Virus record (IMG/VR): IMGVR_UViG_3300008262_000066
Coordinates: 26,136-90,135 of that record
Source of the DNA: a virus
Strand: one strand, 5' to 3'
Length of the DNA: 64,000 nucleotides
Shown here: piece after piece, positions 1 to 64,000 of the stretch
Position numbering within the stretch: the first letter of the stretch is position 1
Layout: each line of letters begins with the position of its first letter
Notes under the pieces: generated by a model
The model's input: only the letters and a program-made list of their open reading frames with translations
Told to the model about the DNA's origin: nothing
Database searches by the model: none
Program-made: the position numbers and the translations under genes

Positions 1-2015
1 CCTAATGCAGGACCATTATTTTTCTGAAATTCCATTACATCTGCAATAGACATGTTAGATAGTTCGGGGTTAGATTTACCACCGTACATCTTGTTGTAAT
101 CACCACCAGATTCAAACTTAGCAACATAGTCTAATATCTTTCTAGCGCCCACAGGAGTTTTAGCTTGATTGGCAACAGCAGTTTTAGCTTGATTAGCAGC
201 TTCTTCACCTGGATTACCAATACCTGTACCGGAACTAGATTTTGCTGAGGCAGCATCTTGGTGTGTCTGTTTAATCTCTTTAAGGTCACTTACGTTAGTA
301 CTAGCGGCAGATTGTCTTTCTCTAAGTGATTTTGCTTTATCTTTTAATGATTCTTCTTCTGCACGTTTTCTAGTTAGCTCTTGATATTTCCACGGAGCCT
401 TAACACCAAAGCCTTTCTTTTCTTCTTCTTCTAATGCTAACTTTTCTTTTTGTACTTTTTGAAGTCTTTCTTCTGTTTTAACTCGTTCTTTTGTAATATC
501 GGCAAGTTTCTTTTCTTCATCTTTTAAAATTTCAGTAGCATCTTCTAAATTAGTAGCAAAGGCTGCACTTAGATTCAAATCACCCATACCCACTACCCAG
601 CCAAACTTATCTACAATTTTAGCAAATGTTTTAGCAAGATATCGTGTTATTTCTGCCAGTTTAGTAAATAAAGGAATTACTTTGGTACCTATAGCAGCAA
701 CCAAATTATCTAACATCAATTTAGTGTCACGTTCAGTCAATGCACGTTTAACTTCTTCAGCCATTTTACCTTTATTATTCTGAATATCTTTCATCAGTTG
801 ATCTCTTGCTTCTTTATCAGACAAGTTAATTACTTGACGAGAACCCATTACTGCCTGATCGGCTAAACCTAAGCTTTCTGCTAACTCCCTAGATATTGTT
901 ACTGCAGCACCAAATCCCCTATAGGTACGGTCTACTGCGTGACCAATAGCCTTAGTTGCAGTAACATAATCTGCGCCTGCTAATATTTGGTCATTAATAG
1001 TTTTTATCTGGCCGCCGGTCGCTATATGAATTTTTGTACTTGCTTCCCCTACCACACCACTAAAGTTAGCAGTTGTTTCTCTGTATTGAGTAGCAAAATC
1101 TCTGCCAAAATACTTCTCAAGCATTATTGATGTGTTTAAGAAGTTTTCTGCAGCCTTAGCATCTTTTTTACGAACATTTTCTACAAAATCGTTAAATCTA
1201 ACTTCAGCCATTTGAGCATCTCGCATACGTTGTAGGTCTTCTCTATTCAGACCAGTTAGCATAGTAAGTTCTTGTAATTCTTTCAGGTACTTTCCAGTAC
1301 CCTCAGTAAGCTGTTGTGTATTTTTGTTTTGACTATTACCTAGTCTAGCTTGTCGTGCTAGATCCTGAGCGGCGTGGTTAGCAATATCTTCTTGCGTCAT
1401 GCCAAACATTCTTAAATCAGACTCTAATTGAGTACCAATGATATTACTCATCACCTCAGTGAATTTTTTTCTACCCAGAGACGCACTACCACCTAAGGCT
1501 GATAATTCTGGTTGTAGTTTTTTAAGGGCTCCTTCGTATATACCTGCTTGTTCAATAAGCAGTTTCATACTTTGATTTAGGTCTTTCTGTAGACCTTCTA
1601 CACCTGAACTATCAATGGCGCCAAAATCACTTAAGTTTTGATAACTTTTTATTAATTTTTCGTTTTGTTCTAGTGAGGATGCAATGACACCACCAAACAA
1701 CTTAATGACGCCTCCTACTATTTTACCTAGTATTCCAAAACTACCAAATAGATCACCGGCTGCTTGTGCGGCAGAACGTGTTGCTTGACTATACTTTGCA
1801 GTGCCCTCACTGGCACTGGTCATTGTACTACCAAAATCACGACCAAATTGGTTTAAATTTCTACCTAATGTTTCAAAACGCTCACTTGTTTTCTTAGTAG
1901 TCTCAGCTAATACACGTTCCTCTTGTTCCAACGGGCCCATAGATCTGGTTGCACCTTGCAGTGCCTCATAGAATCTCTCCATTGCTTCCCGTTGTTCAGG
2001 ATTAATATCAGCCAT
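1..2015 (-). CDS. Tape-measure-like tail protein with muramidase-like C-terminus (partial)
   Basis: An open frame runs leftward from an ATG at 2015 off the window edge, giving 671 residues and no stop. The N-terminal 60 residues look helical and charged. A hydrophobic glycine-rich stretch at about residues 85-115 could be a membrane segment. A long helical body follows, with a strongly charged coiled coil rich in K, E and R at about 495-590. The last visible 50 residues contain KFESGGDYNKMYGG and then LSNMSIADV, the pattern of a lysozyme or transglycosylase-like catalytic segment with its glutamate in the ESGGDYN motif. Helical body, membrane segment and terminal muramidase are typical of tail tape-measure proteins, which set tail length and help DNA enter the cell. 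Its neighbour across the divergent promoter is the gp26-like tail assembly gene, which fits. An alternative is another tail lysozyme. The C-terminus lies outside the window. Confidence 0.65.
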   Translation of the reverse strand, partial: MADINPEQREAMERFYEALQGATRSMGPLEQEERVLAETTKKTSERFETLGRNLNQFGRDFGSTMTSASEGTAKYSQATRSAAQAAGDLFGSFGILGKIVGGVIKLFGGVIASSLEQNEKLIKSYQNLSDFGAIDSSGVEGLQKDLNQSMKLLIEQAGIYEGALKKLQPELSALGGSASLGRKKFTEVMSNIIGTQLESDLRMFGMTQEDIANHAAQDLARQARLGNSQNKNTQQLTEGTGKYLKELQELTMLTGLNREDLQRMRDAQMAEVRFNDFVENVRKKDAKAAENFLNTSIMLEKYFGRDFATQYRETTANFSGVVGEASTKIHIATGGQIKTINDQILAGADYVTATKAIGHAVDRTYRGFGAAVTISRELAESLGLADQAVMGSRQVINLSDKEARDQLMKDIQNNKGKMAEEVKRALTERDTKLMLDNLVAAIGTKVIPLFTKLAEITRYLAKTFAKIVDKFGWVVGMGDLNLSAAFATNLEDATEILKDEEKKLADITKERVKTEERLQKVQKEKLALEEEEKKGFGVKAPWKYQELTRKRAEEESLKDKAKSLRERQSAASTNVSDLKEIKQTHQDAASAKSSSGTGIGNPGEEAANQAKTAVANQAKTPVGARKILDYVAKFESGGDYNKMYGGKSNPELSNMSIADVMEFQKNNGPAL

Positions 2016-2025
2016 TATTGCTTCC

Positions 2026-2033
2026 TATAAATA
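2026..2033 (+). promoter_or_regulatory. Late promoter box (TATAAATA) for the gp26-like gene
   Basis: An exact T4 late consensus TATAAATA lies 48 bases before the plus-strand ATG at 2082. With the minus-strand box at 2041-2048 it makes a compact divergent late promoter. A Shine-Dalgarno-like AGGAG follows just before the ATG. Confidence 0.55.
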
Positions 2034-2040
2034 CTCTATA

Positions 2041-2048
2041 TATTTAGC
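2041..2048 (-). promoter_or_regulatory. Late promoter box (GCTAAATA) for the tape-measure-like gene
   Basis: The minus strand reads GCTAAATA 26 bases before the ATG at 2015. The same TAAATA core recurs before other structural genes here and matches the T4 late -10 box TATAAATA read by gp55, which is encoded at 7191-8093. It overlaps the transcript start expected for the opposing plus-strand box. Confidence 0.5.
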
Positions 2049-2081
2049 TTCGGGAAAATATCCAATTATTTAGGAGAATAC

Positions 2082-2909
2082 ATGTTAGACAACAATCCAC
2101 TACGTCAATACTTTCGTAGACCAGCACTTTATTTAAAACTACCTAGCGGGGGAATAGGTTATCCTGCAGGAGCAATAGATATGCCTGATAACGGTGAATT
2201 ACCAATTTACCCAATGACTGCTATCGATGAAATTACTTGCAGAACACCGGATGCATTATACAACGGAAGTGCTGTTACAGAGATTATAAAAAGCTGTGCA
2301 CCAAACATCAAAAATCCATGGGCAGTCAATAACATTGATTTGGATCCATTGCTTGTTGCTATCAAAATTGCAACCTCAGGTAATCAAATGGAAACCGATA
2401 CCGCTTGTCCAAAATGCGATGAGGCAGCAAAATATGATGTAGACTTAGGTAGAATTCTTGCTGGGTTTGAAACTCCGGATTATCATTTACCATTAAGTAT
2501 AGGTGAATTAGAAATCAAGTTTAAACCGCTAACTTACGACCAATTGAATAAAGCAAATGAAGCACAGTTTCAAGCACAAAAGTTAATGATGGATGTGTCT
2601 AGAATGGAAGATCAAATAGAACGTAATCATAAAACATCACAAGCACTAATTTCAATGAATGAAATGGCTATTGATGTTATGAGCTATACCATTGATTATA
2701 TAAAGACACCTGAAGTTCAAGTACAAGAACGTGAATATATAATGGATTACTTGAAGAATTGTGATGCTAAGATTTTTGATAGAATCAAAGGCAGAAACTT
2801 AGAGTTACGCAGATCCAGTGAGACTAAACCATTACAATTTAAATGCGTCCACTGTCAAAATGAGTATGAGCAACCATTCACGATAAACATGACAGATTTT
2901 TTCGAATAA
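2082..2909 (+). CDS. gp26-like baseplate hub / tail assembly chaperone
   Basis: This 275-residue protein resembles the T4 gp26-type baseplate assembly family of marine T4-like phages. Those proteins are assembly factors and not major virion parts. Two CxxC pairs (CPKC near residue 109 and CVHC near 258) look like two halves of a zinc ribbon flanking a helical middle section. The gene starts at ATG 2082 behind AGGAG and a late promoter box. Its last codons contain the heptamer T TTT TTC followed by a strong hairpin, so a fraction of ribosomes may shift -1 and make a roughly 350-residue product. Lying beside the tape-measure gene with a frameshifted extension, it resembles the gpG/gpGT tail chaperone pair of lambda. 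The family assignment is from recalled sequence pattern, not a search. Confidence 0.6.
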   Translation: MLDNNPLRQYFRRPALYLKLPSGGIGYPAGAIDMPDNGELPIYPMTAIDEITCRTPDALYNGSAVTEIIKSCAPNIKNPWAVNNIDLDPLLVAIKIATSGNQMETDTACPKCDEAAKYDVDLGRILAGFETPDYHLPLSIGELEIKFKPLTYDQLNKANEAQFQAQKLMMDVSRMEDQIERNHKTSQALISMNEMAIDVMSYTIDYIKTPEVQVQEREYIMDYLKNCDAKIFDRIKGRNLELRRSSETKPLQFKCVHCQNEYEQPFTINMTDFFE

Positions 2910-2948
2910 AGCTTCTTTTCCTTAAGTCCGAGGAAATTCAGAAGCTTT
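2897..2948 (+). promoter_or_regulatory. Probable -1 programmed ribosomal frameshift signal
   Basis: The heptamer T TTT TTC (2897-2903) sits in the zero frame of the gp26-like gene, two codons before its TAA stop. Four bases later a two-part hairpin begins. AAAGCTTC (2908-2915) pairs with GAAGCTTT (2941-2948), and inside it TTTCCT (2917-2922) pairs with AGGAAA (2931-2936) around an 8-base loop. The -1 frame stays open from 2903 to the stop at 3131-3133 and encodes a protein-like sequence. Slippery heptamer, short spacer, hairpin and open -1 frame are the standard components of -1 frameshifting. Confidence 0.7.
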
Positions 2949-2956
2949 TAGATGAT

Positions 2957-3133
2957 ATGGAAAAGGACATCAACAACATTAAGCATGGGTCATTAAAGCT
3001 AGCTTGGTTTATGCGCGGAGGCATTAGCTATACAGATATATTGAACCTAAGTGTTGGAGAAAGAGAAGCCATATCTAAGATCATTGAAGAAAACTTAGAA
3101 ACTACGAAGAATACTAATTTACCATTCTTCTAA
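2957..3133 (+). CDS. Small conserved tail-assembly ORF, probably reached by -1 frameshift
   Basis: From ATG 2957 this frame encodes 58 residues containing LAWFMRGGISYTDILNLS and ending ENLETTKNTNLPFF. I recall this pattern from small proteins beside gp26-like genes in marine T4-like phages. The frame is already open upstream through the end of the gp26-like gene, and the residues there (KSEEIQKLLDDMEKD) look like genuine protein. No start codon precedes that part, and no good ribosome site precedes ATG 2957 because the AGGAA upstream is too far away and lies inside a hairpin. The likely product is therefore the C-terminal 76 residues of a 350-residue frameshift fusion. Independent translation from ATG 2957 remains possible. 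Confidence 0.6.
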   Translation: MEKDINNIKHGSLKLAWFMRGGISYTDILNLSVGEREAISKIIEENLETTKNTNLPFF

Positions 3134-3669
3134 TCCTATGGTATGTCATTTATCCTAAGTTACTGTTAATTATTTTCTTTCTTAAAGATGAGCTTCGCTC
3201 ATCTACCTTCACTTATACTTCGCTTCGCTCAGTATTACGTTCGGTAATTTTTTAAAAGATTTGTTTAATCTATGCTAACATATCAATGGGGGATACATTG
3301 CCGCTTTGAAGCCATGGTAGAGCTATTTAAGCCCTACCAATGGTTAAAAACATTTGCCATGCCCGTCATCCGTTGCCATCTGTTCCCCGTACAATTAGCG
3401 TCTTTGTGCTATTGTGCGCCACCGGTTGTCCTGTAAAGTTTATGGGACTGTAGTGAAGCAATCAATGTCTTTCAATTGATCCTTCGACAACGCATGTTCT
3501 ATACCCGCAAGATAGAGTTGGATATAGACTCATTGAAGGTTCGCTTTGACGAGAGCCTTCTCGGTGTTCCTTATCATTACTGATAAGCATACTCCAGAAT
3601 CTAACGGCACAGCACAATCTGTACAGTCTCAAGGAGGACTCACAACTGAGCCAACTAATTTTTATTTTA
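3134..3669. other. Hairpin-rich non-coding region between convergent operons
   Basis: No convincing ORF exists here on either strand over 536 bases. Hairpins are frequent. They include AGATGAGC/GCTCATCT (3186-3204, 3-base loop), CCATGGTAG paired with CTACCAATGG with one bulge (3312-3343), CTTATCA/TGATAAG (3570-3587, TTAC loop) and ATCAAT/ATTGAT near 3460-3480. Base composition from about 3290 to 3650 is visibly less AT-rich than the flanking genes. The region could hold a structured non-coding RNA, a decayed gene or both. I do not recognise a named RNA family. It separates the end of the tail-assembly genes from the end of the recombination operon. Confidence 0.4.
3234..3253 (+). terminator. 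Rho-independent terminator after the gp26-like operon
   Basis: ATTAC (3234-3238) pairs with GTAAT (3244-3248) around a GTTCG loop, followed directly by five T residues. It lies about 100 bases after the stop at 3133. The stem is short and AT-rich, so it is probably weak unless helped by the stronger hairpin at 3186-3204. Confidence 0.4.
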
Positions 3670-4251
3670 TTAAGTAGTTTCTAAAGTGATTGTATTATTT
3701 GACGTGGTGTCTGATGTTGTGCCTGAATATAATTTTACTAATTCTGCATTGTTTGTGAAAAAGCTATCGAACTCTGTGATGATCCAATCACCATACTTCT
3801 GATTAGCATAGAAAAGAAACGTATCAATCTTCCATGTTAATTTAGGTTGTATGGCAACATAACGACCCTTGCGGTTAAACTTCATGAATAAGATATTCAT
3901 GTCGCCATCGTCAGCTACATCCATAAGTTGCTCTAGCCATGAATCAAGTTGTTTGCATTCACCACTTAGTAATAAGTGAAACGGGAAGTCCTGATAGAAC
4001 TTACACTCTGCATTCATTTTGCTGAAACTCTCTCCTGGCACAATGTCGCCTTTGAATGAACGAATTTGACCTTCATGTAGAAATTGAGTTCTTGCTTGAT
4101 TCTTGCCGCCCACATAAGCGCCAGATCCAGGTGCACGAATGAATGATTCACCGTACAACTCTGATAGATATTTAGCGATTTCTCGCTCAAAACCGGAACC
4201 TTTTGCTTTTTGTGGACTTGACATACTACTACTTATGAATATATTTGGCAT
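3670..4251 (-). CDS. PD-(D/E)XK nuclease, Holliday-junction-resolvase-like
   Basis: This 193-residue protein has the order of motifs expected of a small PD-(D/E)XK nuclease. GSGFEREIAKYLS (about residues 18-30) supplies the first acidic residue, IRAPGSGAYVGG follows, KGDIV gives the motif II aspartate and NAECKFY gives the E-x-K pair. This resembles archaeal Hjc-type junction resolvases and related phage nucleases. It is the last gene of the leftward operon gp55-gp47-gp46-nuclease, separated from gp46 by only 8 bases, so a role in processing recombination or replication junctions is a reasonable inference. T4 uses the unrelated gp49 for that step. The serine- and threonine-rich C-terminal tail has no visible motif. 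Confidence 0.6.
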   Translation of the reverse strand: MPNIFISSSMSSPQKAKGSGFEREIAKYLSELYGESFIRAPGSGAYVGGKNQARTQFLHEGQIRSFKGDIVPGESFSKMNAECKFYQDFPFHLLLSGECKQLDSWLEQLMDVADDGDMNILFMKFNRKGRYVAIQPKLTWKIDTFLFYANQKYGDWIITEFDSFFTNNAELVKLYSGTTSDTTSNNTITLETT

Positions 4252-4259
4252 ATTAAAAA

Positions 4260-6332
4260 TTATTCTATATCAACGCTATTAGAGTAAGTTGTAAAACCGT
4301 TCTCTTTGATTACTTTTAACACACTAGGTACACGTCCGGCTAATTCTTCTCTATGAGAAACTAACCAAATACTCTTTTGACGCCTACGACTCATATCTTT
4401 GAGAATAGCTAAACTGTTCTCAACACCCATCGTATCAAGCCCTGAATCAATCAATTCATCAATAAACAATGTATTGATCGGGGCATATAAGTTTTCCCAA
4501 ACATCACGGAATGCAAAACTCAAACCAAGAATCAATCGATTGCGTTCACCTCGACTTAGATTGTCAAAGTCTAACTCACGACCTAATTCTGTAATCTCAA
4601 CTTGTAAATCGTTCTTAAACACTACTAAATGCGGTAATCCGATCTTATCTAAGTAATGTGTTAATCTACCATTCAAATAACTCAAGTTCTGATCAATAAT
4701 CTTCTTACGAACAAAACTGTCTTTGCTAGTCAATATATCTAACAAGAACTTCTGATGTTCCATAGTCTTTGTTAGTGTATTAATTCTATCAAAGTTAATC
4801 TCTTGTAATGCTTGCGTTTCCATTTCAACTAGTTGTTCTGCGTATGGATCAGTTTCTTGCGTCTTGTTGTCAATCGTTGATAAAATATTGGCAATTTGAC
4901 TAGAATGTTTTACTGCTTCAGCTTCTGTATCATAATGAGTAGATGGCTGAGGACCTAATGTTATAGGACTTAACTCACTTAATTGGTCAGCAAAAGGATT
5001 AGCTTCTGCTCTTTTGTTTTCCCAGATAGTCTTCAAATTAGATACATCACTGCTATGACGGATTGCCTCAGCTTCTGTCTTATAGTATGTAGTTGGTTTA
5101 TTACCAATATTTCTTACGGCTAACTGATTTGCCTCTAAGTGATCCTCAAGCATAGCTAAATCAGCCTTTGTGCTTTCAAGTAACGTAATCTTTTCTTGCG
5201 TTACGTGCTCATGCTTGTCGTCATGGAAGTCTTGACCACAGGCATAACACTTGTGATCCTCTAACTCTTTAACTTCCCGAACCAATTTCTCAATTAATTT
5301 TTTTTCTTTTGCTATACTTTTGGTTTGGGTATCAATTGCTGTAGAAATAGTCTTTTGCTCAGCCTCATCCTTTAGCCACTCTTTTAGAGTAGCCCAAGCC
5401 AATAGTTCAGCATCAATATCATACGCATTTTTAAGTAAGTATGCCTTATGTGCTATTGAAATATCTGTGTCATGTTTTTGTAGCCATGCAGTAGAACGTG
5501 CAACTAACGCATTGTATGTATCCTGTGCTTCTTTTTGCTTAGTCCATACATTCAAATCTTTATGTGCTTGTAGTTCAGCTCCAATATCAATCTTAGAAAG
5601 GTCATCATATTGTAGTGCTAGTTGAGCTAAGTCATCATCATGTTTCTTAGTCCAGATAGTTTGTCTGCGTCTTAGTGCATCAATCTGTTCCTTAACTCGT
5701 TTGTTAGCTTCTTCAATGCCTTTAACTTTGTATTCTTCTTCTTGTATATTATCTTTGCTTTGACGAATCAAGTCTTTAATGACTTCAGCCTTCTCACTAA
5801 GCAATGTGATACCCAACAACTGCTCAATGATATCTTTTTGTTCGTTATTCTTTAATGCTAAGAAAGGTAAGCTGTATGTGTTTAACACAACAATGTGTCT
5901 AAACATCTCAGGACTCATATTCAACACACGTTCAATTGCCGCTTGTGTTTCTTTGTTCTCACCCTGTTGATCTTCTGATGCTTTTTCTTGTACGTTGTTT
6001 ACATAGAATTTAAGAATGTTTGGCTTACGCCCACGCTCAATCTTATAGTCTGTACCATTAACGTTGAACTCTAGTGTAACTAGCATAGCCTTACCGTTTG
6101 TACGATTGACTAAGTTATCTTTACGAATGTCATTAATGGGTACACCAAACAATGCGTAGCTAAGACCCTGAATAAGAGTTGTCTTCCCCGTACCATTACG
6201 AGCACCATCACCACCTAGGTCTAAATTCTCACCCAGAATAAGTGTTAAGTCTTTTCTGTCAAAGTCTACTGCTTGTGTTACTTGTCCGATAGATAGAAAG
6301 TTGCGTAAAGTTATGTTCTTAATTGTAATCAT
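4260..6332 (-). CDS. 46: gp46-like recombination nuclease ATPase subunit (Rad50/SbcC family)
   Basis: A 690-residue SMC-type ATPase. The Walker A motif GARNGTGKT is at residues 43-51. Long coiled-coil arms flank a zinc hook with C362-x-x-C365 (KCYACGQ). The ABC signature LSRGE is at 592-596, followed by the Walker B segment TLFIDEL and a D-loop. It is longer than T4 gp46 (560 residues), mainly in the coiled coil. With gp47 it forms the nuclease complex that resects DNA ends for recombination-dependent replication. Its ATG overlaps the gp47 stop by one base (TAATG), so the two are translationally coupled. Confidence 0.93.
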   Translation of the reverse strand: MITIKNITLRNFLSIGQVTQAVDFDRKDLTLILGENLDLGGDGARNGTGKTTLIQGLSYALFGVPINDIRKDNLVNRTNGKAMLVTLEFNVNGTDYKIERGRKPNILKFYVNNVQEKASEDQQGENKETQAAIERVLNMSPEMFRHIVVLNTYSLPFLALKNNEQKDIIEQLLGITLLSEKAEVIKDLIRQSKDNIQEEEYKVKGIEEANKRVKEQIDALRRRQTIWTKKHDDDLAQLALQYDDLSKIDIGAELQAHKDLNVWTKQKEAQDTYNALVARSTAWLQKHDTDISIAHKAYLLKNAYDIDAELLAWATLKEWLKDEAEQKTISTAIDTQTKSIAKEKKLIEKLVREVKELEDHKCYACGQDFHDDKHEHVTQEKITLLESTKADLAMLEDHLEANQLAVRNIGNKPTTYYKTEAEAIRHSSDVSNLKTIWENKRAEANPFADQLSELSPITLGPQPSTHYDTEAEAVKHSSQIANILSTIDNKTQETDPYAEQLVEMETQALQEINFDRINTLTKTMEHQKFLLDILTSKDSFVRKKIIDQNLSYLNGRLTHYLDKIGLPHLVVFKNDLQVEITELGRELDFDNLSRGERNRLILGLSFAFRDVWENLYAPINTLFIDELIDSGLDTMGVENSLAILKDMSRRRQKSIWLVSHREELAGRVPSVLKVIKENGFTTYSNSVDIE

Positions 6333-7132
6333 TACAGGTTGTTATAAATGTCTAGTAAAATTTTCTTGTCGAATGTATTAGATTCAATGCTATTGATTTG
6401 GTCAATGACGATTTGGTCAACACTTTCAAACTTAAGTCCGTCACCATTCTGACCTTGTTCAATTGCATCACCCTTCATTGGTATAAGTGCTAGTTCTCTC
6501 AATTTATGTTCCGGAATTAGTGCTTCTCTGATAAAATTAGCTTCTTCATAGCTAATATCAATGTCAAGATGTACTCTAACATGACTGTCAATCAATAGCA
6601 ACCCCTCAGGGTTTTCTAGTACATCACTAAGTTTATATACACGGAAGATCGGTTGACGCGGCCAACTATGAAATACTGGCTCCTCACCCCATTCTAGTAT
6701 CATCATACCACGTGCATCATCACCTGCGTCAGCATAGTTATGTGGGAAGGCATTACCGATGTACCAAATGTTTTTACGTGCTTGTCGTTTATGAAAATGT
6801 CCACTGAATACTTTCTCAAAGCCCTTCATATGGTCTTCATTAATCTCACCGTGATCGGGCATCTCTACCATAGCGTTCATAAAGAATCGTGGTAACTCTA
6901 AATGACCAAACATATATTTGCCACCCATCTTTTGTAATTTCTTGTAATCATCTTGTACAAGCCAGGGAGCAATAACTACATCTCCTTGCTGGAAGAAATC
7001 GTTGACGATTTTAACTTTTGGTAAATGCTTACCCCACTCAACACTATGAATGTCCCTGCGGTCACGATAATAAAGATCGTGATTGCCTGGTATAAAATAT
7101 ACAGTATCAAAGTTATCATTTAGTTTCTCCAA
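6332..7132 (-). CDS. 47: gp47-like recombination nuclease subunit (SbcD/Mre11 family), N-terminally truncated
   Basis: The 266 residues show the later motifs of a calcineurin-type phosphoesterase: FIPGNHDLYY near residue 12, FGHLELPR, and SGHFHKRQ. The first regular start is TTG at 7132. The in-frame sequence upstream still reads as gp47 (HHRASINIHTLQFGLRALE) back to a TAG at 7187-7189, where the gp55 gene intervenes. Family members begin with about 40-60 more residues carrying the metal-binding DxH and GDxxD motifs, and neither is found here. The gene is therefore broken, split with its first part elsewhere, or affected by an assembly error. It is coupled to gp46 by a TAATG overlap. Without motifs I and II the product should not be an active nuclease alone. 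Confidence 0.8.
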   Translation of the reverse strand: MEKLNDNFDTVYFIPGNHDLYYRDRRDIHSVEWGKHLPKVKIVNDFFQQGDVVIAPWLVQDDYKKLQKMGGKYMFGHLELPRFFMNAMVEMPDHGEINEDHMKGFEKVFSGHFHKRQARKNIWYIGNAFPHNYADAGDDARGMMILEWGEEPVFHSWPRQPIFRVYKLSDVLENPEGLLLIDSHVRVHLDIDISYEEANFIREALIPEHKLRELALIPMKGDAIEQGQNGDGLKFESVDQIVIDQINSIESNTFDKKILLDIYNNL

Positions 7133-7190
7133 GGCCCGTAAGCCAAATTGTAATGTATGTATGTTGATGCTGGCACGATGATGATTCTAA

Positions 7191-8093
7191 TTATTCTTCG
7201 TAGCTAGTGCTAGAACTAGCTTGGCGTGACCAACTTGGGTTAAGACCATTAATTTCTAAAATGTCATCACGTATGTTCTGATTACGTTTTTCCGTATTCA
7301 ATACCCTGCAAAAACTATTAGTTATAGCAGCCGTATAGTAAGCAAAAGGGTTTGCTGATTTTGCTTCATTGAAACGTAACCCAACATATGTTAGTTGTAG
7401 TATTGCCGAATTACGCATTTCGTCATTGTATGTATACCCACGCCAATTGAACTTCATTGCATATTTTTCGCACATCATAATATACATACGGGCAAGTTTG
7501 TTAGTGATAGTACCGTGATCCTTATTGAATTCACCGGTAGTCAAATCTCCTCGCCAATGACTTTTCCCGATACAGTTAAATGTATTGTTACTATCTAATC
7601 TAAAATGTTGAAATGGTGGAAAGTTAACTTTGACATGAACCATATCATCTACTTCTGCTTTAGTTGTAGTATCTTCTAAGTCAGCAAAAATCTCATCCAA
7701 ATCCGGTTCTTCAAACTCAAAAATATCTTTTGCTGTTTTCTTTTTAATTGTTTTGCGAGGTTGTTTTGGTGCAACCGGTATGTGATCCCAAGTCATTACA
7801 CGAAATACTAAATCAGTCGTTGGGATAGATTCCGGATTAACTGAATCTTTTGCCCCCGCTTCTAAGCTAAGACGGGTAGCCCTAGTTTCTTTTGCTAGTT
7901 GAATTGATTCTGGTTTGAATGCAAATTCTAAGCTTTCTTCAATCGTACTTTGTGGTATATCTACTATAAAGTCGTATTTGTGATCGTTTTCTGGATCTAA
8001 GAATGTGCAATATGAATTTTTGCTTGAGTGGATTTCTTTAAGAATATCTTTGTTATTAAGATAATTTACTGGTTTTTTGCTAGGTAAGCTCAT
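7191..8093 (-). CDS. 55: gp55-like late transcription sigma factor
   Basis: The C-terminal third carries the gp55 signature: LARMYIMMCEKYAMKFNWRGYTY, then MRNSAILQLTYVGLRF, NPFAYYTAAITNSFCRVLNTEKR and a terminal ILEINGLNPSW. T4 gp55 is a minimal sigma factor that recognises only a TATAAATA -10 box. This protein is 300 residues, against 185 in T4, because of an acidic and lysine-rich N-terminal half (about residues 1-165) of unknown function. It is the first gene of a leftward operon with gp47 and gp46, matching the 55-47-46 neighbourhood of T4. ATG 8093 is preceded by GGAG and a sigma70-like promoter. The late boxes scattered through the window are its expected targets. Confidence 0.82.
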   Translation of the reverse strand: MSLPSKKPVNYLNNKDILKEIHSSKNSYCTFLDPENDHKYDFIVDIPQSTIEESLEFAFKPESIQLAKETRATRLSLEAGAKDSVNPESIPTTDLVFRVMTWDHIPVAPKQPRKTIKKKTAKDIFEFEEPDLDEIFADLEDTTTKAEVDDMVHVKVNFPPFQHFRLDSNNTFNCIGKSHWRGDLTTGEFNKDHGTITNKLARMYIMMCEKYAMKFNWRGYTYNDEMRNSAILQLTYVGLRFNEAKSANPFAYYTAAITNSFCRVLNTEKRNQNIRDDILEINGLNPSWSRQASSSTSYEE

Positions 8094-8117
8094 ATGACTC
8101 CGTTGTTATGATAAGCA

Positions 8118-8147
8118 ATTGTAACACAAATAGTTACTGGATTGCAA
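8118..8147 (-). promoter_or_regulatory. Sigma70-like promoter for the gp55-gp47-gp46 operon
   Basis: On the minus strand TTGCAA (8142-8147) is followed after 18 bases by TACAAT (8118-8123), 25 bases before the gp55 ATG. The -10 hexamer is identical to those of the promoters at 62944 and 63437, suggesting a shared early or middle promoter class read by host sigma factor. Confidence 0.45.
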
Positions 8148-8180
8148 CCGAGATTGGTAAAAAAGGGGAATTTTTGCTAC

Positions 8181-8188
8181 GATAAATA
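8181..8188 (+). promoter_or_regulatory. Late promoter box (GATAAATA) for the baseplate block
   Basis: GATAAATA lies 20 bases before ATG 8209, the first gene of the rightward baseplate operon. A second TATAAATA (8202-8209) overlaps the start codon itself and could only serve a downstream transcript. Confidence 0.5.
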
Positions 8189-8208
8189 TATTTAGTAAAG
8201 GTATAAAT

Positions 8209-9051
8209 ATGGCAGAATACAACGTTCCAGGGGCTACTGCGAATGCCCAAACACAGGGTGTCAAGCAAAGCCAACAAGGTTATAACCAGCAACCGGATTG
8301 GCGAGTACGTTTAAGTCTAGCCCCTGGTGCAAACTATCTGTACAATGTTGCATCAGATGGTGATATATTAGCTCCGTTGTCTGCTACAAATGGGGTAATC
8401 TTTCCATACACACCGCAAATCAGTGTAGCATATAGAGCTAATTATGATCCTACAGATTTGACTCATAGTAACTATAGATTATTCTTTTATAAAAATAGTG
8501 CAGTTGATGATATACAGATTACCGCAGATTTCACTGCACAAGATACAGGCGAAGCGTCATATGTCTTAGCCGTTATACACTTTTTCAAATCAGTTACTAA
8601 GATGTTTTATGGGTTAGATGATAATCCAAATGCAGGAACTCCTCCGCCATTATGTTATATAACTGGTTTAGGTCAGTATCAATTTAATAACCATCCATTG
8701 TTAGTTACTAGTTTTAATTATAGTTTACCAAATGATGTAGATTACATCAGAGCAGGTAGCACTGTTCAATATGCTGGACAAAATGTACAGTCGTATCAAA
8801 ATAAAATCAAAAAATCTGGCTTCCTAGATTCGGTGTTAAGTAGATTACGCGGGTCAGGTTTAAATAAAGGTGGTGTATCTACAGCACCTAAGTTTACTGC
8901 ATTATCTAATAGTGAAGCTACATATATACCTACTAAAATTCAATTGAGTATTACATGTGTTCCTGTAGTATCACGGAATGATATTGCTAAAAACTTCAGT
9001 GTAGAAGAATATGCAAAAGGAACTTTACTTGCTAAGAAAGGTATTTGGTAA
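8209..9051 (+). CDS. Tail tube initiator / baseplate cap protein (gp48/gp54-like)
   Basis: This 280-residue protein has a Gln-rich, disordered-looking N-terminus (about 1-28). The remainder resembles the T4 gp48/gp54 tail-tube cap family: WRVRLSLAPG, FPYTPQISVAYRANYD, YKNSAVDDIQITADFTAQD, and YVLAVIHFFKSVTKMFYG, then CYITGLGQYQFNNHPLLV and YSLPNDVDYIRAG. In T4 these proteins cap the hub and nucleate polymerisation of the tail tube. It opens the structural operon behind a late promoter and overlaps the start of the gp53-like gene (TAATG). I cannot decide between gp48 and gp54. A single gene may do both jobs here. Confidence 0.7.
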   Translation: MAEYNVPGATANAQTQGVKQSQQGYNQQPDWRVRLSLAPGANYLYNVASDGDILAPLSATNGVIFPYTPQISVAYRANYDPTDLTHSNYRLFFYKNSAVDDIQITADFTAQDTGEASYVLAVIHFFKSVTKMFYGLDDNPNAGTPPPLCYITGLGQYQFNNHPLLVTSFNYSLPNDVDYIRAGSTVQYAGQNVQSYQNKIKKSGFLDSVLSRLRGSGLNKGGVSTAPKFTALSNSEATYIPTKIQLSITCVPVVSRNDIAKNFSVEEYAKGTLLAKKGIW

Positions 9052-9353
9052 TGGCATCATATCCGCAAACTAGTCCATACTACTTAACTAGAACAGTTAA
9101 TAACGAGTACCTAGACATAATGGTAGATACTCCTGTACCTAAATTAGCAACAGACACTTATTGGACTATTACACAAACATACAATCTACGCCCGGACTTA
9201 TTAGCATTTGACTTATACAATGATAGTAGATTGTGGTGGGTATTCTCACAGAGAAATCCAAACAAATTAAAAGATCCTCTATTTGACTTTACTGTTGGAA
9301 CTAGCATTTACTTGCCCCAAATTGGCACATTAAAATCAACATTAGGAATATAA
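9051..9353 (+). CDS. 53: gp53-like baseplate wedge protein
   Basis: A 100-residue protein. The chosen start is ATG 9051, which overlaps the previous stop as TAATG. A TTG two codons earlier is less likely. The segment TQTYNLRPDLLAFDLYNDSRLWWVF followed by NPNKLKDPL is the LysM-like signature of gp53 wedge proteins (YNLRPDLLAF is the clearest part). In T4, gp53 joins adjacent wedges into the hexagonal baseplate. It sits between the tail-tube initiator and the hub protein, with one base between its stop and the next ATG. Confidence 0.72.
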   Translation: MASYPQTSPYYLTRTVNNEYLDIMVDTPVPKLATDTYWTITQTYNLRPDLLAFDLYNDSRLWWVFSQRNPNKLKDPLFDFTVGTSIYLPQIGTLKSTLGI

Positions 9354-9354
9354 G

Positions 9355-11760
9355 ATGGCAGATGATACAGAAGGATCAGCAGGTAGTACAATAAGCGGTA
9401 AAGCTGGTTCAGGAGAGAACACAGGATCGGCAGCAGTCGGCGCTAGTGATGGTAGAATGGATAACCCACTTAGCAAATTTTCTAATTATACATATAGAAT
9501 CACTATGTATATCATGGATGCTAAAAGCTATTCAAGTTATGTAATGGGTGATGAAAGTGCTAGTAGTAAGTTTAAAATTATAGCACAAAGCGGTGGCGTA
9601 AACGAAAATATACAAAACCGTGTAACCGGGATCCCGCTCGATTTGTACATTGACAATTTAACAATACAAACATTAACTGCAACACAATCTACATCCATCC
9701 CCAGCAACAGTTATAAGTTTAATTTTCAAATATTTGAACCATATGGATTTAGCTTCCCTACGCAATTAGTAAAAGCTGCATTAGAGTTTCAAGCAAATAA
9801 TCCTAACAGCAAAGATGTTATTACAGCGTTACGACAGCATTATATGTTAGAGATTAAGTTCTATGGGTATGACGGTGACGGTAAGCTAATAACTGATGTT
9901 GAAGGTGTATATAAACGTACATTCCCGGTCATGCTTACTAAGTTTAATTTCAAGTTAGATAATAAAGTAGTGACATATAATATTGAAGCTACACTAACTA
10001 ATGAACAGATTGGTAAGAGTATGATACATAGTACAATACCGCAAACTCTTACAATTAAAGCAGACACTGTTATCAATGCTATTCAAGGTGCAGAAAATGA
10101 TAGTGGGCAACCGGGCAAAATTCAAGGGTTGATGCAACAATTGAATAAAATACAACAGGATCTGAAAGACAGCGATAAGATAGAGTTGATGGATGTATAT
10201 GAAGTTGAATTTGCACAGGAAGAAATTGGTGAAAGTGAGTTAGTAGGTGAATGGTATTTAAAAGAGAATTCACCCATGACACCAGTAAAAGATTCTACTG
10301 GTAGTAACGTTAGCGCGGCAGCCACGCAAAATTCTAAAAAGATAGATAAAAATATCAGAACTATAACTTTTAACTCCGGTACATCTATTATAGCGGCAAT
10401 AGATCAGATTATATCACAAAGTAAGTATATTGAAGATGCTGTAACTGAACATCCACGTGAAGAGGTTATAGCACCAAATGGTGGCAATGTAAAGGTAGAT
10501 AAAAAAGAACCTAAGAAATTGAAATGGTATAATATTACTCCTCATATAAAACCGGGTGAGTGGGATAATAAACGAAATGATTATCAATATACTATAAAAT
10601 ATGTCATACAAGAATATGAAATACCGTATGTAAGGTCTTTGTATATTAAAGAACTATCACCTTATCCCGGACCACATAAGCGTTACAAGTATTGGTTAAC
10701 TGGTCAAAACACAGAAATTATTAGTTATGATCAGGATTATAATATGTTGTATTTTACCGCAGCCGCTCTATCATCTGATGTAGCTACACCCAATAACAGT
10801 GTAAATAATACTGCACCAATTGTTAATCAACCTGGACAAAACGCAAACCCAACATCTAAGTTACCGGGATGGTTTGAGATTATCAATAGTGTCAAAACAT
10901 TCTTGTATAGCCCGGGTGACCAATTGAAAGCTAGAATAAAGATATTAGGTGATCCTGATTATCTTATGACTGCAACTGGTGGAGCAGTAGATATAATAAC
11001 TAAAAAGCGTTACGGGAATGATTATAGTATCAACCCTAATAGTGGACAAGTATTCATTGAAGTAGATTTCAAAGAAGGTGTTGATTACAACACATCAGAT
11101 GGTCTATTAGAAATAAATGATGACATAAAATTTTGGGACTATCCTGATAGTATGAGTGAAGTTGAAGGTATGGCTTACCAAGTTATTCAAGTTACTAGTA
11201 ATTTTAATAAAGGTTTGTTCACACAAGAGTTAAAAACCATAGTACCTCCCTTTAAAGGACCACAAACAGGTGGTGGGGGAGAAAGAGAAGGTGCAGAAAG
11301 TCAATCGGCATCAGTAGAAAATACTGAAGGTCCAAACATTCCTGAATCAAGAGTACCAACAGAAAACGTAGGCAAACTTGCAGATGAGACAGATAGTGAA
11401 AAATTTACACCCAAAGTTGCGGATGCAGGAAACCTAGATACCTCGTCTAGCAAATCGTCAGGAACAGCACCTCCAGCTAAAAAATCATTAACTAATCCTG
11501 TGTCTGCTAGTGTACAAGCACCTACACCACAAGGACGACAAGTACAAGATGATGATGGTAGTTATGATAGAAATGAAGAACAAAGATTAAAGGCTAGAGC
11601 CAATGCAACACAGTCGGTTGAAGAATCTGAAAGAAGAACTGCTGTTGCCGCAACCTATCAAAAGGTTCCTAAAGGTTCAAAAATAAAACAGGAAAGTAAT
11701 GAAGGATTTATACCAACAAGTTTTAGAATTTTTGATCCATCAACGTACAAAAAGAAATAA
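9355..11760 (+). CDS. Baseplate hub structural protein (gp27 position)
   Basis: An 801-residue structural protein. Residues 1-35 are Gly/Ser-rich and presumably flexible. A folded domain at about 40-235 begins NPLSKFSNYTYRITMYIMDAK and includes FNFQIFEPYGFSFPTQLV and MLEIKFYGYDGDG, resembling hub proteins that precede gp5 in marine T4-like phages. A middle segment (about 390-640) contains IKPGEWDNKRNDYQYTIKYV and a domain ending in KTIVPPFKG, reminiscent of the tail-spike-binding region of hub proteins. The last 160 residues are low-complexity and polar. The position immediately before gp5 suggests the gp27 role of a trimeric hub holding the spike, but sequence identity to T4 gp27 is not evident to me. 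Confidence 0.5.
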   Translation: MADDTEGSAGSTISGKAGSGENTGSAAVGASDGRMDNPLSKFSNYTYRITMYIMDAKSYSSYVMGDESASSKFKIIAQSGGVNENIQNRVTGIPLDLYIDNLTIQTLTATQSTSIPSNSYKFNFQIFEPYGFSFPTQLVKAALEFQANNPNSKDVITALRQHYMLEIKFYGYDGDGKLITDVEGVYKRTFPVMLTKFNFKLDNKVVTYNIEATLTNEQIGKSMIHSTIPQTLTIKADTVINAIQGAENDSGQPGKIQGLMQQLNKIQQDLKDSDKIELMDVYEVEFAQEEIGESELVGEWYLKENSPMTPVKDSTGSNVSAAATQNSKKIDKNIRTITFNSGTSIIAAIDQIISQSKYIEDAVTEHPREEVIAPNGGNVKVDKKEPKKLKWYNITPHIKPGEWDNKRNDYQYTIKYVIQEYEIPYVRSLYIKELSPYPGPHKRYKYWLTGQNTEIISYDQDYNMLYFTAAALSSDVATPNNSVNNTAPIVNQPGQNANPTSKLPGWFEIINSVKTFLYSPGDQLKARIKILGDPDYLMTATGGAVDIITKKRYGNDYSINPNSGQVFIEVDFKEGVDYNTSDGLLEINDDIKFWDYPDSMSEVEGMAYQVIQVTSNFNKGLFTQELKTIVPPFKGPQTGGGGEREGAESQSASVENTEGPNIPESRVPTENVGKLADETDSEKFTPKVADAGNLDTSSSKSSGTAPPAKKSLTNPVSASVQAPTPQGRQVQDDDGSYDRNEEQRLKARANATQSVEESERRTAVAATYQKVPKGSKIKQESNEGFIPTSFRIFDPSTYKKK

Positions 11761-11768
11761 GGTAAACT

Positions 11769-11807
11769 ATGTCAGATAATTTAATTAAACATAGAGGCGG
11801 TAGATAA
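11769..11807 (+). other. Twelve-codon ORF resembling the start of the next gene
   Basis: ATG 11769 opens a frame of 12 codons, MSDNLIKHRGGR, ending in TAA two bases before the gp5-like ATG. The gp5-like protein starts MTDNIFKLRGT. The matching pattern M-[ST]-D-N-x-[IF]-K-x-R-G suggests a duplicated or abandoned start of the same gene. It could also be a leader peptide affecting gp5 translation. No function can be assigned. Confidence 0.35.
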
Positions 11808-11809
11808 AC

Positions 11810-14728
11810 ATGACTGATAATATATTTAAACTTCGAGGGACTACACAAAGCTACACAGACGAACGCGGTGGTGCCGTATTATTATCAAGACCGGTTATAG
11901 GTATTGTTAAAAATAATATTGATCCAACACATACCGGTAAAATTGAAGTATACATTGCTAGGTTAAACGGGTATAACCAAGAGAATCCAGTTGGATGGGT
12001 TCCCGTAAGATACTTGAGTCCCTTTGGTGGTAGTACACAAAACACATCCAGCCCTGATGATGAAGGTAAATATAAAACAAATTCACATTCTTATGGGTTT
12101 TGGGCCACACCGCCCGACATCAACACGCAAGTACTATGTATATTTGCAAATGGTGATATCAACTTTGGCTATTACATAGGTGCTATACCAGGATCAGGCC
12201 TAACACATATGTTACCGGCAATTGGTTCAAGCGAAAAGATTGTAGCAAATAGCAAAGAATCAGAATCATATGGTGGTGCAACACGTTTGCCTGTTACTGA
12301 AATTAATGATGTAAATTCTAAAAAAGATAACAATGAAATGTTTGTAGACCAGTCTAGGACTATTCATAGTTATCAAGCAGCCATGCTAAACATACAAGGA
12401 TTGATTAGAGATCCAGAACGAGGAACTATTAATAGCACTGCGGCAAGAGAAACACCTAGTGGCGTAATTGGACTATCATCACCCGGAAGACCTTATTATA
12501 AAGGTGGCTATACTGATGAGAATATTGAAGATGCTGTTAAGAATGAGGGTACACCTGCAGAGAATTTTAAAATTGTAGGACGGAAAGGTGGTCATAGTCT
12601 CGTACTAGATGACGGAGACTTAACCGGTAAAGAACAACTAATTAGATTACGCTCTGGTACCGGACATCAAATACTAATGCACGACAAAGCTGAGACTATC
12701 TTTTTAATTCATGCTAATGGTAAGAGTTGGATTGAGATGGGCAAAGAAGGTACTATTGATATCTACAATACAAATAGCACTAATATAAGAACACACGGTG
12801 ATATTAATCTTCACGCTGAACGAGATATTAATATGTTTGCTAAAAGAAATTTCAACTTAAAAGCAGAACAGATTAACTTAGAAAGTACAAAAAATACATT
12901 ACTAAGAGCGGGTAAAGACTATAATCAATATGTTGTAGGTAAGTATACAGTAAAAGTTGACGGTGCAATGAGTTTGAAAAGCAAAGGTGAAGCTAGTGTT
13001 GCAAGTGATGCTATCGCATATGTCAATGGTAAAAAAATTAATTTGAATACAGGATCAGCGGCACTAGTTCCTGACAAAGTTGAAGCAATCGCTGTTAAAA
13101 AACATGACGACACGTTGTACGATAAGAAAAAAGGATTTACCCCTGCACCAAATAAATTAGAAAGTATCAACTCACGTGTACCCGCACATAGTCCATGGAC
13201 TGGCGCAAACAAGGGTGTAGATGTGAAAGTAGATTTTAGTTCTGATAAAAACTTACCAGAAGACCCAAGCCCGTCAACAGCAGCCGCAAATAATGCAGCT
13301 CCTGATAGTCCACAGAGTCCTACTAACCCAGCTCTTGCAAGCACAGTACCTGCAGGTTCTGTTGGCGGAGAAGATCCAAATACTACTAGTGCATTGGTCA
13401 GTCAAACAGCAGTAAATGCCGCTAATACACCTGATCCGGGTGCCAATGCTATGGGAAGTTTTAATCAGACACCTGATAATTTAGAAAAAGCAGGTATACT
13501 TAAACCAGGTGCAAGTGTAGTAGCAAACAAATTAATAGATCAAGGCAAGTCTTTTTCAGAAGCTATGCCAGCAACATTATGGACAGGAAACGGGGCAACC
13601 GACTTCTCGTCTTATTTAAACAACACTTCATTGCAGTCAAGTATTCAATCATCGTTGTTAGGTGACGCATCAGCATCATTGATTGGTGCAGGAATAATTA
13701 GTGGTGCAGAAAGTTTAACACAAACCGCTGGCTTGATTATGGCTGCTGCCGCATTAGGTGTGACAGCAGTATCAGGATTTGTTAACACTAGTTCGGGTAA
13801 AGGGACAGCAACTCCTGCTGATACTAATAGTACTATTGGACCAATTAACGATTTAGTTGCCAGTGGTAATTACGCTGCCAGAATGGCAGATCAAACTACT
13901 AGTGGTATTAATCCCACGTTATCAACTAATGGTTCAGCAAAAGGTGCAGTAGCTGGTACATTTGGTACAGTCACTGATGCATATAAACCTTTTAAAGCAG
14001 GTGTTCCTATTAATTTAGGTAAACAAAACACATTACCGAAATCACCGACAGCCGATCAAGTAACGTTAGCAGGTATACCGGGTGGACTCTCTGCTACTAG
14101 TAACTTAGTAGACATTTCTGTATTACTAGCAAGTATAACTAAATCTAAAGAATTGCAAGCTTTGGCCGACAACGCGGCAGGATTACCCACTACAATAAAT
14201 ACTGATCTCATTCGTATACGATTAGCAGCCGGACAGACTAATTTAGAAAAATTAGCATTGAATGGATTAACGCATGAACAAATCGTTAGATTGTATAGCG
14301 CAGTAAGTGCGTTAACAAATGGATCTTCTATTACCATTCAATTACCAACAGTTGGAGTTAATACAACTAGTGCTAGTGATTTGGCTCTTAAGATACAGAC
14401 TGAACAGTTGATTGATCCTGACGCAAAACCTTCTGCTCAACAATTAGTAGATTCTAATAACACAAATAATATAGTAACTATTAACACAACAAATGAACCA
14501 GCATTGTCAAGAGCTATCATTGAAGCTACGATATTGACTCTTTCAACTGAAGAAACTAAGTATCAAACAAGAAAAACTAGACTTAAAGACGAGTATGATT
14601 ACGCTAAAACTACGTACGGCCCTGATGCAACAGAAACAGTAACTGCATACGATAATTACAAAACAATTATCAAACAGATAACTGCGGTTCAGACTCAGGT
14701 CTTGGATTTGATGAAAAAACTAAACTAA
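11810..14728 (+). CDS. 5: gp5-like baseplate hub spike protein (VgrG-type), no lysozyme domain
   Basis: A 972-residue spike protein. Residues about 25-125 form the OB-fold expected of gp5/VgrG (GIVKNNIDPTHTGKIEVYI, WVPVRYLSPFGG, PPDINTQVLCIFANGD). Residues about 255-385 show the repetitive GHSLVLDDGD, IRLRSGTGHQILMHD, GKSWIEMGKEGTIDIY, DINLHAERDINMFAK pattern of a VgrG/gp5 triple-stranded needle. T4 gp5 carries a lysozyme domain between these parts, and none is visible here. The muramidase segment of the tape-measure-like protein may replace it. The C-terminal 520 residues are Ala/Thr/Ser/Asn-rich and end in a coiled coil (about 885-972). The protein pierces the outer membrane at the tip of the contracting tail. 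Confidence 0.75.
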   Translation: MTDNIFKLRGTTQSYTDERGGAVLLSRPVIGIVKNNIDPTHTGKIEVYIARLNGYNQENPVGWVPVRYLSPFGGSTQNTSSPDDEGKYKTNSHSYGFWATPPDINTQVLCIFANGDINFGYYIGAIPGSGLTHMLPAIGSSEKIVANSKESESYGGATRLPVTEINDVNSKKDNNEMFVDQSRTIHSYQAAMLNIQGLIRDPERGTINSTAARETPSGVIGLSSPGRPYYKGGYTDENIEDAVKNEGTPAENFKIVGRKGGHSLVLDDGDLTGKEQLIRLRSGTGHQILMHDKAETIFLIHANGKSWIEMGKEGTIDIYNTNSTNIRTHGDINLHAERDINMFAKRNFNLKAEQINLESTKNTLLRAGKDYNQYVVGKYTVKVDGAMSLKSKGEASVASDAIAYVNGKKINLNTGSAALVPDKVEAIAVKKHDDTLYDKKKGFTPAPNKLESINSRVPAHSPWTGANKGVDVKVDFSSDKNLPEDPSPSTAAANNAAPDSPQSPTNPALASTVPAGSVGGEDPNTTSALVSQTAVNAANTPDPGANAMGSFNQTPDNLEKAGILKPGASVVANKLIDQGKSFSEAMPATLWTGNGATDFSSYLNNTSLQSSIQSSLLGDASASLIGAGIISGAESLTQTAGLIMAAAALGVTAVSGFVNTSSGKGTATPADTNSTIGPINDLVASGNYAARMADQTTSGINPTLSTNGSAKGAVAGTFGTVTDAYKPFKAGVPINLGKQNTLPKSPTADQVTLAGIPGGLSATSNLVDISVLLASITKSKELQALADNAAGLPTTINTDLIRIRLAAGQTNLEKLALNGLTHEQIVRLYSAVSALTNGSSITIQLPTVGVNTTSASDLALKIQTEQLIDPDAKPSAQQLVDSNNTNNIVTINTTNEPALSRAIIEATILTLSTEETKYQTRKTRLKDEYDYAKTTYGPDATETVTAYDNYKTIIKQITAVQTQVLDLMKKLN

Positions 14729-14731
14729 ATA
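14724..14731 (+). promoter_or_regulatory. Possible late promoter box (ACTAAATA) before gp25
   Basis: ACTAAATA overlaps the stop of the gp5-like gene and lies 16 bases before the gp25 ATG. It shares the TAAATA core of the other late boxes, but its first two positions differ. Confidence 0.35.
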
Positions 14732-14747
14732 CTATATAGGATAAAAT

Positions 14748-15197
14748 ATGGCAGTATATATAGGATTCAGCACACAACGTTTCAATTTACCTAGAAACGA
14801 GAGTATTACTGTTGGTGTCGATGGTGGTTCGGGCAGTTTGACACAACCTATTCAAATTGGTAAGAAGTTTAGATTAATAGATGAGCAACTTATCCTACAA
14901 GATTTTATAAATGCTTTAAATATCCCACAAGGTACAAAGCCGGGTAAGCCTAGTTACGGTACAACTATCTGGACATTTGTATTTGAACCCAACACTCCTG
15001 ACATGCAGTTCCAGTTAGAAAATGAGATACGTAGGGTAGCAACACAAGACCCTAGATTGATTCTTAATTCAGTAATATCGTACCCGCAAGAAAACGGCAT
15101 ATTGATTGAAGTTGAAGTAGCCGTAAGCCCCTTTAATAACGCCGGACAGCTACAGATTTTCTTTGACCAGCAATCTAACTCGGCGTCATTAGTCTAA
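14748..15197 (+). CDS. 25: gp25 baseplate wedge protein
   Basis: A 149-residue protein of the GPW/gp25 family, which has a lysozyme-like fold without lytic function. Visible hallmarks are LILQDFINALNIPQGTKPGKPSYGT, then FVFEPNTPDMQFQLENEIRRVATQDPR and a terminal IEVEVAVSPF strand pair. gp25 forms the sheath-initiating part of the wedge, and its product contacts gp6 and gp53. It lies between gp5 and gp6. Confidence 0.9.
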   Translation: MAVYIGFSTQRFNLPRNESITVGVDGGSGSLTQPIQIGKKFRLIDEQLILQDFINALNIPQGTKPGKPSYGTTIWTFVFEPNTPDMQFQLENEIRRVATQDPRLILNSVISYPQENGILIEVEVAVSPFNNAGQLQIFFDQQSNSASLV

Positions 15198-15217
15198 AAA
15201 TACGGTTTTTTCTTTGT

Positions 15218-15225
15218 GATAAATA
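15218..15225 (+). promoter_or_regulatory. Late promoter box (GATAAATA) for gp6
   Basis: GATAAATA lies 19 bases before ATG 15245 in the short gap between gp25 and gp6, preceded by a T-rich run. It probably reinforces expression of gp6 and the giant gene behind it. Confidence 0.5.
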
Positions 15226-15244
15226 CATAAAAGAGAAACAGTAT

Positions 15245-18200
15245 ATGGCAACAAGCTCAAGACAATCTTCGATATTTGGTACCAATGATTGGAAAACCAT
15301 TTATAAAACATTCCGTCAGGCTGATTTTCAAAGCTATGACTACGAAACCATACGTAAAAGTTTTGTAGACTATCTACGATTATACTACCCTGAAACGTTC
15401 AACGATTACGTAGAATCAAGCGAATATATTGCATTGATGGACGTAATGGCTTTTATGGGCCAAGCACTTGCTTTCCGTAATGACTTAAATACCCGTGAAA
15501 ATTTTATTGATACCGCAGAACGTAGGGATTCAGTTGTCAAACTAGCAAATTTAATTGGCTACAATCCAAAACGTAATCTAAATGGTCAAGGTTATTTAAA
15601 AGTAACTAGTATTTCTACTACAGAAAATATTAATGACATTAATGGGCTAAGCCTAAATAACATTAATGTTCTATGGAATGATCCTAGTAATGTAAACTGG
15701 CAAGAACAATATAACACTATCATTAATGCTAGTTTAGTAAACAGTCAACGTATTGGACGTCCGGGTAATACTCAGACGTTGTTGGGTGTTAAGACTGACG
15801 AATACTCAATAAGTATCCCACCTGGCAAATCTCCGGTCGTACCATTTAGCGCAACAGTCGATGGGTCAACTATGGACTTTGAGGGAGTGAGTGTATCTAG
15901 TATAGACCAAGATTATCTATATGAAATTCCACCTGGCCCTACTGGCATCTTCAATATCTTATATCGTAATGATAAATTGGGTTACGGTAGTCCAAATACA
16001 GGGTTTTTCATGTACTTCAAACAAGGTACATTACAACCTTTTGATTTTACATTGGATCAACAGATTTCTAATCAAACAGTTGACATTGATATACAAGGTA
16101 TTAACAATACTGATACATGGTTATATCAATATGATTCTGCTTCTAACACCTATTCACAATGGGATGAAGTAGAAAGTGTATATGCAAATGCCAATCTTCA
16201 AACTAATACCAGTTTGCGTAAGATTTTTTCTGTAGTTTCTAGATTTAATGACCAAGTATCTTATGCATTTGGTGACGGAGTATTTAGTGAAATCCCAGTT
16301 GGAAACTTTAGAGCATACATTCGTGCAGGTAATGCAAGTCAATATACAATTGACCCTGCTGAAATGCAAGGCATAATAGTAAACATTAATTATGTAAGTA
16401 GAGTTGGTCGTGTGGAGACATTGACGCTTAACTTAGAGTTACCTTTACCAGTTACAAATGCTCAAGTACGTGAATCATTAACTGAAATCAAAGAACGTGC
16501 ACCTACAAGATACTATACACAGAATCGTATGGTCAATGGTGAAGATTATAACAACTTCCCATATACTTTGTTTAGCTCAATCATTAAGAGTAAGGCTCTA
16601 AATAGAGGTAGCGTAGGTGTAAGTCGTAGTTTTGATTTATTAGATCCTACAGGTAAATATTCTAGTTTAAATAGTTTTGCTGATGACGGCGGTCTATATG
16701 AAAACACTTCACAAGATGCAGTAGCATTCACCTTTAATAATGACAATGATATCTACACATTTTTAACAGAAAATATTAGAGCAGATATTGCAGGTCACCG
16801 ATCACAACAATACTACTGTCAGCATTACACAAGATATCCTGTCAATACAACTAGTGGTGATGGTACTATTAAGTGGAAGCAAGTTGGATATAACAACACC
16901 AATGTTACTGGATATTTTTATAATACATTAGCAGTACCGGTAGGACAATATAGTAGTGGTAACTTACGTTATGTTACTCCTGGTGCACTTTTAAAATTTC
17001 AAGCACCAGCTGGATACTACTTTGACGCTAACAATCGTTTAGTATATGGTATACCTAGTATATCTGATTCAACTACGTTTTGGACTAGTGTTTCAGCAGT
17101 AGTAGGTGACGGTTATAACGGAGGGGAAGGTTTATTAATTAACGGAGCCGGACCTGTAACATTAACTGGCAATGTACCAACAACCGCATTGATAGTAGAA
17201 ATCATACCAGTATTTGATAATGTACTTTCTAGAACAGTTATAAATGAATGTATTAACAGAATGAATTTAAATCAAAGTTTTGGTTTAAAATACAATAACT
17301 CGTTGACTTCAATACAAGAACGTTGGAGTGTTATTACGTATGATGATCCAAGATGGTTCATTAAGTTTACTAGTGATGGTAGTAACAGATATATTGTTTC
17401 TACTAGATCATTATCATATTTCTTTGGTAGTGTTCGAGATACTCGTTTTGTATTTGACTCTAATAAAGTAGTATACGATCCATATAGTGGTAAATTGTTC
17501 CGTGATAATATTGTTATATTACGCACAAACAACCAACCTGATAGCACAAGTGCATTAGCAAGAGAACTAACATTAGATGTAGTTGGGCAAAATGTAGAAG
17601 CAGACGGTTATGTAGATGACTTTGCTATTGAAGTATCAAGTGCAGACAGTAATAATAGTAGCATCATTCGTGATCCTGACTTCTTTAAAACTATTACAGG
17701 CTATACAACTGGTACAACTAACACACGCTACTATACATTCTTTGAGCAGACCTTAGATACATTATTATTATCTAGGTCACAAATGATTTCTAGTGTAGAT
17801 GTAGTTTACAGCTATCCAACAGTAGCAGCCATTGAGATTGTAAAATATGAATATCCTGTAGGACAATTATTCTATGCATATTCAGAAGGTACTTTCTATA
17901 AAAATACAGAAGATCCAATTGTAGAAAACATATTGTATTTGGTACAACAATTAGCGTATAGTGTTTCTACTGGTAGACAAGGATTATTTTTCCAATATAA
18001 GCATATTTCTAACAACACAACACGTGTTGATCCTGCTACAAGTAACATCATTGACTTATATGTTGTTACGCAAAGTTATTATACACAATATCAAAATTGG
18101 TTACGTGATACAACCAACACAGTACCAATGCCAGATATTCCCACGATGAGTGAGTTGCAACAACTATACGGTAAGCTTGATGGATACAAAATGATAAGCG

Positions 18201-18601
18201 ATAGTATGGTGTTAAATAGTGTAAGATTTAAGCCATTGTTTGGACACAAAGCAGAAGAACAATTGCAAGCTACTATAAAAGTTATTAGATCCTCAACCAC
18301 AACAGCAAGTGATAGTGAAATTAGATCCAGAGTATTAGAAGCAATGAACACCTATTTTAGTATAGACAATTGGGACTTTGGTGATACTTTTTATTTTAGT
18401 GAGTTAAGTGCATACCTACATAGTCAAGTCGGGGACTTAGTTAATTCTATTGTACTTGTACCCAATGATCCTGAAATGCAATTTGGTGATTTGTATGAGA
18501 TACGCTCCGCACCATATGAAATATTTGTTAATGCGGCACAAGCAACCGATATTGTAGTGATTTCAGCACTAACGCCTAAAGAGTTACAAATTACAAGATA
18601 A
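15245..18601 (+). CDS. 6: gp6 baseplate wedge protein (BaseplateJ-like)
   Basis: An 1118-residue wedge protein, well above the 660 residues of T4 gp6. The N-terminus is characteristic: FRQADFQSYDYETIRKSF, VDYLRLYYPETFNDYVESS, and EYIALMDVMAFMGQALAFRND, then DTAERRDSVVKLANLIGYNP. The central part has the BaseplateJ signature (ERAPTRYYTQNRMVNGEDYN). The C-terminal region (LRFKPLFG-like VRFKPLFGHKAEEQ, then FSIDNWDFGDTFYFSELSAYLH) also follows the family. gp6 dimers build the iris-like ring that opens on contraction. It is 15 bases upstream of the giant gene. Confidence 0.88.
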   Translation: MATSSRQSSIFGTNDWKTIYKTFRQADFQSYDYETIRKSFVDYLRLYYPETFNDYVESSEYIALMDVMAFMGQALAFRNDLNTRENFIDTAERRDSVVKLANLIGYNPKRNLNGQGYLKVTSISTTENINDINGLSLNNINVLWNDPSNVNWQEQYNTIINASLVNSQRIGRPGNTQTLLGVKTDEYSISIPPGKSPVVPFSATVDGSTMDFEGVSVSSIDQDYLYEIPPGPTGIFNILYRNDKLGYGSPNTGFFMYFKQGTLQPFDFTLDQQISNQTVDIDIQGINNTDTWLYQYDSASNTYSQWDEVESVYANANLQTNTSLRKIFSVVSRFNDQVSYAFGDGVFSEIPVGNFRAYIRAGNASQYTIDPAEMQGIIVNINYVSRVGRVETLTLNLELPLPVTNAQVRESLTEIKERAPTRYYTQNRMVNGEDYNNFPYTLFSSIIKSKALNRGSVGVSRSFDLLDPTGKYSSLNSFADDGGLYENTSQDAVAFTFNNDNDIYTFLTENIRADIAGHRSQQYYCQHYTRYPVNTTSGDGTIKWKQVGYNNTNVTGYFYNTLAVPVGQYSSGNLRYVTPGALLKFQAPAGYYFDANNRLVYGIPSISDSTTFWTSVSAVVGDGYNGGEGLLINGAGPVTLTGNVPTTALIVEIIPVFDNVLSRTVINECINRMNLNQSFGLKYNNSLTSIQERWSVITYDDPRWFIKFTSDGSNRYIVSTRSLSYFFGSVRDTRFVFDSNKVVYDPYSGKLFRDNIVILRTNNQPDSTSALARELTLDVVGQNVEADGYVDDFAIEVSSADSNNSSIIRDPDFFKTITGYTTGTTNTRYYTFFEQTLDTLLLSRSQMISSVDVVYSYPTVAAIEIVKYEYPVGQLFYAYSEGTFYKNTEDPIVENILYLVQQLAYSVSTGRQGLFFQYKHISNNTTRVDPATSNIIDLYVVTQSYYTQYQNWLRDTTNTVPMPDIPTMSELQQLYGKLDGYKMISDSMVLNSVRFKPLFGHKAEEQLQATIKVIRSSTTTASDSEIRSRVLEAMNTYFSIDNWDFGDTFYFSELSAYLHSQVGDLVNSIVLVPNDPEMQFGDLYEIRSAPYEIFVNAAQATDIVVISALTPKELQITR

Positions 18602-18616
18602 AAGAAAGTATAACAG

Positions 18617-21600
18617 ATGGTTTCAAGAGTTAGAACAATAAATTTCTTACCAGACATATTCAAAACTAAAGCCAACGAACAGTTTCTGTCAGCGACTCTG
18701 GATCAACTTGTTAGTCAACCTAACACGATGAAGGTCCAAGGGTACATTGGTAGTAAGTTTGGTTATGGAATTAATGCAAAAGATGGGTATGTTGTAGAAC
18801 CTACTAAAGTAAGAACTGACTACCAACTTGAACCTAGTGTAGTTTTCTTAAAAAAGAATACTGCAACAGCAGTTGATTTACTTACTTATCCTGGATTAAT
18901 TGATGCATTAAAACTAGAAGGTGGCATCACCGACCAGCATGACAATCTATTCTCTAATCAATTCTATTCATGGGATAGTTTTACTGATTTAGATAAGTTA
19001 ATCAATTACAATCAGTACTACTGGTTACCATTGGGTCCAGAATTAGTTACCGTTTCTACCAATGACGTTTATAGCCAAACAGAATTCACTGTAGTACCTA
19101 ATGGAAATTATATTAACTTTAGTGCAGATAACTTAATTGTACCTGGCAATAACCCAACAATCAGTTTACTACGCGGTGGCACATATCAATTTGTTGTTAA
19201 TCAATCATCGCAATTTTGGATTCAAGGTACACCTGGTCTTAAAGGTACTGACCCAGTTCATACCAACATAGGTACACGAAATATATATGGTCTAACTAAC
19301 AATGGTACAAGCTCAGGGGTAATGACATTCCAAGTTCCATTTCAATCAGATCAAAGCTATGCGTTTTATCCAAGCACACAATCTGTTGATTTATTAACCA
19401 CAAAATCTTGGGATGAAATTAATGGCATGCGTGTCAGAGATTTAGGCAATATTGATGGTGTTGTATCGCTTGACGGAAGAACTATTGTGTTCTACGGTAA
19501 TAGTCCTACTGCACAAGGTTACATTGGGGAATTCTATGATGAATTTTCATTTGATGAAGATAATCCGGTAGTTAAACCATATGAAGATGGATACTATACA
19601 GATTTAAACAAAAACATATATAGAATTAGTTATGTTGGGGACCCAGATGATCCTGTAATTCGTGTCACCGAACATGCTACTATCGTTCAACTAGATAGAA
19701 TCAAAGTATTGTATGGTGACGAGTTTGCATTCAATGAAGTATATACTGATGCTTTAGCTAATATGTACATAGTACCGTACTTAAGTGCTTTAGCAGATAC
19801 ATTGTATTACCAAGATGGTTCAAATGTTGACCGTGTTGGTGTTATTAAAATTATTGATGCTATTTCTAACAATCAACTTAATGTTAACACACAAATCTTA
19901 GGTAAGAAAACATTTACTAGTCCTAATGGTGTACAATTTACTAATGGATTAAAAGTAACTTTTGCGGGCAACATATATCCAGAATCATATTTTGGTAATG
20001 AATACTATGTTGAGGGTGTAGGTACTGCTATTACACTATTGCCTGTGACAAACTTTATCGTCCCTGAACCAGCCGGACAAGCATATTACAACCCTTATAG
20101 CGTAAGCCCATACGATACAGAAGCATATGATAGTGCATCCAACGTACCTTTAGCTAAAGACTACATTACTATTAGCAGAAACAGTTATGATAGGAATGCA
20201 TGGAGTAGAAGTAATCGTTGGTTCCACGTTGATGTATTACGTGCAACAGCACAATATAGAGGTAATGAAGCACCGGTTGTACTTGAAGCGTTGAATAATT
20301 CAAACTTCCGTGCTAAACGTCCTATTATAGAATTTTATCCTAACTTAAAGTTATATAATCAAGGGTCAGTTAGTAAAGGATCAGTTGATTTTGTTGATTC
20401 AGTAGTTACAGATCCTTTTGGTTATGATGGTTCAACACCTATTTGTTCTGGTGCAACAACCTTTTATCCAAATAGCGGAACCAGTGCAATACCGGGTGGT
20501 GTAAAGATTGTCTTTACTGCGGCAGAAGATATAAATGTTAGAAACAAAGTATACCTTGTAACTTACTCTAACATTACAGGTTCGCCAACAGCTACACCTG
20601 TAATTACATTAACTGTTGCAGCCGACGGTGATGTAAGTGCAAACGATCAAGTAGTAGTAACTGCAGGTGATTATATTGGTCAAACATATCACTTTAATGG
20701 AACAGACTGGATCAGTGGTCAATTTAAAGAAAGAGTTAATCAAGCTCCGTTGTTTGATGTATTTTCTTCTAGCGGTATAAGTTTTAGTGACCAAGAATAC
20801 TATTTAGGAAGTAGCTTCAGAGGATGTACGCTATTTGAATATGCATTAGGTACTGGCTCTGATGATCCGCAATTAGGTTTTCCATTAAAATATAGCTCAC
20901 TTACAAACATAGGTGACATTACGTTCAATGTAACATTGAACAATCAAACATTTACATATGTTGAGGGTTCTACACCGCAATCTTTATCAGTTGATACAGG
21001 ATATGTTTACAAATATATACCTACTACTGCTACATATGCTAGACAACTTGGATGGCAAACAACTGTTGGTGAAAGTTTCCAGTATCAAGTTTTTGAATTA
21101 ATTTATAATTCTGGTATACCAAAATTTGTATGTGATGTTCCGTATAAAGATCCTGAGTCAACACCATGGCCAGTAACTCAAGTCTATGTTAATAACGAAA
21201 GACTAGCTCCAACTGCATATACTCGAACAGTCGATAGTCAAAATAGTACAATCATTACATTGAATACTGCACCTTTGCCAGGCGCACCAGTACAAGTATT
21301 AATTTATAGTGATATACCAAGTTCAGTTGGTTACTATGAAATTCCTACTAACTTACAAAACAACCCGTTCAATACACCTGTGTCAAATGCTAACTTGGGT
21401 GATATTAGAGGTCATTATAAGAGTATTTGTAACAACATTACTACTTTAGTAGGTGCACCTTTTGGAGCTAACAACTACCGTGACTTAGGTAATCTAGTAC
21501 CTTATGGTACTAGAATCACTCAGAGTAGTGCTAGTTTAGTTCCTGCTGCCGCATTCTTACGCAATCAAGATTTTAGTATTTTTAATGCATTGACATTTAA

Positions 21601-24600
21601 CAATAATGAATATATTAAGTTTAAAGCGTTACTAACAGATACAATCAACAGAACTGAATACAACAGAACATACTCCGATGCATATATTTTAGATGATGCA
21701 TTGGCACAAATTGCAGGTACAAAAGATAATTCTAGTGCATTCTTCTGGTCTGATATGGTTCCTAATGGAAACAAATCAGCTAGCAATTCATACACGTTTG
21801 TAAACTTTATTAAGCAATCAGAGTTCCCATTAACTAGAATATATGATTTTGCAACTGCCAACTACTACAGCGTTTTGCTATATGTTACTAGAACTACAAA
21901 TGGTGAAGTGCATACCACTCAATTATTGAGAGGGGTTGACTATGATATTAGTACAGACGCACCTAAAGTTATTGTATACTTTGACTTATTACCAAATGAC
22001 GTAATAACTATTGATGAGTATTCGCAAACTTACGGAAGTTTTGTACCAAACACTCCATCCAAGATGGGATTGTATCCAGTAAGCACTCCACAAGTTATAT
22101 ATGATACAACTTATGTTACACCTACATACTTTATTAAAGGTCATGATGGTAGTTTAACTAAATTGTACGGTGAATACACTGATGGGTATCTATCTGACTA
22201 CAGAGATAGAGCATACTTAGAATTTGAAAAGAGAATTTTCAACAACATTAAAACTAGTAATGTTATACCGTTAACTTTACCTGATATTATGCCAGGTGAA
22301 TTTAGAACCACTGACTACACATATGAGGAGTTTCAGCAAATATATAGTTATGGTTTCTTGAACTGGGTAGGTAAAAACAGAATTGATTATAAAACTCAAT
22401 ACTTTGATATCACAAATCAATATACTTACAACTACAGTCAATCTATAAACAAATCAGATTACACACCTTTAAAACAAGGCAACTGGAGAGGTATATACTT
22501 ATGGTTCTATGATACTGCTACTCCGCAATCTACTCCATGGGAGATGTTAGGGTTTTCTGAGAAGCCGACCTGGTGGGAAACACGTTACGGTGTCGCACCA
22601 TACACCAGTGATAACTTGGTATTATGGAACGACCTAGCCGATGGTTACGTTTGGAATAACGGAGCATCTTACACAATTGAGAACAGAAAACGTCCAGGAC
22701 TATTAGATGTGTTGCCAGTAGATAGTAGTGGTAACTTAGTAAGTCCAGCTATCAGCGTAGTGAATGCGTATGATACTAACTCAATTAACAAGAATTGGAA
22801 AGTAGGGGACGTTGGTCCTGCAGAGTATGGTTACTTAAAGAGTAGCTCATGGCCCTTTGACTTAATGCGAATGTTTGCTTTAATGAAGCCAGCAAAATTC
22901 TTTGCGCTATGCATTGATGTTGACAGCTATGAATATAATGCAGAATTCAATCAGTATTTAGAAAATGCTAGATTACGTAGCCCGCTAAATGATCTACCTG
23001 TATACGGTAATGGTACAGCAGTAAACAGTTATGTTAACTGGATTGTTGACTACATCCAACAATTGGGTATGAGTGGACATGATAAAGTATCTGACCTAGT
23101 TAATAACCTAGATGTACGTTTAGCATATAGAGTTGCGGGCTTCAGCGACAAAGATATGTTAAAGTTCTATGTTGAAAAAGGTAGCCCAAATAGTAAGAAC
23201 AACAGCTTGTTGATCCCTGACGAGAGTTACGGAGTATTGTTATATAACAATCAACCGTTCACTAAAGTAGTTTACAGTTCAGTTATTATACAAAAGACTA
23301 TTAATGGTTATAAAGTATACGGTAACAGTCAGAATACTGCGTTCTTTAAAACGTTAGTACCTAAGATGAATGGCAACTATGACAAATATGTTGTAGCGGA
23401 TGTAACAATTTATGTTAGCAAAGAATACACCGACAAAACACTAATAGTACCATACGGCACTGAGTTTTATAGTGTACAAGCGTTGTCTGAGTTCTTAATT
23501 AACTACGGTCGTTATTTAGAGAACGATGGTATGATATTTAACAATATCGAAAACGGTATTGTTGAGAACTGGGAACAAATGGTTGCTGAAGCAATCTACT
23601 GGACACAAAGTGGTTGGGAAGCCGGTAGTACAGTTAATGTAAATCCGGCAGCTACTAATCTAAAAATTAATAAAGAAAGTGGAATTGTTCAACCTTTAAC
23701 ATTCCATCAACAAAACTATGTGTTGAATCAAAACTTAATACCAATCCAAGTCAAAGATATGAGCTTGATTAGAAACGGTACTGAGTTTGAATTAAATGTG
23801 TTACAAAATACAGATACTTTTAGTTACATGACTGCTAACATTAGCAACTATGAGCACTGCATTGTATTTGATAACGTTACACTATTCAATGATGTGATTT
23901 ACAATTTAGTTACAGGCTTACGTCAAGAACGTGTTTTAGTTAAAGGTGTTAAGTCTGCTGAATGGAACGGACAAGTTGATGCACAAGGATTTATCTTAAA
24001 TCAAGATAATATACAAGAATGGCAAGAGAATATAAAATACACTAAAGGTGTGATTGTATTGTACAAAAACAGTTACTATACTAGCACAAAGATTGTTCAA
24101 CCTAGTAGCACGTTCAATGAAACTGAATGGGTAAAAACCGATTACGATTCAATACAGAAAGGGTTATTACCTAACCCAAGCACACGTTCATATGAAAGTT
24201 TGTTGTACTATGACATTCATAATACAAACTTAGAGAATGATGCTGATTTATTAAGTTTTAGTTTGATTGGTTATAGACCACGTGATTATTTAGCCGTTGC
24301 TAATTTAGATGATGTGACTCAAGTTAATGTATTCATTAATATGATTGAATCTATGGGTACATTAGGTGGTGCAAATCAATTGAAGAACATTACTGTACCT
24401 CAAGGTCAATTAGGCTATGACATATATGAAAACTGGGCTATCAAAACAGGCGAGTTTGGTGGCGTACTTAATCAGAATTTTATCGAGTTCAAGTTAGCTG
24501 AAAACGAATTGACAGGTAATCCAGGTATTATTGGTGTGACTAATGGTATAGAAGTAGTAGAAGGTGTTGAACAATCAGTACCGTTATACTCACTAACAAA

Positions 24601-27600
24601 TTACGGCAGAGTGTTAAACAATATCGCTGTACTACCTACTGTAGATGACATCAGTGTTAAGAGTTTACCTGATGCGGGCTATGTAAACTTTGATGACGTA
24701 AAAATTCACAGTTATAATTTCAATGGTTTATATCGTGCTAATCAACCTATTGAAAAATTATACAATGGTGACTATATTTGGTTAGCTGATTATAAAGGTA
24801 ACTGGAATGTATACACACCTGTACCATTAAGCACGTTAACCAAACAAGGTATAGTATTAATATCAGTTGAAAACAATCTTACAGGTACAGCAACATTAAC
24901 ATTTAATAAGGCGCACGGTCTATCTAAGAATGATTTGATTGGTGTAATTAATTTCAATGAAGACATTGATGGTTATTATAATGTAGATAAAATTATTAGC
25001 GAAACCAGTATATCAATTACAGTTACTTTGCAAGGTGCTACATTAAAACTTAGAGGTAGCGGAGTAGTATTTAAGTTAGTAACACATCGTGTAGACACAC
25101 CTAGTGACACAACTTCTTTACCTATCTTAGGACAAGAATTTGAAAAGTTTAAAGTTTGGGCAGATCAAAACTCAGATGGTAACTGGGCTGTATATGAAAG
25201 AGATGACAGATATAAATACGAGGATTTTAATAAACCATTCTTTACTACTAATTTTGGTAGTTCTGCTGTATATGTACCTGAATTAGGTTACTTAATTGGC
25301 GATACCGGTGAAGGTAAAGTTTATCTTTATACATATAATCCTATTGCAAAACAATATTTAAACACTTTAGAGATTGATGAAGGTAGTAATTTTGGTAGTT
25401 CAATGGAAACTGCTGGTAACATTGTAGTAGTTGCTAAGACTACAAGTGCATCCAGTGATATTTATGTATATTCTGTAGTTACTGAATATGGTATCAACCA
25501 AATTATAGGACAGCAAGTAATATCGTTAGGTGGATATTGTGGCTACAGTATGGCTTTATCCGGTGATACAGATTGGTTATACATATCTGACAATACAAAT
25601 AATAAAGTTTATATCTATCAATTAGATGCAGACTATACTCGCACTAACACAACTTACCCGCTAGATGGTAATGTTACTGCAGGATCTAATACATTTGTAG
25701 TTAATGGTAATAGAACTTCTACGTTTGTATCAGGTACTAAAGTTTCTTTCTCTAGTGCTGACTATTCACCTGTATATACTATTATTTCGTCTAAATGGGA
25801 TATCGTACTCAACAAGACTACAATAACATTGGGTAAAGAAATTCAAACTAACATTATTACTGCAACTGCTACATATATTGCTACTACTAATTACACTAGT
25901 TGCGGTTATATAGATTTACCTGACTCATCTGCTGATGACAATTTTGGTAGTCAAGTAACAACAAACCATGATGGCTCTATGGTATTCATTAATTCTCCTA
26001 ACAGAGAATATGATGGTGAATATGAAACATGGGCACCTAGTACAACTTATACTGCAGGAACTGTTTTGTTAAACAGTGGTACGTACTATAAAGTACTTGC
26101 AGACGCACCGGGTGCATTGACATTCTCTCTTATAGCTAGTTATGTAAGCGAACTAAAAGACATTGGTTACGTGTATGCATTTGAGAGATTAACTCAAACT
26201 TACGAACAACAGTATAATGCATTACCGTTAGTACCCACATTGTTCACAACAATATGGTCTTCATCTACATTACACCCTACGCCATTCTTATACCTTAACG
26301 GTGTAAAACTAATTGATGGTGCAGACTATGCAATTGTAACAGATACAGTCACAGTTGATACACAAGTTAATGCAGGTGATATCATAACTGTGTCAAGCTC
26401 TGAGTTCGTACTTAAACAAGTACTATCATACTATGATACTATTTCAGACTCACAAAACAATACTGAATTTGGATATGGATTAGATACAAACAAATACGGT
26501 AATGAAGTATTAGGTGGATCACCGTACATTATTAATAGCGACGGTCAAGAAGGCGCAGTCTTTAGATTTACTGATGGTGGTAAAAAATACGGGATGATTA
26601 TAGGAACAACGAATGCATCATTATCATCACCTACACCAATACTAATCAATGGCTTTGAAGTAACAGTTTCTGGAACGGCAGCAGAAATTGCAACAACAAT
26701 TAACAACACGCATATTAATAATGTAGTTGCATATAATTCAAATGGTATATTAGTAATAGGTTTGCGTGATGTAAGTTTGAATCCGATTGGTAACAAACTG
26801 TCAATTACTGTAACTGATAAGACTATATTGGAAGAGTTAGGTATAGCACCATATACAAAAACTCAACGTATTGAAGAAATTTATAGTGGTACTAGAACAC
26901 AATTTGGTGCTGCAATTAGATGTAATGAGTTGAGTAGTTTTGTAGTAAGTGCTCCTGTAACAACACGCCGTGCTATTACTAGATTTGATTACATTGATGA
27001 CAATCAAAACAACGATACTATATTTGACAATGACTTCACTACCTTTATTGATGGGTTTGCAAACGCAGGTGCAGTCTACATGTATGACTATCTACCTAAG
27101 TATAATGAAAATATCAATAATCCAGGACAGTATGTATTTGCTCAATCATGTAATGATGTTACTGAAGACTACGGTTATGAACCTAATTATGGTCAAGCGT
27201 TGTTCTTTGGTGGTTATCGTGTATTAATCGGTACACCTAACTTTGATAGTACAGCATACAACGGACGTTTAGTAATTTACAAAAATGCAGAAAACAAAGC
27301 TGACTGGAGTGTTCATAGATCAAGTAGTCTTGTAGTTGATATTGATAAATTGCAAGGTGTTCAGTTATACAATAACTTAGATAACACAACATTGACTTCA
27401 CTAGATTATATTGATCCGTTACAGGGTAAACTATTAGGTGCAGTACGTGAAAATATTGATGTGGTTTCTAGTAGTGATCCTGCAGGCTATAACATTAATA
27501 ACGTATCTACTAATGTAGTATGGGGTGCTGGACATGTTGGAACTATCTGGCTAGATGTATCAGGTATGCGTTTTGTTAACTATCATCAAAATGATGTAGT

Positions 27601-30600
27601 GTACAATAGTGAGTATTGGGGTAAAGTGTTTACCGGCAGTGATGTAGCTGTATACTCGTGGATCGAAAGCACAGAGACTCCTGCATTCTATACTGGTACA
27701 GGAACACCGTACGATTTAGAAAAATACGCATCAACAGTAATCCTAGATAGCGCAGGTAATTTGATAGCCAAATACTATTACTGGGTAAGAGACACTGGTA
27801 TAGTGTTTACTAAGAAGGGTAAAACTTTAGCCGATGTTATATTAGAGACATATATTGAAGATCCGCAAGGATCTGGTATAAGTTATTTTGCACCGTACAC
27901 ACCTAACGTATTTGGTCTGTATAACGCAAGAGAGTATTTAAATACTACTAATACAAGTATTCACATTGGCTTCAGTACTGGTACCAACGATGACGTAGCA
28001 CACAATGAATATCAATTGATTCGTGAAGGTTATGCAGGTGATTTCTTAAATGGTATCCCGTCAGCAGCCAATTCGTACAGCGAACCTACAAGCTTGTACA
28101 ATCGATTACTAGACAGCATGGCTGGTTTAGATGAAGCAGGTTTATTAGTACCTAATCCATACTTACCAAAGTTATTGCAACGTGGTATTTCAAGCAGACC
28201 ATCACAAAGTTTCTTTGTTGATAGATTCACTGCACTTAAGAATTATCTAACTTACGCAAATGAAGTTATGGCATCATTCCCGATCGTAGAATCTAAAAGC
28301 CCTACATTCTTAACTAAAGTTGGTGCTGTTAATCCTAGTAACGATCTACCTTTCTATGATACTAGTAATGTTTGGGAGTATGTTGATTGGTGGGCAGTTG
28401 GTTATGACAATAACACTAAGACAGCATTTGACGTACCTAAATACTATAACTTAGCTGAGTTAAACCCGGTTGAAGGTTTATTAGTAGGAGTTGAAACTAA
28501 CAGTGACGGTAAACGTGAAGTATATATATATCAAAATAGTACATGGAACCGTATTGGATTACAAGACGGTACTATTCAGTTTAAGAGTATACTATGGGAC
28601 TATGGATCAAATAGACTTGGCTTTGGTAACTTCTTTGATACTACACCGTTCGATAGTTTCCCATCACAGGAAACTAGAAATGTAATTCGTGCATTGAATG
28701 AAGAAATCTATACAGATGATTTGTTGATAAACAGAAATGTTAGTTTAATTTTATTATTGAAATACATTGAAAGTGAAAACATTGAATCACAAAATTATTT
28801 ACCATGGTTAAACAAAACATCGTTTATTGATGTTGCACATACAATACGTGAATTGCGTGAGTATGAAAAGTTTCAGCGTGATAACGTTGATTTCCTGTCA
28901 GGTTATATCAACGAAGTTAAACCATACCATGTAGTAATTAAAGATTTTTACTTGAAGTATTCTGGTGTAAATGTATATCAAGGTGATATTACTGACTTTG
29001 ATCTACCATCGATGTATAACAAAGATAACGAACAATTTATAACACCAACATTAAAATTTGATTCAACGACAGGTGATGCCGAGTTCTTGCCCACAGCAAG
29101 TATATGGGATACTCCTGAATATGCAAGTTGGTATCAAAATTATGGTTTAGTTATCACTGGACAACTCAATACCTATGTTGGTAAGATTAAGAGACAATTA
29201 ACGACAGTTAGTAACACGATTTTGATTGGCAACACATTTGGATTCCCTGTACAAGGTTTAATTAGAATTGACGATGAATTGATTACATATACCGGTGTTA
29301 ATAGAGAATTAGGAATATTAACAGGCGCCTCTAGAGGTTATAATGGTACTACAGTATCTTCACATGATTACAACTCATCTGTATATATGGATATACCGGG
29401 AGTAGTTGTGTATGATACTGCGAGAGGTTATGTAGATCCTCCTATTATTAATGCAGTAATAGATACAAGTATATATCCTGCACCAAGAGTACCTGCAAGA
29501 TTCCGTGCAGTTATGCAAGTGGATAAAGTTATTGGTGTAGATGTATTAAATCCAGGTGAAGGTTATGTTGTCACACCTAGACTAGAATTTCAATCTAGTA
29601 TGTCAATTGATTTTACTAACTTTGATATTAACTATATAGATAGTACTATCACAATTCAATCTACTGCCTTTGTTACAGGTGATTGCTTAGAGTATAGTAC
29701 AAGTAATTTTAATGTAACTGGATTGACAGAACACTCTCATTACTATATTAGAATACTTACATCTAATGTTATTGAGAGTATCATTGCGTTGTACTATACT
29801 AAGAATGATGCAATGGTTAATTCTAATAGAGTGATTCTATTTGATTCAGGTAACACTGTTAATGCTAAATTAAGCATGACACCACGTGCTGAAGTAATTA
29901 TGGGCAGAAGTGGTGTCAGAAGTATTAAACCTATATTAAAGTTTGATAGAACATCATATAGACCATTAGTAGAAGAATGGGTACCAGGTAACTTTTATGG
30001 TTCTGGATTAAACATATTAAACTCAAGTAGTAGTGAAATGTTAGCCATAGCACAACCATATGAAGATATGCCTAAAGTTAATCGTGGAGTAACAAATGCC
30101 GCATTGTTTGTAGTTCAAAACGTATTGATGGGTAGTTATTTTGATGTTACTGAAATTACTGAACCTGGATTAGGATACAGTGTTGGTGATACTATAGTGG
30201 TACCTGGTACTGATATGGATTCAACATGGGCTAGTCCAGGCAATGACTGTACTATTACAGTAGCAACCGTTGATATTGCAGGAGCTATTACTAGTGTTAC
30301 GGTAGCCGGTTCTCCTGGTCTTGTAACTAGAAGTAGTTTACAGGGTGCATTATTTCCAATATTGGGAGTAACATCAGTGGGCGGCCAAGCTAATGTTACT
30401 TTAGATTTTAGTATATCTGGTTTAGATTCTAGTAAGTTAAAAAACTTAAACTTGTATTTCTACAATACACTACCTCCTTACACATATGATGATTCTGCCG
30501 CCGGTGGCGCAGTAATTAAAGTTTATAGACCTAAATTTACACCTAGTAAAGTGTTAAACGAATATGTTATAACTATTATTAATAATGGTGCTATATACAA

Positions 30601-33600
30601 TGCTGGTCAAAAGATTACTATTTTAGGTTCAGTATTGGGCGGTGTAAATGTAGTTAATGATGCTACTATTACTATCACTAGTGTAACCAGCTTAAATGCA
30701 ATTCAAACTGCATTTGTGTCTGGTGTAGCTGTTGGTGGATTTAGGTCTTATTATGTAACACCTATTAGTAGTACAACTATAAAGATATTTAATGATATCA
30801 ATATGACTATTCCTACTCCAGTAGCAAGTTTCCCTTACACCGTAGGAGATCAAGGATTTGTTAACGATCCTGCACTAGCAACAAGTAGCTCAAGTTATAA
30901 CTACACAAACTATGTTGTTTATAAAGACAAGATATTTAAATGTGTTCAAGACACCAACAGTCGTACTTTCTTATACGATCAGTGGGAAGAAGTAGATTCT
31001 AATCTTGAGTTGTTCAATGCTTTGGATCGTATTGTTGGTTATTATCAACCAACAAGCGACATGCCTGGCAAAAACTTGCAAGGGCTTGTTAAAGGTATAA
31101 CATATACTAATAATACATATTATGGTAATCAGTTCGCACCAGAAGATCAATATCCATTAGATATCAATCTAAAAGGTCAATACTTCTATCCAGCATATGT
31201 TGATATTAGAAGTATTACGTATGACGGGACACAATATGTTGCTGTGGGTGAAAATGATAGTAACTCAGTTGTATTAAAGAGTACTAATGGCACAACTTGG
31301 AGTATTGCAATTATTTCAGAGCAACCATTGGATGTACGTGATATTGTATACGATAGTACAGCCGGTGCATATGTTATAACATCATACAATTCTACTACTC
31401 CTGTGTTGATTAGTTTTGACGCTATTACTTGGGCGTCAAGCGGCCCATTCACACCGTACGATATTGGTGGGTATGACGATGATCCTTTTGATAGAACATC
31501 TATTAACCTATCTAATATGCAAATGGTCGGGGACACATATGGTAACGGCTTATATGTTAGTGTAGGTAATAGATATATTATTACCAGCGATAATGGAATA
31601 AGTTGGGAGAAACGTTTCGACTTTGGTGATACAACTCGTACATTGAATGCAGTATCATATGCAAACTTAACTGCATTTGATGGCTTTGTTGCTGTGGGTG
31701 GACATACCTCTACTAGTACTGGCTCTGGCACTATAACATACGGTGATATTGTAATCAGCTATGATGGTGTTAATTGGACTTATTTAACTCCTCCGTTAAC
31801 TGGTTATAAGCTGTATGGTGTGGCTGCTGATAGCACATATATTGTTGCTGTTGGTGAATCAGGTGTAACTTATTACACAACCAATGGTAGTAACTGGGTT
31901 ACTGGACAAGTATTATCTTCTGCTGACTTTTATGATTTAGTTTATGCTAATGGATTGTTTGTTGCTGTAGGTGAAGGTGGAGAAATCTATACTTCTACTG
32001 ATGGACAAGTATGGACAAGCAGTACATCTGGTGTCACTGATAACCTTAAAGGTGTATATTACAACGGTACTCAGTATGTAGCAGTAGGTGATAATTCTAC
32101 TATATTGTTTAGTCCGGATGCTATTACATGGACTAAGGTCGGATTGTTGCAACAGAATGCACCGTTCTATGACGTACAGGGTTCATCATTTGATTATGGT
32201 TATGCACCGGAAGAAATGGTTGCAGGTGTAGTTAGTGATAATTTATCCATGTATGTAAAATCTAGACCAAGTGGGTCATGGGATTATCAAACATATCAGC
32301 ATACTGGATTCAGTATGGTGTCAAGAGTGGCATCACCTGATGTGAATAACACGGTAAGTTTTGATGGGTTAGTTGATATCCCTGCAACTGTATCTGTGTT
32401 TGTAGTAGATCCTATTACGTTAATTGGAAATCGTATTTACGAAAGCACATCAGTTACTAATATCAACTACACTTATACAGTGGATTGGACTAACAAGACA
32501 ATAACACTTGATAATGCATTAACTAGTAATGAAACTATCTTAATAGAAGTATATGAAGTTGGTGGCGGCAGTCAGCTTGCTAAAGATTCTACTGACAACG
32601 TTCCGTTAAGAATAAACAATATTAACGGATTTAGCGAGATACATTTGGGTTATAAATATGATAGTCAAATATATTTTACTCCTATATGTTTCTTAAATGG
32701 TGTTAAGTTAACATATATTTCTGATTTTTACTTAGATACTACAAGTCAAGGAACTACTAAGATTTCCTTCAATGATACATATGTACAAGGTGTTGACTAC
32801 ATCACCTACACTATTTTTGGTAATACTGTTTCAACAGGACAACCTGAGCAATATGGTTTTAGTATCCCTGAAACACAAGTTATTGTAGCTGATGGTACTG
32901 CTACATCATGGGCGTTAGATAATTTTGTATATTATATTTCACCGTTGGACACAGCATCACAGCTTTCAGTAAATGATACTGCTATTGTTGAAATCAATGG
33001 TATAAGAAAAACTACACCAGCAGATTTAACATATAACATTACACCTAATATCTCTGCAATTATAAGTGTGTCTGCAGCCAATGCATTCTCATTTGTTATA
33101 GCTACGTATCCAGATATAGATAAAGTAGTTGCAGGAAGTAATATTACATTTGGATCTGATCCCACGTTGTATCCAATCACTGCAAGTAATGTAGACCCCG
33201 GTGACTCATCATTATGGACATTAACAACTACAGGAGCACCTAGCGTATTGCCCGGTACTGGAGTAGTAGTTTCTGCTATTATCGTATTTGATACCGCACC
33301 TTCAGCAGATGATATTGTAGCAGTAACAACTTTTAACGATACTCGTCAACAAGCATTAGTGCTAGATACTGATACTAATTTCGAAGTAAATCAAATTTAT
33401 TATATCAATAATAGTATTACACCTGTGCAACTTGTATTAGCAAATCCAATTGGATCCGGCGCTTGGGCTAATGGTACTATGATTAGAATTGATGGTATCG
33501 AAGGTAGTGTTCAGTTAAATAACAATATATTTTATGTAAAACAAAATACTACAAATACATATGCGTTATTTCTTGATCCTGCAACCACTACACCCTTGCA

Positions 33601-34720
33601 AAGTAAATTAGTAAGCAAGTATGTGCGCGGTGGATATGCATGGAAAGACTCACAAGTGTTTACGGTTACACAGCCGTTGTTTACTGAGGAAGATAACAAT
33701 AGAGTTTGGGTAGCTATAAACGGTGAACGTTTAAGCCCAAGTAGCTTACGTTATATAACCGGCAATGGGTTAAATTTATTGACACCTATTATATCAACAG
33801 ACGTTATTACTGTTACTAGTATGATACCTAGTGCAACACCAAATGAATTGGTATATAATCTTACAGTTGATAAGAATGCAGACACTGCAGTCTATCGTAG
33901 TAATAATAATACTTCTACGTGGTTAACACAAGACCTACTAATAACGGATGATACTATCTATGTTAATGATGCATCACGTATGGTTGATACTTTAGTACAA
34001 ACTATTCAAGTACTTAACAATGGTACTAGCTTAGTAGCTCCGGTACAAGCAGATTACGCTACAGTGCGTGAAGTCACAGTTTATAATCAAAATACATTGT
34101 CACAATTAAATCCTAGTTCATATGCATTAGTAATTATTAATACTGCTACGGTAATAGAATTTAATAGTGAAGTGTCATTAGGTGATAGAGTAATTGTAAC
34201 ATTGCGTGTGGGTGAAATTTTAGTAATCAATAGTGAACGAATTAGATTCAATCTAATTGACTACACAAATAATACAATATCAGGTTTGACACGTGGAATT
34301 CAGGGCACAGGTGCTCAGAATGTACATTCTACTTATTCACAAGTATTCAGTTTGATTCCTACTAATGAATTGTTTAAACCTTACTATTATCAGGTATGGG
34401 ATGATATTGTGTTCCAAGATATAACAACTACTGTTACCAGTACGACACCTGGTGAATTTAAGTTCTTAATAGCTACTACACCTGATATTGTAAATGTAAA
34501 AGCCGGTGCTTCTATTGTTTTTGGAACTGACCCAACCGCATTTGACATAGCAACTAGCATTAAGGATCCTAACTATCCTACATTATGGATAATAAGAACT
34601 ACCGGATCTCCTGCAGTAGTTCCCGGAGATGACGCTGTGATAACATATGTATATTCGGGTAATCCGTTGCAATTAAGCACAACAGATCCTGCAAGATTCT
34701 TAAAATCCGGTAATATTTAA
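18617..34720 (+). CDS. Giant baseplate-associated virion protein (gp7 position) with two beta-propellers
   Basis: One uninterrupted frame of 5367 residues starts at ATG 18617 directly after gp6. The N-terminus (INFLPDIFKT, ATLDQLVSQPN, VQGYIGSKFGYG, YQLEPSVVF) matches a family of large structural proteins next to gp6 in marine T4-like phages. The place in the gene order suggests the wedge role of T4 gp7 (1032 residues). Residues about 2208-2891 hold seven FG-GAP-like repeats (NFGSS, NFGSQ, EFGYG, QFGAA, NYGQA). Residues about 4190-4512 hold seven YVAVG...STDG..W repeats of the BNR/Ycf48-like type. Near the C-terminus a segment of about 65 residues occurs twice (about 4824-4888 and 5281-5345). 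No catalytic motif was recognised. The propellers suggest receptor or glycan binding at the baseplate rim, which is inference. A late promoter follows its stop. Confidence 0.72.
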   Translation: MVSRVRTINFLPDIFKTKANEQFLSATLDQLVSQPNTMKVQGYIGSKFGYGINAKDGYVVEPTKVRTDYQLEPSVVFLKKNTATAVDLLTYPGLIDALKLEGGITDQHDNLFSNQFYSWDSFTDLDKLINYNQYYWLPLGPELVTVSTNDVYSQTEFTVVPNGNYINFSADNLIVPGNNPTISLLRGGTYQFVVNQSSQFWIQGTPGLKGTDPVHTNIGTRNIYGLTNNGTSSGVMTFQVPFQSDQSYAFYPSTQSVDLLTTKSWDEINGMRVRDLGNIDGVVSLDGRTIVFYGNSPTAQGYIGEFYDEFSFDEDNPVVKPYEDGYYTDLNKNIYRISYVGDPDDPVIRVTEHATIVQLDRIKVLYGDEFAFNEVYTDALANMYIVPYLSALADTLYYQDGSNVDRVGVIKIIDAISNNQLNVNTQILGKKTFTSPNGVQFTNGLKVTFAGNIYPESYFGNEYYVEGVGTAITLLPVTNFIVPEPAGQAYYNPYSVSPYDTEAYDSASNVPLAKDYITISRNSYDRNAWSRSNRWFHVDVLRATAQYRGNEAPVVLEALNNSNFRAKRPIIEFYPNLKLYNQGSVSKGSVDFVDSVVTDPFGYDGSTPICSGATTFYPNSGTSAIPGGVKIVFTAAEDINVRNKVYLVTYSNITGSPTATPVITLTVAADGDVSANDQVVVTAGDYIGQTYHFNGTDWISGQFKERVNQAPLFDVFSSSGISFSDQEYYLGSSFRGCTLFEYALGTGSDDPQLGFPLKYSSLTNIGDITFNVTLNNQTFTYVEGSTPQSLSVDTGYVYKYIPTTATYARQLGWQTTVGESFQYQVFELIYNSGIPKFVCDVPYKDPESTPWPVTQVYVNNERLAPTAYTRTVDSQNSTIITLNTAPLPGAPVQVLIYSDIPSSVGYYEIPTNLQNNPFNTPVSNANLGDIRGHYKSICNNITTLVGAPFGANNYRDLGNLVPYGTRITQSSASLVPAAAFLRNQDFSIFNALTFNNNEYIKFKALLTDTINRTEYNRTYSDAYILDDALAQIAGTKDNSSAFFWSDMVPNGNKSASNSYTFVNFIKQSEFPLTRIYDFATANYYSVLLYVTRTTNGEVHTTQLLRGVDYDISTDAPKVIVYFDLLPNDVITIDEYSQTYGSFVPNTPSKMGLYPVSTPQVIYDTTYVTPTYFIKGHDGSLTKLYGEYTDGYLSDYRDRAYLEFEKRIFNNIKTSNVIPLTLPDIMPGEFRTTDYTYEEFQQIYSYGFLNWVGKNRIDYKTQYFDITNQYTYNYSQSINKSDYTPLKQGNWRGIYLWFYDTATPQSTPWEMLGFSEKPTWWETRYGVAPYTSDNLVLWNDLADGYVWNNGASYTIENRKRPGLLDVLPVDSSGNLVSPAISVVNAYDTNSINKNWKVGDVGPAEYGYLKSSSWPFDLMRMFALMKPAKFFALCIDVDSYEYNAEFNQYLENARLRSPLNDLPVYGNGTAVNSYVNWIVDYIQQLGMSGHDKVSDLVNNLDVRLAYRVAGFSDKDMLKFYVEKGSPNSKNNSLLIPDESYGVLLYNNQPFTKVVYSSVIIQKTINGYKVYGNSQNTAFFKTLVPKMNGNYDKYVVADVTIYVSKEYTDKTLIVPYGTEFYSVQALSEFLINYGRYLENDGMIFNNIENGIVENWEQMVAEAIYWTQSGWEAGSTVNVNPAATNLKINKESGIVQPLTFHQQNYVLNQNLIPIQVKDMSLIRNGTEFELNVLQNTDTFSYMTANISNYEHCIVFDNVTLFNDVIYNLVTGLRQERVLVKGVKSAEWNGQVDAQGFILNQDNIQEWQENIKYTKGVIVLYKNSYYTSTKIVQPSSTFNETEWVKTDYDSIQKGLLPNPSTRSYESLLYYDIHNTNLENDADLLSFSLIGYRPRDYLAVANLDDVTQVNVFINMIESMGTLGGANQLKNITVPQGQLGYDIYENWAIKTGEFGGVLNQNFIEFKLAENELTGNPGIIGVTNGIEVVEGVEQSVPLYSLTNYGRVLNNIAVLPTVDDISVKSLPDAGYVNFDDVKIHSYNFNGLYRANQPIEKLYNGDYIWLADYKGNWNVYTPVPLSTLTKQGIVLISVENNLTGTATLTFNKAHGLSKNDLIGVINFNEDIDGYYNVDKIISETSISITVTLQGATLKLRGSGVVFKLVTHRVDTPSDTTSLPILGQEFEKFKVWADQNSDGNWAVYERDDRYKYEDFNKPFFTTNFGSSAVYVPELGYLIGDTGEGKVYLYTYNPIAKQYLNTLEIDEGSNFGSSMETAGNIVVVAKTTSASSDIYVYSVVTEYGINQIIGQQVISLGGYCGYSMALSGDTDWLYISDNTNNKVYIYQLDADYTRTNTTYPLDGNVTAGSNTFVVNGNRTSTFVSGTKVSFSSADYSPVYTIISSKWDIVLNKTTITLGKEIQTNIITATATYIATTNYTSCGYIDLPDSSADDNFGSQVTTNHDGSMVFINSPNREYDGEYETWAPSTTYTAGTVLLNSGTYYKVLADAPGALTFSLIASYVSELKDIGYVYAFERLTQTYEQQYNALPLVPTLFTTIWSSSTLHPTPFLYLNGVKLIDGADYAIVTDTVTVDTQVNAGDIITVSSSEFVLKQVLSYYDTISDSQNNTEFGYGLDTNKYGNEVLGGSPYIINSDGQEGAVFRFTDGGKKYGMIIGTTNASLSSPTPILINGFEVTVSGTAAEIATTINNTHINNVVAYNSNGILVIGLRDVSLNPIGNKLSITVTDKTILEELGIAPYTKTQRIEEIYSGTRTQFGAAIRCNELSSFVVSAPVTTRRAITRFDYIDDNQNNDTIFDNDFTTFIDGFANAGAVYMYDYLPKYNENINNPGQYVFAQSCNDVTEDYGYEPNYGQALFFGGYRVLIGTPNFDSTAYNGRLVIYKNAENKADWSVHRSSSLVVDIDKLQGVQLYNNLDNTTLTSLDYIDPLQGKLLGAVRENIDVVSSSDPAGYNINNVSTNVVWGAGHVGTIWLDVSGMRFVNYHQNDVVYNSEYWGKVFTGSDVAVYSWIESTETPAFYTGTGTPYDLEKYASTVILDSAGNLIAKYYYWVRDTGIVFTKKGKTLADVILETYIEDPQGSGISYFAPYTPNVFGLYNAREYLNTTNTSIHIGFSTGTNDDVAHNEYQLIREGYAGDFLNGIPSAANSYSEPTSLYNRLLDSMAGLDEAGLLVPNPYLPKLLQRGISSRPSQSFFVDRFTALKNYLTYANEVMASFPIVESKSPTFLTKVGAVNPSNDLPFYDTSNVWEYVDWWAVGYDNNTKTAFDVPKYYNLAELNPVEGLLVGVETNSDGKREVYIYQNSTWNRIGLQDGTIQFKSILWDYGSNRLGFGNFFDTTPFDSFPSQETRNVIRALNEEIYTDDLLINRNVSLILLLKYIESENIESQNYLPWLNKTSFIDVAHTIRELREYEKFQRDNVDFLSGYINEVKPYHVVIKDFYLKYSGVNVYQGDITDFDLPSMYNKDNEQFITPTLKFDSTTGDAEFLPTASIWDTPEYASWYQNYGLVITGQLNTYVGKIKRQLTTVSNTILIGNTFGFPVQGLIRIDDELITYTGVNRELGILTGASRGYNGTTVSSHDYNSSVYMDIPGVVVYDTARGYVDPPIINAVIDTSIYPAPRVPARFRAVMQVDKVIGVDVLNPGEGYVVTPRLEFQSSMSIDFTNFDINYIDSTITIQSTAFVTGDCLEYSTSNFNVTGLTEHSHYYIRILTSNVIESIIALYYTKNDAMVNSNRVILFDSGNTVNAKLSMTPRAEVIMGRSGVRSIKPILKFDRTSYRPLVEEWVPGNFYGSGLNILNSSSSEMLAIAQPYEDMPKVNRGVTNAALFVVQNVLMGSYFDVTEITEPGLGYSVGDTIVVPGTDMDSTWASPGNDCTITVATVDIAGAITSVTVAGSPGLVTRSSLQGALFPILGVTSVGGQANVTLDFSISGLDSSKLKNLNLYFYNTLPPYTYDDSAAGGAVIKVYRPKFTPSKVLNEYVITIINNGAIYNAGQKITILGSVLGGVNVVNDATITITSVTSLNAIQTAFVSGVAVGGFRSYYVTPISSTTIKIFNDINMTIPTPVASFPYTVGDQGFVNDPALATSSSSYNYTNYVVYKDKIFKCVQDTNSRTFLYDQWEEVDSNLELFNALDRIVGYYQPTSDMPGKNLQGLVKGITYTNNTYYGNQFAPEDQYPLDINLKGQYFYPAYVDIRSITYDGTQYVAVGENDSNSVVLKSTNGTTWSIAIISEQPLDVRDIVYDSTAGAYVITSYNSTTPVLISFDAITWASSGPFTPYDIGGYDDDPFDRTSINLSNMQMVGDTYGNGLYVSVGNRYIITSDNGISWEKRFDFGDTTRTLNAVSYANLTAFDGFVAVGGHTSTSTGSGTITYGDIVISYDGVNWTYLTPPLTGYKLYGVAADSTYIVAVGESGVTYYTTNGSNWVTGQVLSSADFYDLVYANGLFVAVGEGGEIYTSTDGQVWTSSTSGVTDNLKGVYYNGTQYVAVGDNSTILFSPDAITWTKVGLLQQNAPFYDVQGSSFDYGYAPEEMVAGVVSDNLSMYVKSRPSGSWDYQTYQHTGFSMVSRVASPDVNNTVSFDGLVDIPATVSVFVVDPITLIGNRIYESTSVTNINYTYTVDWTNKTITLDNALTSNETILIEVYEVGGGSQLAKDSTDNVPLRINNINGFSEIHLGYKYDSQIYFTPICFLNGVKLTYISDFYLDTTSQGTTKISFNDTYVQGVDYITYTIFGNTVSTGQPEQYGFSIPETQVIVADGTATSWALDNFVYYISPLDTASQLSVNDTAIVEINGIRKTTPADLTYNITPNISAIISVSAANAFSFVIATYPDIDKVVAGSNITFGSDPTLYPITASNVDPGDSSLWTLTTTGAPSVLPGTGVVVSAIIVFDTAPSADDIVAVTTFNDTRQQALVLDTDTNFEVNQIYYINNSITPVQLVLANPIGSGAWANGTMIRIDGIEGSVQLNNNIFYVKQNTTNTYALFLDPATTTPLQSKLVSKYVRGGYAWKDSQVFTVTQPLFTEEDNNRVWVAINGERLSPSSLRYITGNGLNLLTPIISTDVITVTSMIPSATPNELVYNLTVDKNADTAVYRSNNNTSTWLTQDLLITDDTIYVNDASRMVDTLVQTIQVLNNGTSLVAPVQADYATVREVTVYNQNTLSQLNPSSYALVIINTATVIEFNSEVSLGDRVIVTLRVGEILVINSERIRFNLIDYTNNTISGLTRGIQGTGAQNVHSTYSQVFSLIPTNELFKPYYYQVWDDIVFQDITTTVTSTTPGEFKFLIATTPDIVNVKAGASIVFGTDPTAFDIATSIKDPNYPTLWIIRTTGSPAVVPGDDAVITYVYSGNPLQLSTTDPARFLKSGNI

Positions 34721-34722
34721 AA

Positions 34723-34730
34723 GATAAATA
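34723..34730 (+). promoter_or_regulatory. Late promoter box (GATAAATA) after the giant gene
   Basis: GATAAATA begins two bases after the stop of the giant gene. A start about six bases downstream would fall nearly on ATG 34738, so it may give a leaderless transcript of the small ORF or mainly serve the gene at 34890. Confidence 0.45.
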
Positions 34731-34737
34731 TATTATT

Positions 34738-34890
34738 ATGAATAACGATAAAACCGAAAATGTTGTTGAAGAAAAGGCTGAAATAGGGCCCAAACCTGAT
34801 GAAACAGGTGGGTTTTACTTTAGCACCTTTATAAAGATAACCGACCCGGACACTAACGAAGTTTTACTTCAAGCACGAGGCGATAACTAA
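34738..34890 (+). CDS. Small acidic protein of unknown function
   Basis: Fifty residues: an acidic, disordered-looking first half, then FYFSTFIKITDPDTNEVLLQARGDN. The second half resembles the start of the following protein (KIEGFLKVYDPNSNEVFVDKKN), suggesting a shared beta-hairpin module. Its stop overlaps the next ATG (TAATG), implying translational coupling. It is likely a structural or assembly accessory, but no family was recognised. Confidence 0.65.
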   Translation: MNNDKTENVVEEKAEIGPKPDETGGFYFSTFIKITDPDTNEVLLQARGDN

Positions 34891-35510
34891 TGTCAAATAT
34901 AATGATTCCAATGAAAATTGAGGGCTTTTTAAAAGTCTATGACCCCAACAGTAATGAGGTATTTGTAGACAAAAAGAATGCGATACACTATGAAAACATT
35001 AGTGAAGCTATTGCTTACACGTTGAGCAGTAGAGGTTTTGGTCAGATTTACAAGATGGCGTTCGGTAATGGTGGTGCAAGCGTAGATGAAACTGGTATTA
35101 TTACATACCTACCTCCTAATACAACTGGACAAAATGCCGCACTATATAATCAAACATACGCAAAAATAGTTGATGATACAAATGTTTTAAACACGGATCC
35201 TACAAGAAATAAGATGACAGTAAGTCACGTGTCGGGAAAAGTATACTCAGATATCATAGTTCAATGTTTATTGGATTACGGTGAGCCTCCTGGTCAAAGC
35301 GCATTTGACAATGGAAACCAATTAGAAAGTAGCTATACATTCGATGAAATCGGGTTATTAGCAGATTACGGTCGAGACAATACGGGAAATGAGCTAACTA
35401 AGTTACTTACTCACGTAATATTTCACCCCGTACAAAAGAGTCTGAATAGACAAATTCAGATAGATTATACGATCAGAATCCAGAGCTTAACAAACCTGGT
35501 CACAATTTAA
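34890..35510 (+). CDS. Virion structural protein, possibly gp8-like wedge
   Basis: A 206-residue protein beginning MKIEGFLKVYDPNSNEVFVDKKN and containing AIAYTLSSRGFGQIYKMAFGNGG and SYTFDEIGLLADYG. The composition is that of a beta-rich virion protein. It follows the giant wedge protein where T4 has gp8, but it is shorter than T4 gp8 (334 residues), so the equivalence is only positional. It is coupled to the preceding 50-residue ORF and followed directly by a late promoter. Confidence 0.6.
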   Translation: MSNIMIPMKIEGFLKVYDPNSNEVFVDKKNAIHYENISEAIAYTLSSRGFGQIYKMAFGNGGASVDETGIITYLPPNTTGQNAALYNQTYAKIVDDTNVLNTDPTRNKMTVSHVSGKVYSDIIVQCLLDYGEPPGQSAFDNGNQLESSYTFDEIGLLADYGRDNTGNELTKLLTHVIFHPVQKSLNRQIQIDYTIRIQSLTNLVTI

Positions 35511-35518
35511 GATAAATA
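35511..35518 (+). promoter_or_regulatory. Late promoter box (GATAAATA) for the adhesin block
   Basis: GATAAATA starts immediately after the stop at 35510 and 23 bases before ATG 35542. A GGAG-like ribosome site lies between them. Confidence 0.5.
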
Positions 35519-35541
35519 CTTGCAATAGTCGGAGCAAATAA

Positions 35542-36774
35542 ATGGCATATACAATCATACGAAGCGATGGTAGCACACTAACAACAATAGCTGATGGTAC
35601 CATAAACACCAGTAGTAGTTCTATCGGTTTACCGGGCAGGAACTTCTCAGGTTACGGACAAACATTAGATACTAATATGGTTAGAATAGTGGAAAACTTT
35701 GCGGCAAACACACCGCCATCAAACCCTATTCGAGGTCAACTATGGTACGATATTACTGGTACAGGGACATTAAAAGTTTGTCCAGCTGACGGTACAACAA
35801 ATTCAGCGGCATGGTATACTCTTACTACTACTAGTTCAGGTGGTAATGCTACTTTTGCTAACTTAACAGTTACTGGTAATGTGATTGCTAATAATGCCAG
35901 TATAGCAGGTAATATTATAGGTGATACGATAACTGTACGTTTAGCAACGGTATCCGACACTTTATCAGCGGGCACAGCAGGAATCACAACTGCTACTATG
36001 GGTACTGCAGTTACTGGTTTAATAACAACATCAGCTAACTTAACATCGGCTCCGAGTACAGCAGGTTCTATGTATGGTAGATGGACAGTGTACGGCAATT
36101 CTACTGGTAATGCAATGTTCGTTTCTACCGGTAATATTACATTTTCACCTAGTAGTGTTAACGGTATCAAGTGTGATAACTATATGTACGCAAACGGTGT
36201 ATCTTTTAACCCATCAGGCTCATATACCAACTCTAACGTGTTTGACTATTTAACCGGTGCAAATGCCGTAACGCAGTTTACTGGAAACATCGCACCAACT
36301 AAAGTTACTACTACTGCAATTGCAGGTGGCGGTACAGTTACTGGTACATGGACATTAGGCTCAGGCGCTCGTTGGCAAGCAACATTCGCTGACTTGGCAG
36401 AACGTTTTGAAGCTGATGCAGTTTATGCTCCAGGCACAGTCGTTGAGATTGGTGGAGAAAAAGAAATCACTGCAGTATCTTCTGATTTAAGTGAAGATGT
36501 ATTCGGTGTTGTATCTAATACAGCGGCATACTTGATGAATCAAGGTGCAGGAAATGATGAAACTCACCCTCCTATCGCATTGAGTGGACGTGTTACTGTA
36601 AATGTGACAGGTGTAGTTAAGAAGGGTGATAGATTGGTAAGTGCCGGTAAAGGTCTTGCTAGAGCAGGTAATAAGAGTGAATTAACCGCATTCAATGTAA
36701 TTGGTCGTTCACTTACGACTAAAAATGATGAAGGTGTAGGAACAGTATTAGCTGTAGTGAACATAAGGGTATAA
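35542..36774 (+). CDS. Fibre/adhesin protein with G2-peptidase-like C-terminal domain
   Basis: A 410-residue protein. The N-terminal 95 residues include NPIRGQLWYD, a motif of fibre attachment domains in marine phages. The middle (about 95-270) is a Thr/Asn/Gly-rich beta-repeat (TVTGNVIANNASIAGNIIGD). The C-terminal 130 residues read ADLAERFEADAVYAPGTVVE, DVFGVVSNTAAYLMNQGAG, HPPIALSGRVTVNVTG, and VKKGDRLVSAGKG. This resembles the G2-peptidase/intramolecular-chaperone-like end domain of phage fibres. The middle repeats are of the same style as the 2041-residue fibre at 56781. It could be a short tail fibre or a decoration of the baseplate. Confidence 0.68.
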   Translation: MAYTIIRSDGSTLTTIADGTINTSSSSIGLPGRNFSGYGQTLDTNMVRIVENFAANTPPSNPIRGQLWYDITGTGTLKVCPADGTTNSAAWYTLTTTSSGGNATFANLTVTGNVIANNASIAGNIIGDTITVRLATVSDTLSAGTAGITTATMGTAVTGLITTSANLTSAPSTAGSMYGRWTVYGNSTGNAMFVSTGNITFSPSSVNGIKCDNYMYANGVSFNPSGSYTNSNVFDYLTGANAVTQFTGNIAPTKVTTTAIAGGGTVTGTWTLGSGARWQATFADLAERFEADAVYAPGTVVEIGGEKEITAVSSDLSEDVFGVVSNTAAYLMNQGAGNDETHPPIALSGRVTVNVTGVVKKGDRLVSAGKGLARAGNKSELTAFNVIGRSLTTKNDEGVGTVLAVVNIRV

Positions 36775-36775
36775 C

Positions 36776-37729
36776 ATGGCTTTTAGTGCAAACGGTTTAA
36801 TAGACGCAGCATCCTTTAATAATTTAGCAACTAACTCATCTTCGGGAGCTAGTGTTAATAGTCTGTATAACACTGGTACAGGGATGTATGGTTACGGGCA
36901 ACTTAGCCCGATAGCTAATGTTGCACTAGGAGACATAGTAACTAGTTCACAATGGACTAGCTTAAATACTAGAATTACTGCGATGGGAAACCATCAAGGT
37001 ACTGGATTAGGACTTCTTCCTAGCACTGCAGTGAATAGTCTTATTACATACGATGCAGATTATCCTAACAATATTGCATTATTAAAAACTAGGGCGTTAT
37101 ATGCCGTTGCACAAGGGACTACTTCTTCTGTAACAACTCAATGTACTTCTACTTGGAGTAATTCTTGTACATTTACTCAAACAATAACGTTCTCTTCAGG
37201 TGATGCCGCTAGATACTTTTTTAATAGTGGCGGACAACTTAAATTTACATTCTCATCACCTATAGGTCCTAGTTATACAGTTAATTACGTGATGAATAAG
37301 TTAGCAGAAGATGCGGGTACACTTGTATTAAGTGCACCAAGTAGCGGCAAGACTGTTATTGCAATTACTGACTATAACGGAATAACACAAAAGAATTCTC
37401 AAGCCCCTCCGGTTATATTAGATGCTAATAAAGGTTATTACGGTTTAACCACATCATACTCTACTGTATTCAAGCAATTAGCAAGATTTGGTATTGTTAC
37501 ATATACAGGTTCATTTATTAAAGTTGATATGAAAACAAACGGTCCTGTAGGTTCAAATCAGGACAACGGTAATATAATCACTGTAACAATTCTATGGGAT
37601 GAAGTTCCTAATGGATTAACGGTAAATGCAGGAACTTCCGTAACTTGCATTGTTGTACCACCGTCTACTACTTACTTAAATAACGTTTGGGGAACACCTA
37701 CAGTTACTGGAAGTTTTGTAGCGGTATAA
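36776..37729 (+). CDS. Virion protein of a duplicated fibre-tip-like family (copy 1)
   Basis: A 317-residue protein paralogous to the one at 38031. Both start with a short helical segment, contain GMYGYGQLSP or NRGYGQSPLLP followed by GDIV/GDPV..S.W, and then share FSSGDAARYFFNSGGQLKF, NKLAEDAGT and a beta-rich end closing with WG.P.V. No enzymatic motif is visible. The glycine- and serine-rich beta-structure and the place after the adhesin suggest a receptor-binding or fibre-tip component. It begins one base after the previous stop and is followed after one base by a small ORF. Confidence 0.6.
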   Translation: MAFSANGLIDAASFNNLATNSSSGASVNSLYNTGTGMYGYGQLSPIANVALGDIVTSSQWTSLNTRITAMGNHQGTGLGLLPSTAVNSLITYDADYPNNIALLKTRALYAVAQGTTSSVTTQCTSTWSNSCTFTQTITFSSGDAARYFFNSGGQLKFTFSSPIGPSYTVNYVMNKLAEDAGTLVLSAPSSGKTVIAITDYNGITQKNSQAPPVILDANKGYYGLTTSYSTVFKQLARFGIVTYTGSFIKVDMKTNGPVGSNQDNGNIITVTILWDEVPNGLTVNAGTSVTCIVVPPSTTYLNNVWGTPTVTGSFVAV

Positions 37730-37730
37730 T

Positions 37731-38030
37731 ATGCAACAGGTTGAATTTAGACTTTATTACGATGATAACGGTAGTGTGTTGTTTTACACATGTGAAAAGC
37801 CTGAGGGAAAATACATTGTAATTGATAGTTTGGTATATGCGGCATGTAGAATGGATATAAAAATTGTCGATGGTAATATTGTAAAAAAATCTCAAGCAGT
37901 TTTTTCACAACTAGTTCAGACTATAGATGGTATTGCATGTACTAAAGAAGATATATCTATACTAGTATCTGATGATTATTCTAATATCAATAACTGGGAT
38001 ATACAAATACGTACTGTTACGGGGGCATAA
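37731..38030 (+). CDS. Stand-alone copy of a small beta-domain also fused to a glycosyltransferase-like protein
   Basis: This 99-residue protein reads FRLYYDDNGSVLFYTCEKPEGKYIVIDSL, then DIKIVDGNIVKKSQ, then GIACTKEDISILVSDDYSNI. Almost the same order is found in residues 1-95 of the protein at 40955: YRLYYDEYGYPITYVC, GKYIVVD, SIKVINGKIVSLEEA, GIKCAKQDISIVVDDDYNNI. It is therefore a mobile module of unknown function placed between two fibre-tip-like paralogues. It overlaps neither neighbour: one base separates it from the previous gene and none from the next. Confidence 0.65.
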   Translation: MQQVEFRLYYDDNGSVLFYTCEKPEGKYIVIDSLVYAACRMDIKIVDGNIVKKSQAVFSQLVQTIDGIACTKEDISILVSDDYSNINNWDIQIRTVTGA

Positions 38031-39029
38031 ATGGCTTACGAACAATCTGGTAAAATTGAAGCCGTCGATGTTGTAAATCAGTTAATAGGACCCGTACCTA
38101 CAGCCCAAAGACTTAACACATTATGGGGTTACGGATTTGGAAACAGAGGGTACGGACAGTCACCATTATTACCAAACGTTAACGTAGGTGATCCGGTACT
38201 TGCATCAGATTGGAATGGGATGAAAAATTTAACTAATACGATAGCCCAACATCAGGCTACTCTTTTAAGTTACAGTGTCCCTAAGGATACGTTTGCTCCT
38301 GGCATTAACATATTATATAACCAAGGTCTTACTAAAACTTATATTGATAAAATAGACACAAATAGAATGTCTAGTGCGGTTCAAGGTAATTATTCTGTAT
38401 ATACAGTAGAAAATGCTTTTTCATGGACTAACAAGTTAACATATACAATGACTGCAACGTTTCCGACTGGTGACTCAGCTAGATTCTTTTTTAATTGCGG
38501 TGGCCAACTAGCAGTCAGAACTTGGCAACCCGGATATCAGTCAGGAGTTCCGACACGATTGATGATTTCTAGATTGGCACAGGAAGCAGGCACTATATAT
38601 TGGTCTGCTATGGCTGGCGGCTCTACTAAAACTAAAATAGCAGGTGTGGAATTTGCCGCTACTACTAAAATAGGCGGTTCAGGTACTCCTGGGTCTATTT
38701 CAGGATCACAAGATTACTTTCAACCAACTACTTATACCTCTACCCCTGTCAGTATTTTTAAACAAACGGTAAGTAATGGGGTTCCTGGATACGATGCTTC
38801 TTTTATTGAAGTGTTGGTAAATACTAGCGGAGATAAAGGATCCTATGGAGCTAATGGTAATGTTATTACTTTGAAACTAGTAGTAGATGTGGCTCCTTAT
38901 AGTACTTCAATAGCAGCCGGCGGTATTGGATACCTCTATGTCATCCCTCCGATCGTCAGTTCACAATCATACTTGACCCAAGAATCTTGGGGAATACCTT
39001 CAGTGGTTATGTCTGTAACAGCACAGTAA
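38031..39029 (+). CDS. Virion protein of a duplicated fibre-tip-like family (copy 2)
   Basis: A 332-residue paralogue of the protein at 36776, with the same landmarks: GYGQSPLLPNVNVGDPVLASDW, FPTGDSARFFFNCGGQLAV, ISRLAQEAGTIYW and a C-terminal VIPP...ESWGIPSVVMSV. The copies differ widely in the loops, as expected for surface-exposed binding parts under diversifying selection (inference). It ends the structural block, and the next gene has its own late box. Confidence 0.6.
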   Translation: MAYEQSGKIEAVDVVNQLIGPVPTAQRLNTLWGYGFGNRGYGQSPLLPNVNVGDPVLASDWNGMKNLTNTIAQHQATLLSYSVPKDTFAPGINILYNQGLTKTYIDKIDTNRMSSAVQGNYSVYTVENAFSWTNKLTYTMTATFPTGDSARFFFNCGGQLAVRTWQPGYQSGVPTRLMISRLAQEAGTIYWSAMAGGSTKTKIAGVEFAATTKIGGSGTPGSISGSQDYFQPTTYTSTPVSIFKQTVSNGVPGYDASFIEVLVNTSGDKGSYGANGNVITLKLVVDVAPYSTSIAAGGIGYLYVIPPIVSSQSYLTQESWGIPSVVMSVTAQ

Positions 39030-39058
39030 TTAAATTTAATTAGGTAACTGTACTACTA

Positions 39059-39066
39059 TCTAAATA
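39059..39066 (+). promoter_or_regulatory. Possible late promoter box (TCTAAATA)
   Basis: TCTAAATA lies 15 bases before ATG 39082, with an AGGAG ribosome site between. It has the TAAATA core but not the GA or TA prefix of the stronger boxes. It could drive the start of the glycan island late in infection. Confidence 0.38.
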
Positions 39067-39081
39067 CTTTTAGGAGTATGT

Positions 39082-39387
39082 ATGGACACCAAACAATTAT
39101 TGACTGAAGTTAAAGCACGGTTTAATCACAACTTAGCTAAAGAATATCTCAAAGACAAATACGAAAGCAAACTAATATTTGCTGAACAAGGTGGGTTGTG
39201 GAAAGCATCTACTGACCTGTTAACTTTTCTAAATTCTTCAACAGATGAAACACTTATACTACTTGATAGTTACCAAAATCCAGTAAAAGTTACACGCATC
39301 ACCATATTAGCCAAAACTAAAGAAGTATATAATACTGTTATGTTTGATTGGTTAGCTGAATGGAAACAATTAGAAAGTAAAAGATGA
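39082..39387 (+). CDS. Conserved small phage protein of unknown function
   Basis: A 101-residue protein: LLTEVKARFNHNLAKEYLKDKYESKL, then FAEQGGLWKASTDLLTFLNSS, and a predicted helix at the end. The pattern (NHN...AKEYL, AEQGGLWKA) is familiar from small ORFs next to structural genes of marine T4-like phages, but I know of no assigned function. It overlaps the next ATG by four bases (ATGA), so it is coupled to the glycosyltransferase-like gene. Confidence 0.6.
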   Translation: MDTKQLLTEVKARFNHNLAKEYLKDKYESKLIFAEQGGLWKASTDLLTFLNSSTDETLILLDSYQNPVKVTRITILAKTKEVYNTVMFDWLAEWKQLESKR

Positions 39388-40175
39388 AGGGAGCTGTGTT
39401 ATTTGCTTTCAACAATGAAACTACTGATTACGTTGAAATGGCAATCTTTACGGCTAAACGAGTTAATAGGTTCTTGAACTTACCGGTAACGTTAATAACT
39501 GATAGCACCACTGACTTAACCAAATATGATTACACATTTGATAAAATAGTACACGTTGAAAGTGTTAGAGATAATAAACGAAACCATAGTACTTGGGTGA
39601 ACAAAGGTAGATATCAAGCATTTGAACTTAGTCCATATGATGAGACATTAGTATTGGATGTTGACTACGTAGTCAACAGTGATCGTTTACTAAAAACGTT
39701 TGACATATATGATAACTTTATGTGTCATAAAGAAATTAACTTTCTGATGGCACCTAGTGACACACAAGAAAGAGTGGGCTACTCGGGAATAGATAGTGTG
39801 TGGGCAACCACACTCACCTTTAATAAATCCAAATATGCAGAGCACATTTTTAATTGTGTAAAAATGGTACAAGATAACTACCAACACTATGTTCAATTGC
39901 ACGGTATTACTTTACCTTACTATAGAAATGATTATGCGTTTGCGATTGCATTACGTATTGTAAATGGGCACATAGATAACCAAAGATCATTCATGCCATG
40001 GAAGTTATTACATGTTGGTCCTGGAACGCACGTGTACAAAGAATCAGATACTGAATACACCTTATTGCATGATACAATGAAGAATAACAAACTGAAGAAA
40101 GAATATATTACAATCAAAGACTTAGACTTTCATATGCTAAACAAAAACAACTTTGCGGAGATTATTCATGAATAA
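39384..40175 (+). CDS. Glycosyltransferase-like protein (GT-A fold type)
   Basis: A 263-residue protein starting GAVLFAFNNETTDYVEMAIFTA and containing ETLVLDVDYVVNSDRLL, whose LDVDY resembles the DxD metal- and sugar-nucleotide-binding motif of GT-A enzymes. FNKSKYAEHIF and the downstream YRNDYAFAIALRIVNG fit the later part of GT8-like folds. It overlaps its neighbours by a few bases and is followed by a clear relative at 40168. It probably acts in the cytoplasm to glycosylate a phage or host surface component. The acceptor and sugar are unknown. Confidence 0.62.
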   Translation: MKGAVLFAFNNETTDYVEMAIFTAKRVNRFLNLPVTLITDSTTDLTKYDYTFDKIVHVESVRDNKRNHSTWVNKGRYQAFELSPYDETLVLDVDYVVNSDRLLKTFDIYDNFMCHKEINFLMAPSDTQERVGYSGIDSVWATTLTFNKSKYAEHIFNCVKMVQDNYQHYVQLHGITLPYYRNDYAFAIALRIVNGHIDNQRSFMPWKLLHVGPGTHVYKESDTEYTLLHDTMKNNKLKKEYITIKDLDFHMLNKNNFAEIIHE

Positions 40176-40965
40176 AGGTTATGTTATATTAGCACAAAAC
40201 ACGCATGAGATAGACTATGTAGGATGTGCAGAAGCTTTAGCATTAAGTATAAAAAAAGCAATGCCCGAATCTAATATAACGTTGATTAGTGATAATCAAA
40301 GCGATTGTTCAGCCTTCGATAACATTGTTGCATTACCGTACGGAGATTTAGCACCAACTAGTAATTGGAAATTAATCAATGACTGGCAAGTATACGAAGC
40401 AAGCCCATATGACTATACAATCAAGTTAGAAGCTGATATGATTGTACCTAGTAATATTGACTATTATTGGGATGCCTTTAAGGATCGTGATTTAGTTGTA
40501 TCAACTGACATTCGAAACTACAGGGGAGACATTGTAAAAGATGTGTACTATCGACAGTTTATTATCAACAACAATTTACCTAACTGTTATAACGCACTTA
40601 CGTATTTCAGAAAAAGTGAATTGGCAAAGCAATTCTTTGAACTTGTAAAAGATATTTTTAAAAACTGGGAACAATATAAACTAATACTAAAATGCAAGTC
40701 AACCGAAGAAGTATCTACTGATTGGGCTTATAGTATAGCATGTCATATACTGGGTATTGAAAATACAACTATGAATTCTTATGACAAGTTTACTATGGTT
40801 CATATGAAGCAAATGATTAATGACTTAGCAACTAATGATTGGACACAAGAACTAGTAACTGAGTTTACAGAGAATGGATTTAGAATTAACACCTTTGTAC
40901 AAAAGCACCCTTTTCACTATCATGTTAAGGATTTTAATAAAGTAGTGAAAAAGAATGTCAGATGA
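40168..40965 (+). CDS. Glycosyltransferase-like protein, paralogue of the preceding gene
   Basis: I chose ATG 40168, preceded seven bases earlier by GGAG, over an ATG 15 bases upstream; the protein is then 265 residues. It follows the same plan as the preceding gene: GYVILAQNTHEIDYVGCAEALALSI, TLISDNQSD, IKLEADMIVPSNIDYYW (an E-x-D in place of DxD), YNALTYFRKSELAKQFF, and STDWAYSIACHILG. The altered acidic motif may mean a different sugar donor or an inactive partner. It overlaps the next gene by 11 bases. Confidence 0.6.
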   Translation: MNKGYVILAQNTHEIDYVGCAEALALSIKKAMPESNITLISDNQSDCSAFDNIVALPYGDLAPTSNWKLINDWQVYEASPYDYTIKLEADMIVPSNIDYYWDAFKDRDLVVSTDIRNYRGDIVKDVYYRQFIINNNLPNCYNALTYFRKSELAKQFFELVKDIFKNWEQYKLILKCKSTEEVSTDWAYSIACHILGIENTTMNSYDKFTMVHMKQMINDLATNDWTQELVTEFTENGFRINTFVQKHPFHYHVKDFNKVVKKNVR

Positions 40966-42220
40966 ATATAGATTATACTACGATGAATATGGGTATCCTA
41001 TAACTTATGTATGTGTAGTTGATTCTATAGAGCCAACTAACATCAATGGAAAATATATAGTTGTAGACCATTTTGACTTCCTATGCAAGAATCATAGTAT
41101 AAAAGTTATTAACGGAAAAATAGTTAGTTTAGAAGAAGCTACAGCACCGCGCAAATTCATTAAGCACAGATCAGGTATAAAATGTGCAAAACAGGACATA
41201 TCTATTGTAGTAGATGATGATTACAACAACATAATAAGATGGGGAATAAATGATATGACAGATAACGTAATAGACGCAGATGATATAATTGATATAGCAG
41301 ACTTAGATTGTATCTATCTCAGCTATGACGAACCACAAAAAGAAGAATTCTGGTTAAAGATTAAAAACATGGTGCCTTGGGCTAAACGTGTTGATGGCAT
41401 TAAAGGCAGTGACGCCGCACACAAAGCCGCAGGTGAAGCAAGTGACACCGAACGTTTTATCTTAATTGATGGTGATAACATGCCGAATGAATCTTTCTTC
41501 AATATGCAATTAGACTTTTCAGACAAAGATCCAATCTATAAACAAGCACAGTTCAGATGGAGAGCAATCAATAGTATTAACGGCTTGCGATACGGCAATG
41601 GTGGAATGAGTTCATGGACAAAAACATATGTACGTGAAATGCAAACACACGAACACAGCGACGGCAATGATACAACTACAGTTGATTTCTGTTTGGATTC
41701 TTCTGATAACTTATACTGGGCAATGTACGATTGCTATAGTACAACTTATCCAAATTACTCACCATTTCAAGCATGGAGAGCAGGCTTTCGTGAAGGTGTT
41801 AAGATGTGTTTAGCTGGTGGCAAGAGACCTAGTGTAGACGAGTTCAAACAAAGTGTAGCTAGTAGAAACTTCAATAATTTAACCATATGGCATAACATTG
41901 GTCGTGACGTAGAGAACGGTGAATGGGCTATATACGGAGCACGATTAGGTACATACATGACTATGCTTACAGAATGGGATCCAAAGAATGTTCAATGGTT
42001 TGATAATTATACTGTACTATGGGAAGAACATATAAATAGAGATCCAGACCGTGAGTCAGCATTGCTCGGAGCCGCATTACACGATAAGCTAAGCCTGCCG
42101 ATGCTTCATTTTGATGGGTCACAGAGTAAATTTTTTAAACGTCATTATAACGCAGACAAACACAATCTAGGTCCTCTAGTTCGTGAGATGGATGTAATTC
42201 GTAGAATAGAAGGATGGTAA
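40955..42220 (+). CDS. Fusion of small beta-domain with a glycosyltransferase-like domain
   Basis: A 421-residue protein. Residues 1-95 repeat the module found alone at 37731. From about 115 a GT-A-like domain begins (LDCIYLSYDEPQKEEFWLKI, VPWAKRVDGIKGSDAAHKAA, FILIDGDNMPNESFF), with GDN/IDGDN in the place of the DxD motif. RYGNGGMSSWTK and FQAWRAGFREGVKM (about 215-290) resemble segments near the end of the 898-residue protein at 48112 (LSGVALFNTSELETWRTAFRE). The two therefore share a transferase-type domain. Its stop overlaps the radical SAM ATG (TAATG). A role in assembling an unusual glycan is inferred from context only. Confidence 0.58.
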   Translation: MSDEYRLYYDEYGYPITYVCVVDSIEPTNINGKYIVVDHFDFLCKNHSIKVINGKIVSLEEATAPRKFIKHRSGIKCAKQDISIVVDDDYNNIIRWGINDMTDNVIDADDIIDIADLDCIYLSYDEPQKEEFWLKIKNMVPWAKRVDGIKGSDAAHKAAGEASDTERFILIDGDNMPNESFFNMQLDFSDKDPIYKQAQFRWRAINSINGLRYGNGGMSSWTKTYVREMQTHEHSDGNDTTTVDFCLDSSDNLYWAMYDCYSTTYPNYSPFQAWRAGFREGVKMCLAGGKRPSVDEFKQSVASRNFNNLTIWHNIGRDVENGEWAIYGARLGTYMTMLTEWDPKNVQWFDNYTVLWEEHINRDPDRESALLGAALHDKLSLPMLHFDGSQSKFFKRHYNADKHNLGPLVREMDVIRRIEGW

Positions 42221-43599
42221 TGTCAGATAATCATATAGACAAAGTTCATAAAGAGATTAACGAAATTAGTCCTAGTTTCTGTGTAGCTAAGTGGAAGCAA
42301 GTAACAATGCATCTGCAAAATGGTCACACACATAGCTGTCATCACCCGTCATCACATCATGTGCCTGTAAGTGAAATTAAAATTAACTCTACAGCATTAC
42401 ACAATAGTGAATATAAAAAGCAACAACGAAAGTTAATGCTTGAAGGTGTTCGCCCGCGGGAATGTGATTACTGTTGGAATGTAGAAGACACTAATCAACA
42501 TTATAGTGATAGAACTTTTAAGAGTGCGGATCAATCATGGGCATATCCTTATATTGATGAGATTGTTAACAAGCCTTGGAACGCTAACATTGATCCTAGC
42601 TACGTAGAAGTAAGCTTTGGTAACGTATGTAACTTCAAATGCAGTTACTGTGCTCCTCAGATAAGCAGTCAGTGGATGGAAGAAGTTGAAAGATATGGTG
42701 CATACCCGACAAGCAATCAATTCAACAATTTAGAATGGTTAAAAGCTACTGATGCAATGCCTATTCCAAATAACAAAGAGAATCCTTATGTTGATGCTTT
42801 TTGGAATTGGTTTCCTGATATGTACAAGAGTCTTAAGTACTTTAGAATCACAGGTGGTGAGCCATTACTAAACAAAAACACATTCAAAGTATTAGATTAC
42901 ATTATTGAAAATCCTAACACAGATTTGGAAGTTGCAATCAATACTAATATGAATGCACCAGACGAGTTGATGGATAAGTTTATTGAAAAAGTAAAAATCA
43001 TTATCAATGAGAAGAAACTAAAACGATTTAAATTGTTTACTTCTGCTGAAGCACACGGTAAAGCAAGCGAGTATATTCGTTATGGTATGAATTACAATGA
43101 CTGGATTGCTAACATGCACAAGATGTATCAAGCTATCCCGGGCATTCAGTTTACTATAATGAGTACATATAACTTGTTAAGCGTCACTACATATACTGAC
43201 TTCTTAAAAGATATACTATCATTCAAACAACAGTATGGTACTACAACACACTATCCAATGCTATTAGATATACCTTATCTACGCTATCCTTTGCACCAAA
43301 GTGTGTTTATCATGGAACAAGAACAATTGGACCTAATGCAAAGTCAAATAGATTTTATGGATAGTAATGTAGTTGCTAACAATATGTCACATCAAGCATT
43401 TTATCCAGAAGAAGTTGAACGTCTTAAACGTATTCAAACATTGATTAAATCTCATATTGATGATCCTAAGCCGTGGTTTGATACCAGTCGTAAAGACTTT
43501 ATCATATTTGTTAATGAACATGACCGTAGAAGAAAAACAAACTTTTTAAAGACATTCCCTAAACTTACTAACATGTACAACAGGTGGTCTAAACTATGA
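42220..43599 (+). CDS. Twitch-type radical SAM enzyme
   Basis: With start ATG 42220 (overlapping the previous stop) the protein has 459 residues. C137-x3-C141-x2-C144 (CNFKCSYC) is the radical SAM cluster motif. FRITGGEPLLNK is the GGE motif that holds the SAM amino group. Before it, HSCHHPSSHH and RECDYCWNVED supply further Cys and His residues. This matches the twitch-domain radical SAM proteins often seen in phage and surface-polysaccharide clusters. Substrate unknown; a radical-mediated sugar or peptide modification is plausible. It lies within an unbroken run of overlapping glycan genes. The end overlaps the next ATG by four bases. Confidence 0.85.
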   Translation: MSDNHIDKVHKEINEISPSFCVAKWKQVTMHLQNGHTHSCHHPSSHHVPVSEIKINSTALHNSEYKKQQRKLMLEGVRPRECDYCWNVEDTNQHYSDRTFKSADQSWAYPYIDEIVNKPWNANIDPSYVEVSFGNVCNFKCSYCAPQISSQWMEEVERYGAYPTSNQFNNLEWLKATDAMPIPNNKENPYVDAFWNWFPDMYKSLKYFRITGGEPLLNKNTFKVLDYIIENPNTDLEVAINTNMNAPDELMDKFIEKVKIIINEKKLKRFKLFTSAEAHGKASEYIRYGMNYNDWIANMHKMYQAIPGIQFTIMSTYNLLSVTTYTDFLKDILSFKQQYGTTTHYPMLLDIPYLRYPLHQSVFIMEQEQLDLMQSQIDFMDSNVVANNMSHQAFYPEEVERLKRIQTLIKSHIDDPKPWFDTSRKDFIIFVNEHDRRRKTNFLKTFPKLTNMYNRWSKL

Positions 43600-44411
43600 A
43601 GATAGCAGTATTGATAAGTGGGGAGTATAGAACATTTGGACATTGTAGAAGAACAATGGATTTTCTGTATGATCCACGTGTTGATATATACGTAAGTACA
43701 TGGGATAGCTCATCTTACGTTAGCCCTAAAATTAATCTAGACCATACAGAATTGGTTAATTATGACCGTGTTGTTAATGATTTACACAAAGATGCTACAG
43801 TACTAATTGAACCACAAAGTTTAATTAAGGAAGTAAAATATAGCACTAAGATGATGCATCGTTGGATATCAGGGTTTAATCTTATAAAAGAAAGCAATAA
43901 TCACTATGACTATGTGATTGTAATGCGACCTGATTTGTTCTTTAATTACAGTTGCCCAATCGACTTAAACAGTATAGAACAATATGAAAACTCATTAGGA
44001 GTAGCATGGGCTACTGACGAATACATTACTAATAGAAAACTACAAGATGTTTTGTTTCTTTCAACCTATAGCAATATGAATAAGTTGTTTAGTACATTAG
44101 ACATTAACAAATGGATTATCGGTGGTGAGGGTGATTGGCATACGTGGTGGTTTAATCATTGCAATAATACATTACCAATTGCGTATGCTAAAAATTTTAG
44201 TAATTGCACTTTCTATCGCTATCTAACTGATAACAATAACCCTACTTTTGATGATGTAATGAATGCACAACATAATTGGCGTGATTTACAGTTACTCAAT
44301 CAGATAGATATTATGGGAAGAGATGCACTCAAAACTGCATGGCCGGAGAATGTGATTCAAAATGCAGAAGATAAGTGGAACAACGGGTATTTTAATAAGT
44401 TTATCAAATGA
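43596..44411 (+). CDS. Glycosyltransferase-like protein (ISGEYR family)
   Basis: A 271-residue protein beginning MKIAVLISGEYRTFGHC, with VDIYVSTWDSSS, MMHRWISGFNLI, and YDYVIVMRPDLFFNY. The same landmarks occur in the N-terminal half of the next protein (AVLISGEYREF, YYFSTWAETS, MINRWHEGLKLI, VIILIRPDLYIEY). The [IV]-x-RPDL motif after a Rossmann-like start is typical of a little-characterised family in surface-polysaccharide clusters. No catalytic residues can be named with confidence. Four-base overlaps on both sides imply coupled translation. Confidence 0.6.
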   Translation: MKIAVLISGEYRTFGHCRRTMDFLYDPRVDIYVSTWDSSSYVSPKINLDHTELVNYDRVVNDLHKDATVLIEPQSLIKEVKYSTKMMHRWISGFNLIKESNNHYDYVIVMRPDLFFNYSCPIDLNSIEQYENSLGVAWATDEYITNRKLQDVLFLSTYSNMNKLFSTLDINKWIIGGEGDWHTWWFNHCNNTLPIAYAKNFSNCTFYRYLTDNNNPTFDDVMNAQHNWRDLQLLNQIDIMGRDALKTAWPENVIQNAEDKWNNGYFNKFIK

Positions 44412-45841
44412 ACATAGCAGTGTTAATTTCTGGTGAGTACAGAGAATTTGAAATAGCGCATCCAAGTTGGGAATTCGATAAATGCGGCAAAGTGGATTAC
44501 TATTTTTCAACATGGGCAGAGACCTCTGAGGTTAACGATAACTTAAACATCAATATACATGAGAATGTAACAATTGATAGAATACAAAGATATTTACCAA
44601 TTACTGACTACGTTATCTCTCAGCCACTGTATTACTTATATAACCAGCAAAAAATGATTAATCGTTGGCATGAAGGTTTAAAACTAATACATAAAAGTAA
44701 CAAAACATACGATGTAATCATTCTTATACGACCTGACTTATATATTGAATATAGTGATTTGTTACAAGACTTCATATCCAAAATGAACTCTAATACCATG
44801 TATTGTTACGGTGACTTTCACCGTAATGGAATTGGTAACGTCATGGATCAAATATTCATCGGAGATAGCAATACGATTCTAAAGTTGTTAGACATAGATT
44901 ATACAACCCCTAAGTTAATTGAGACAACTAACATACATGAATTTTTAGCAGAACATTTTAATCGATTGTTTAACTCTATCCAATTAATACCGTTTAATAA
45001 GTTCTACATAGCTAGAAGTAATAGTAGAGGTTTAGCTTCATACTCATATGAAATTATAAAAACAAACTCCGAAATATGGTATCAGCAAAAACATCTACGA
45101 GAAACTGTTGTAACTAAATTTAAAGGGTTTTCTAAATCACACGTGATGTTGATAGAAAATTCATTCAGCAAACGCTTTGTTAGAAAACGCAAAAACGTTC
45201 AACGTAACCATGACAAGATGAAAGAGTTGGCATCACATGGCTTCAACGTACCTAAAATTATAAACATGCGTAACGATACGCTAGATATGGAATACATATC
45301 GGGTATTGATATGAAAACGTTTATATTACGGCACGATGTAAAGCTGTTAGCAAACTCTATCATAGAAACAGTTGATAGGTTTAAGTACACAAGTAAGTCT
45401 AAAAACTATGCAAACACATATCAAGAACAGTTAGCATTGATTGATTGTAGTGAGTTGCCATTTACATCCGATGAATTATATATTAGATTACCAAAAGACT
45501 TACCACAAAGTCTATGTCATGGTGATTTCACATTAGAGAATCTACTATACAGTAATGGTAAGTTTTATATGATAGATACTGTAACCGGCCCATATGATAG
45601 TTGGGTATTTGATATTGCTAAGATGAGACAAGACATAGATGGTCACTGGTTTCTTAGAGACGGTAAGACTGAACTTACGGTTCAATTAAAGATTTTACAC
45701 GATATATTAGAATCAGCTTTTGCTATTGCATTTGACAATAATTTATACATATTGATGCTACTCAGAGTGTACAGACATTGTAAAGTAGGTACAACAGAGC
45801 ATAGATTGATATTAGAGGAGATAAAGAGATTATGGAAGTAA
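44408..45841 (+). CDS. Fusion: ISGEYR glycosyltransferase-like domain plus APH-type kinase domain
   Basis: A 477-residue two-domain protein. Residues 1 to about 225 are a paralogue of the preceding gene. From about 230 an aminoglycoside-phosphotransferase-like kinase follows. MLIENSFSKRFVRKRKN resembles the N-lobe, MEYISGIDMKTFI the hinge, CHGDFTLENLLY (H371, D373, N378) the catalytic loop, and MIDTVTGPYDSWVFD (D390) the metal-binding aspartate. Such kinases in glycan clusters typically phosphorylate sugars or choline-like groups rather than drugs. The adjacent nucleotidyltransferase could activate the phosphorylated product. The next ATG overlaps its end by 10 bases. Confidence 0.7.
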   Translation: MNIAVLISGEYREFEIAHPSWEFDKCGKVDYYFSTWAETSEVNDNLNINIHENVTIDRIQRYLPITDYVISQPLYYLYNQQKMINRWHEGLKLIHKSNKTYDVIILIRPDLYIEYSDLLQDFISKMNSNTMYCYGDFHRNGIGNVMDQIFIGDSNTILKLLDIDYTTPKLIETTNIHEFLAEHFNRLFNSIQLIPFNKFYIARSNSRGLASYSYEIIKTNSEIWYQQKHLRETVVTKFKGFSKSHVMLIENSFSKRFVRKRKNVQRNHDKMKELASHGFNVPKIINMRNDTLDMEYISGIDMKTFILRHDVKLLANSIIETVDRFKYTSKSKNYANTYQEQLALIDCSELPFTSDELYIRLPKDLPQSLCHGDFTLENLLYSNGKFYMIDTVTGPYDSWVFDIAKMRQDIDGHWFLRDGKTELTVQLKILHDILESAFAIAFDNNLYILMLLRVYRHCKVGTTEHRLILEEIKRLWK

Positions 45842-46509
45842 TTGTACCTGCCGCCGGATTATCTACCCGTTTTCCGGGTACTGTACCAAAATACTTGCTT
45901 ACTGATAACAATGGTAAGATAATGTTACACAATGCTATAGAACCTTATATAGGTAAATATAATGTTACTGTTGGTATACTTAAACAACATGATGAGTTGT
46001 ACAACAGCGGAGATATTATCAGAGAGCTAGGTGTTAACGTTGTAGTGTTACCTGAAGTAACTAGGGGTCCAGCTGATACTGTATATCAGATTATAAATCT
46101 AGCACAAATACATATTGACCATTCTTTTTTCATTAAAGATTGTGATAGTTACTTTGACCATGAAGTTTCAGATGGTAATTATATTTGCATATCTACGGTA
46201 AGTGAGCATGATGTTCTATATAAGATAGCAAACAAGAGTTTTGTTATAGCAAATGAACATGGTATAGTTCAAAGTATAGTAGAAAAGTCTATTGTTAGTA
46301 ATGAGTTTTGTGTGGGCGGATATAAGTTTAATAGAATTTATGATTTTGTATCAGCGTATGAAAAGTTGATACATAGTATGACAAATGAATTCTTTGTCAG
46401 TCATATCATTCAGTATAATATTAGTAATGGTAAAACATTCTTAACTAAGAAAGTTACTGAGTATGTTGATGTAGGAACTATTAAAGAATGGCAAGAACAA
46501 AATGTTTAA
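45832..46509 (+). CDS. Sugar-1-phosphate nucleotidyltransferase
   Basis: A 225-residue protein with the nucleotidyltransferase signature VPAAGLSTRFPGTVPKYLL at residues 4-22 (the G-x-G-T/S-R-x-x-P-K pattern). FFIKDCDSYFDHEV carries the metal-binding aspartates, and the C-terminal segment ends in YVDVGTIKEWQE, usual for this family. It should join a sugar 1-phosphate or similar phosphate ester to a nucleotide. The gene overlaps the APH-containing fusion and the tiny ORF after it, suggesting a kinase and nucleotidyltransferase pair acting in sequence. Some family members use phosphocholine, so the substrate is open. Confidence 0.78.
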   Translation: MEVIVPAAGLSTRFPGTVPKYLLTDNNGKIMLHNAIEPYIGKYNVTVGILKQHDELYNSGDIIRELGVNVVVLPEVTRGPADTVYQIINLAQIHIDHSFFIKDCDSYFDHEVSDGNYICISTVSEHDVLYKIANKSFVIANEHGIVQSIVEKSIVSNEFCVGGYKFNRIYDFVSAYEKLIHSMTNEFFVSHIIQYNISNGKTFLTKKVTEYVDVGTIKEWQEQNV

Positions 46510-46603
46510 TCTTATTAAGAATATATACTTAAAGATGGTACGAGAGTACAAATATCGCAAAAGGTTAAAGGCAATGAAGAAACGTGATCCCTTTATTTAT
46601 TAA
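46502..46603 (+). CDS. Tiny basic phage protein
   Basis: A 33-residue ORF, MFNLIKNIYLKMVREYKYRKRLKAM with the ending KKRDPFIY. It overlaps the previous gene by eight bases and ends three bases before the carbamoyltransferase ATG. The start (MF..I...YL) and the ending KRDPFIY are a pattern I recall from tiny ORFs in marine T4-like phages, so it is probably translated. An N-terminal amphipathic helix and strong positive charge suggest membrane or nucleic-acid contact. No function is known to me. Confidence 0.6.
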   Translation: MFNLIKNIYLKMVREYKYRKRLKAMKKRDPFIY

Positions 46604-46606
46604 ACC

Positions 46607-48103
46607 ATGAACTACATAGGAATATCAGCAGGGTTTCACGATGCCGCATTGAGTATTGTAGATAATAGTGGTAATATTCTATTTGCTGGACATAGTGAAC
46701 GTTACAATAAACACAAGCACACTAAACACTTAGGCATTGACATTATAGAAGATGCCAAACCATACCTAACATCTAGTGATATCGAGGTTCATTATTACGA
46801 AAGGCCGCTAATTAAATATTTACGGCAATTGCGTAGCGGAGAAAAAACTATGATATCTAGTTTATCTGCAAGAGAGATCATAGGTACAGGCTTACTTCAC
46901 CGTTTAGAAGATGGACGCAAGAGTAAGATTCATACACATAATCATCATTTAAGTCATGCGGCAGCAGGGTTCCAAACTAGTCCATACACTGATGCCACAG
47001 TGGTTGTTATTGATGCTATTGGTGAATTTGATACTATTACTATTTGGAATGCTTACTATGATAAGAACGGTGTAGCGCAATATAAGAAACTATGGGGACA
47101 ACAGTACCCAGATAGTATAGGGTTATTTTACTCCGCAATGACTAAGAGAGCAGGATTAAGCCCGATGGATGAAGAGTACATTTTAATGGGTATGTCTGCT
47201 TACGGAAACATTCTTCCGTTGAAAGAAATGTCTACATCATTAATTAAGTCATACAAAAATATAGTGTTCAATGATAACTTACATATAGGTGTGCCTGATG
47301 ATTTTATAAAGGATGCTAATGTAATGGATATCGCATATAGTACACAACTAATAGCAGAACAGTTGATTACTTCAGTGATTAGTAAAGCAAGAATGCTAAG
47401 TAGTAGTAAGAATTTAGTATATGGCGGAGGAGTAGCATTAAATTGTTTAGCAAATCGATTATTAGGGGATTATTATGATAACATTTGGATTATGCCTAAT
47501 CCTGGCGATGCTGGTTCTAGTCTTGGTGCATGTGCGCTCGGTTACGGTAAACAGCTTAATTGGACTAGTGCTTATTTGGGTCATACTATACCTGGTGATT
47601 ACCCTGTTAATCGTCTACTTGATAATCTTATTACCACTGGCATTGTTGGTGTGGCTAGTGGTCGTGCTGAGTTTGGACCTAGAGCCCTTGGACATAGAAG
47701 CTTACTTGCAGACCCAAGAGGAAAAGAAATAAAGGATAAAGTAAATGAAATTAAACATAGACAAAAATTTAGACCCTTTGCGCCAGTTATTTTGGAGGAG
47801 TATACTGATATGTATTTTGATATCCCTTGTGGCTGGAGTAACAGTAGGTATATGCAAGTCATCAGTCGTTGTCGGGTTCCTGACTTATTTCCTGCTATTA
47901 TTCATTATGACAACACTAGTAGGGTACAGACTGTTCCAAAGGATGGCTCCGGAATACGAGAACTACTAGAAAAATGGTATGTTATGACCGGTTGCCCTAT
48001 GCTACTTAACACTAGCTTGAATGTACGAGGTGAACCAATGGTCAATGACAGAGCGGATGCAGATCGATTTGAAAAACTATATGGTATAAAAGTACTATCA
48101 TAA
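46607..48103 (+). CDS. Carbamoyltransferase (NodU/CmcH family)
   Basis: A 498-residue protein. The N-terminal domain shows ISAGFHDAALSIVDNSG and HNHHLSHAAAGFQTSPY, whose histidines form the iron/carbamoyl-adenylate site of this family, and then LMGMSAYG. The C-terminal YrdC-like half includes NLVYGGGVALNCLANRLL, NPGDAGSSLGACALGYG, SGRAEFGPRALGHRSLLADPR and a terminal MLLNTSLNVRGEP. Members move a carbamoyl group from carbamoyl phosphate onto sugar hydroxyls. In this cluster the natural target is a sugar in the phage-encoded glycan. Length is slightly below the usual 540-600 residues. Confidence 0.9.
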   Translation: MNYIGISAGFHDAALSIVDNSGNILFAGHSERYNKHKHTKHLGIDIIEDAKPYLTSSDIEVHYYERPLIKYLRQLRSGEKTMISSLSAREIIGTGLLHRLEDGRKSKIHTHNHHLSHAAAGFQTSPYTDATVVVIDAIGEFDTITIWNAYYDKNGVAQYKKLWGQQYPDSIGLFYSAMTKRAGLSPMDEEYILMGMSAYGNILPLKEMSTSLIKSYKNIVFNDNLHIGVPDDFIKDANVMDIAYSTQLIAEQLITSVISKARMLSSSKNLVYGGGVALNCLANRLLGDYYDNIWIMPNPGDAGSSLGACALGYGKQLNWTSAYLGHTIPGDYPVNRLLDNLITTGIVGVASGRAEFGPRALGHRSLLADPRGKEIKDKVNEIKHRQKFRPFAPVILEEYTDMYFDIPCGWSNSRYMQVISRCRVPDLFPAIIHYDNTSRVQTVPKDGSGIRELLEKWYVMTGCPMLLNTSLNVRGEPMVNDRADADRFEKLYGIKVLS

Positions 48104-48111
48104 GTATCTTT

Positions 48112-50808
48112 ATGCTACGAGATGTGTTTTATTACGGGGACAAACCCAATGTACATCCCCGAGAACGTTACGCCAAAGACTTTGATACAGCTAAACAACT
48201 AGCTACAACTGAACACTTTTGGATTGTTAACGAGTTCTGTGATTACAAAAATATTGATTGGGATTTTGATTTTGAATTCTTACCCGATGAAGATGTATGG
48301 GCAACAGACCATATCAATATCTGGCCTAGTCAATGGCAGAGTGATAGTGGTACATGGTTATGCTCAGTAAAAGCTGACAATGTAAAAATATATCGCACAG
48401 ACGTAGAACCTGTACATAGAAAAAACGTCATTTCAAGACACTGGGTGAATACTGAAAAGTTTGATACCACTCAATTTGACTATAGCTGGCATCCTGATCC
48501 CGCCGAACCACCATTCATATTTCAATTTGGTACTCAATGGGCAAAAACACATGGTCCTCAATACGTATCAGATGGTGCAACTAATATTAAGTATATAACT
48601 GAACCTAATGCTAAAATTAAAGCGGATATGACACATTGGGAAAATGCTGTAATTAAAGATTTTGATTATAGCTGGCATCCAGACGCAACTAGTCCACCGT
48701 ACATATATCAGTTTAATACGTTGCTTGATCTAGACCCCGGCCCTAGATATGTTGTACCGGGCCATAATAATAAAGTAGTTAACATTGACCGTGATATAAG
48801 TAGTCTTAATTTCCCAGTATACTATATACAATCATCATTGGATGAGTTGATTGAACAGCACCCTGATGAAGTCTTCTGGGCATTGCGTGATAACATTGAC
48901 TATGATAAGTTTGATTTTACATGGCGTCCGACTATTGCTAACTTTAAGTATATAAATGTGTTTGGTTCTACTGAGAGTGAATCAACACAAAGTTACTTTG
49001 TCAATACTAAAATGATAAAGAAAGGATACAAAGATTTTAACTATATTGAGAACAAACAGTTAGATGATGAGTATCTCGCTAGGTTGTTTAAACCGATAGA
49101 TATGTTCTACATTGATAGAGGAAACCCGCAATCACAAACACAATTTAATGCACTTAAAGAACGCTTCCCTAATATTAAAAAGACACGTTACATAGGATCA
49201 TGGACTGATACTATTGCAAGATGTATTAATCATTGTAGCACAGAACTATTTTGGGTATTGAATAGTGAACTAGATTATAGCGAGTTTGACTTCATATACT
49301 ATCCTAATCCATGGCAAATGCGAATGATACATATATTTGGAACACAATGGACTCATTGGGGTAACACATATGTTATTAATAAAGAACTCTTTTTAGAGAG
49401 TACAAAGTATGTTAAGGTCATTGAACATTTAAACGGTCTTAACTTTGTAAAAACTAAAAGGGCTAAAGCATCGAATGTATTATATGATATTGTTTACATT
49501 GACCATGGCAATACTGATATGTCACACTTAGTAGAGCAGGGTAAGATAGTTGTTAAGTATAGAAATAGTTATATTGACACATTCAAAGACTTGTTACCGT
49601 TGCTCCCTGAAAAGAAAGAACATTATGTTTGGGTAGCTAGTTCTATATGTGATTACAGTTCATTTGATTTCACATACATATGTGATCCTTTTACTAGAGA
49701 ACAACTACATGTATTCCCTAGTGATAGTCAGAAGTTTGGTGATACGTTCTTAATCAATGTTAATAAACTGCGTGAAGTTATTAATGATGTAGAGTTACTT
49801 GAAGATACTGAAGTAAATTATAACAAGCAACAGCAAGTATCTAGATTACCTGCACCAACATTCACTAATACAGATTCACATGCAAATAGTATTAATGTTG
49901 ACTATAACTTTCCCTATGCTGTGTTTATGACTGCTGATAACATTGTAGAGTACAAAGATACTGAAACAATCAATCTATGGAGTAATAAAGATAAGAACAT
50001 ATTGATTACACACGAAGGCGGGACACGCATCATTGTACCCAAAGAAGCTAGTAAAACAGTTACTAATGAATTGTATGAATATCCATATATAAAAACTATA
50101 TCAAAGACTAATACTAGTAAGCCATTAGATATTGTATTCTTTAGTAACGGTGAAACTGTTGCCGATCAAAACTATGAACATCTGTTGAATGTTACTAAAG
50201 GTATGCCCAACAATGTTAAACGCATTGATAAAGTATCTGGTCGTGTAGCTAGTCAACATGCGGCAGCTAACATATCAGATACTAATTGGTATTTTCTTGT
50301 TAATGCTAAGTTGAAAGTGTCAGATAAATTTGATTGGCAATGGCAACCTGATAGATTACAAGAACCAAAACATTATATATTCAACGCATTGAACCCAGTT
50401 AATCAATTAGAGTACGGTCATATGGCTATTGTTGCTAACAACAAGAAACTTACATTGAATACAGAAGTAAATGGGTTAGACTTTACTTTGGCTAGTAAGC
50501 ATCAGTCGCTAAATATTCTGTCAGGTGTTGCTCTGTTCAATACTAGTGAGTTAGAAACATGGCGTACCGCATTCCGTGAGACACTAAAGATTAAAGACAG
50601 TGTAGTAAAGAACAATGACACCGCAAGCAAATATAGATTGCGTAATTGGTTAAACGTTGCAGAGGGCGATTATGCCCAAACATGTATACAAGGTGCTAAT
50701 GATGCTGTAAAGTATTATGAATCAGTAGATGGTAACATGGACAAGTTAATGCTCAGTTATGATTGGGCATGGTTGAGTGAATATTATAAACAGCTTTATG
50801 GAAAATAA
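48112..50808 (+). CDS. Large protein with seven aromatic repeats, glycan-island protein of unknown activity
   Basis: An 898-residue protein with a degenerate repeat occurring about seven times. Repeats begin near residues 35, 110, 175, 254, 379, 505 and 726. The best copies read HWVNTEKFDTTQFDYSWHPD, then PPFIFQFGTQW, then GP-Y. Later copies read LFWVLNSELDYSEFDFIYYP and HIFGTQWTHWGNTYVIN. The segment IDMFYIDRGNPQSQ (about 340) and residues 770-898 (ILSGVALFNTSELETWRTAFRE) resemble transferase-like parts of the protein at 40955. It may be a multi-module glycosyltransferase or a glycan-binding scaffold. No signal peptide or membrane segment is visible. It sits between the carbamoyltransferase and a methyltransferase. 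Confidence 0.6.
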   Translation: MLRDVFYYGDKPNVHPRERYAKDFDTAKQLATTEHFWIVNEFCDYKNIDWDFDFEFLPDEDVWATDHINIWPSQWQSDSGTWLCSVKADNVKIYRTDVEPVHRKNVISRHWVNTEKFDTTQFDYSWHPDPAEPPFIFQFGTQWAKTHGPQYVSDGATNIKYITEPNAKIKADMTHWENAVIKDFDYSWHPDATSPPYIYQFNTLLDLDPGPRYVVPGHNNKVVNIDRDISSLNFPVYYIQSSLDELIEQHPDEVFWALRDNIDYDKFDFTWRPTIANFKYINVFGSTESESTQSYFVNTKMIKKGYKDFNYIENKQLDDEYLARLFKPIDMFYIDRGNPQSQTQFNALKERFPNIKKTRYIGSWTDTIARCINHCSTELFWVLNSELDYSEFDFIYYPNPWQMRMIHIFGTQWTHWGNTYVINKELFLESTKYVKVIEHLNGLNFVKTKRAKASNVLYDIVYIDHGNTDMSHLVEQGKIVVKYRNSYIDTFKDLLPLLPEKKEHYVWVASSICDYSSFDFTYICDPFTREQLHVFPSDSQKFGDTFLINVNKLREVINDVELLEDTEVNYNKQQQVSRLPAPTFTNTDSHANSINVDYNFPYAVFMTADNIVEYKDTETINLWSNKDKNILITHEGGTRIIVPKEASKTVTNELYEYPYIKTISKTNTSKPLDIVFFSNGETVADQNYEHLLNVTKGMPNNVKRIDKVSGRVASQHAAANISDTNWYFLVNAKLKVSDKFDWQWQPDRLQEPKHYIFNALNPVNQLEYGHMAIVANNKKLTLNTEVNGLDFTLASKHQSLNILSGVALFNTSELETWRTAFRETLKIKDSVVKNNDTASKYRLRNWLNVAEGDYAQTCIQGANDAVKYYESVDGNMDKLMLSYDWAWLSEYYKQLYGK

Positions 50809-50810
50809 GA

Positions 50811-51419
50811 ATGCCGTATAAAACAGATATATTGGGATGGATGGTTGAGTCCGAGTTAAAAGTCTTAGAGACTATTGCAAAACAAGTTCCTGTCAATGGA
50901 AATATTGTAGAAGTAGGATCAATGTTTGGTAGAAGTGCTGTTTGCTTTGCAATGTCAGCAGATCCCAGTGTTACCATCAATTGTATTGACTATTTTCCTA
51001 CTGATATGAGACAACAGCATGGTTGTTCAGATGAGGATTCAATTAAAAACAGTTTCCCTATTGCTGATAAACTGTATAATGTTGAGCAAGACTTTATAGA
51101 GAATACCAAAGAGTTTAAGAATATCAATATGATAAAGGGTGATAGTCCGCATATATTAGTATATACTCCTGATCCTATTGATTTGTTTTTCTTAGATGCA
51201 GGGCATGCCAATCCTAATGATTGGGACAATTTATGTCACTTCATACCCTATATGAAATTGAATGGTATTATTGCAGGACATGATTATCACTCTACACAGT
51301 TCCCTGATGTATGTGAGAATGTTAGACGATTAGAAGAATTATTTGATATTAAAGCGGAATTATATCCCGGCTCAAGTATTTGGTCTATAAAAGTGACTAA
51401 ATTAATAAATAAAGTATGA
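50811..51419 (+). CDS. Class I SAM-dependent methyltransferase
   Basis: A 202-residue protein with the Rossmann motif I GNIVEVGSMFGRSAVCFAMS (about residues 28-47), motif II VTINCIDYFPTD, and DPIDLFFLDAGHANPNDWDN as the acidic motif. A GIIAGHDYHSTQFPDVCENV segment is typical of the Methyltransf_24-type family. These enzymes methylate sugars or other small substrates in polysaccharide clusters. It starts two bases after the previous stop and its TGA overlaps the next ATG. Confidence 0.8.
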   Translation: MPYKTDILGWMVESELKVLETIAKQVPVNGNIVEVGSMFGRSAVCFAMSADPSVTINCIDYFPTDMRQQHGCSDEDSIKNSFPIADKLYNVEQDFIENTKEFKNINMIKGDSPHILVYTPDPIDLFFLDAGHANPNDWDNLCHFIPYMKLNGIIAGHDYHSTQFPDVCENVRRLEELFDIKAELYPGSSIWSIKVTKLINKV

Positions 51420-51511
51420 AAACTTTTGTTTTGTTAGTTATAGGAGTCTGTATTGCTGTATGTATATACTGGCTAATGGACTGGCAAAGTCACCATGAAG
51501 ATGGTGAGTAA
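51416..51511 (+). CDS. Small single-span membrane peptide
   Basis: A 31-residue ORF starting at ATG 51416, overlapping the methyltransferase stop. KTFVLLVIGVCIAVCIYWLM forms one hydrophobic helix, followed by a polar tail WQSHHEDGE. It ends at the edge of the tmRNA acceptor piece. It is short and could be chance, but the coupled start and clean helix favour translation. Role unknown; a small inner-membrane peptide is the simplest reading. Confidence 0.45.
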   Translation: MKTFVLLVIGVCIAVCIYWLMDWQSHHEDGE

Positions 51512-51579
51512 AGTTATTGCTGTACGAAGCAAAGAGAAAAGTGTCTTGGAAGGGGGTGCGAATCCCCCCAGGTCCACCA
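51512..51579 (+). ncRNA. ssrA: Permuted tmRNA, acceptor piece (tRNA-like 3' part)
   Basis: The T arm is perfect: GGGGG (51552-51556), loop TGCGAAT, CCCCC (51564-51568). The acceptor 3' strand CAGGTCC (51569-51575), discriminator A and encoded CCA (51577-51579) follow. CAGGTCC pairs over seven positions (one G-U) with GGGCCTG at 51680-51686, the 5' end of the coding piece, which lies downstream. That reversed order defines a circularly permuted tmRNA. A hairpin TTGCT/AGCAA (51517-51532) probably marks the 5' part of this piece. The exact 5' end is estimated. The mature molecule would be two RNAs held by base pairing, charged with alanine and used to rescue stalled ribosomes. Confidence 0.87.
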
Positions 51580-51590
51580 TAAGGAAGTTT

Positions 51591-51692
51591 ATGAATATTG
51601 AATGGTATCACGTATTGTTATGTTTAGCAGTTCCGCTAAACTACTTTTACTGGATAGTATTACATAGATTCTTTATGAAGGGCCTGATATAG
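51591..51692 (+). CDS. Possible membrane peptide inside the tmRNA intervening segment
   Basis: Between the CCA end and the start of the coding piece, ATG 51591 follows GGAAG by three bases and opens a 33-codon frame. The product contains WYHVLLCLAVPLNYFYWIV, one clear hydrophobic helix. It ends in TAG within the first bases of the coding piece. This segment is normally removed during maturation. Translation from the precursor or from a passing mRNA is possible but unproven. A chance ORF is a serious alternative. Confidence 0.3.
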   Translation: MNIEWYHVLLCLAVPLNYFYWIVLHRFFMKGLI

Positions 51693-51860
51693 ATTCGACA
51701 GGGCAACAAGTAAATTAGTGGACAGCTCGGCAAAGCAGAAGCCGTTAGGGTTGGGGGAACTCGGCCGTAGAAGCAAAAAAGTAATCGCAAACGATTCACA
51801 ATTCCTATTGGCAGCAAACGCCTAATAGCGAGGTAGTTATACCTTGTAACCAAAAATAGC
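51680..51860 (+). ncRNA. ssrA: Permuted tmRNA, coding piece with tag ORF ANDSQFLLAANA
   Basis: The piece begins with GGGCCTG (51680-51686) and the conserved D-region block GATTCGACAGGG. A pseudoknot-like region follows (CGGC...GCCG near 51729-51745), then AAAAAAGTAATC, which matches the conserved upstream element before the resume codon of bacterial tmRNAs. The resume codon GCA is at 51787 and the tag runs to 51822: A-N-D-S-Q-F-L-L-A-A-N-A, followed by TAA TAG. A hairpin AGGTA/TACCT (51831-51844) follows, then a terminator. The tag starts with the standard AND but ends in ANA rather than the usual LAA or VAA. The 3' end is estimated. Confidence 0.88.
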
Positions 51861-51884
51861 ATAGGGACTTCGGTCCCTATTTTT
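51861..51884 (+). terminator. Rho-independent terminator of the tmRNA gene
   Basis: ATAGGGAC (51861-51868) pairs perfectly with GTCCCTAT (51873-51880) around a TTCG tetraloop and is followed by TTTT. An A-rich run just before it makes the element usable from both strands, so it could also end the minus-strand fragment at 51877. Confidence 0.85.
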
Positions 51885-51996
51885 CTGGGTATTGCCATGT
51901 CCAAGTACCGTCTTTTCTGTATAAGCGTTTTCTTCCTGTGACGGTAGCAGATAATTTTCCTGCGCTTTTTCTTCCATTTTCGGCAGCAGTAGGCAA
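51877..51996 (-). pseudogene. Possible C-terminal fragment of a homing-endonuclease-like protein
   Basis: The minus strand holds an open frame of 39 codons from a TTG at 51996, with a stop in frame just upstream. It encodes PTAAENGRKSAGKLSATV followed by TGRKRLYRKDGTWTWQYPEK. The K-x-SA-x-x-x-GRK arrangement is reminiscent of the NUMOD-type DNA-binding tails of phage homing endonucleases, though this is recalled similarity only. No ATG or upstream catalytic domain remains, so it reads as the tail of a lost gene next to the tmRNA. It may be only a chance frame. Confidence 0.35.
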
Positions 51997-52005
51997 AGAG
52001 GATTA

Positions 52006-52055
52006 TGAAACAATTTAATTGTTTCACGGAAAGGTCACTAAGGTGACCTTTTATT
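52006..52055 (+). terminator. Tandem hairpins, probable terminator
   Basis: Two 9-bp perfect hairpins follow one another: TGAAACAAT/ATTGTTTCA (52006-52026, TTA loop) and AAAGGTCAC/GTGACCTTT (52030-52051, TAAG loop). The second is followed by a T-rich TTATTTT. This looks like a strong stop between the tmRNA unit and the heptose cassette, so the cassette probably has its own promoter nearby, though I could not identify one with confidence. Confidence 0.6.
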
Positions 52056-52090
52056 TTGGCTTTAACTACACAATGATATATAATCATACT

Positions 52091-52393
52091 ATGAGCAATG
52101 AACTAGCAAAATATATAAATTCTCGTCGCCGTTTCCGTGATGAAACTGCAGTCAAAAAACAAGTTAAGATTGCAAAAGCGCATGGTCTTACTAATAAAGA
52201 TAAAGCTATAAAAGAACCACATCGTTTAGCTAAACATCATGCAATGGATTGTGGTCAACCAGGATGTATGCTTTGCGGTAACCCTCGCAAAACACATAAA
52301 GATAAACTAACTGCACAAGAAAAACGTATGTATCAGGATGTAGATAAAACTAACGATAAACATAGCAATGGAATTAAACCGGAAGATATATGA
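52091..52393 (+). CDS. Small Cys/His-rich conserved protein
   Basis: From ATG 52091 the protein has 100 residues. An upstream in-frame ATG at 52019 lies inside the terminator hairpins and is less likely. After a basic helical start (YINSRRRFRDETAVKKQ) comes HHAMDCGQPGCMLCGNPRKT, in which three cysteines and nearby histidines look like a metal-binding knuckle, then LTAQEKRMYQD. Similar short proteins occur in phages and bacteria without assigned function. Its stop overlaps the next ATG by four bases, so it is coupled to the nucleotidyltransferase gene. Confidence 0.65.
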   Translation: MSNELAKYINSRRRFRDETAVKKQVKIAKAHGLTNKDKAIKEPHRLAKHHAMDCGQPGCMLCGNPRKTHKDKLTAQEKRMYQDVDKTNDKHSNGIKPEDI

Positions 52394-52785
52394 CAACAGT
52401 ATTTGTTAACGGAACATTTGACATTCTTCATTTAGGTCATATCGGCCTACTTGAACACGCTAAAAGCTTAGGTGATGAACTTATTGTCGGTATCGATAGT
52501 GATGCTAGAGTAAAAGTATTGAAGGGTGAAAATAGACCCATCAATACTGAAAGAGAACGAGGATTAATGCTACTTGCAACCAAGTATGTAGACAAGGTAT
52601 TTGTATTTGATACAGATGTAGAACTAACTGAATTAGTTAGTACATGTGATATTATGGTTAAAGGCAGTGATTATGTAGGTAAACGTATCATTGGTAGCGA
52701 AGTATGCCCTCAGCTTGTATTTTTTGATCGAATAGATGAATACTCAACCACACAAAAAATTCAAAATATTATTGATCGGGGATAA
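52390..52785 (+). CDS. HldE C-terminal-type nucleotidyltransferase (ADP-heptose synthase domain)
   Basis: A 131-residue cytidylyltransferase-fold protein. VNGTFDILHLGHIGLLEHAKS carries the H14-L-G-H17 nucleotide-binding motif. GIDSDARVKVLKGENRPIN followed by ERGLMLLATKYVDKVFVF, and MVKGSDYVGKRIIGSE, match the domain of HldE (RfaE) that transfers AMP to heptose 1-phosphate. Related enzymes such as glycerol-3-phosphate cytidylyltransferase share the fold. The adjacent HldE-like kinase and HldD-like epimerase favour the heptose reading. It overlaps the kinase gene by 50 bases in another frame, so the bacterial fused HldE is split here, with domain order reversed. Confidence 0.8.
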   Translation: MTTVFVNGTFDILHLGHIGLLEHAKSLGDELIVGIDSDARVKVLKGENRPINTERERGLMLLATKYVDKVFVFDTDVELTELVSTCDIMVKGSDYVGKRIIGSEVCPQLVFFDRIDEYSTTQKIQNIIDRG

Positions 52786-53500
52786 TTGTTTAGATGTATA
52801 TCAATTTGGAATAGTTGATAGACTAAGCCCCGAAGCTCCTGTACCTATATTTGTTCCTCTTTACAAAGAAGAACGCAGTGGTATGGTTGGCAACGTATAT
52901 AACAACTTAGTTAACTTAGATTGTGACGTAACATTATATTCAGGTAGCACAAGTGTTAAGACCAGAATGATTGATGCTAGAAGCAAACAACAAATCATTC
53001 GGGTAGATAATGATATAATATCTGAACCATTGACGATTGATGATATCAATATTGAGCATGATGCTATTGTAATCAGTGACTACAATAAAGGGTTAGTATC
53101 ATATGAATTGATTGAAAACATATTAGCAGTAGCTAAATGCCCCGTGTTCATTGATACTAAATTAACTGATTTAGAACGTATGCAAGGTGCATGGGTTAAA
53201 ATTAACAACCTAGAATATAGTAGGATTAAAAGTGAATGTTCAGGTCTAATCGTAACTAATGGTGCACGTGGTGCTAGTGTAATATATCACGATATACAAT
53301 GTCCTGCTACTAAAGTAGAAGTTGTTGACGTTACTGGTGCGGGAGATACTTTCTTATCAGCATTAACATATCAATATCTAGTTACTAAAGATATAAAATC
53401 AGCAGTTGAATTTGCCATCAATGCATCAAGTATAACTGTACAACACTTGGGCGTTTATGCACCAACACTAAATGAAATAGAAATAGAGGGACTTAGATGA
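52736..53500 (+). CDS. HldE N-terminal-type heptose-7-phosphate kinase (PfkB family)
   Basis: A 254-residue ribokinase-fold protein. ILLIGDNCLDVYQFG (about residues 11-25) and RLSPEAPVPIF are the characteristic start of HldE kinases. VISDYNKGLVS is the DYxKG motif, and VDVTGAGDTFLSAL (about 196-209) holds the GAGD anion hole and catalytic aspartate. The usual kinase domain has about 318 residues, so this one is trimmed. The first 16 codons lie inside the nucleotidyltransferase gene in another frame. The first strand is encoded there, so the overlap seems real. No clear ribosome site precedes ATG 52736, which suggests coupling. Confidence 0.83.
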   Translation: MNTQPHKKFKILLIGDNCLDVYQFGIVDRLSPEAPVPIFVPLYKEERSGMVGNVYNNLVNLDCDVTLYSGSTSVKTRMIDARSKQQIIRVDNDIISEPLTIDDINIEHDAIVISDYNKGLVSYELIENILAVAKCPVFIDTKLTDLERMQGAWVKINNLEYSRIKSECSGLIVTNGARGASVIYHDIQCPATKVEVVDVTGAGDTFLSALTYQYLVTKDIKSAVEFAINASSITVQHLGVYAPTLNEIEIEGLR

Positions 53501-53853
53501 GATTAGAAGGGTTTGTAGAAAAAGGTTGGGGACATGAATTTATCTTTGCTACTAATGATAAGTATTGCGGTAAAATTCTATCCTTCAATAAAGATGCAAA
53601 ATTCAGTATGCATTTTCATGGTGAAAAAGATGAAACATGGTATGTGTTAACTGGGGAATTTATCGTAAGACACATTGATACTACTAATGCAGAAATTAAT
53701 GAAACAAAGTTAACTACAGGGGATACATGGCGTAATCTTCCTTTATTCCCACATCAAATTATATGCATAGAAGAAGGTGTTATAGTTGAAGTTAGTACAC
53801 CGGATAGTGTAGAAGATAATTACAGAGTCATGCCCGGAGATAGTCAAAAATGA
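53497..53853 (+). CDS. Cupin-fold protein (sugar isomerase/epimerase-like)
   Basis: A 118-residue single cupin. KGWGHEFIFATNDKYCGKIL opens the fold. FSMHFHGEKDETWYVLTGEF is the first metal motif (H-x-H then E), and LPLFPHQIICIEEGVIVEVSTP the second, with its histidine. Similar cupins (mannose-6-phosphate isomerase type II-like) occur in nucleotide-sugar clusters. In this cassette a sugar-phosphate isomerase role is possible. Bacterial heptose synthesis needs the isomerase GmhA, which is not related to cupins, so replacing it is only speculation. Four-base overlaps on both sides. Confidence 0.72.
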   Translation: MRLEGFVEKGWGHEFIFATNDKYCGKILSFNKDAKFSMHFHGEKDETWYVLTGEFIVRHIDTTNAEINETKLTTGDTWRNLPLFPHQIICIEEGVIVEVSTPDSVEDNYRVMPGDSQK

Positions 53854-54143
53854 AATACATAGTAGATATAGATGGTACAATATGTACTGTAACCAACGGT
53901 GATTATTCAAACGCGGAGCCTTATCTATCACGCATAGCACATTTTAATATGTTATATGATGCGGGAAATGAGATACATTATTGGACAGCACGTGGTGCTA
54001 ATACTGGAAAGAATTGGGATGATATTACATTAATGCAGTTAGCCGATTGGGGCGCAAAATACACCACTGCTAAAACAGGTAAGCCTGCATATGATATATG
54101 GATTGATGATAAAGCATTTAACATAGGAACATATTTCAAATGA
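53850..54143 (+). CDS. Small HAD-family phosphatase
   Basis: A 97-residue HAD protein: VDIDGTICT (D6, D8) is the nucleophile motif, IHYWTARGANTG gives the motif II threonine, and YDIWIDDKAFN the terminal acidic pair. Short HAD proteins of this type sit in capsule and glycan clusters and dephosphorylate sugar phosphates. By position it could take the role of GmhB, which removes the 7-phosphate of heptose bisphosphate, although GmhB is roughly twice as long and a different subgroup. Confidence 0.75.
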   Translation: MKYIVDIDGTICTVTNGDYSNAEPYLSRIAHFNMLYDAGNEIHYWTARGANTGKNWDDITLMQLADWGAKYTTAKTGKPAYDIWIDDKAFNIGTYFK

Positions 54144-54892
54144 AAATATTATTAACAGGATATAAAGGATTCATTGGCTCTAACATGCTCAAAATGTTAG
54201 ACGGTCATGAAGTTGTAACATATAACTGGGGTGATGCATTACCTTCAGTTGCAGGATTAGATTGGGTCGTCCACATGGGCGCTATCAGTAGCACTATTGA
54301 ACGCAACATTGAAAAGATTATGTTACAGAATTACGATTTTAGCTGTTGGCTATTGAATGAGTGCATTGCAAACAACGTAAACTTTCAGTATAGTAGTTCA
54401 GCAAGCATATATGGATTGAGTACAGAGTTTGTTGAAACTAGTCCAGTCGATCCTCGCACACCTTATGCTTGGACAAAGTACTTGTTTGAACGTTTTGCTA
54501 ATAGAGAATGCAATATACGTATACAGGGTTTTAGATACTTCAATGTGTATGGTTCAGGTGAAGAAGAAAAGGGAGATCAAGCTAGTCCTTTCTATAAGTT
54601 TAAAAAACAAGCAGAAGAAAACGGATTTGTTAAATTATTTGAAAACAGTCAGCACTATAGACGAGACTTTGTCCCAGTAAAACAAGTATGTCAAACACAT
54701 ATTGATTTCTTTAATGTAAAAGAATCAGGTGTATGGAACGTAGGTACAGGAACACCTATGAGTTTTTATGATGTCGCTAAACAATTTACTGATAACATCA
54801 TAGAGATACCCTTACCTGATATACTAAAAGATAGTTATCAAGAATTCACATGTGCAGATATGACTAAAACCAATACATCATTGGGTAGATAA
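54140..54892 (+). CDS. NAD-dependent sugar-nucleotide epimerase, HldD-like
   Basis: A 250-residue short-chain dehydrogenase-type epimerase. The NAD motif G7-Y-K-G10-F-I-G13 is at the start, SSSASIYG supplies the catalytic serine region, and Y109-x3-K113 (YAWTK) is the catalytic pair. IQGFRYFNVYGSGEEEKGD, QASPFYKF and FENSQHYRRDFVPV are diagnostic of ADP-glyceromanno-heptose 6-epimerase (HldD) as opposed to GalE. E. coli HldD has 310 residues, so the C-terminal part is shortened. It would convert ADP-D-glycero- to ADP-L-glycero-D-manno-heptose, completing the activated sugar made by the two HldE-like enzymes upstream. Confidence 0.83.
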   Translation: MKILLTGYKGFIGSNMLKMLDGHEVVTYNWGDALPSVAGLDWVVHMGAISSTIERNIEKIMLQNYDFSCWLLNECIANNVNFQYSSSASIYGLSTEFVETSPVDPRTPYAWTKYLFERFANRECNIRIQGFRYFNVYGSGEEEKGDQASPFYKFKKQAEENGFVKLFENSQHYRRDFVPVKQVCQTHIDFFNVKESGVWNVGTGTPMSFYDVAKQFTDNIIEIPLPDILKDSYQEFTCADMTKTNTSLGR

Positions 54893-55146
54893 TGTCAATC
54901 ACTACATCATTAGATTGGGAAAAAGAGAGTGACAGGCTTATGAATTTTATGTCTAGTTCCGGTTACAACCCTGATCTTAAAAAAGTGTACAATAACATTA
55001 ATGGTATGATAACTGACTTGAGCAAACTAGAGGTTGAAGCACGTAGAACGCACAACAACCTCAAAGTAGAAGAATGTTTAATAAAAATTAATGAAGCAAT
55101 TGATAGATTAGAAAAATTACTATTGATTGCTAAATTAATTAGCTAG
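54892..55146 (+). CDS. Small helical protein of unknown function
   Basis: An 84-residue protein of helical, coiled-coil character (LKKVYNNINGMITDLSKLEVEA, then LKVEECLIKINEAIDRLEKLL). Its ATG overlaps the epimerase stop (TAATG) and its end overlaps the convergent fibre-assembly gene by 12 bases. No family recognised. It closes the rightward glycan island. Confidence 0.65.
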   Translation: MSITTSLDWEKESDRLMNFMSSSGYNPDLKKVYNNINGMITDLSKLEVEARRTHNNLKVEECLIKINEAIDRLEKLLLIAKLIS

Positions 55147-55653
55147 TGGATCAATAGGCCAAGTAACGTTTTCACTTGGTGTATCTTTTGGATACGTATT
55201 AGTTAAATCCCTAAGCTGTTGTTTATATGTTAACACAGCCATATATTGTTCATCTGTTAGTTTATGAGGAATATTCAGTAATGTTTCTTCTTGGTGTCTT
55301 TGTACTATCCAGTCTAATTCGTATAATTTTTGAACCCTACTCATTTCTAAAGTAATTACAGGAACCGCAGCCTGAATCAGTTGTTCTAAGATAGGGATTA
55401 AACGCTGTTTGTTTTCAACAAACCAATTAATTTCCTCTAATTCTTGACCCGCAAACCCCTCTGGACCAACACGCTCTACATGATAAATATTTCTATCAGG
55501 TTCGTAGGATAGTAAGAGGGTAGAATCAGCATAGGGATAATTAGTATCAGCAATAAATTTTGCTGAATTATCCCAATGATATTCTTTATTTTCAAACTTT
55601 ATATAAAAATGAGAGTTATAAAAGTTTAGGCTAGCCATATTGTTAATCATCAT
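55135..55653 (-). CDS. Tail fibre assembly chaperone-like protein
   Basis: A 172-residue protein whose C-terminal half has the pattern of phage tail-fibre assembly proteins: LYELDWIVQRHQEE, then LTDEQYMAVLTYKQQLRDLT, and a terminal VTWP. The N-terminal part (FYIKFENKEYHWDNS) is beta-rich. Such chaperones help fold and trimerise the fibre encoded just upstream, which fits its place as the last gene after two fibre genes on the minus strand. ATG 55653 is used with AAAGG shortly before it. A later ATG (codon 6) is also possible. Confidence 0.72.
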   Translation of the reverse strand: MMINNMASLNFYNSHFYIKFENKEYHWDNSAKFIADTNYPYADSTLLLSYEPDRNIYHVERVGPEGFAGQELEEINWFVENKQRLIPILEQLIQAAVPVITLEMSRVQKLYELDWIVQRHQEETLLNIPHKLTDEQYMAVLTYKQQLRDLTNTYPKDTPSENVTWPIDPLAN

Positions 55654-56781
55654 TTATCCTTTATATTGTATAAATGCAACGCCGATGCGTTGCGGAAAGT
55701 AGCTGAAGGTAGATCCACTTAAAGTATGGCTGTGACTCCAACCATAATTACTGTGAAATGCTGACGGGCCACTTACATTTGTGGTGTACAATTGATAACT
55801 GGCACTGTGATAGTGGGGAGTATAAGGAGCATCTGTACTACTTAAAGCACCGACAGCATTGCTAGCAGTAGTGACATCCCATTGATTATCACTATACCCA
55901 ATAATATATCCGCCTAAATTAGGTGTACCGTTTAACCCATTACATAATTTCCAATATGTCGGTAATGCTGTTAAAATGCCAACATACATAATAATTATAT
56001 CAGATTCTGGAAGACTGGGTGAAGTTAGTTTCCATAAGTTAACTAATTTACTTCGAATAGTTGATTGTGAGAAAGTTCCAAAAGCAGTATGGCTATGTGC
56101 TCCAGCATAAGCCATATTATAGTTACGTATAGCTGATCCAGTGCCCATAGGTCTATAAGCACTACTGGCTGAAGCGTGATAGTGACCACTATCTGAACTT
56201 AAACTAACTGGTATTGTAAAACTATAACCAGTACCTGTAGTACGAGTTAAATTGTCATTAGCACCATGCAAATAGTTATATCCTGTATCTACAAAAGGTG
56301 TCGAATTAGCCGCTGCATTTTGTTTTGTTACTAAAGTATTGGTGGGGAAATAAGTAGTAGCTCTAATGGATCGTAATAAATTAATTTTTTGTTTATTAAG
56401 CATTGTATCGGTATTATCTGTTCTTCCGCCGGAAAAGGAGTGATTATGTGAAGAGGCGCCCGCACTCGCAGATGGTGCAATAGAACCTCCTGTATTACTA
56501 GTAACATTTTGAGTTACTGTTGATCCGCTGTGAGAACCTGCAAAACTTGTGGAACCATTGGCACTCATTCCTCCACTGACAGAGCTATAAGTAATATCTA
56601 TTTGACTCTGATCTTGAGCTGACCAGATATAATAGCCATCTGCCTTACTATAACGAGTCCAGTCACCTGATGTCATATTTGCCATGGTATCATAATATGG
56701 TACTACAGCATTAGCTGGGATATGGATTGGCGGACCTGGCGGACCTGGATTAGTAAAAAAACCTGCTCTGGCTGCAAACAT
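55654..56781 (-). CDS. Tail collar-type fibre tip protein
   Basis: A 375-residue protein. The N-terminus has a short collagen-like GPPGPP and a domain ending YYIWSAQDQSQIDITYSS. The rest is Ser/Gly-rich with repeated H-x-H motifs (SSHNHSFSGG, GHYHASASSA, AGAHSHTAFG, TPHYHSASYQ, GWSHSHTLSG) typical of fibre tips that bind metal along a three-fold axis. ALPTYWKLCNGLNGTPNLGGYIIGYS is a tail-collar domain. Its ATG overlaps the stop of the 2041-residue fibre by one base, so they probably assemble as shaft and tip. Receptor recognition is the likely role. Confidence 0.75.
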   Translation of the reverse strand: MFAARAGFFTNPGPPGPPIHIPANAVVPYYDTMANMTSGDWTRYSKADGYYIWSAQDQSQIDITYSSVSGGMSANGSTSFAGSHSGSTVTQNVTSNTGGSIAPSASAGASSHNHSFSGGRTDNTDTMLNKQKINLLRSIRATTYFPTNTLVTKQNAAANSTPFVDTGYNYLHGANDNLTRTTGTGYSFTIPVSLSSDSGHYHASASSAYRPMGTGSAIRNYNMAYAGAHSHTAFGTFSQSTIRSKLVNLWKLTSPSLPESDIIIMYVGILTALPTYWKLCNGLNGTPNLGGYIIGYSDNQWDVTTASNAVGALSSTDAPYTPHYHSASYQLYTTNVSGPSAFHSNYGWSHSHTLSGSTFSYFPQRIGVAFIQYKG

Positions 56782-59700
56782 TATTCGTATCCTTTACTCA
56801 ATGTAGCATAGTATGCACTACCGTCGTAGAATACTGAAATAATATCTATTGATTCTGCCGCTGTACTCAACGTCTTACTATTAGCGGCAAACTTTATATT
56901 TGAAGTCATTACTCTACTTCCCGTTGCATCTTGTTTAATAATAATTGTTGCTGAACTACCTGTAGTAGCACCGGTTAACCCATTAAATGTAAAGTTAGCA
57001 TTTGCAATAAAGTTAAAGATTGTCCCGTTAGCTACGTTAGGAGAAATAGCTGCACCTGTATTAACAGGTGATAACACTGTTTCAGTATATGATTTAAGTG
57101 TTATAAGATTGGCTCCTATATTATTGGCAACCAAATTACCAGACACACCTAAACCAGTTAACGTACCAACACTTGTAATACTAGTTTGAGCACCATTTGT
57201 TACTGTGGCTGCAGATGTTGCTGCCCCAGTTAAGTTTCCGACAAAAGTCTTAGCGGTAATAGAAGTATTACTTAAGTTAGCAGTAATATTTGTATTAATA
57301 ACTGCCGATGCATTTCCATTACTGCTTGAAGTACTAAATGTTAAATATGCTGTAGTACTAGTTGATGTGTTTTGTAATAATGCCGCGGCATTTGTTGCGC
57401 TTACTGCAGTTGTTGCACTAACACCGGTTAACAAACTTCCGTTACCGCTAAAGAAATTAGCAGCCACATGATTACCTAAGTTAGCATTACCTGCAAACAG
57501 ATTACCACTGAGATCCACGTCAGTAAATGATGCAATATTAGGTGTTGATCCACCAATAATACCTTGAACAGGTCCAAATATTGATCCATTGACATTACCT
57601 GCGTCTATATTACCGGTTACGGTCAATGTACTCAAATTACCTACACTAGTAATGTTAGGTTGAGCCGCAGTAGTTAATGTACCACCTAGATAATTTGCTG
57701 TTGCAAGATTTCCTAAGTTAGCATTTTTTGCTAAAATATTACCTGCTGATGAGACACTAAATTGAGAAGTGCCGCCAACCTTTGCATCAATTAATAATGA
57801 GGAAGCAAGTGACTTTGTGTTAGTAATACTAAGCTCAACTGCAGTAAATCCAATGTTAGCATTATTCCATGTCTGACTAAAACTTATTGGTGCAGTATCA
57901 GTAAGTGATCCTGAAGCAACAATTAACTTAGTTAAGTTACCGGTGCTTGTAATATTAGGTTGAGCATTAGTTGTTACTGTATTTGCATTGATAGCTGTAA
58001 CACCAGATAATAAATGACCATTACCGCTAAAGAAATTAGCGGCTACATAATTACCTAAGCTAGCATTACCAGCAGTAAGATTACCAGTAACGACTAGACT
58101 TGTTAAGTTACCAACACTTGTAATGTTGCCTTGTGCTGCCGTTGTTACTGTACCTGCTGTTGTTGCACTAGTTGCGGTTGTTGCACTAGTTGCGGTTGTT
58201 GCACTAGTTGCGGTTGTTGCACTACCTGCACTAGTTGCATAATTCGCATTAGCTACTGTACCGGTTACTCTATTACCTAATATATTAGTTAAGAACGCAC
58301 CGTTACCAGTAAAGAAATTAGCTGATACATTATTACCTAAACTAGCATTACCTGCTGTAACCGTTCCAGTCACACCCAAACTAGTCAGTGTACCTACACT
58401 AGTAATATTAGGTTGAGCATTATTGCTTACTGTGGTTGCTGTTAAATTACCAACAGTTAGTGTACCTACGTTTGCAACATCAAAATATCCAGTAACAGTA
58501 GTACTTGAAGATTCTATTACCCTTCGTTGTGCTATAACAGAAATAGATGATACGTTAGCACCGCCGCCTGCACTAGTAACTAGATCCGGAGTAACAGTTA
58601 ATATCACGTTGCTACTAGGATTTGCAGTTACATTAGTGATAGAATATGTTTTGTTAAGTGATATACTGTCACCTATTGCGCCTGAAATAATTAATTGATC
58701 ACCTGTTTTTAACTTACTAGCTACGTTGTATTGTCCTAAAGTCAATGATGTTGGTGAACCCAATGTAATTGTAGCAGCACCTGCATTATCAGCGGCACTA
58801 ATAAATGCAACTTTATTGCTGTTAGATAATTCATTTTGCTGGATATAAACATTACCACTAGTGAATACATTAGCTAATGTACCTACACTAGTAATGTTAG
58901 GTTGTGCATTTGTATATACTGTACCTGAAATTGAAGCGTTAGGTACTTGTCCAGTTAGTTCACCGGCTGATATATTAGTTAGACCTGCTCCATTACCTAC
59001 AAAATAGTTAGCACTGACCACATTACCTAAATTAGCATTTAGAGTTGTAAGATTACCTGTAATGTTTGCGTCACCGGCAACTGTTAATGAAGTTAAATTA
59101 CCTACAGACGTAATATTAGGTTGAGAGTTTACAGTTATGTTGCCTGCATAGTTTGCATAATTTGAAAATGCACCTGTAGGGATATTAGATAGTAGACTAC
59201 CGTCACCTAAGAAGTACGTACCAGTTACGTTACCTGATTTAGTTACTTTGAATTTAGAAGTACCACCTACCTTCATGTCAATCAATGTAGAATTAACACT
59301 GCTAGTAGTATCTGTTATAGAAGCACTGATAGTATTGAATGTAACAGCACCGTTCTGCCAAGTCTGTACAATTGATAATGGTTTATCTGCAGTCAATGAT
59401 CCGGACGCAATAGACAATCCTGTTAGATTACCAACAGATGTAATATTTGGTTGAGCATTAGTTGTTACTGTATTAGCAATATTTGCATTACCGGTGCTGT
59501 TAGAATACGTGCTGTATGTTGCAAAGTTTGCATTAGGTATCTCACCTACTAAATTGCTTGCTTGTAAGTTAGATAGATTACCACCCTCACCTATGAATAC
59601 GTTAGAAACAACTACACCCGTTTTGTCTACTGAGAATGTTGATGAGCCGTCTACTTGTAAATCTAATAATAATGAGCTTGGATCACTTGCACTATCTACT

Positions 59701-62700
59701 ATATTTTGACGTATACCTGTAAATACCTCAGTACCATTACTCCAAGTTTGTATAAACGTATACGGTGCATTTGATGATATAGTACCTGTATTAGCTCTTA
59801 GGTTAACTAAGTTACCTACGCTAGTAATATTTGGTTGAGCGTTAGTAGTAACCGTAATAGCTGTATTAGCTACATTAGTATTTCCCGAATAAGCCGCATA
59901 GTTTGCATTAGCAATTAATCCAGTGATATTACCTGCAGGAATGTTAGTCAATCCTGCACCTGAACCGGAATAAGATGTTCCGGTAACTCCACCTAACTTG
60001 TCAACTTTGAATTTAGTTGTGTTATTTACTTGTAAGTCTAATAATAAACTATTAATATTACTAAAGGTATCCGTTATGTTTGTTCTTAAATGTGTAAATG
60101 TAACACCAGAGTTATTCCATGTTTGTGTAAAATATACAGGAGTATTAATTGTCACTGGACCAGTGGTAATGTTAGCTAGCTTAACTGTTAATGTTCCTGA
60201 AGCCTCGTTAAATGTAAAATTAGAATTGGTACCAAGCACTCCACTATCATTATAAATAATTTCTCTGTTACTACCCGGGGCAAGAACATTACCACTAAAG
60301 TTACCTATCAAATTACCTATGAAGTTAGTAGCAGATACGTTACCACTCTTTTCTACAGTAAACACGCTTGAAGTGTTTACTATCATGTCAATCAATTTGC
60401 TATCTACTACACTAGCGTCGTCAGTAACATTAGCCTCTAATAATGTAAACAGTCTATTAGCATTATTCCAATGTTGTGTTAAACGTACCGGGTTGCTTCC
60501 CGTTATCTCACCTGTATTCACTGTCAATGTAGTTAAATTCCCTACACGGGTGATGTTAGGTTGATATGCATTACTTACTGTATCGGCTCCACCGGTATAC
60601 TGGGCATAATTTGCATTTGGCACATAACCAACTAAGTTGGCTGCAGGAATATTGGTTAACTGACTACCGTTACCAATATACTGATTAGCAGTTACTATAC
60701 CTGTTTTGTCAACTTTAAACTTGCTTGTGCCACCTACTTGCAAATCTAGTAATAATGATTCTCCTGCACTGTTAGTATCAACAATATTTTCTTTAATACC
60801 AGTGAATACTGCGCTAGCATTATTCCATGTTTGTGTAAACGTTAAAGGAGCACTATTAGTAACTGTCCCGTTAGCTATATTTAAACTGGTTAGTGTTCCA
60901 ACACTTGTAATATTGGGTTGTGCGTTAATTGTAACAGTACCAGCCGTTAGTGCAGACGTAGAATTACCTATTATGTTACCTAAGAAATAGTTAGCACGAA
61001 CATTACCATAAGATACAAAAGTCACTACATCACTAGTTACACTAACGTTACTACCGAATGCAAATTCACTATTGCTATTATCCCAACCCATGAATGCATC
61101 AACTGCTGAGTCTTTAAAGTAATGTAATAATGATCCTCTATCTTTGCCGTCATCACCGCTTAATGGCGTACCATTAGGATTTCCACCCATCTCAATGATA
61201 GGATCTTTGATGTTAAATGTAGTTACATTAGCATATTGTGTACTACCGGTCACAATCAAGTTACCATTAATTGTTAATCCAGTTAATGATCCTACTGAAG
61301 TAATATTGGGTTGAGCGTTAGAAGTAACAGTACCTGCAGTATCGGTAGAACCGGCAGATCCATCGATGCTCACACCAGATAATGATAGAGATCCTGATGC
61401 CCTACCTAACGAAACTGCAGTGGTACCTAAATATACATTAGTATTTGCTAATACATCAGTAGATAAAGTACCTACTAATGCATTGCCGGGTATACCAGTT
61501 AGTAATGAACCATTACCTCTATAAAAGTTTGCAGATACATTACCTGCAAAGTTTGCATTAGCATTTCCTGATATACTACCGGATAAGTTTAGACTTGTTA
61601 ATGTACCTATACTAGTAATATTAGGTTGAGCATTAGTAATTACAGTACCTGCAGTATTAGATTGTCCATATAGTCTAGCTTGAACAATGTTTGCGCTAAA
61701 GTTTCTGTTAGTATCACGTGATACTATTGTACTAGCAACGTTGCTAGGAGTAGCTGATAAACCATTTAACAATGATGCATTTAAATTAGCTACTAGCGTG
61801 TTACTATAAACAACAATAGGTGCTGTGCCGGTAGCAAGTGTGCTGATAAATTGACCAACAATGGATACATTATCACCTGTTAAGTTACCATTTGTTGTAA
61901 TATTTCCGTTACTACTGCTAAGTGTAGTACCACCTAAGTCAATAGTGTTTGCAGAAATATATAAAGTTCTCCAACGTGCATTGGGTGTACCGATATCAAA
62001 TGCCTGATCCTCAGATGGTATTAGGTGACCTGTTATTTGACCATTAATGCTAAGTGAACTTAGTGTTCCTAAACTAGTGATATTAGGTTGACTAGGCGTA
62101 GTTAATGTACCCGTAAGTCTGTTTGCAATAATAACATTGCTTATGTTTAGATTTCCTGCACTAACGTTACCGGTAACGTTAGCATTACCTAACATTGTAA
62201 CATTAGTAAATGTAGCTAAGTTTGGTGTTGTTGCACCGATTAAACCGTTGTATGGTCCAAATGTAGATGCATTAATGTTACCGGCATTGATATTACCGCT
62301 TACTACTAAGTTAGAGATCGTACCTAAGCTAGTGATGTTAGGTTGTGCGGCAGTTGTTACAGTACCTGCTTTGTTAGCTGTATTTGAAAAACTTGCGTAA
62401 TTTGCAGTTAGTGAATCACCTGCAAAGTTAGAATAATTAGCGTTAGTTGCATAGTTTGCATTGGCAACACTACCTGCAACATTGCCACCCGAAATATTAG
62501 TTAATCCAGCACCATTACCTGAAAAATTAGTAGCAATAAGCGTATCCGTAGCAGTGTTAAATGTTAAATTTGCACTACCTTCAAAATATCCTGCATTGTT
62601 AAATTGTACTTGTGTGTTAATGCCACCGGGAACTACTGCCCCTCCAATAGCTGTCCATGATAGATTTCCGTTACCGTCAGTAGTAAGTGAGTAGTTTGCC

Positions 62701-62906
62701 CCACCCCCTGTAATAATTACATCACCAACATTGCCTAGATGTACTTGATTAGTTACAGATAAATTTGCTGTAGTAAATGAATCAACTGCAACACTACTGG
62801 CTCCGGATCCAACACGATTCCATACTCCCGGAGTACTGTCGTATTCGTATATTACACCATTGATTGTTACTTGCTGTCCGTTTGTGGGGTTTGCTGGCCA
62901 ACTCAT
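56781..62906 (-). CDS. Giant repetitive tail fibre (2041 residues)
   Basis: The protein begins WPANPTNGQQVTINGVIYEYD and NTQVQFNNAG, an attachment-type head known from marine phage fibres. The shaft is then built from about 15 copies of a repeat centred on TNAQPNITSVGTLTSL followed by VTGNLTAGNASLGN and ANFFSGNG-LLTNI. Longer inserts (FTQTWNNASAVFTGI, LLLDLQVGGTSKFKV) recur about seven times. The C-terminal 120 residues (SPVNTGAAISPNVANGTIFNF and on) lack the repeat and end KGYE. A trimeric beta-fibre is the natural reading. A late box precedes it, and the fibre tip and chaperone follow in the same operon. Confidence 0.85.
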   Translation of the reverse strand: MSWPANPTNGQQVTINGVIYEYDSTPGVWNRVGSGASSVAVDSFTTANLSVTNQVHLGNVGDVIITGGGANYSLTTDGNGNLSWTAIGGAVVPGGINTQVQFNNAGYFEGSANLTFNTATDTLIATNFSGNGAGLTNISGGNVAGSVANANYATNANYSNFAGDSLTANYASFSNTANKAGTVTTAAQPNITSLGTISNLVVSGNINAGNINASTFGPYNGLIGATTPNLATFTNVTMLGNANVTGNVSAGNLNISNVIIANRLTGTLTTPSQPNITSLGTLSSLSINGQITGHLIPSEDQAFDIGTPNARWRTLYISANTIDLGGTTLSSSNGNITTNGNLTGDNVSIVGQFISTLATGTAPIVVYSNTLVANLNASLLNGLSATPSNVASTIVSRDTNRNFSANIVQARLYGQSNTAGTVITNAQPNITSIGTLTSLNLSGSISGNANANFAGNVSANFYRGNGSLLTGIPGNALVGTLSTDVLANTNVYLGTTAVSLGRASGSLSLSGVSIDGSAGSTDTAGTVTSNAQPNITSVGSLTGLTINGNLIVTGSTQYANVTTFNIKDPIIEMGGNPNGTPLSGDDGKDRGSLLHYFKDSAVDAFMGWDNSNSEFAFGSNVSVTSDVVTFVSYGNVRANYFLGNIIGNSTSALTAGTVTINAQPNITSVGTLTSLNIANGTVTNSAPLTFTQTWNNASAVFTGIKENIVDTNSAGESLLLDLQVGGTSKFKVDKTGIVTANQYIGNGSQLTNIPAANLVGYVPNANYAQYTGGADTVSNAYQPNITRVGNLTTLTVNTGEITGSNPVRLTQHWNNANRLFTLLEANVTDDASVVDSKLIDMIVNTSSVFTVEKSGNVSATNFIGNLIGNFSGNVLAPGSNREIIYNDSGVLGTNSNFTFNEASGTLTVKLANITTGPVTINTPVYFTQTWNNSGVTFTHLRTNITDTFSNINSLLLDLQVNNTTKFKVDKLGGVTGTSYSGSGAGLTNIPAGNITGLIANANYAAYSGNTNVANTAITVTTNAQPNITSVGNLVNLRANTGTISSNAPYTFIQTWSNGTEVFTGIRQNIVDSASDPSSLLLDLQVDGSSTFSVDKTGVVVSNVFIGEGGNLSNLQASNLVGEIPNANFATYSTYSNSTGNANIANTVTTNAQPNITSVGNLTGLSIASGSLTADKPLSIVQTWQNGAVTFNTISASITDTTSSVNSTLIDMKVGGTSKFKVTKSGNVTGTYFLGDGSLLSNIPTGAFSNYANYAGNITVNSQPNITSVGNLTSLTVAGDANITGNLTTLNANLGNVVSANYFVGNGAGLTNISAGELTGQVPNASISGTVYTNAQPNITSVGTLANVFTSGNVYIQQNELSNSNKVAFISAADNAGAATITLGSPTSLTLGQYNVASKLKTGDQLIISGAIGDSISLNKTYSITNVTANPSSNVILTVTPDLVTSAGGGANVSSISVIAQRRVIESSSTTVTGYFDVANVGTLTVGNLTATTVSNNAQPNITSVGTLTSLGVTGTVTAGNASLGNNVSANFFTGNGAFLTNILGNRVTGTVANANYATSAGSATTATSATTATSATTATSATTAGTVTTAAQGNITSVGNLTSLVVTGNLTAGNASLGNYVAANFFSGNGHLLSGVTAINANTVTTNAQPNITSTGNLTKLIVASGSLTDTAPISFSQTWNNANIGFTAVELSITNTKSLASSLLIDAKVGGTSQFSVSSAGNILAKNANLGNLATANYLGGTLTTAAQPNITSVGNLSTLTVTGNIDAGNVNGSIFGPVQGIIGGSTPNIASFTDVDLSGNLFAGNANLGNHVAANFFSGNGSLLTGVSATTAVSATNAAALLQNTSTSTTAYLTFSTSSSNGNASAVINTNITANLSNTSITAKTFVGNLTGAATSAATVTNGAQTSITSVGTLTGLGVSGNLVANNIGANLITLKSYTETVLSPVNTGAAISPNVANGTIFNFIANANFTFNGLTGATTGSSATIIIKQDATGSRVMTSNIKFAANSKTLSTAAESIDIISVFYDGSAYYATLSKGYE
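58159..58224. repeat. 18-bp tandem repeat inside the fibre gene
   Basis: The unit GTTGTTGCACTAGTTGCG occurs three times perfectly (58159-58176, 58177-58194, 58195-58212) and a fourth time in part. On the coding strand it gives runs of ATSATT-type residues. Because 18 is a multiple of three, copy-number change alters fibre length without breaking the frame. Confidence 0.85.
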
Positions 62907-62927
62907 TTATTATTCCTTAATACTTAG

Positions 62928-62935
62928 TATTTAGC
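62928..62935 (-). promoter_or_regulatory. Late promoter box (GCTAAATA) for the fibre operon
   Basis: The minus strand reads GCTAAATA 22 bases before ATG 62906, the same octamer as in front of the tape-measure-like gene. An AAGGA ribosome site lies between. It stands back to back with the sigma70-like promoter at 62944. Confidence 0.5.
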
Positions 62936-62943
62936 TTTTTAAT

Positions 62944-62972
62944 TTGACATTAAATGGACCTTGTGCTACAAT
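62944..62972 (+). promoter_or_regulatory. Sigma70-like promoter for the SprT-like gene
   Basis: TTGACA (62944-62949), 17 bases, TACAAT (62967-62972): a perfect -35 and a one-mismatch -10. The ATG is 33 bases downstream at 63005. The same hexamers and spacing recur at 63437, so both genes are probably transcribed early by host RNA polymerase. Confidence 0.75.
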
Positions 62973-63004
62973 ACATCTATTAAAATTGTAATAGAGGGTG
63001 TTAA

Positions 63005-63409
63005 ATGGAGTACAAAGTAGAAGGTTCTGTAAGGAATCGTAAGTTCATTGAAGCTATCTTGCCCTCAATGTTTAAGCAATTAGGGCTTGAAAACAGCCGC
63101 AAGGCCGTTGTAATCCGAGTAGCGGACGAATGCGGTGAAGACAAGGGTATTACAGTTGACTTATCAAAACTGACAGGTTGCTACATGGTTGTCATTAAAC
63201 CACACCGCAATCTGAAAGAAATCGGTATAACACTAGCACATGAGATGGTTCATGTACGTCAGTTAGCCAAAGGTATTCTAAAACAACACAAATCCTGCAA
63301 TATTTGGGCAGGTAAAAAGTACGGTAAAAAAACAGCATATTTAGATATGCCGTGGGAAATTGATGCTTTTTCTCGTCAGGAGTTGATTCTCCGTCGTGCT
63401 TTTGAATAA
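63005..63409 (+). CDS. SprT-like zinc metalloprotease domain protein
   Basis: A 134-residue protein. H79-E80-M-V-H83 (AHEMVHVRQLAKG) is the HExxH zinc and catalytic motif with the following helix of SprT-like proteins. WEIDAFSRQELI near the end supplies a possible third ligand region. Small stand-alone SprT-like proteins are common in marine phages. Cellular SprT/Spartan proteins cleave DNA-protein crosslinks, but whether the phage copy does so is unknown. It is transcribed from its own sigma70-like promoter, which suggests early expression, and precedes an AAA ATPase gene. Confidence 0.78.
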   Translation: MEYKVEGSVRNRKFIEAILPSMFKQLGLENSRKAVVIRVADECGEDKGITVDLSKLTGCYMVVIKPHRNLKEIGITLAHEMVHVRQLAKGILKQHKSCNIWAGKKYGKKTAYLDMPWEIDAFSRQELILRRAFE

Positions 63410-63437
63410 TGTTGTGTAAATACAACACAACATTATT
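63405..63437 (+). promoter_or_regulatory. 13-bp inverted repeat touching a -35 box
   Basis: AATAATGTTGTGT (63405-63417) and ACACAACATTATT (63425-63437) are perfect inverted copies around a 7-base loop. The left arm contains the stop codon of the SprT-like gene and the right arm ends on the first base of the next TTGACA. It may be a terminator without a strong T run, or an operator for the downstream promoter. Confidence 0.5.
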
Positions 63438-63465
63438 TGACAATAAATCCAACATCATATACAAT
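63437..63465 (+). promoter_or_regulatory. Sigma70-like promoter for the AAA ATPase gene
   Basis: TTGACA (63437-63442), 17 bases, TACAAT (63460-63465), matching the promoter at 62944 in both hexamers and spacing. ATG 63508 follows after an AGGAG ribosome site. Confidence 0.75.
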
Positions 63466-63507
63466 AGAGTTTCGTTAGTAAATCAGTCATTTTTATAGGA
63501 GCAACAA

Positions 63508-64000
63508 ATGGCATCAGTATCAGACAGTCTCACTATTACTAGTGTACAATCACGCAAAGCAATTTTGCAAGCGTTTAAAACTAAACGTCCCGTTTTCTTG
63601 TGGGGTCCGCCCGGAATCGGTAAATCAGAAGTTGTTGCAGAAATTGCACATGAATTAGGTGGTGCTATCATTGACTTGCGTATGGCACAAATGGAACCAA
63701 CTGATATTCGTGGTATCCCGTATTTTAATAAAGATAACGGTAAGATGGACTGGGCTCCCCCAGTTGATTTGCCTGACGAGGAATTTGCTAGCAAATACCC
63801 AATTGTTGTATTGTTCTTAGATGAAATGAATTCGGCTCCTCCTTCTGTACAGGCAGCAGGATATCAGTTGATTCTGAACCGCCGAGTAGGTAAGTATTTC
63901 TTGCCCGATAACGTTGTTATCGTAGCGGCAGGTAATCGTGACTCTGACAAAGGTGTTACATATCGTATGCCGATGCCCCTCGCTAATCGTTTCATTCACT
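63508..64000 (+). CDS. MoxR-like AAA ATPase (partial, runs off the window)
   Basis: The visible 164 residues start MASVSDSLTITSVQSRKAIL. Walker A is GPPGIGKS (33-40), an RMAQMEPTDIRGIPYF segment follows, Walker B is VVLFLDEMNSAPP (D105, E106), and sensor 1 is VVIVAAGNRDSD. This is the MoxR/AAA_5 type of ATPase. These usually work with a von Willebrand factor A protein as a chaperone pair, and such a partner should be sought just beyond the window. The gene has its own sigma70-like promoter. The C-terminal domain is not visible. Confidence 0.82.
   Translation, partial: MASVSDSLTITSVQSRKAILQAFKTKRPVFLWGPPGIGKSEVVAEIAHELGGAIIDLRMAQMEPTDIRGIPYFNKDNGKMDWAPPVDLPDEEFASKYPIVVLFLDEMNSAPPSVQAAGYQLILNRRVGKYFLPDNVVIVAAGNRDSDKGVTYRMPMPLANRFIH

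Follow-up and report, generated by a model that had tools for sequence, protein, structure and literature searches.

Circularly permuted, two-piece tmRNA genes have already been published in phages. Phage Melnitz carries a two-piece ssrA of alphaproteobacterial type for which a glutamine riboswitch is reported, and 53 two-piece cases, most of them aquatic, are counted there among isolate genomes (PMC9004378). Extra content in the intervening sequence of a permuted tmRNA is also on record: PMC11915505 reports a tRNA-Ala gene and a repetitive element there, and mentions ORFs for homing endonucleases within the group I introns of some tmRNA genes. In the two-piece tmRNAs of Betaproteobacteria (RF01850/RF04321) an acceptor piece, a spacer and a coding piece follow one another in this order, with a T arm, an acceptor stem containing a G-U pair, a beta-like tag and a terminator.

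The locus described here shares all of these betaproteobacterial features and, like Melnitz, is a permuted ssrA in a T4-like phage (PMC9004378). Unlike the betaproteobacterial genes it is phage-borne, its tag ends in -NA, it scores just below their subtype cut-off, and a protein gene lies within its spacer. The last of these is its most unusual feature and was absent from the initial annotation. No spacer protein gene is described for Melnitz or the other aquatic phage tmRNAs in the accessible portion of PMC9004378, and the extra spacer content in that of PMC11915505 is not reported to be protein-coding, whereas we find at least 51 families of protein genes in such spacers. The arrangement resembles the ORFs of tmRNA group I introns in that a protein gene occupies a part removed from the mature RNA (PMC11915505), but there is no intron here, the spacer would be cut out by tRNA-type processing, and none of the nested proteins that we scanned is a homing endonuclease by Pfam. 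We found no description of a protein gene in a tmRNA spacer in the literature, and an earlier mention may exist in the original papers (PMC516066, PMC16621). Very probably, this is a beta-type phage permuted tmRNA gene that has come to use its intervening sequence as a slot for small protein genes.

The stretch analysed, hereafter the window, is 64,000 nucleotides of IMG/VR record IMGVR_UViG_3300008262_000066, a 90-kb virus contig encoding a T4-type major capsid protein gp23 (E=1.5e-99) and thus belonging to a T4-like myovirus; it is 99.96-100% identical to a 180-kb contig (L011) and to L050 over the stretches compared. ARAGORN calls positions 51487-51916 as one tmRNA in the permuted form with tag ANDSQFLLAANA, and the Rfam model RF04321 (tmRNA_permuted) aligns over its entire length at 51518-51825 with 101 bits against a cut-off of 47 (E=1.6e-18, whole window), the only Rfam family above its curated cut-off in the window. 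Both place the acceptor and CCA part upstream of the tag-coding part. The seven-base-pair acceptor stem joins GGGCCTG (51680-51686) to CAGGTCC, with a single G-U pair, G3-U70, which is the alanine identity position; the CCA is encoded in the DNA, the T arm is canonical, and the tag frame opens at resume codon GCA (51787) and is closed by a stop (Table 1). On sequence evidence, the region 51518-51825 is thereby confirmed as a circularly permuted tmRNA, and the covariance model search bears out the phage-borne two-piece tmRNA proposed in the initial annotation, whose seven-position acceptor pairing, T arm, resume element, tag ORF and terminator were all found in place.

Table 1. Features of the tmRNA locus in the window, and domains encoded in the spacers of related loci.
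Feature	Position	Strand	Description and basis
Upstream small ORF	51416..51511	+	MKTFVLLVIGVCIAVCIYWLMDWQSHHEDGE, then stop; ATGA-coupled to methyltransferase gene; stop codon abuts tmRNA region
Acceptor (tRNA-like 3') piece	51518..51579	+	T arm, CAGGTCC 51569-51575, CCA 51577-51579; RF04321 model start 51518, mature 5' end of piece putative
Intervening sequence	51580..51679	+	100 nt, placed by position between CCA and acceptor 5' strand; removal expected by RNase P at 51679/51680 and 3' trimming to CCA
Helix 5' strand	51580..51586	+	UAAGGAA, partner 51669-51675
Shine-Dalgarno	51581..51585	+	AAGGA, 1 nt past CCA, 5 nt ahead of ATG
Nested ORF	51591..51692	+	33 aa, MNIEWYHVLLCLAVPLNYFYWIVLHRFFMKGLI, then stop; one predicted membrane helix; final 13 nt including stop within mature tmRNA
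Helix 3' strand	51669..51675	+	UUCUUUA, beside RNase P site
Coding (mRNA-like) piece, 5' part	51680..51786	+	Acceptor 5' strand GGGCCTG, D-region GATTCGACAGGG, pseudoknot region, resume element GTAATC; sequence, Rfam
Tag reading frame	51787..51828	+	ANDSQFLLAANA, two stops; -NA end instead of usual -LAA; ARAGORN
Intrinsic terminator	51861..51884	+	
Thioredoxin with WCGPC	L165		Pfam 4e-21
DUF2061	L125		Pfam 3.5e-20
Oxidored-like PF09791	L068		Pfam 1e-11
GNAT	L219		Pfam 2e-6
CxxCxxCC	L248		Pfam 1e-6

The tmRNA gene lies within a cluster of sugar or surface-polysaccharide genes (44408-54892) that includes a carbamoyltransferase, a methyltransferase, a cytidylyltransferase, a PfkB kinase, a cupin and an NAD-dependent epimerase; the cytidylyltransferase and the PfkB kinase resemble the two parts of a heptose-activating enzyme. 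Just upstream of many related tmRNA genes (L254, L260, L265, L101, L236, L245) there are sigma-70-like promoters (TTGACA, about 17 nt, TATACT) together with a late-promoter-like box, AATAAATA. No sigma-70 match of that kind is found on the + strand of the window.

Within the tmRNA clan the best subtype is beta_tmRNA (RF01850), aligned over the whole model at 82 bits (E=3.5e-25), 2 bits short of its curated cut-off of 84, so that the window tmRNA is a divergent relative filed only as closest to the betaproteobacterial subtype; the other clan members scored lower. The alpha subtype is not the best match, and relatives of the window tmRNA carry tags of the ANDxxFALAA type. Because RF01850 scores best in the clan, the capture from SAR11 or other Alphaproteobacteria suggested in the initial annotation is not supported. 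A search of 85k bacterial and archaeal genomes for the exact D-region motif gave zero matches. In the same genomes a pattern of T arm, acceptor, CCA and AAGGA, which covers one acceptor/T-loop class, matched two unrelated genomes, neither with a permuted tmRNA by RF04321; ARAGORN calls one match a standard tmRNA and the other not a tmRNA. For the one sequence class covered, these scans agree with a phage-specific arrangement.

The nested ORF of the window takes up most of the 100 nt between the CCA end and the acceptor 5' strand and runs 13 nt into the mature coding piece; a Shine-Dalgarno sequence stands right behind the CCA, and the ATG comes 5 nt after it. Its product has a single hydrophobic, membrane-type segment. 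The family has further nested members (L003, L010, L209) as well as free-standing ones (L208, L202, L205), and a second, similar group is nested in L002 and L222, while in L129 and L244 its members stand free immediately upstream of the tmRNA. Comparison of the window ORF with its relatives gives an excess of synonymous changes (p=0.01 against L209, p=0.002 against L208 and p=0.001 against L202), with no signal in the other frames. This points to purifying selection on the window ORF, although the signal is modest, with few changes in a short ORF. Small membrane proteins of lytic phages often serve host takeover or exclusion, and such a role for this protein is only a guess.

Viral contigs were first scanned with the D-region motif, which is blind to the spacer. 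The 86 stretches recovered have spacers of two kinds, one mostly short (25-174 nt) and lacking an ORF, the other led by AAGGA and filled by an ORF. Wider scans brought the collection to at least 323 loci with at least 229 distinct spacers. Among the matches listed, AGGA occurs within the first 12 nt of 112 of 229 distinct spacers, and a Shine-Dalgarno-led ORF of at least 20 aa is found in 104 of 229; by single linkage of BLASTP matches the spacer ORFs fall into at least 51 families. The share of distinct spacers with a Shine-Dalgarno sequence and an ORF varies among three spacer-blind scans, being 21/46 (46%), 21/74 (28%, among the matches listed) and 6/42 (14%). Two ORFs occur together in some spacers, and individual ORFs reappear in other combinations: MIKVIV is second in L190 and has a homologue standing alone in L008, and MENLAKF is second in L221 with the similar MENFSKW alone in L014.

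It could be argued that the spacer is ordinary non-coding RNA and that the ORF is a chance frame in AT-rich sequence, since the window ORF has just 33 aa and many spacers contain no ORF (117 of 229, among the matches listed, lack a Shine-Dalgarno sequence). Pooling 12 family pairs, which are counted as independent and come from different families, we observe 102 synonymous against 91 non-synonymous changes (pN/pS 0.22, p about 5e-25), whereas out-of-frame controls on the same pairs give pN/pS of 1.21 and 1.38; the changes fall 46, 29 and 118 times at the three codon positions, so that third positions dominate. Frame-specific purifying selection of this kind is not expected of a chance frame, nor are the five spacer ORFs that exceed curated Pfam cut-offs (Table 1), the start codons placed 3-9 nt past the Shine-Dalgarno sequence in nearly all cases, or the free-standing homologues. 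We regard a chance frame as very improbable, and for the class as a whole it is already contradicted by the selection pool and the Pfam domains. That the spacer ORFs are genes is, at the level of sequence, well supported.

Five isolate types carry a permuted tmRNA without a Shine-Dalgarno-led spacer ORF (Xanthomonas X1 and Rb1, and Stenotrophomonas, Pseudomonas and Alcaligenes phages), and a nested gene did not turn up in any isolate; three spacer ORFs compared with isolate phages by tblastn gave no match. Separately, in eight loci (L024, L068, L109, L149, L230, L234, L237, L259) a frame of the Oxidored-like type (PF09791) fills the spacer without a start codon. The AAGGA seen in this family (L149, L230 and others) was rejected as a Shine-Dalgarno sequence, since it belongs to Lys-Asp codons and the spacer offers no start codon. 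Followed upstream, the frame stays open as far as an ATG in the acceptor piece, and tmRNA sequence may thus itself be coding there. The permuted tmRNA gene of L038 contains a tRNA-Arg(ccg) according to ARAGORN (2738-2811), a situation resembling the reported spacer tRNA-Ala.

Spacers of both kinds are closed by a helix that adjoins the acceptor stem. Its mean length is 10 bp, compared with 4 bp for shuffled spacers, and of the 9 outer pairs about 8.5 form in either kind. Where a Shine-Dalgarno sequence is present it is located in this helix in 65 of 68 spacers. The fifth helix pair is mostly C-G in spacers lacking the Shine-Dalgarno sequence, and G-C or G-U in those that have it, a compensatory change which shows conservation of the helix and also how the ribosome-binding site could have arisen. 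In folding predictions the mean probability that the Shine-Dalgarno sequence is unpaired is 0.05 in the precursor (0.08 in the window) and rises to 0.43 (0.54 in the window) when the 3' strand of the helix is taken away.

We propose that the two-piece tmRNA precursor and the mRNA of the nested protein can be one and the same transcript. Directly past the CCA the slot provides a Shine-Dalgarno sequence, and in half of the families its conserved ...TTTCTTTATGAT end also contains a stop codon. Both ends of the slot sit in the helix that closes the spacer beside the acceptor stem, and the ribosome-binding site is therefore predicted to be hidden in the folded precursor; translation should then need either an unfolded transcript or loss of the 3' strand of the helix after the RNase P cut. 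We infer from these predictions that the folded precursor is untranslated and that translation and tmRNA folding are mutually exclusive on any one molecule, such that both products would be made and folding would decide which. The masking of the Shine-Dalgarno sequence may be a side effect of a helix that maturation requires, and the helix may also regulate the nested gene. A stronger version, which we put forward tentatively as a possibility, is that the spacer is an RNA-gated expression cassette, in which the maturation helix also locks the nested gene's ribosome-binding site, each transcript is either matured or translated, and the contents pass between phages at a fixed locus.

The contents of the slot do vary at one syntenic position. 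Among contigs with the same upstream gene as the window, the spacer holds no ORF in L087, MENFSKW in L014, MNVAQ in L044 and a 122-aa ORF in L217, and identical spacers are paired with different tags (e.g. L002, L015, L074). It follows that spacer and tmRNA body are exchanged separately.

The helix and the position of the stop codon bear on another interpretation, that the nested ORF is a regulatory leader and not cargo, either because its translation controls tmRNA maturation or because the RNase P cut yields a nonstop mRNA on which tmRNA would in turn act; ArfA feedback is a precedent for the latter. The Shine-Dalgarno sequence does lie in the maturation helix, and a ribosome that halts at the common stop position, -4 to -2, would sit over the site of cleavage. 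For the window ORF and those of several families the RNase P site comes before the stop (which is at +13 or later in 7 of 48 families), so that cutting takes the stop away. In most families, though, the stop precedes the cut, so that a nonstop product is not conserved, and the proposal that every nested ORF becomes a nonstop mRNA upon RNase P cleavage is ruled out. The contents are also unrelated across the 51 or more families, enzyme folds included, and free-standing relatives exist, and we consider a regulatory leader unlikely.

In the reading that we prefer, of a slot for small protein genes within a tmRNA gene, the mature tmRNA would be expected to rescue ribosomes together with SmpB of the host. 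A search of the 90-kb record and of 11 further phage records yielded no SmpB gene, which means that rescue, if it occurs, would depend on the host protein; the phage control of ribosome rescue or proteolysis envisaged in the initial annotation is conjectural. The tag of the window ends in -LLAANA and those of most relatives in -ALAA. ClpXP recognises the C-terminal LAA of ssrA tags, and a weaker degradation signal is a fair prediction for the -NA form.

These same features raise the possibility that the tmRNA is a decaying passenger derived from a host and devoid of rescue function, with the nested gene alone mattering: the phage has no SmpB that we could find, the window tag ends in -ANA and not -LAA, and some relatives have an unusual T loop, GGCAGTG. 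Yet the acceptor stem, G-U pair, CCA, T arm, resume codon and tag of the window are all intact, as are the tags in most of 143 loci. Furthermore, -A(A/V)NA ends recur in five different phage tmRNAs (ANDSQFLLAANA in the window, ANDDTFLLAANA in L250, ANDSQFLQAVNA in L133, ANDSQYLVAVNA in L076 and ANDARFLMAVNA in L456), which suggests selection rather than decay. A decaying passenger is thus improbable in our estimation.

Other departures from the usual form were noted among the related tmRNAs. Tags of about 27-28 aa, which is unusually long (e.g. AKANTTVTVSGKNVKFSARTAKESLAV), occur in L003, L024, L015, L032, L112 and L114, where the other tmRNA parts look ordinary. The non-canonical T loop GGCAGTG replaces TTCGANT in L209, L093, L098, L125, L131, L133, L168 and L179. 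L209 also has GGATCGATTGGG in place of the D-region GATTCGACAGGG; with T loop and D-region both altered, the two loops seem to change together.

If this interpretation is correct, the gene for a stable RNA of the translation machinery doubles as an mRNA, and the locus would offer a natural case in which tRNA-like RNA processing and protein translation compete for one transcript. The spacers would hold a hidden repertoire of at least 51 families of small phage proteins at positions where annotation sees non-coding RNA. Exchange of their contents among related phages would make the spacer a marker of recent gene flow, and the -NA tag ends would make it possible to test whether a phage alters the degradation signal that rescued proteins receive.
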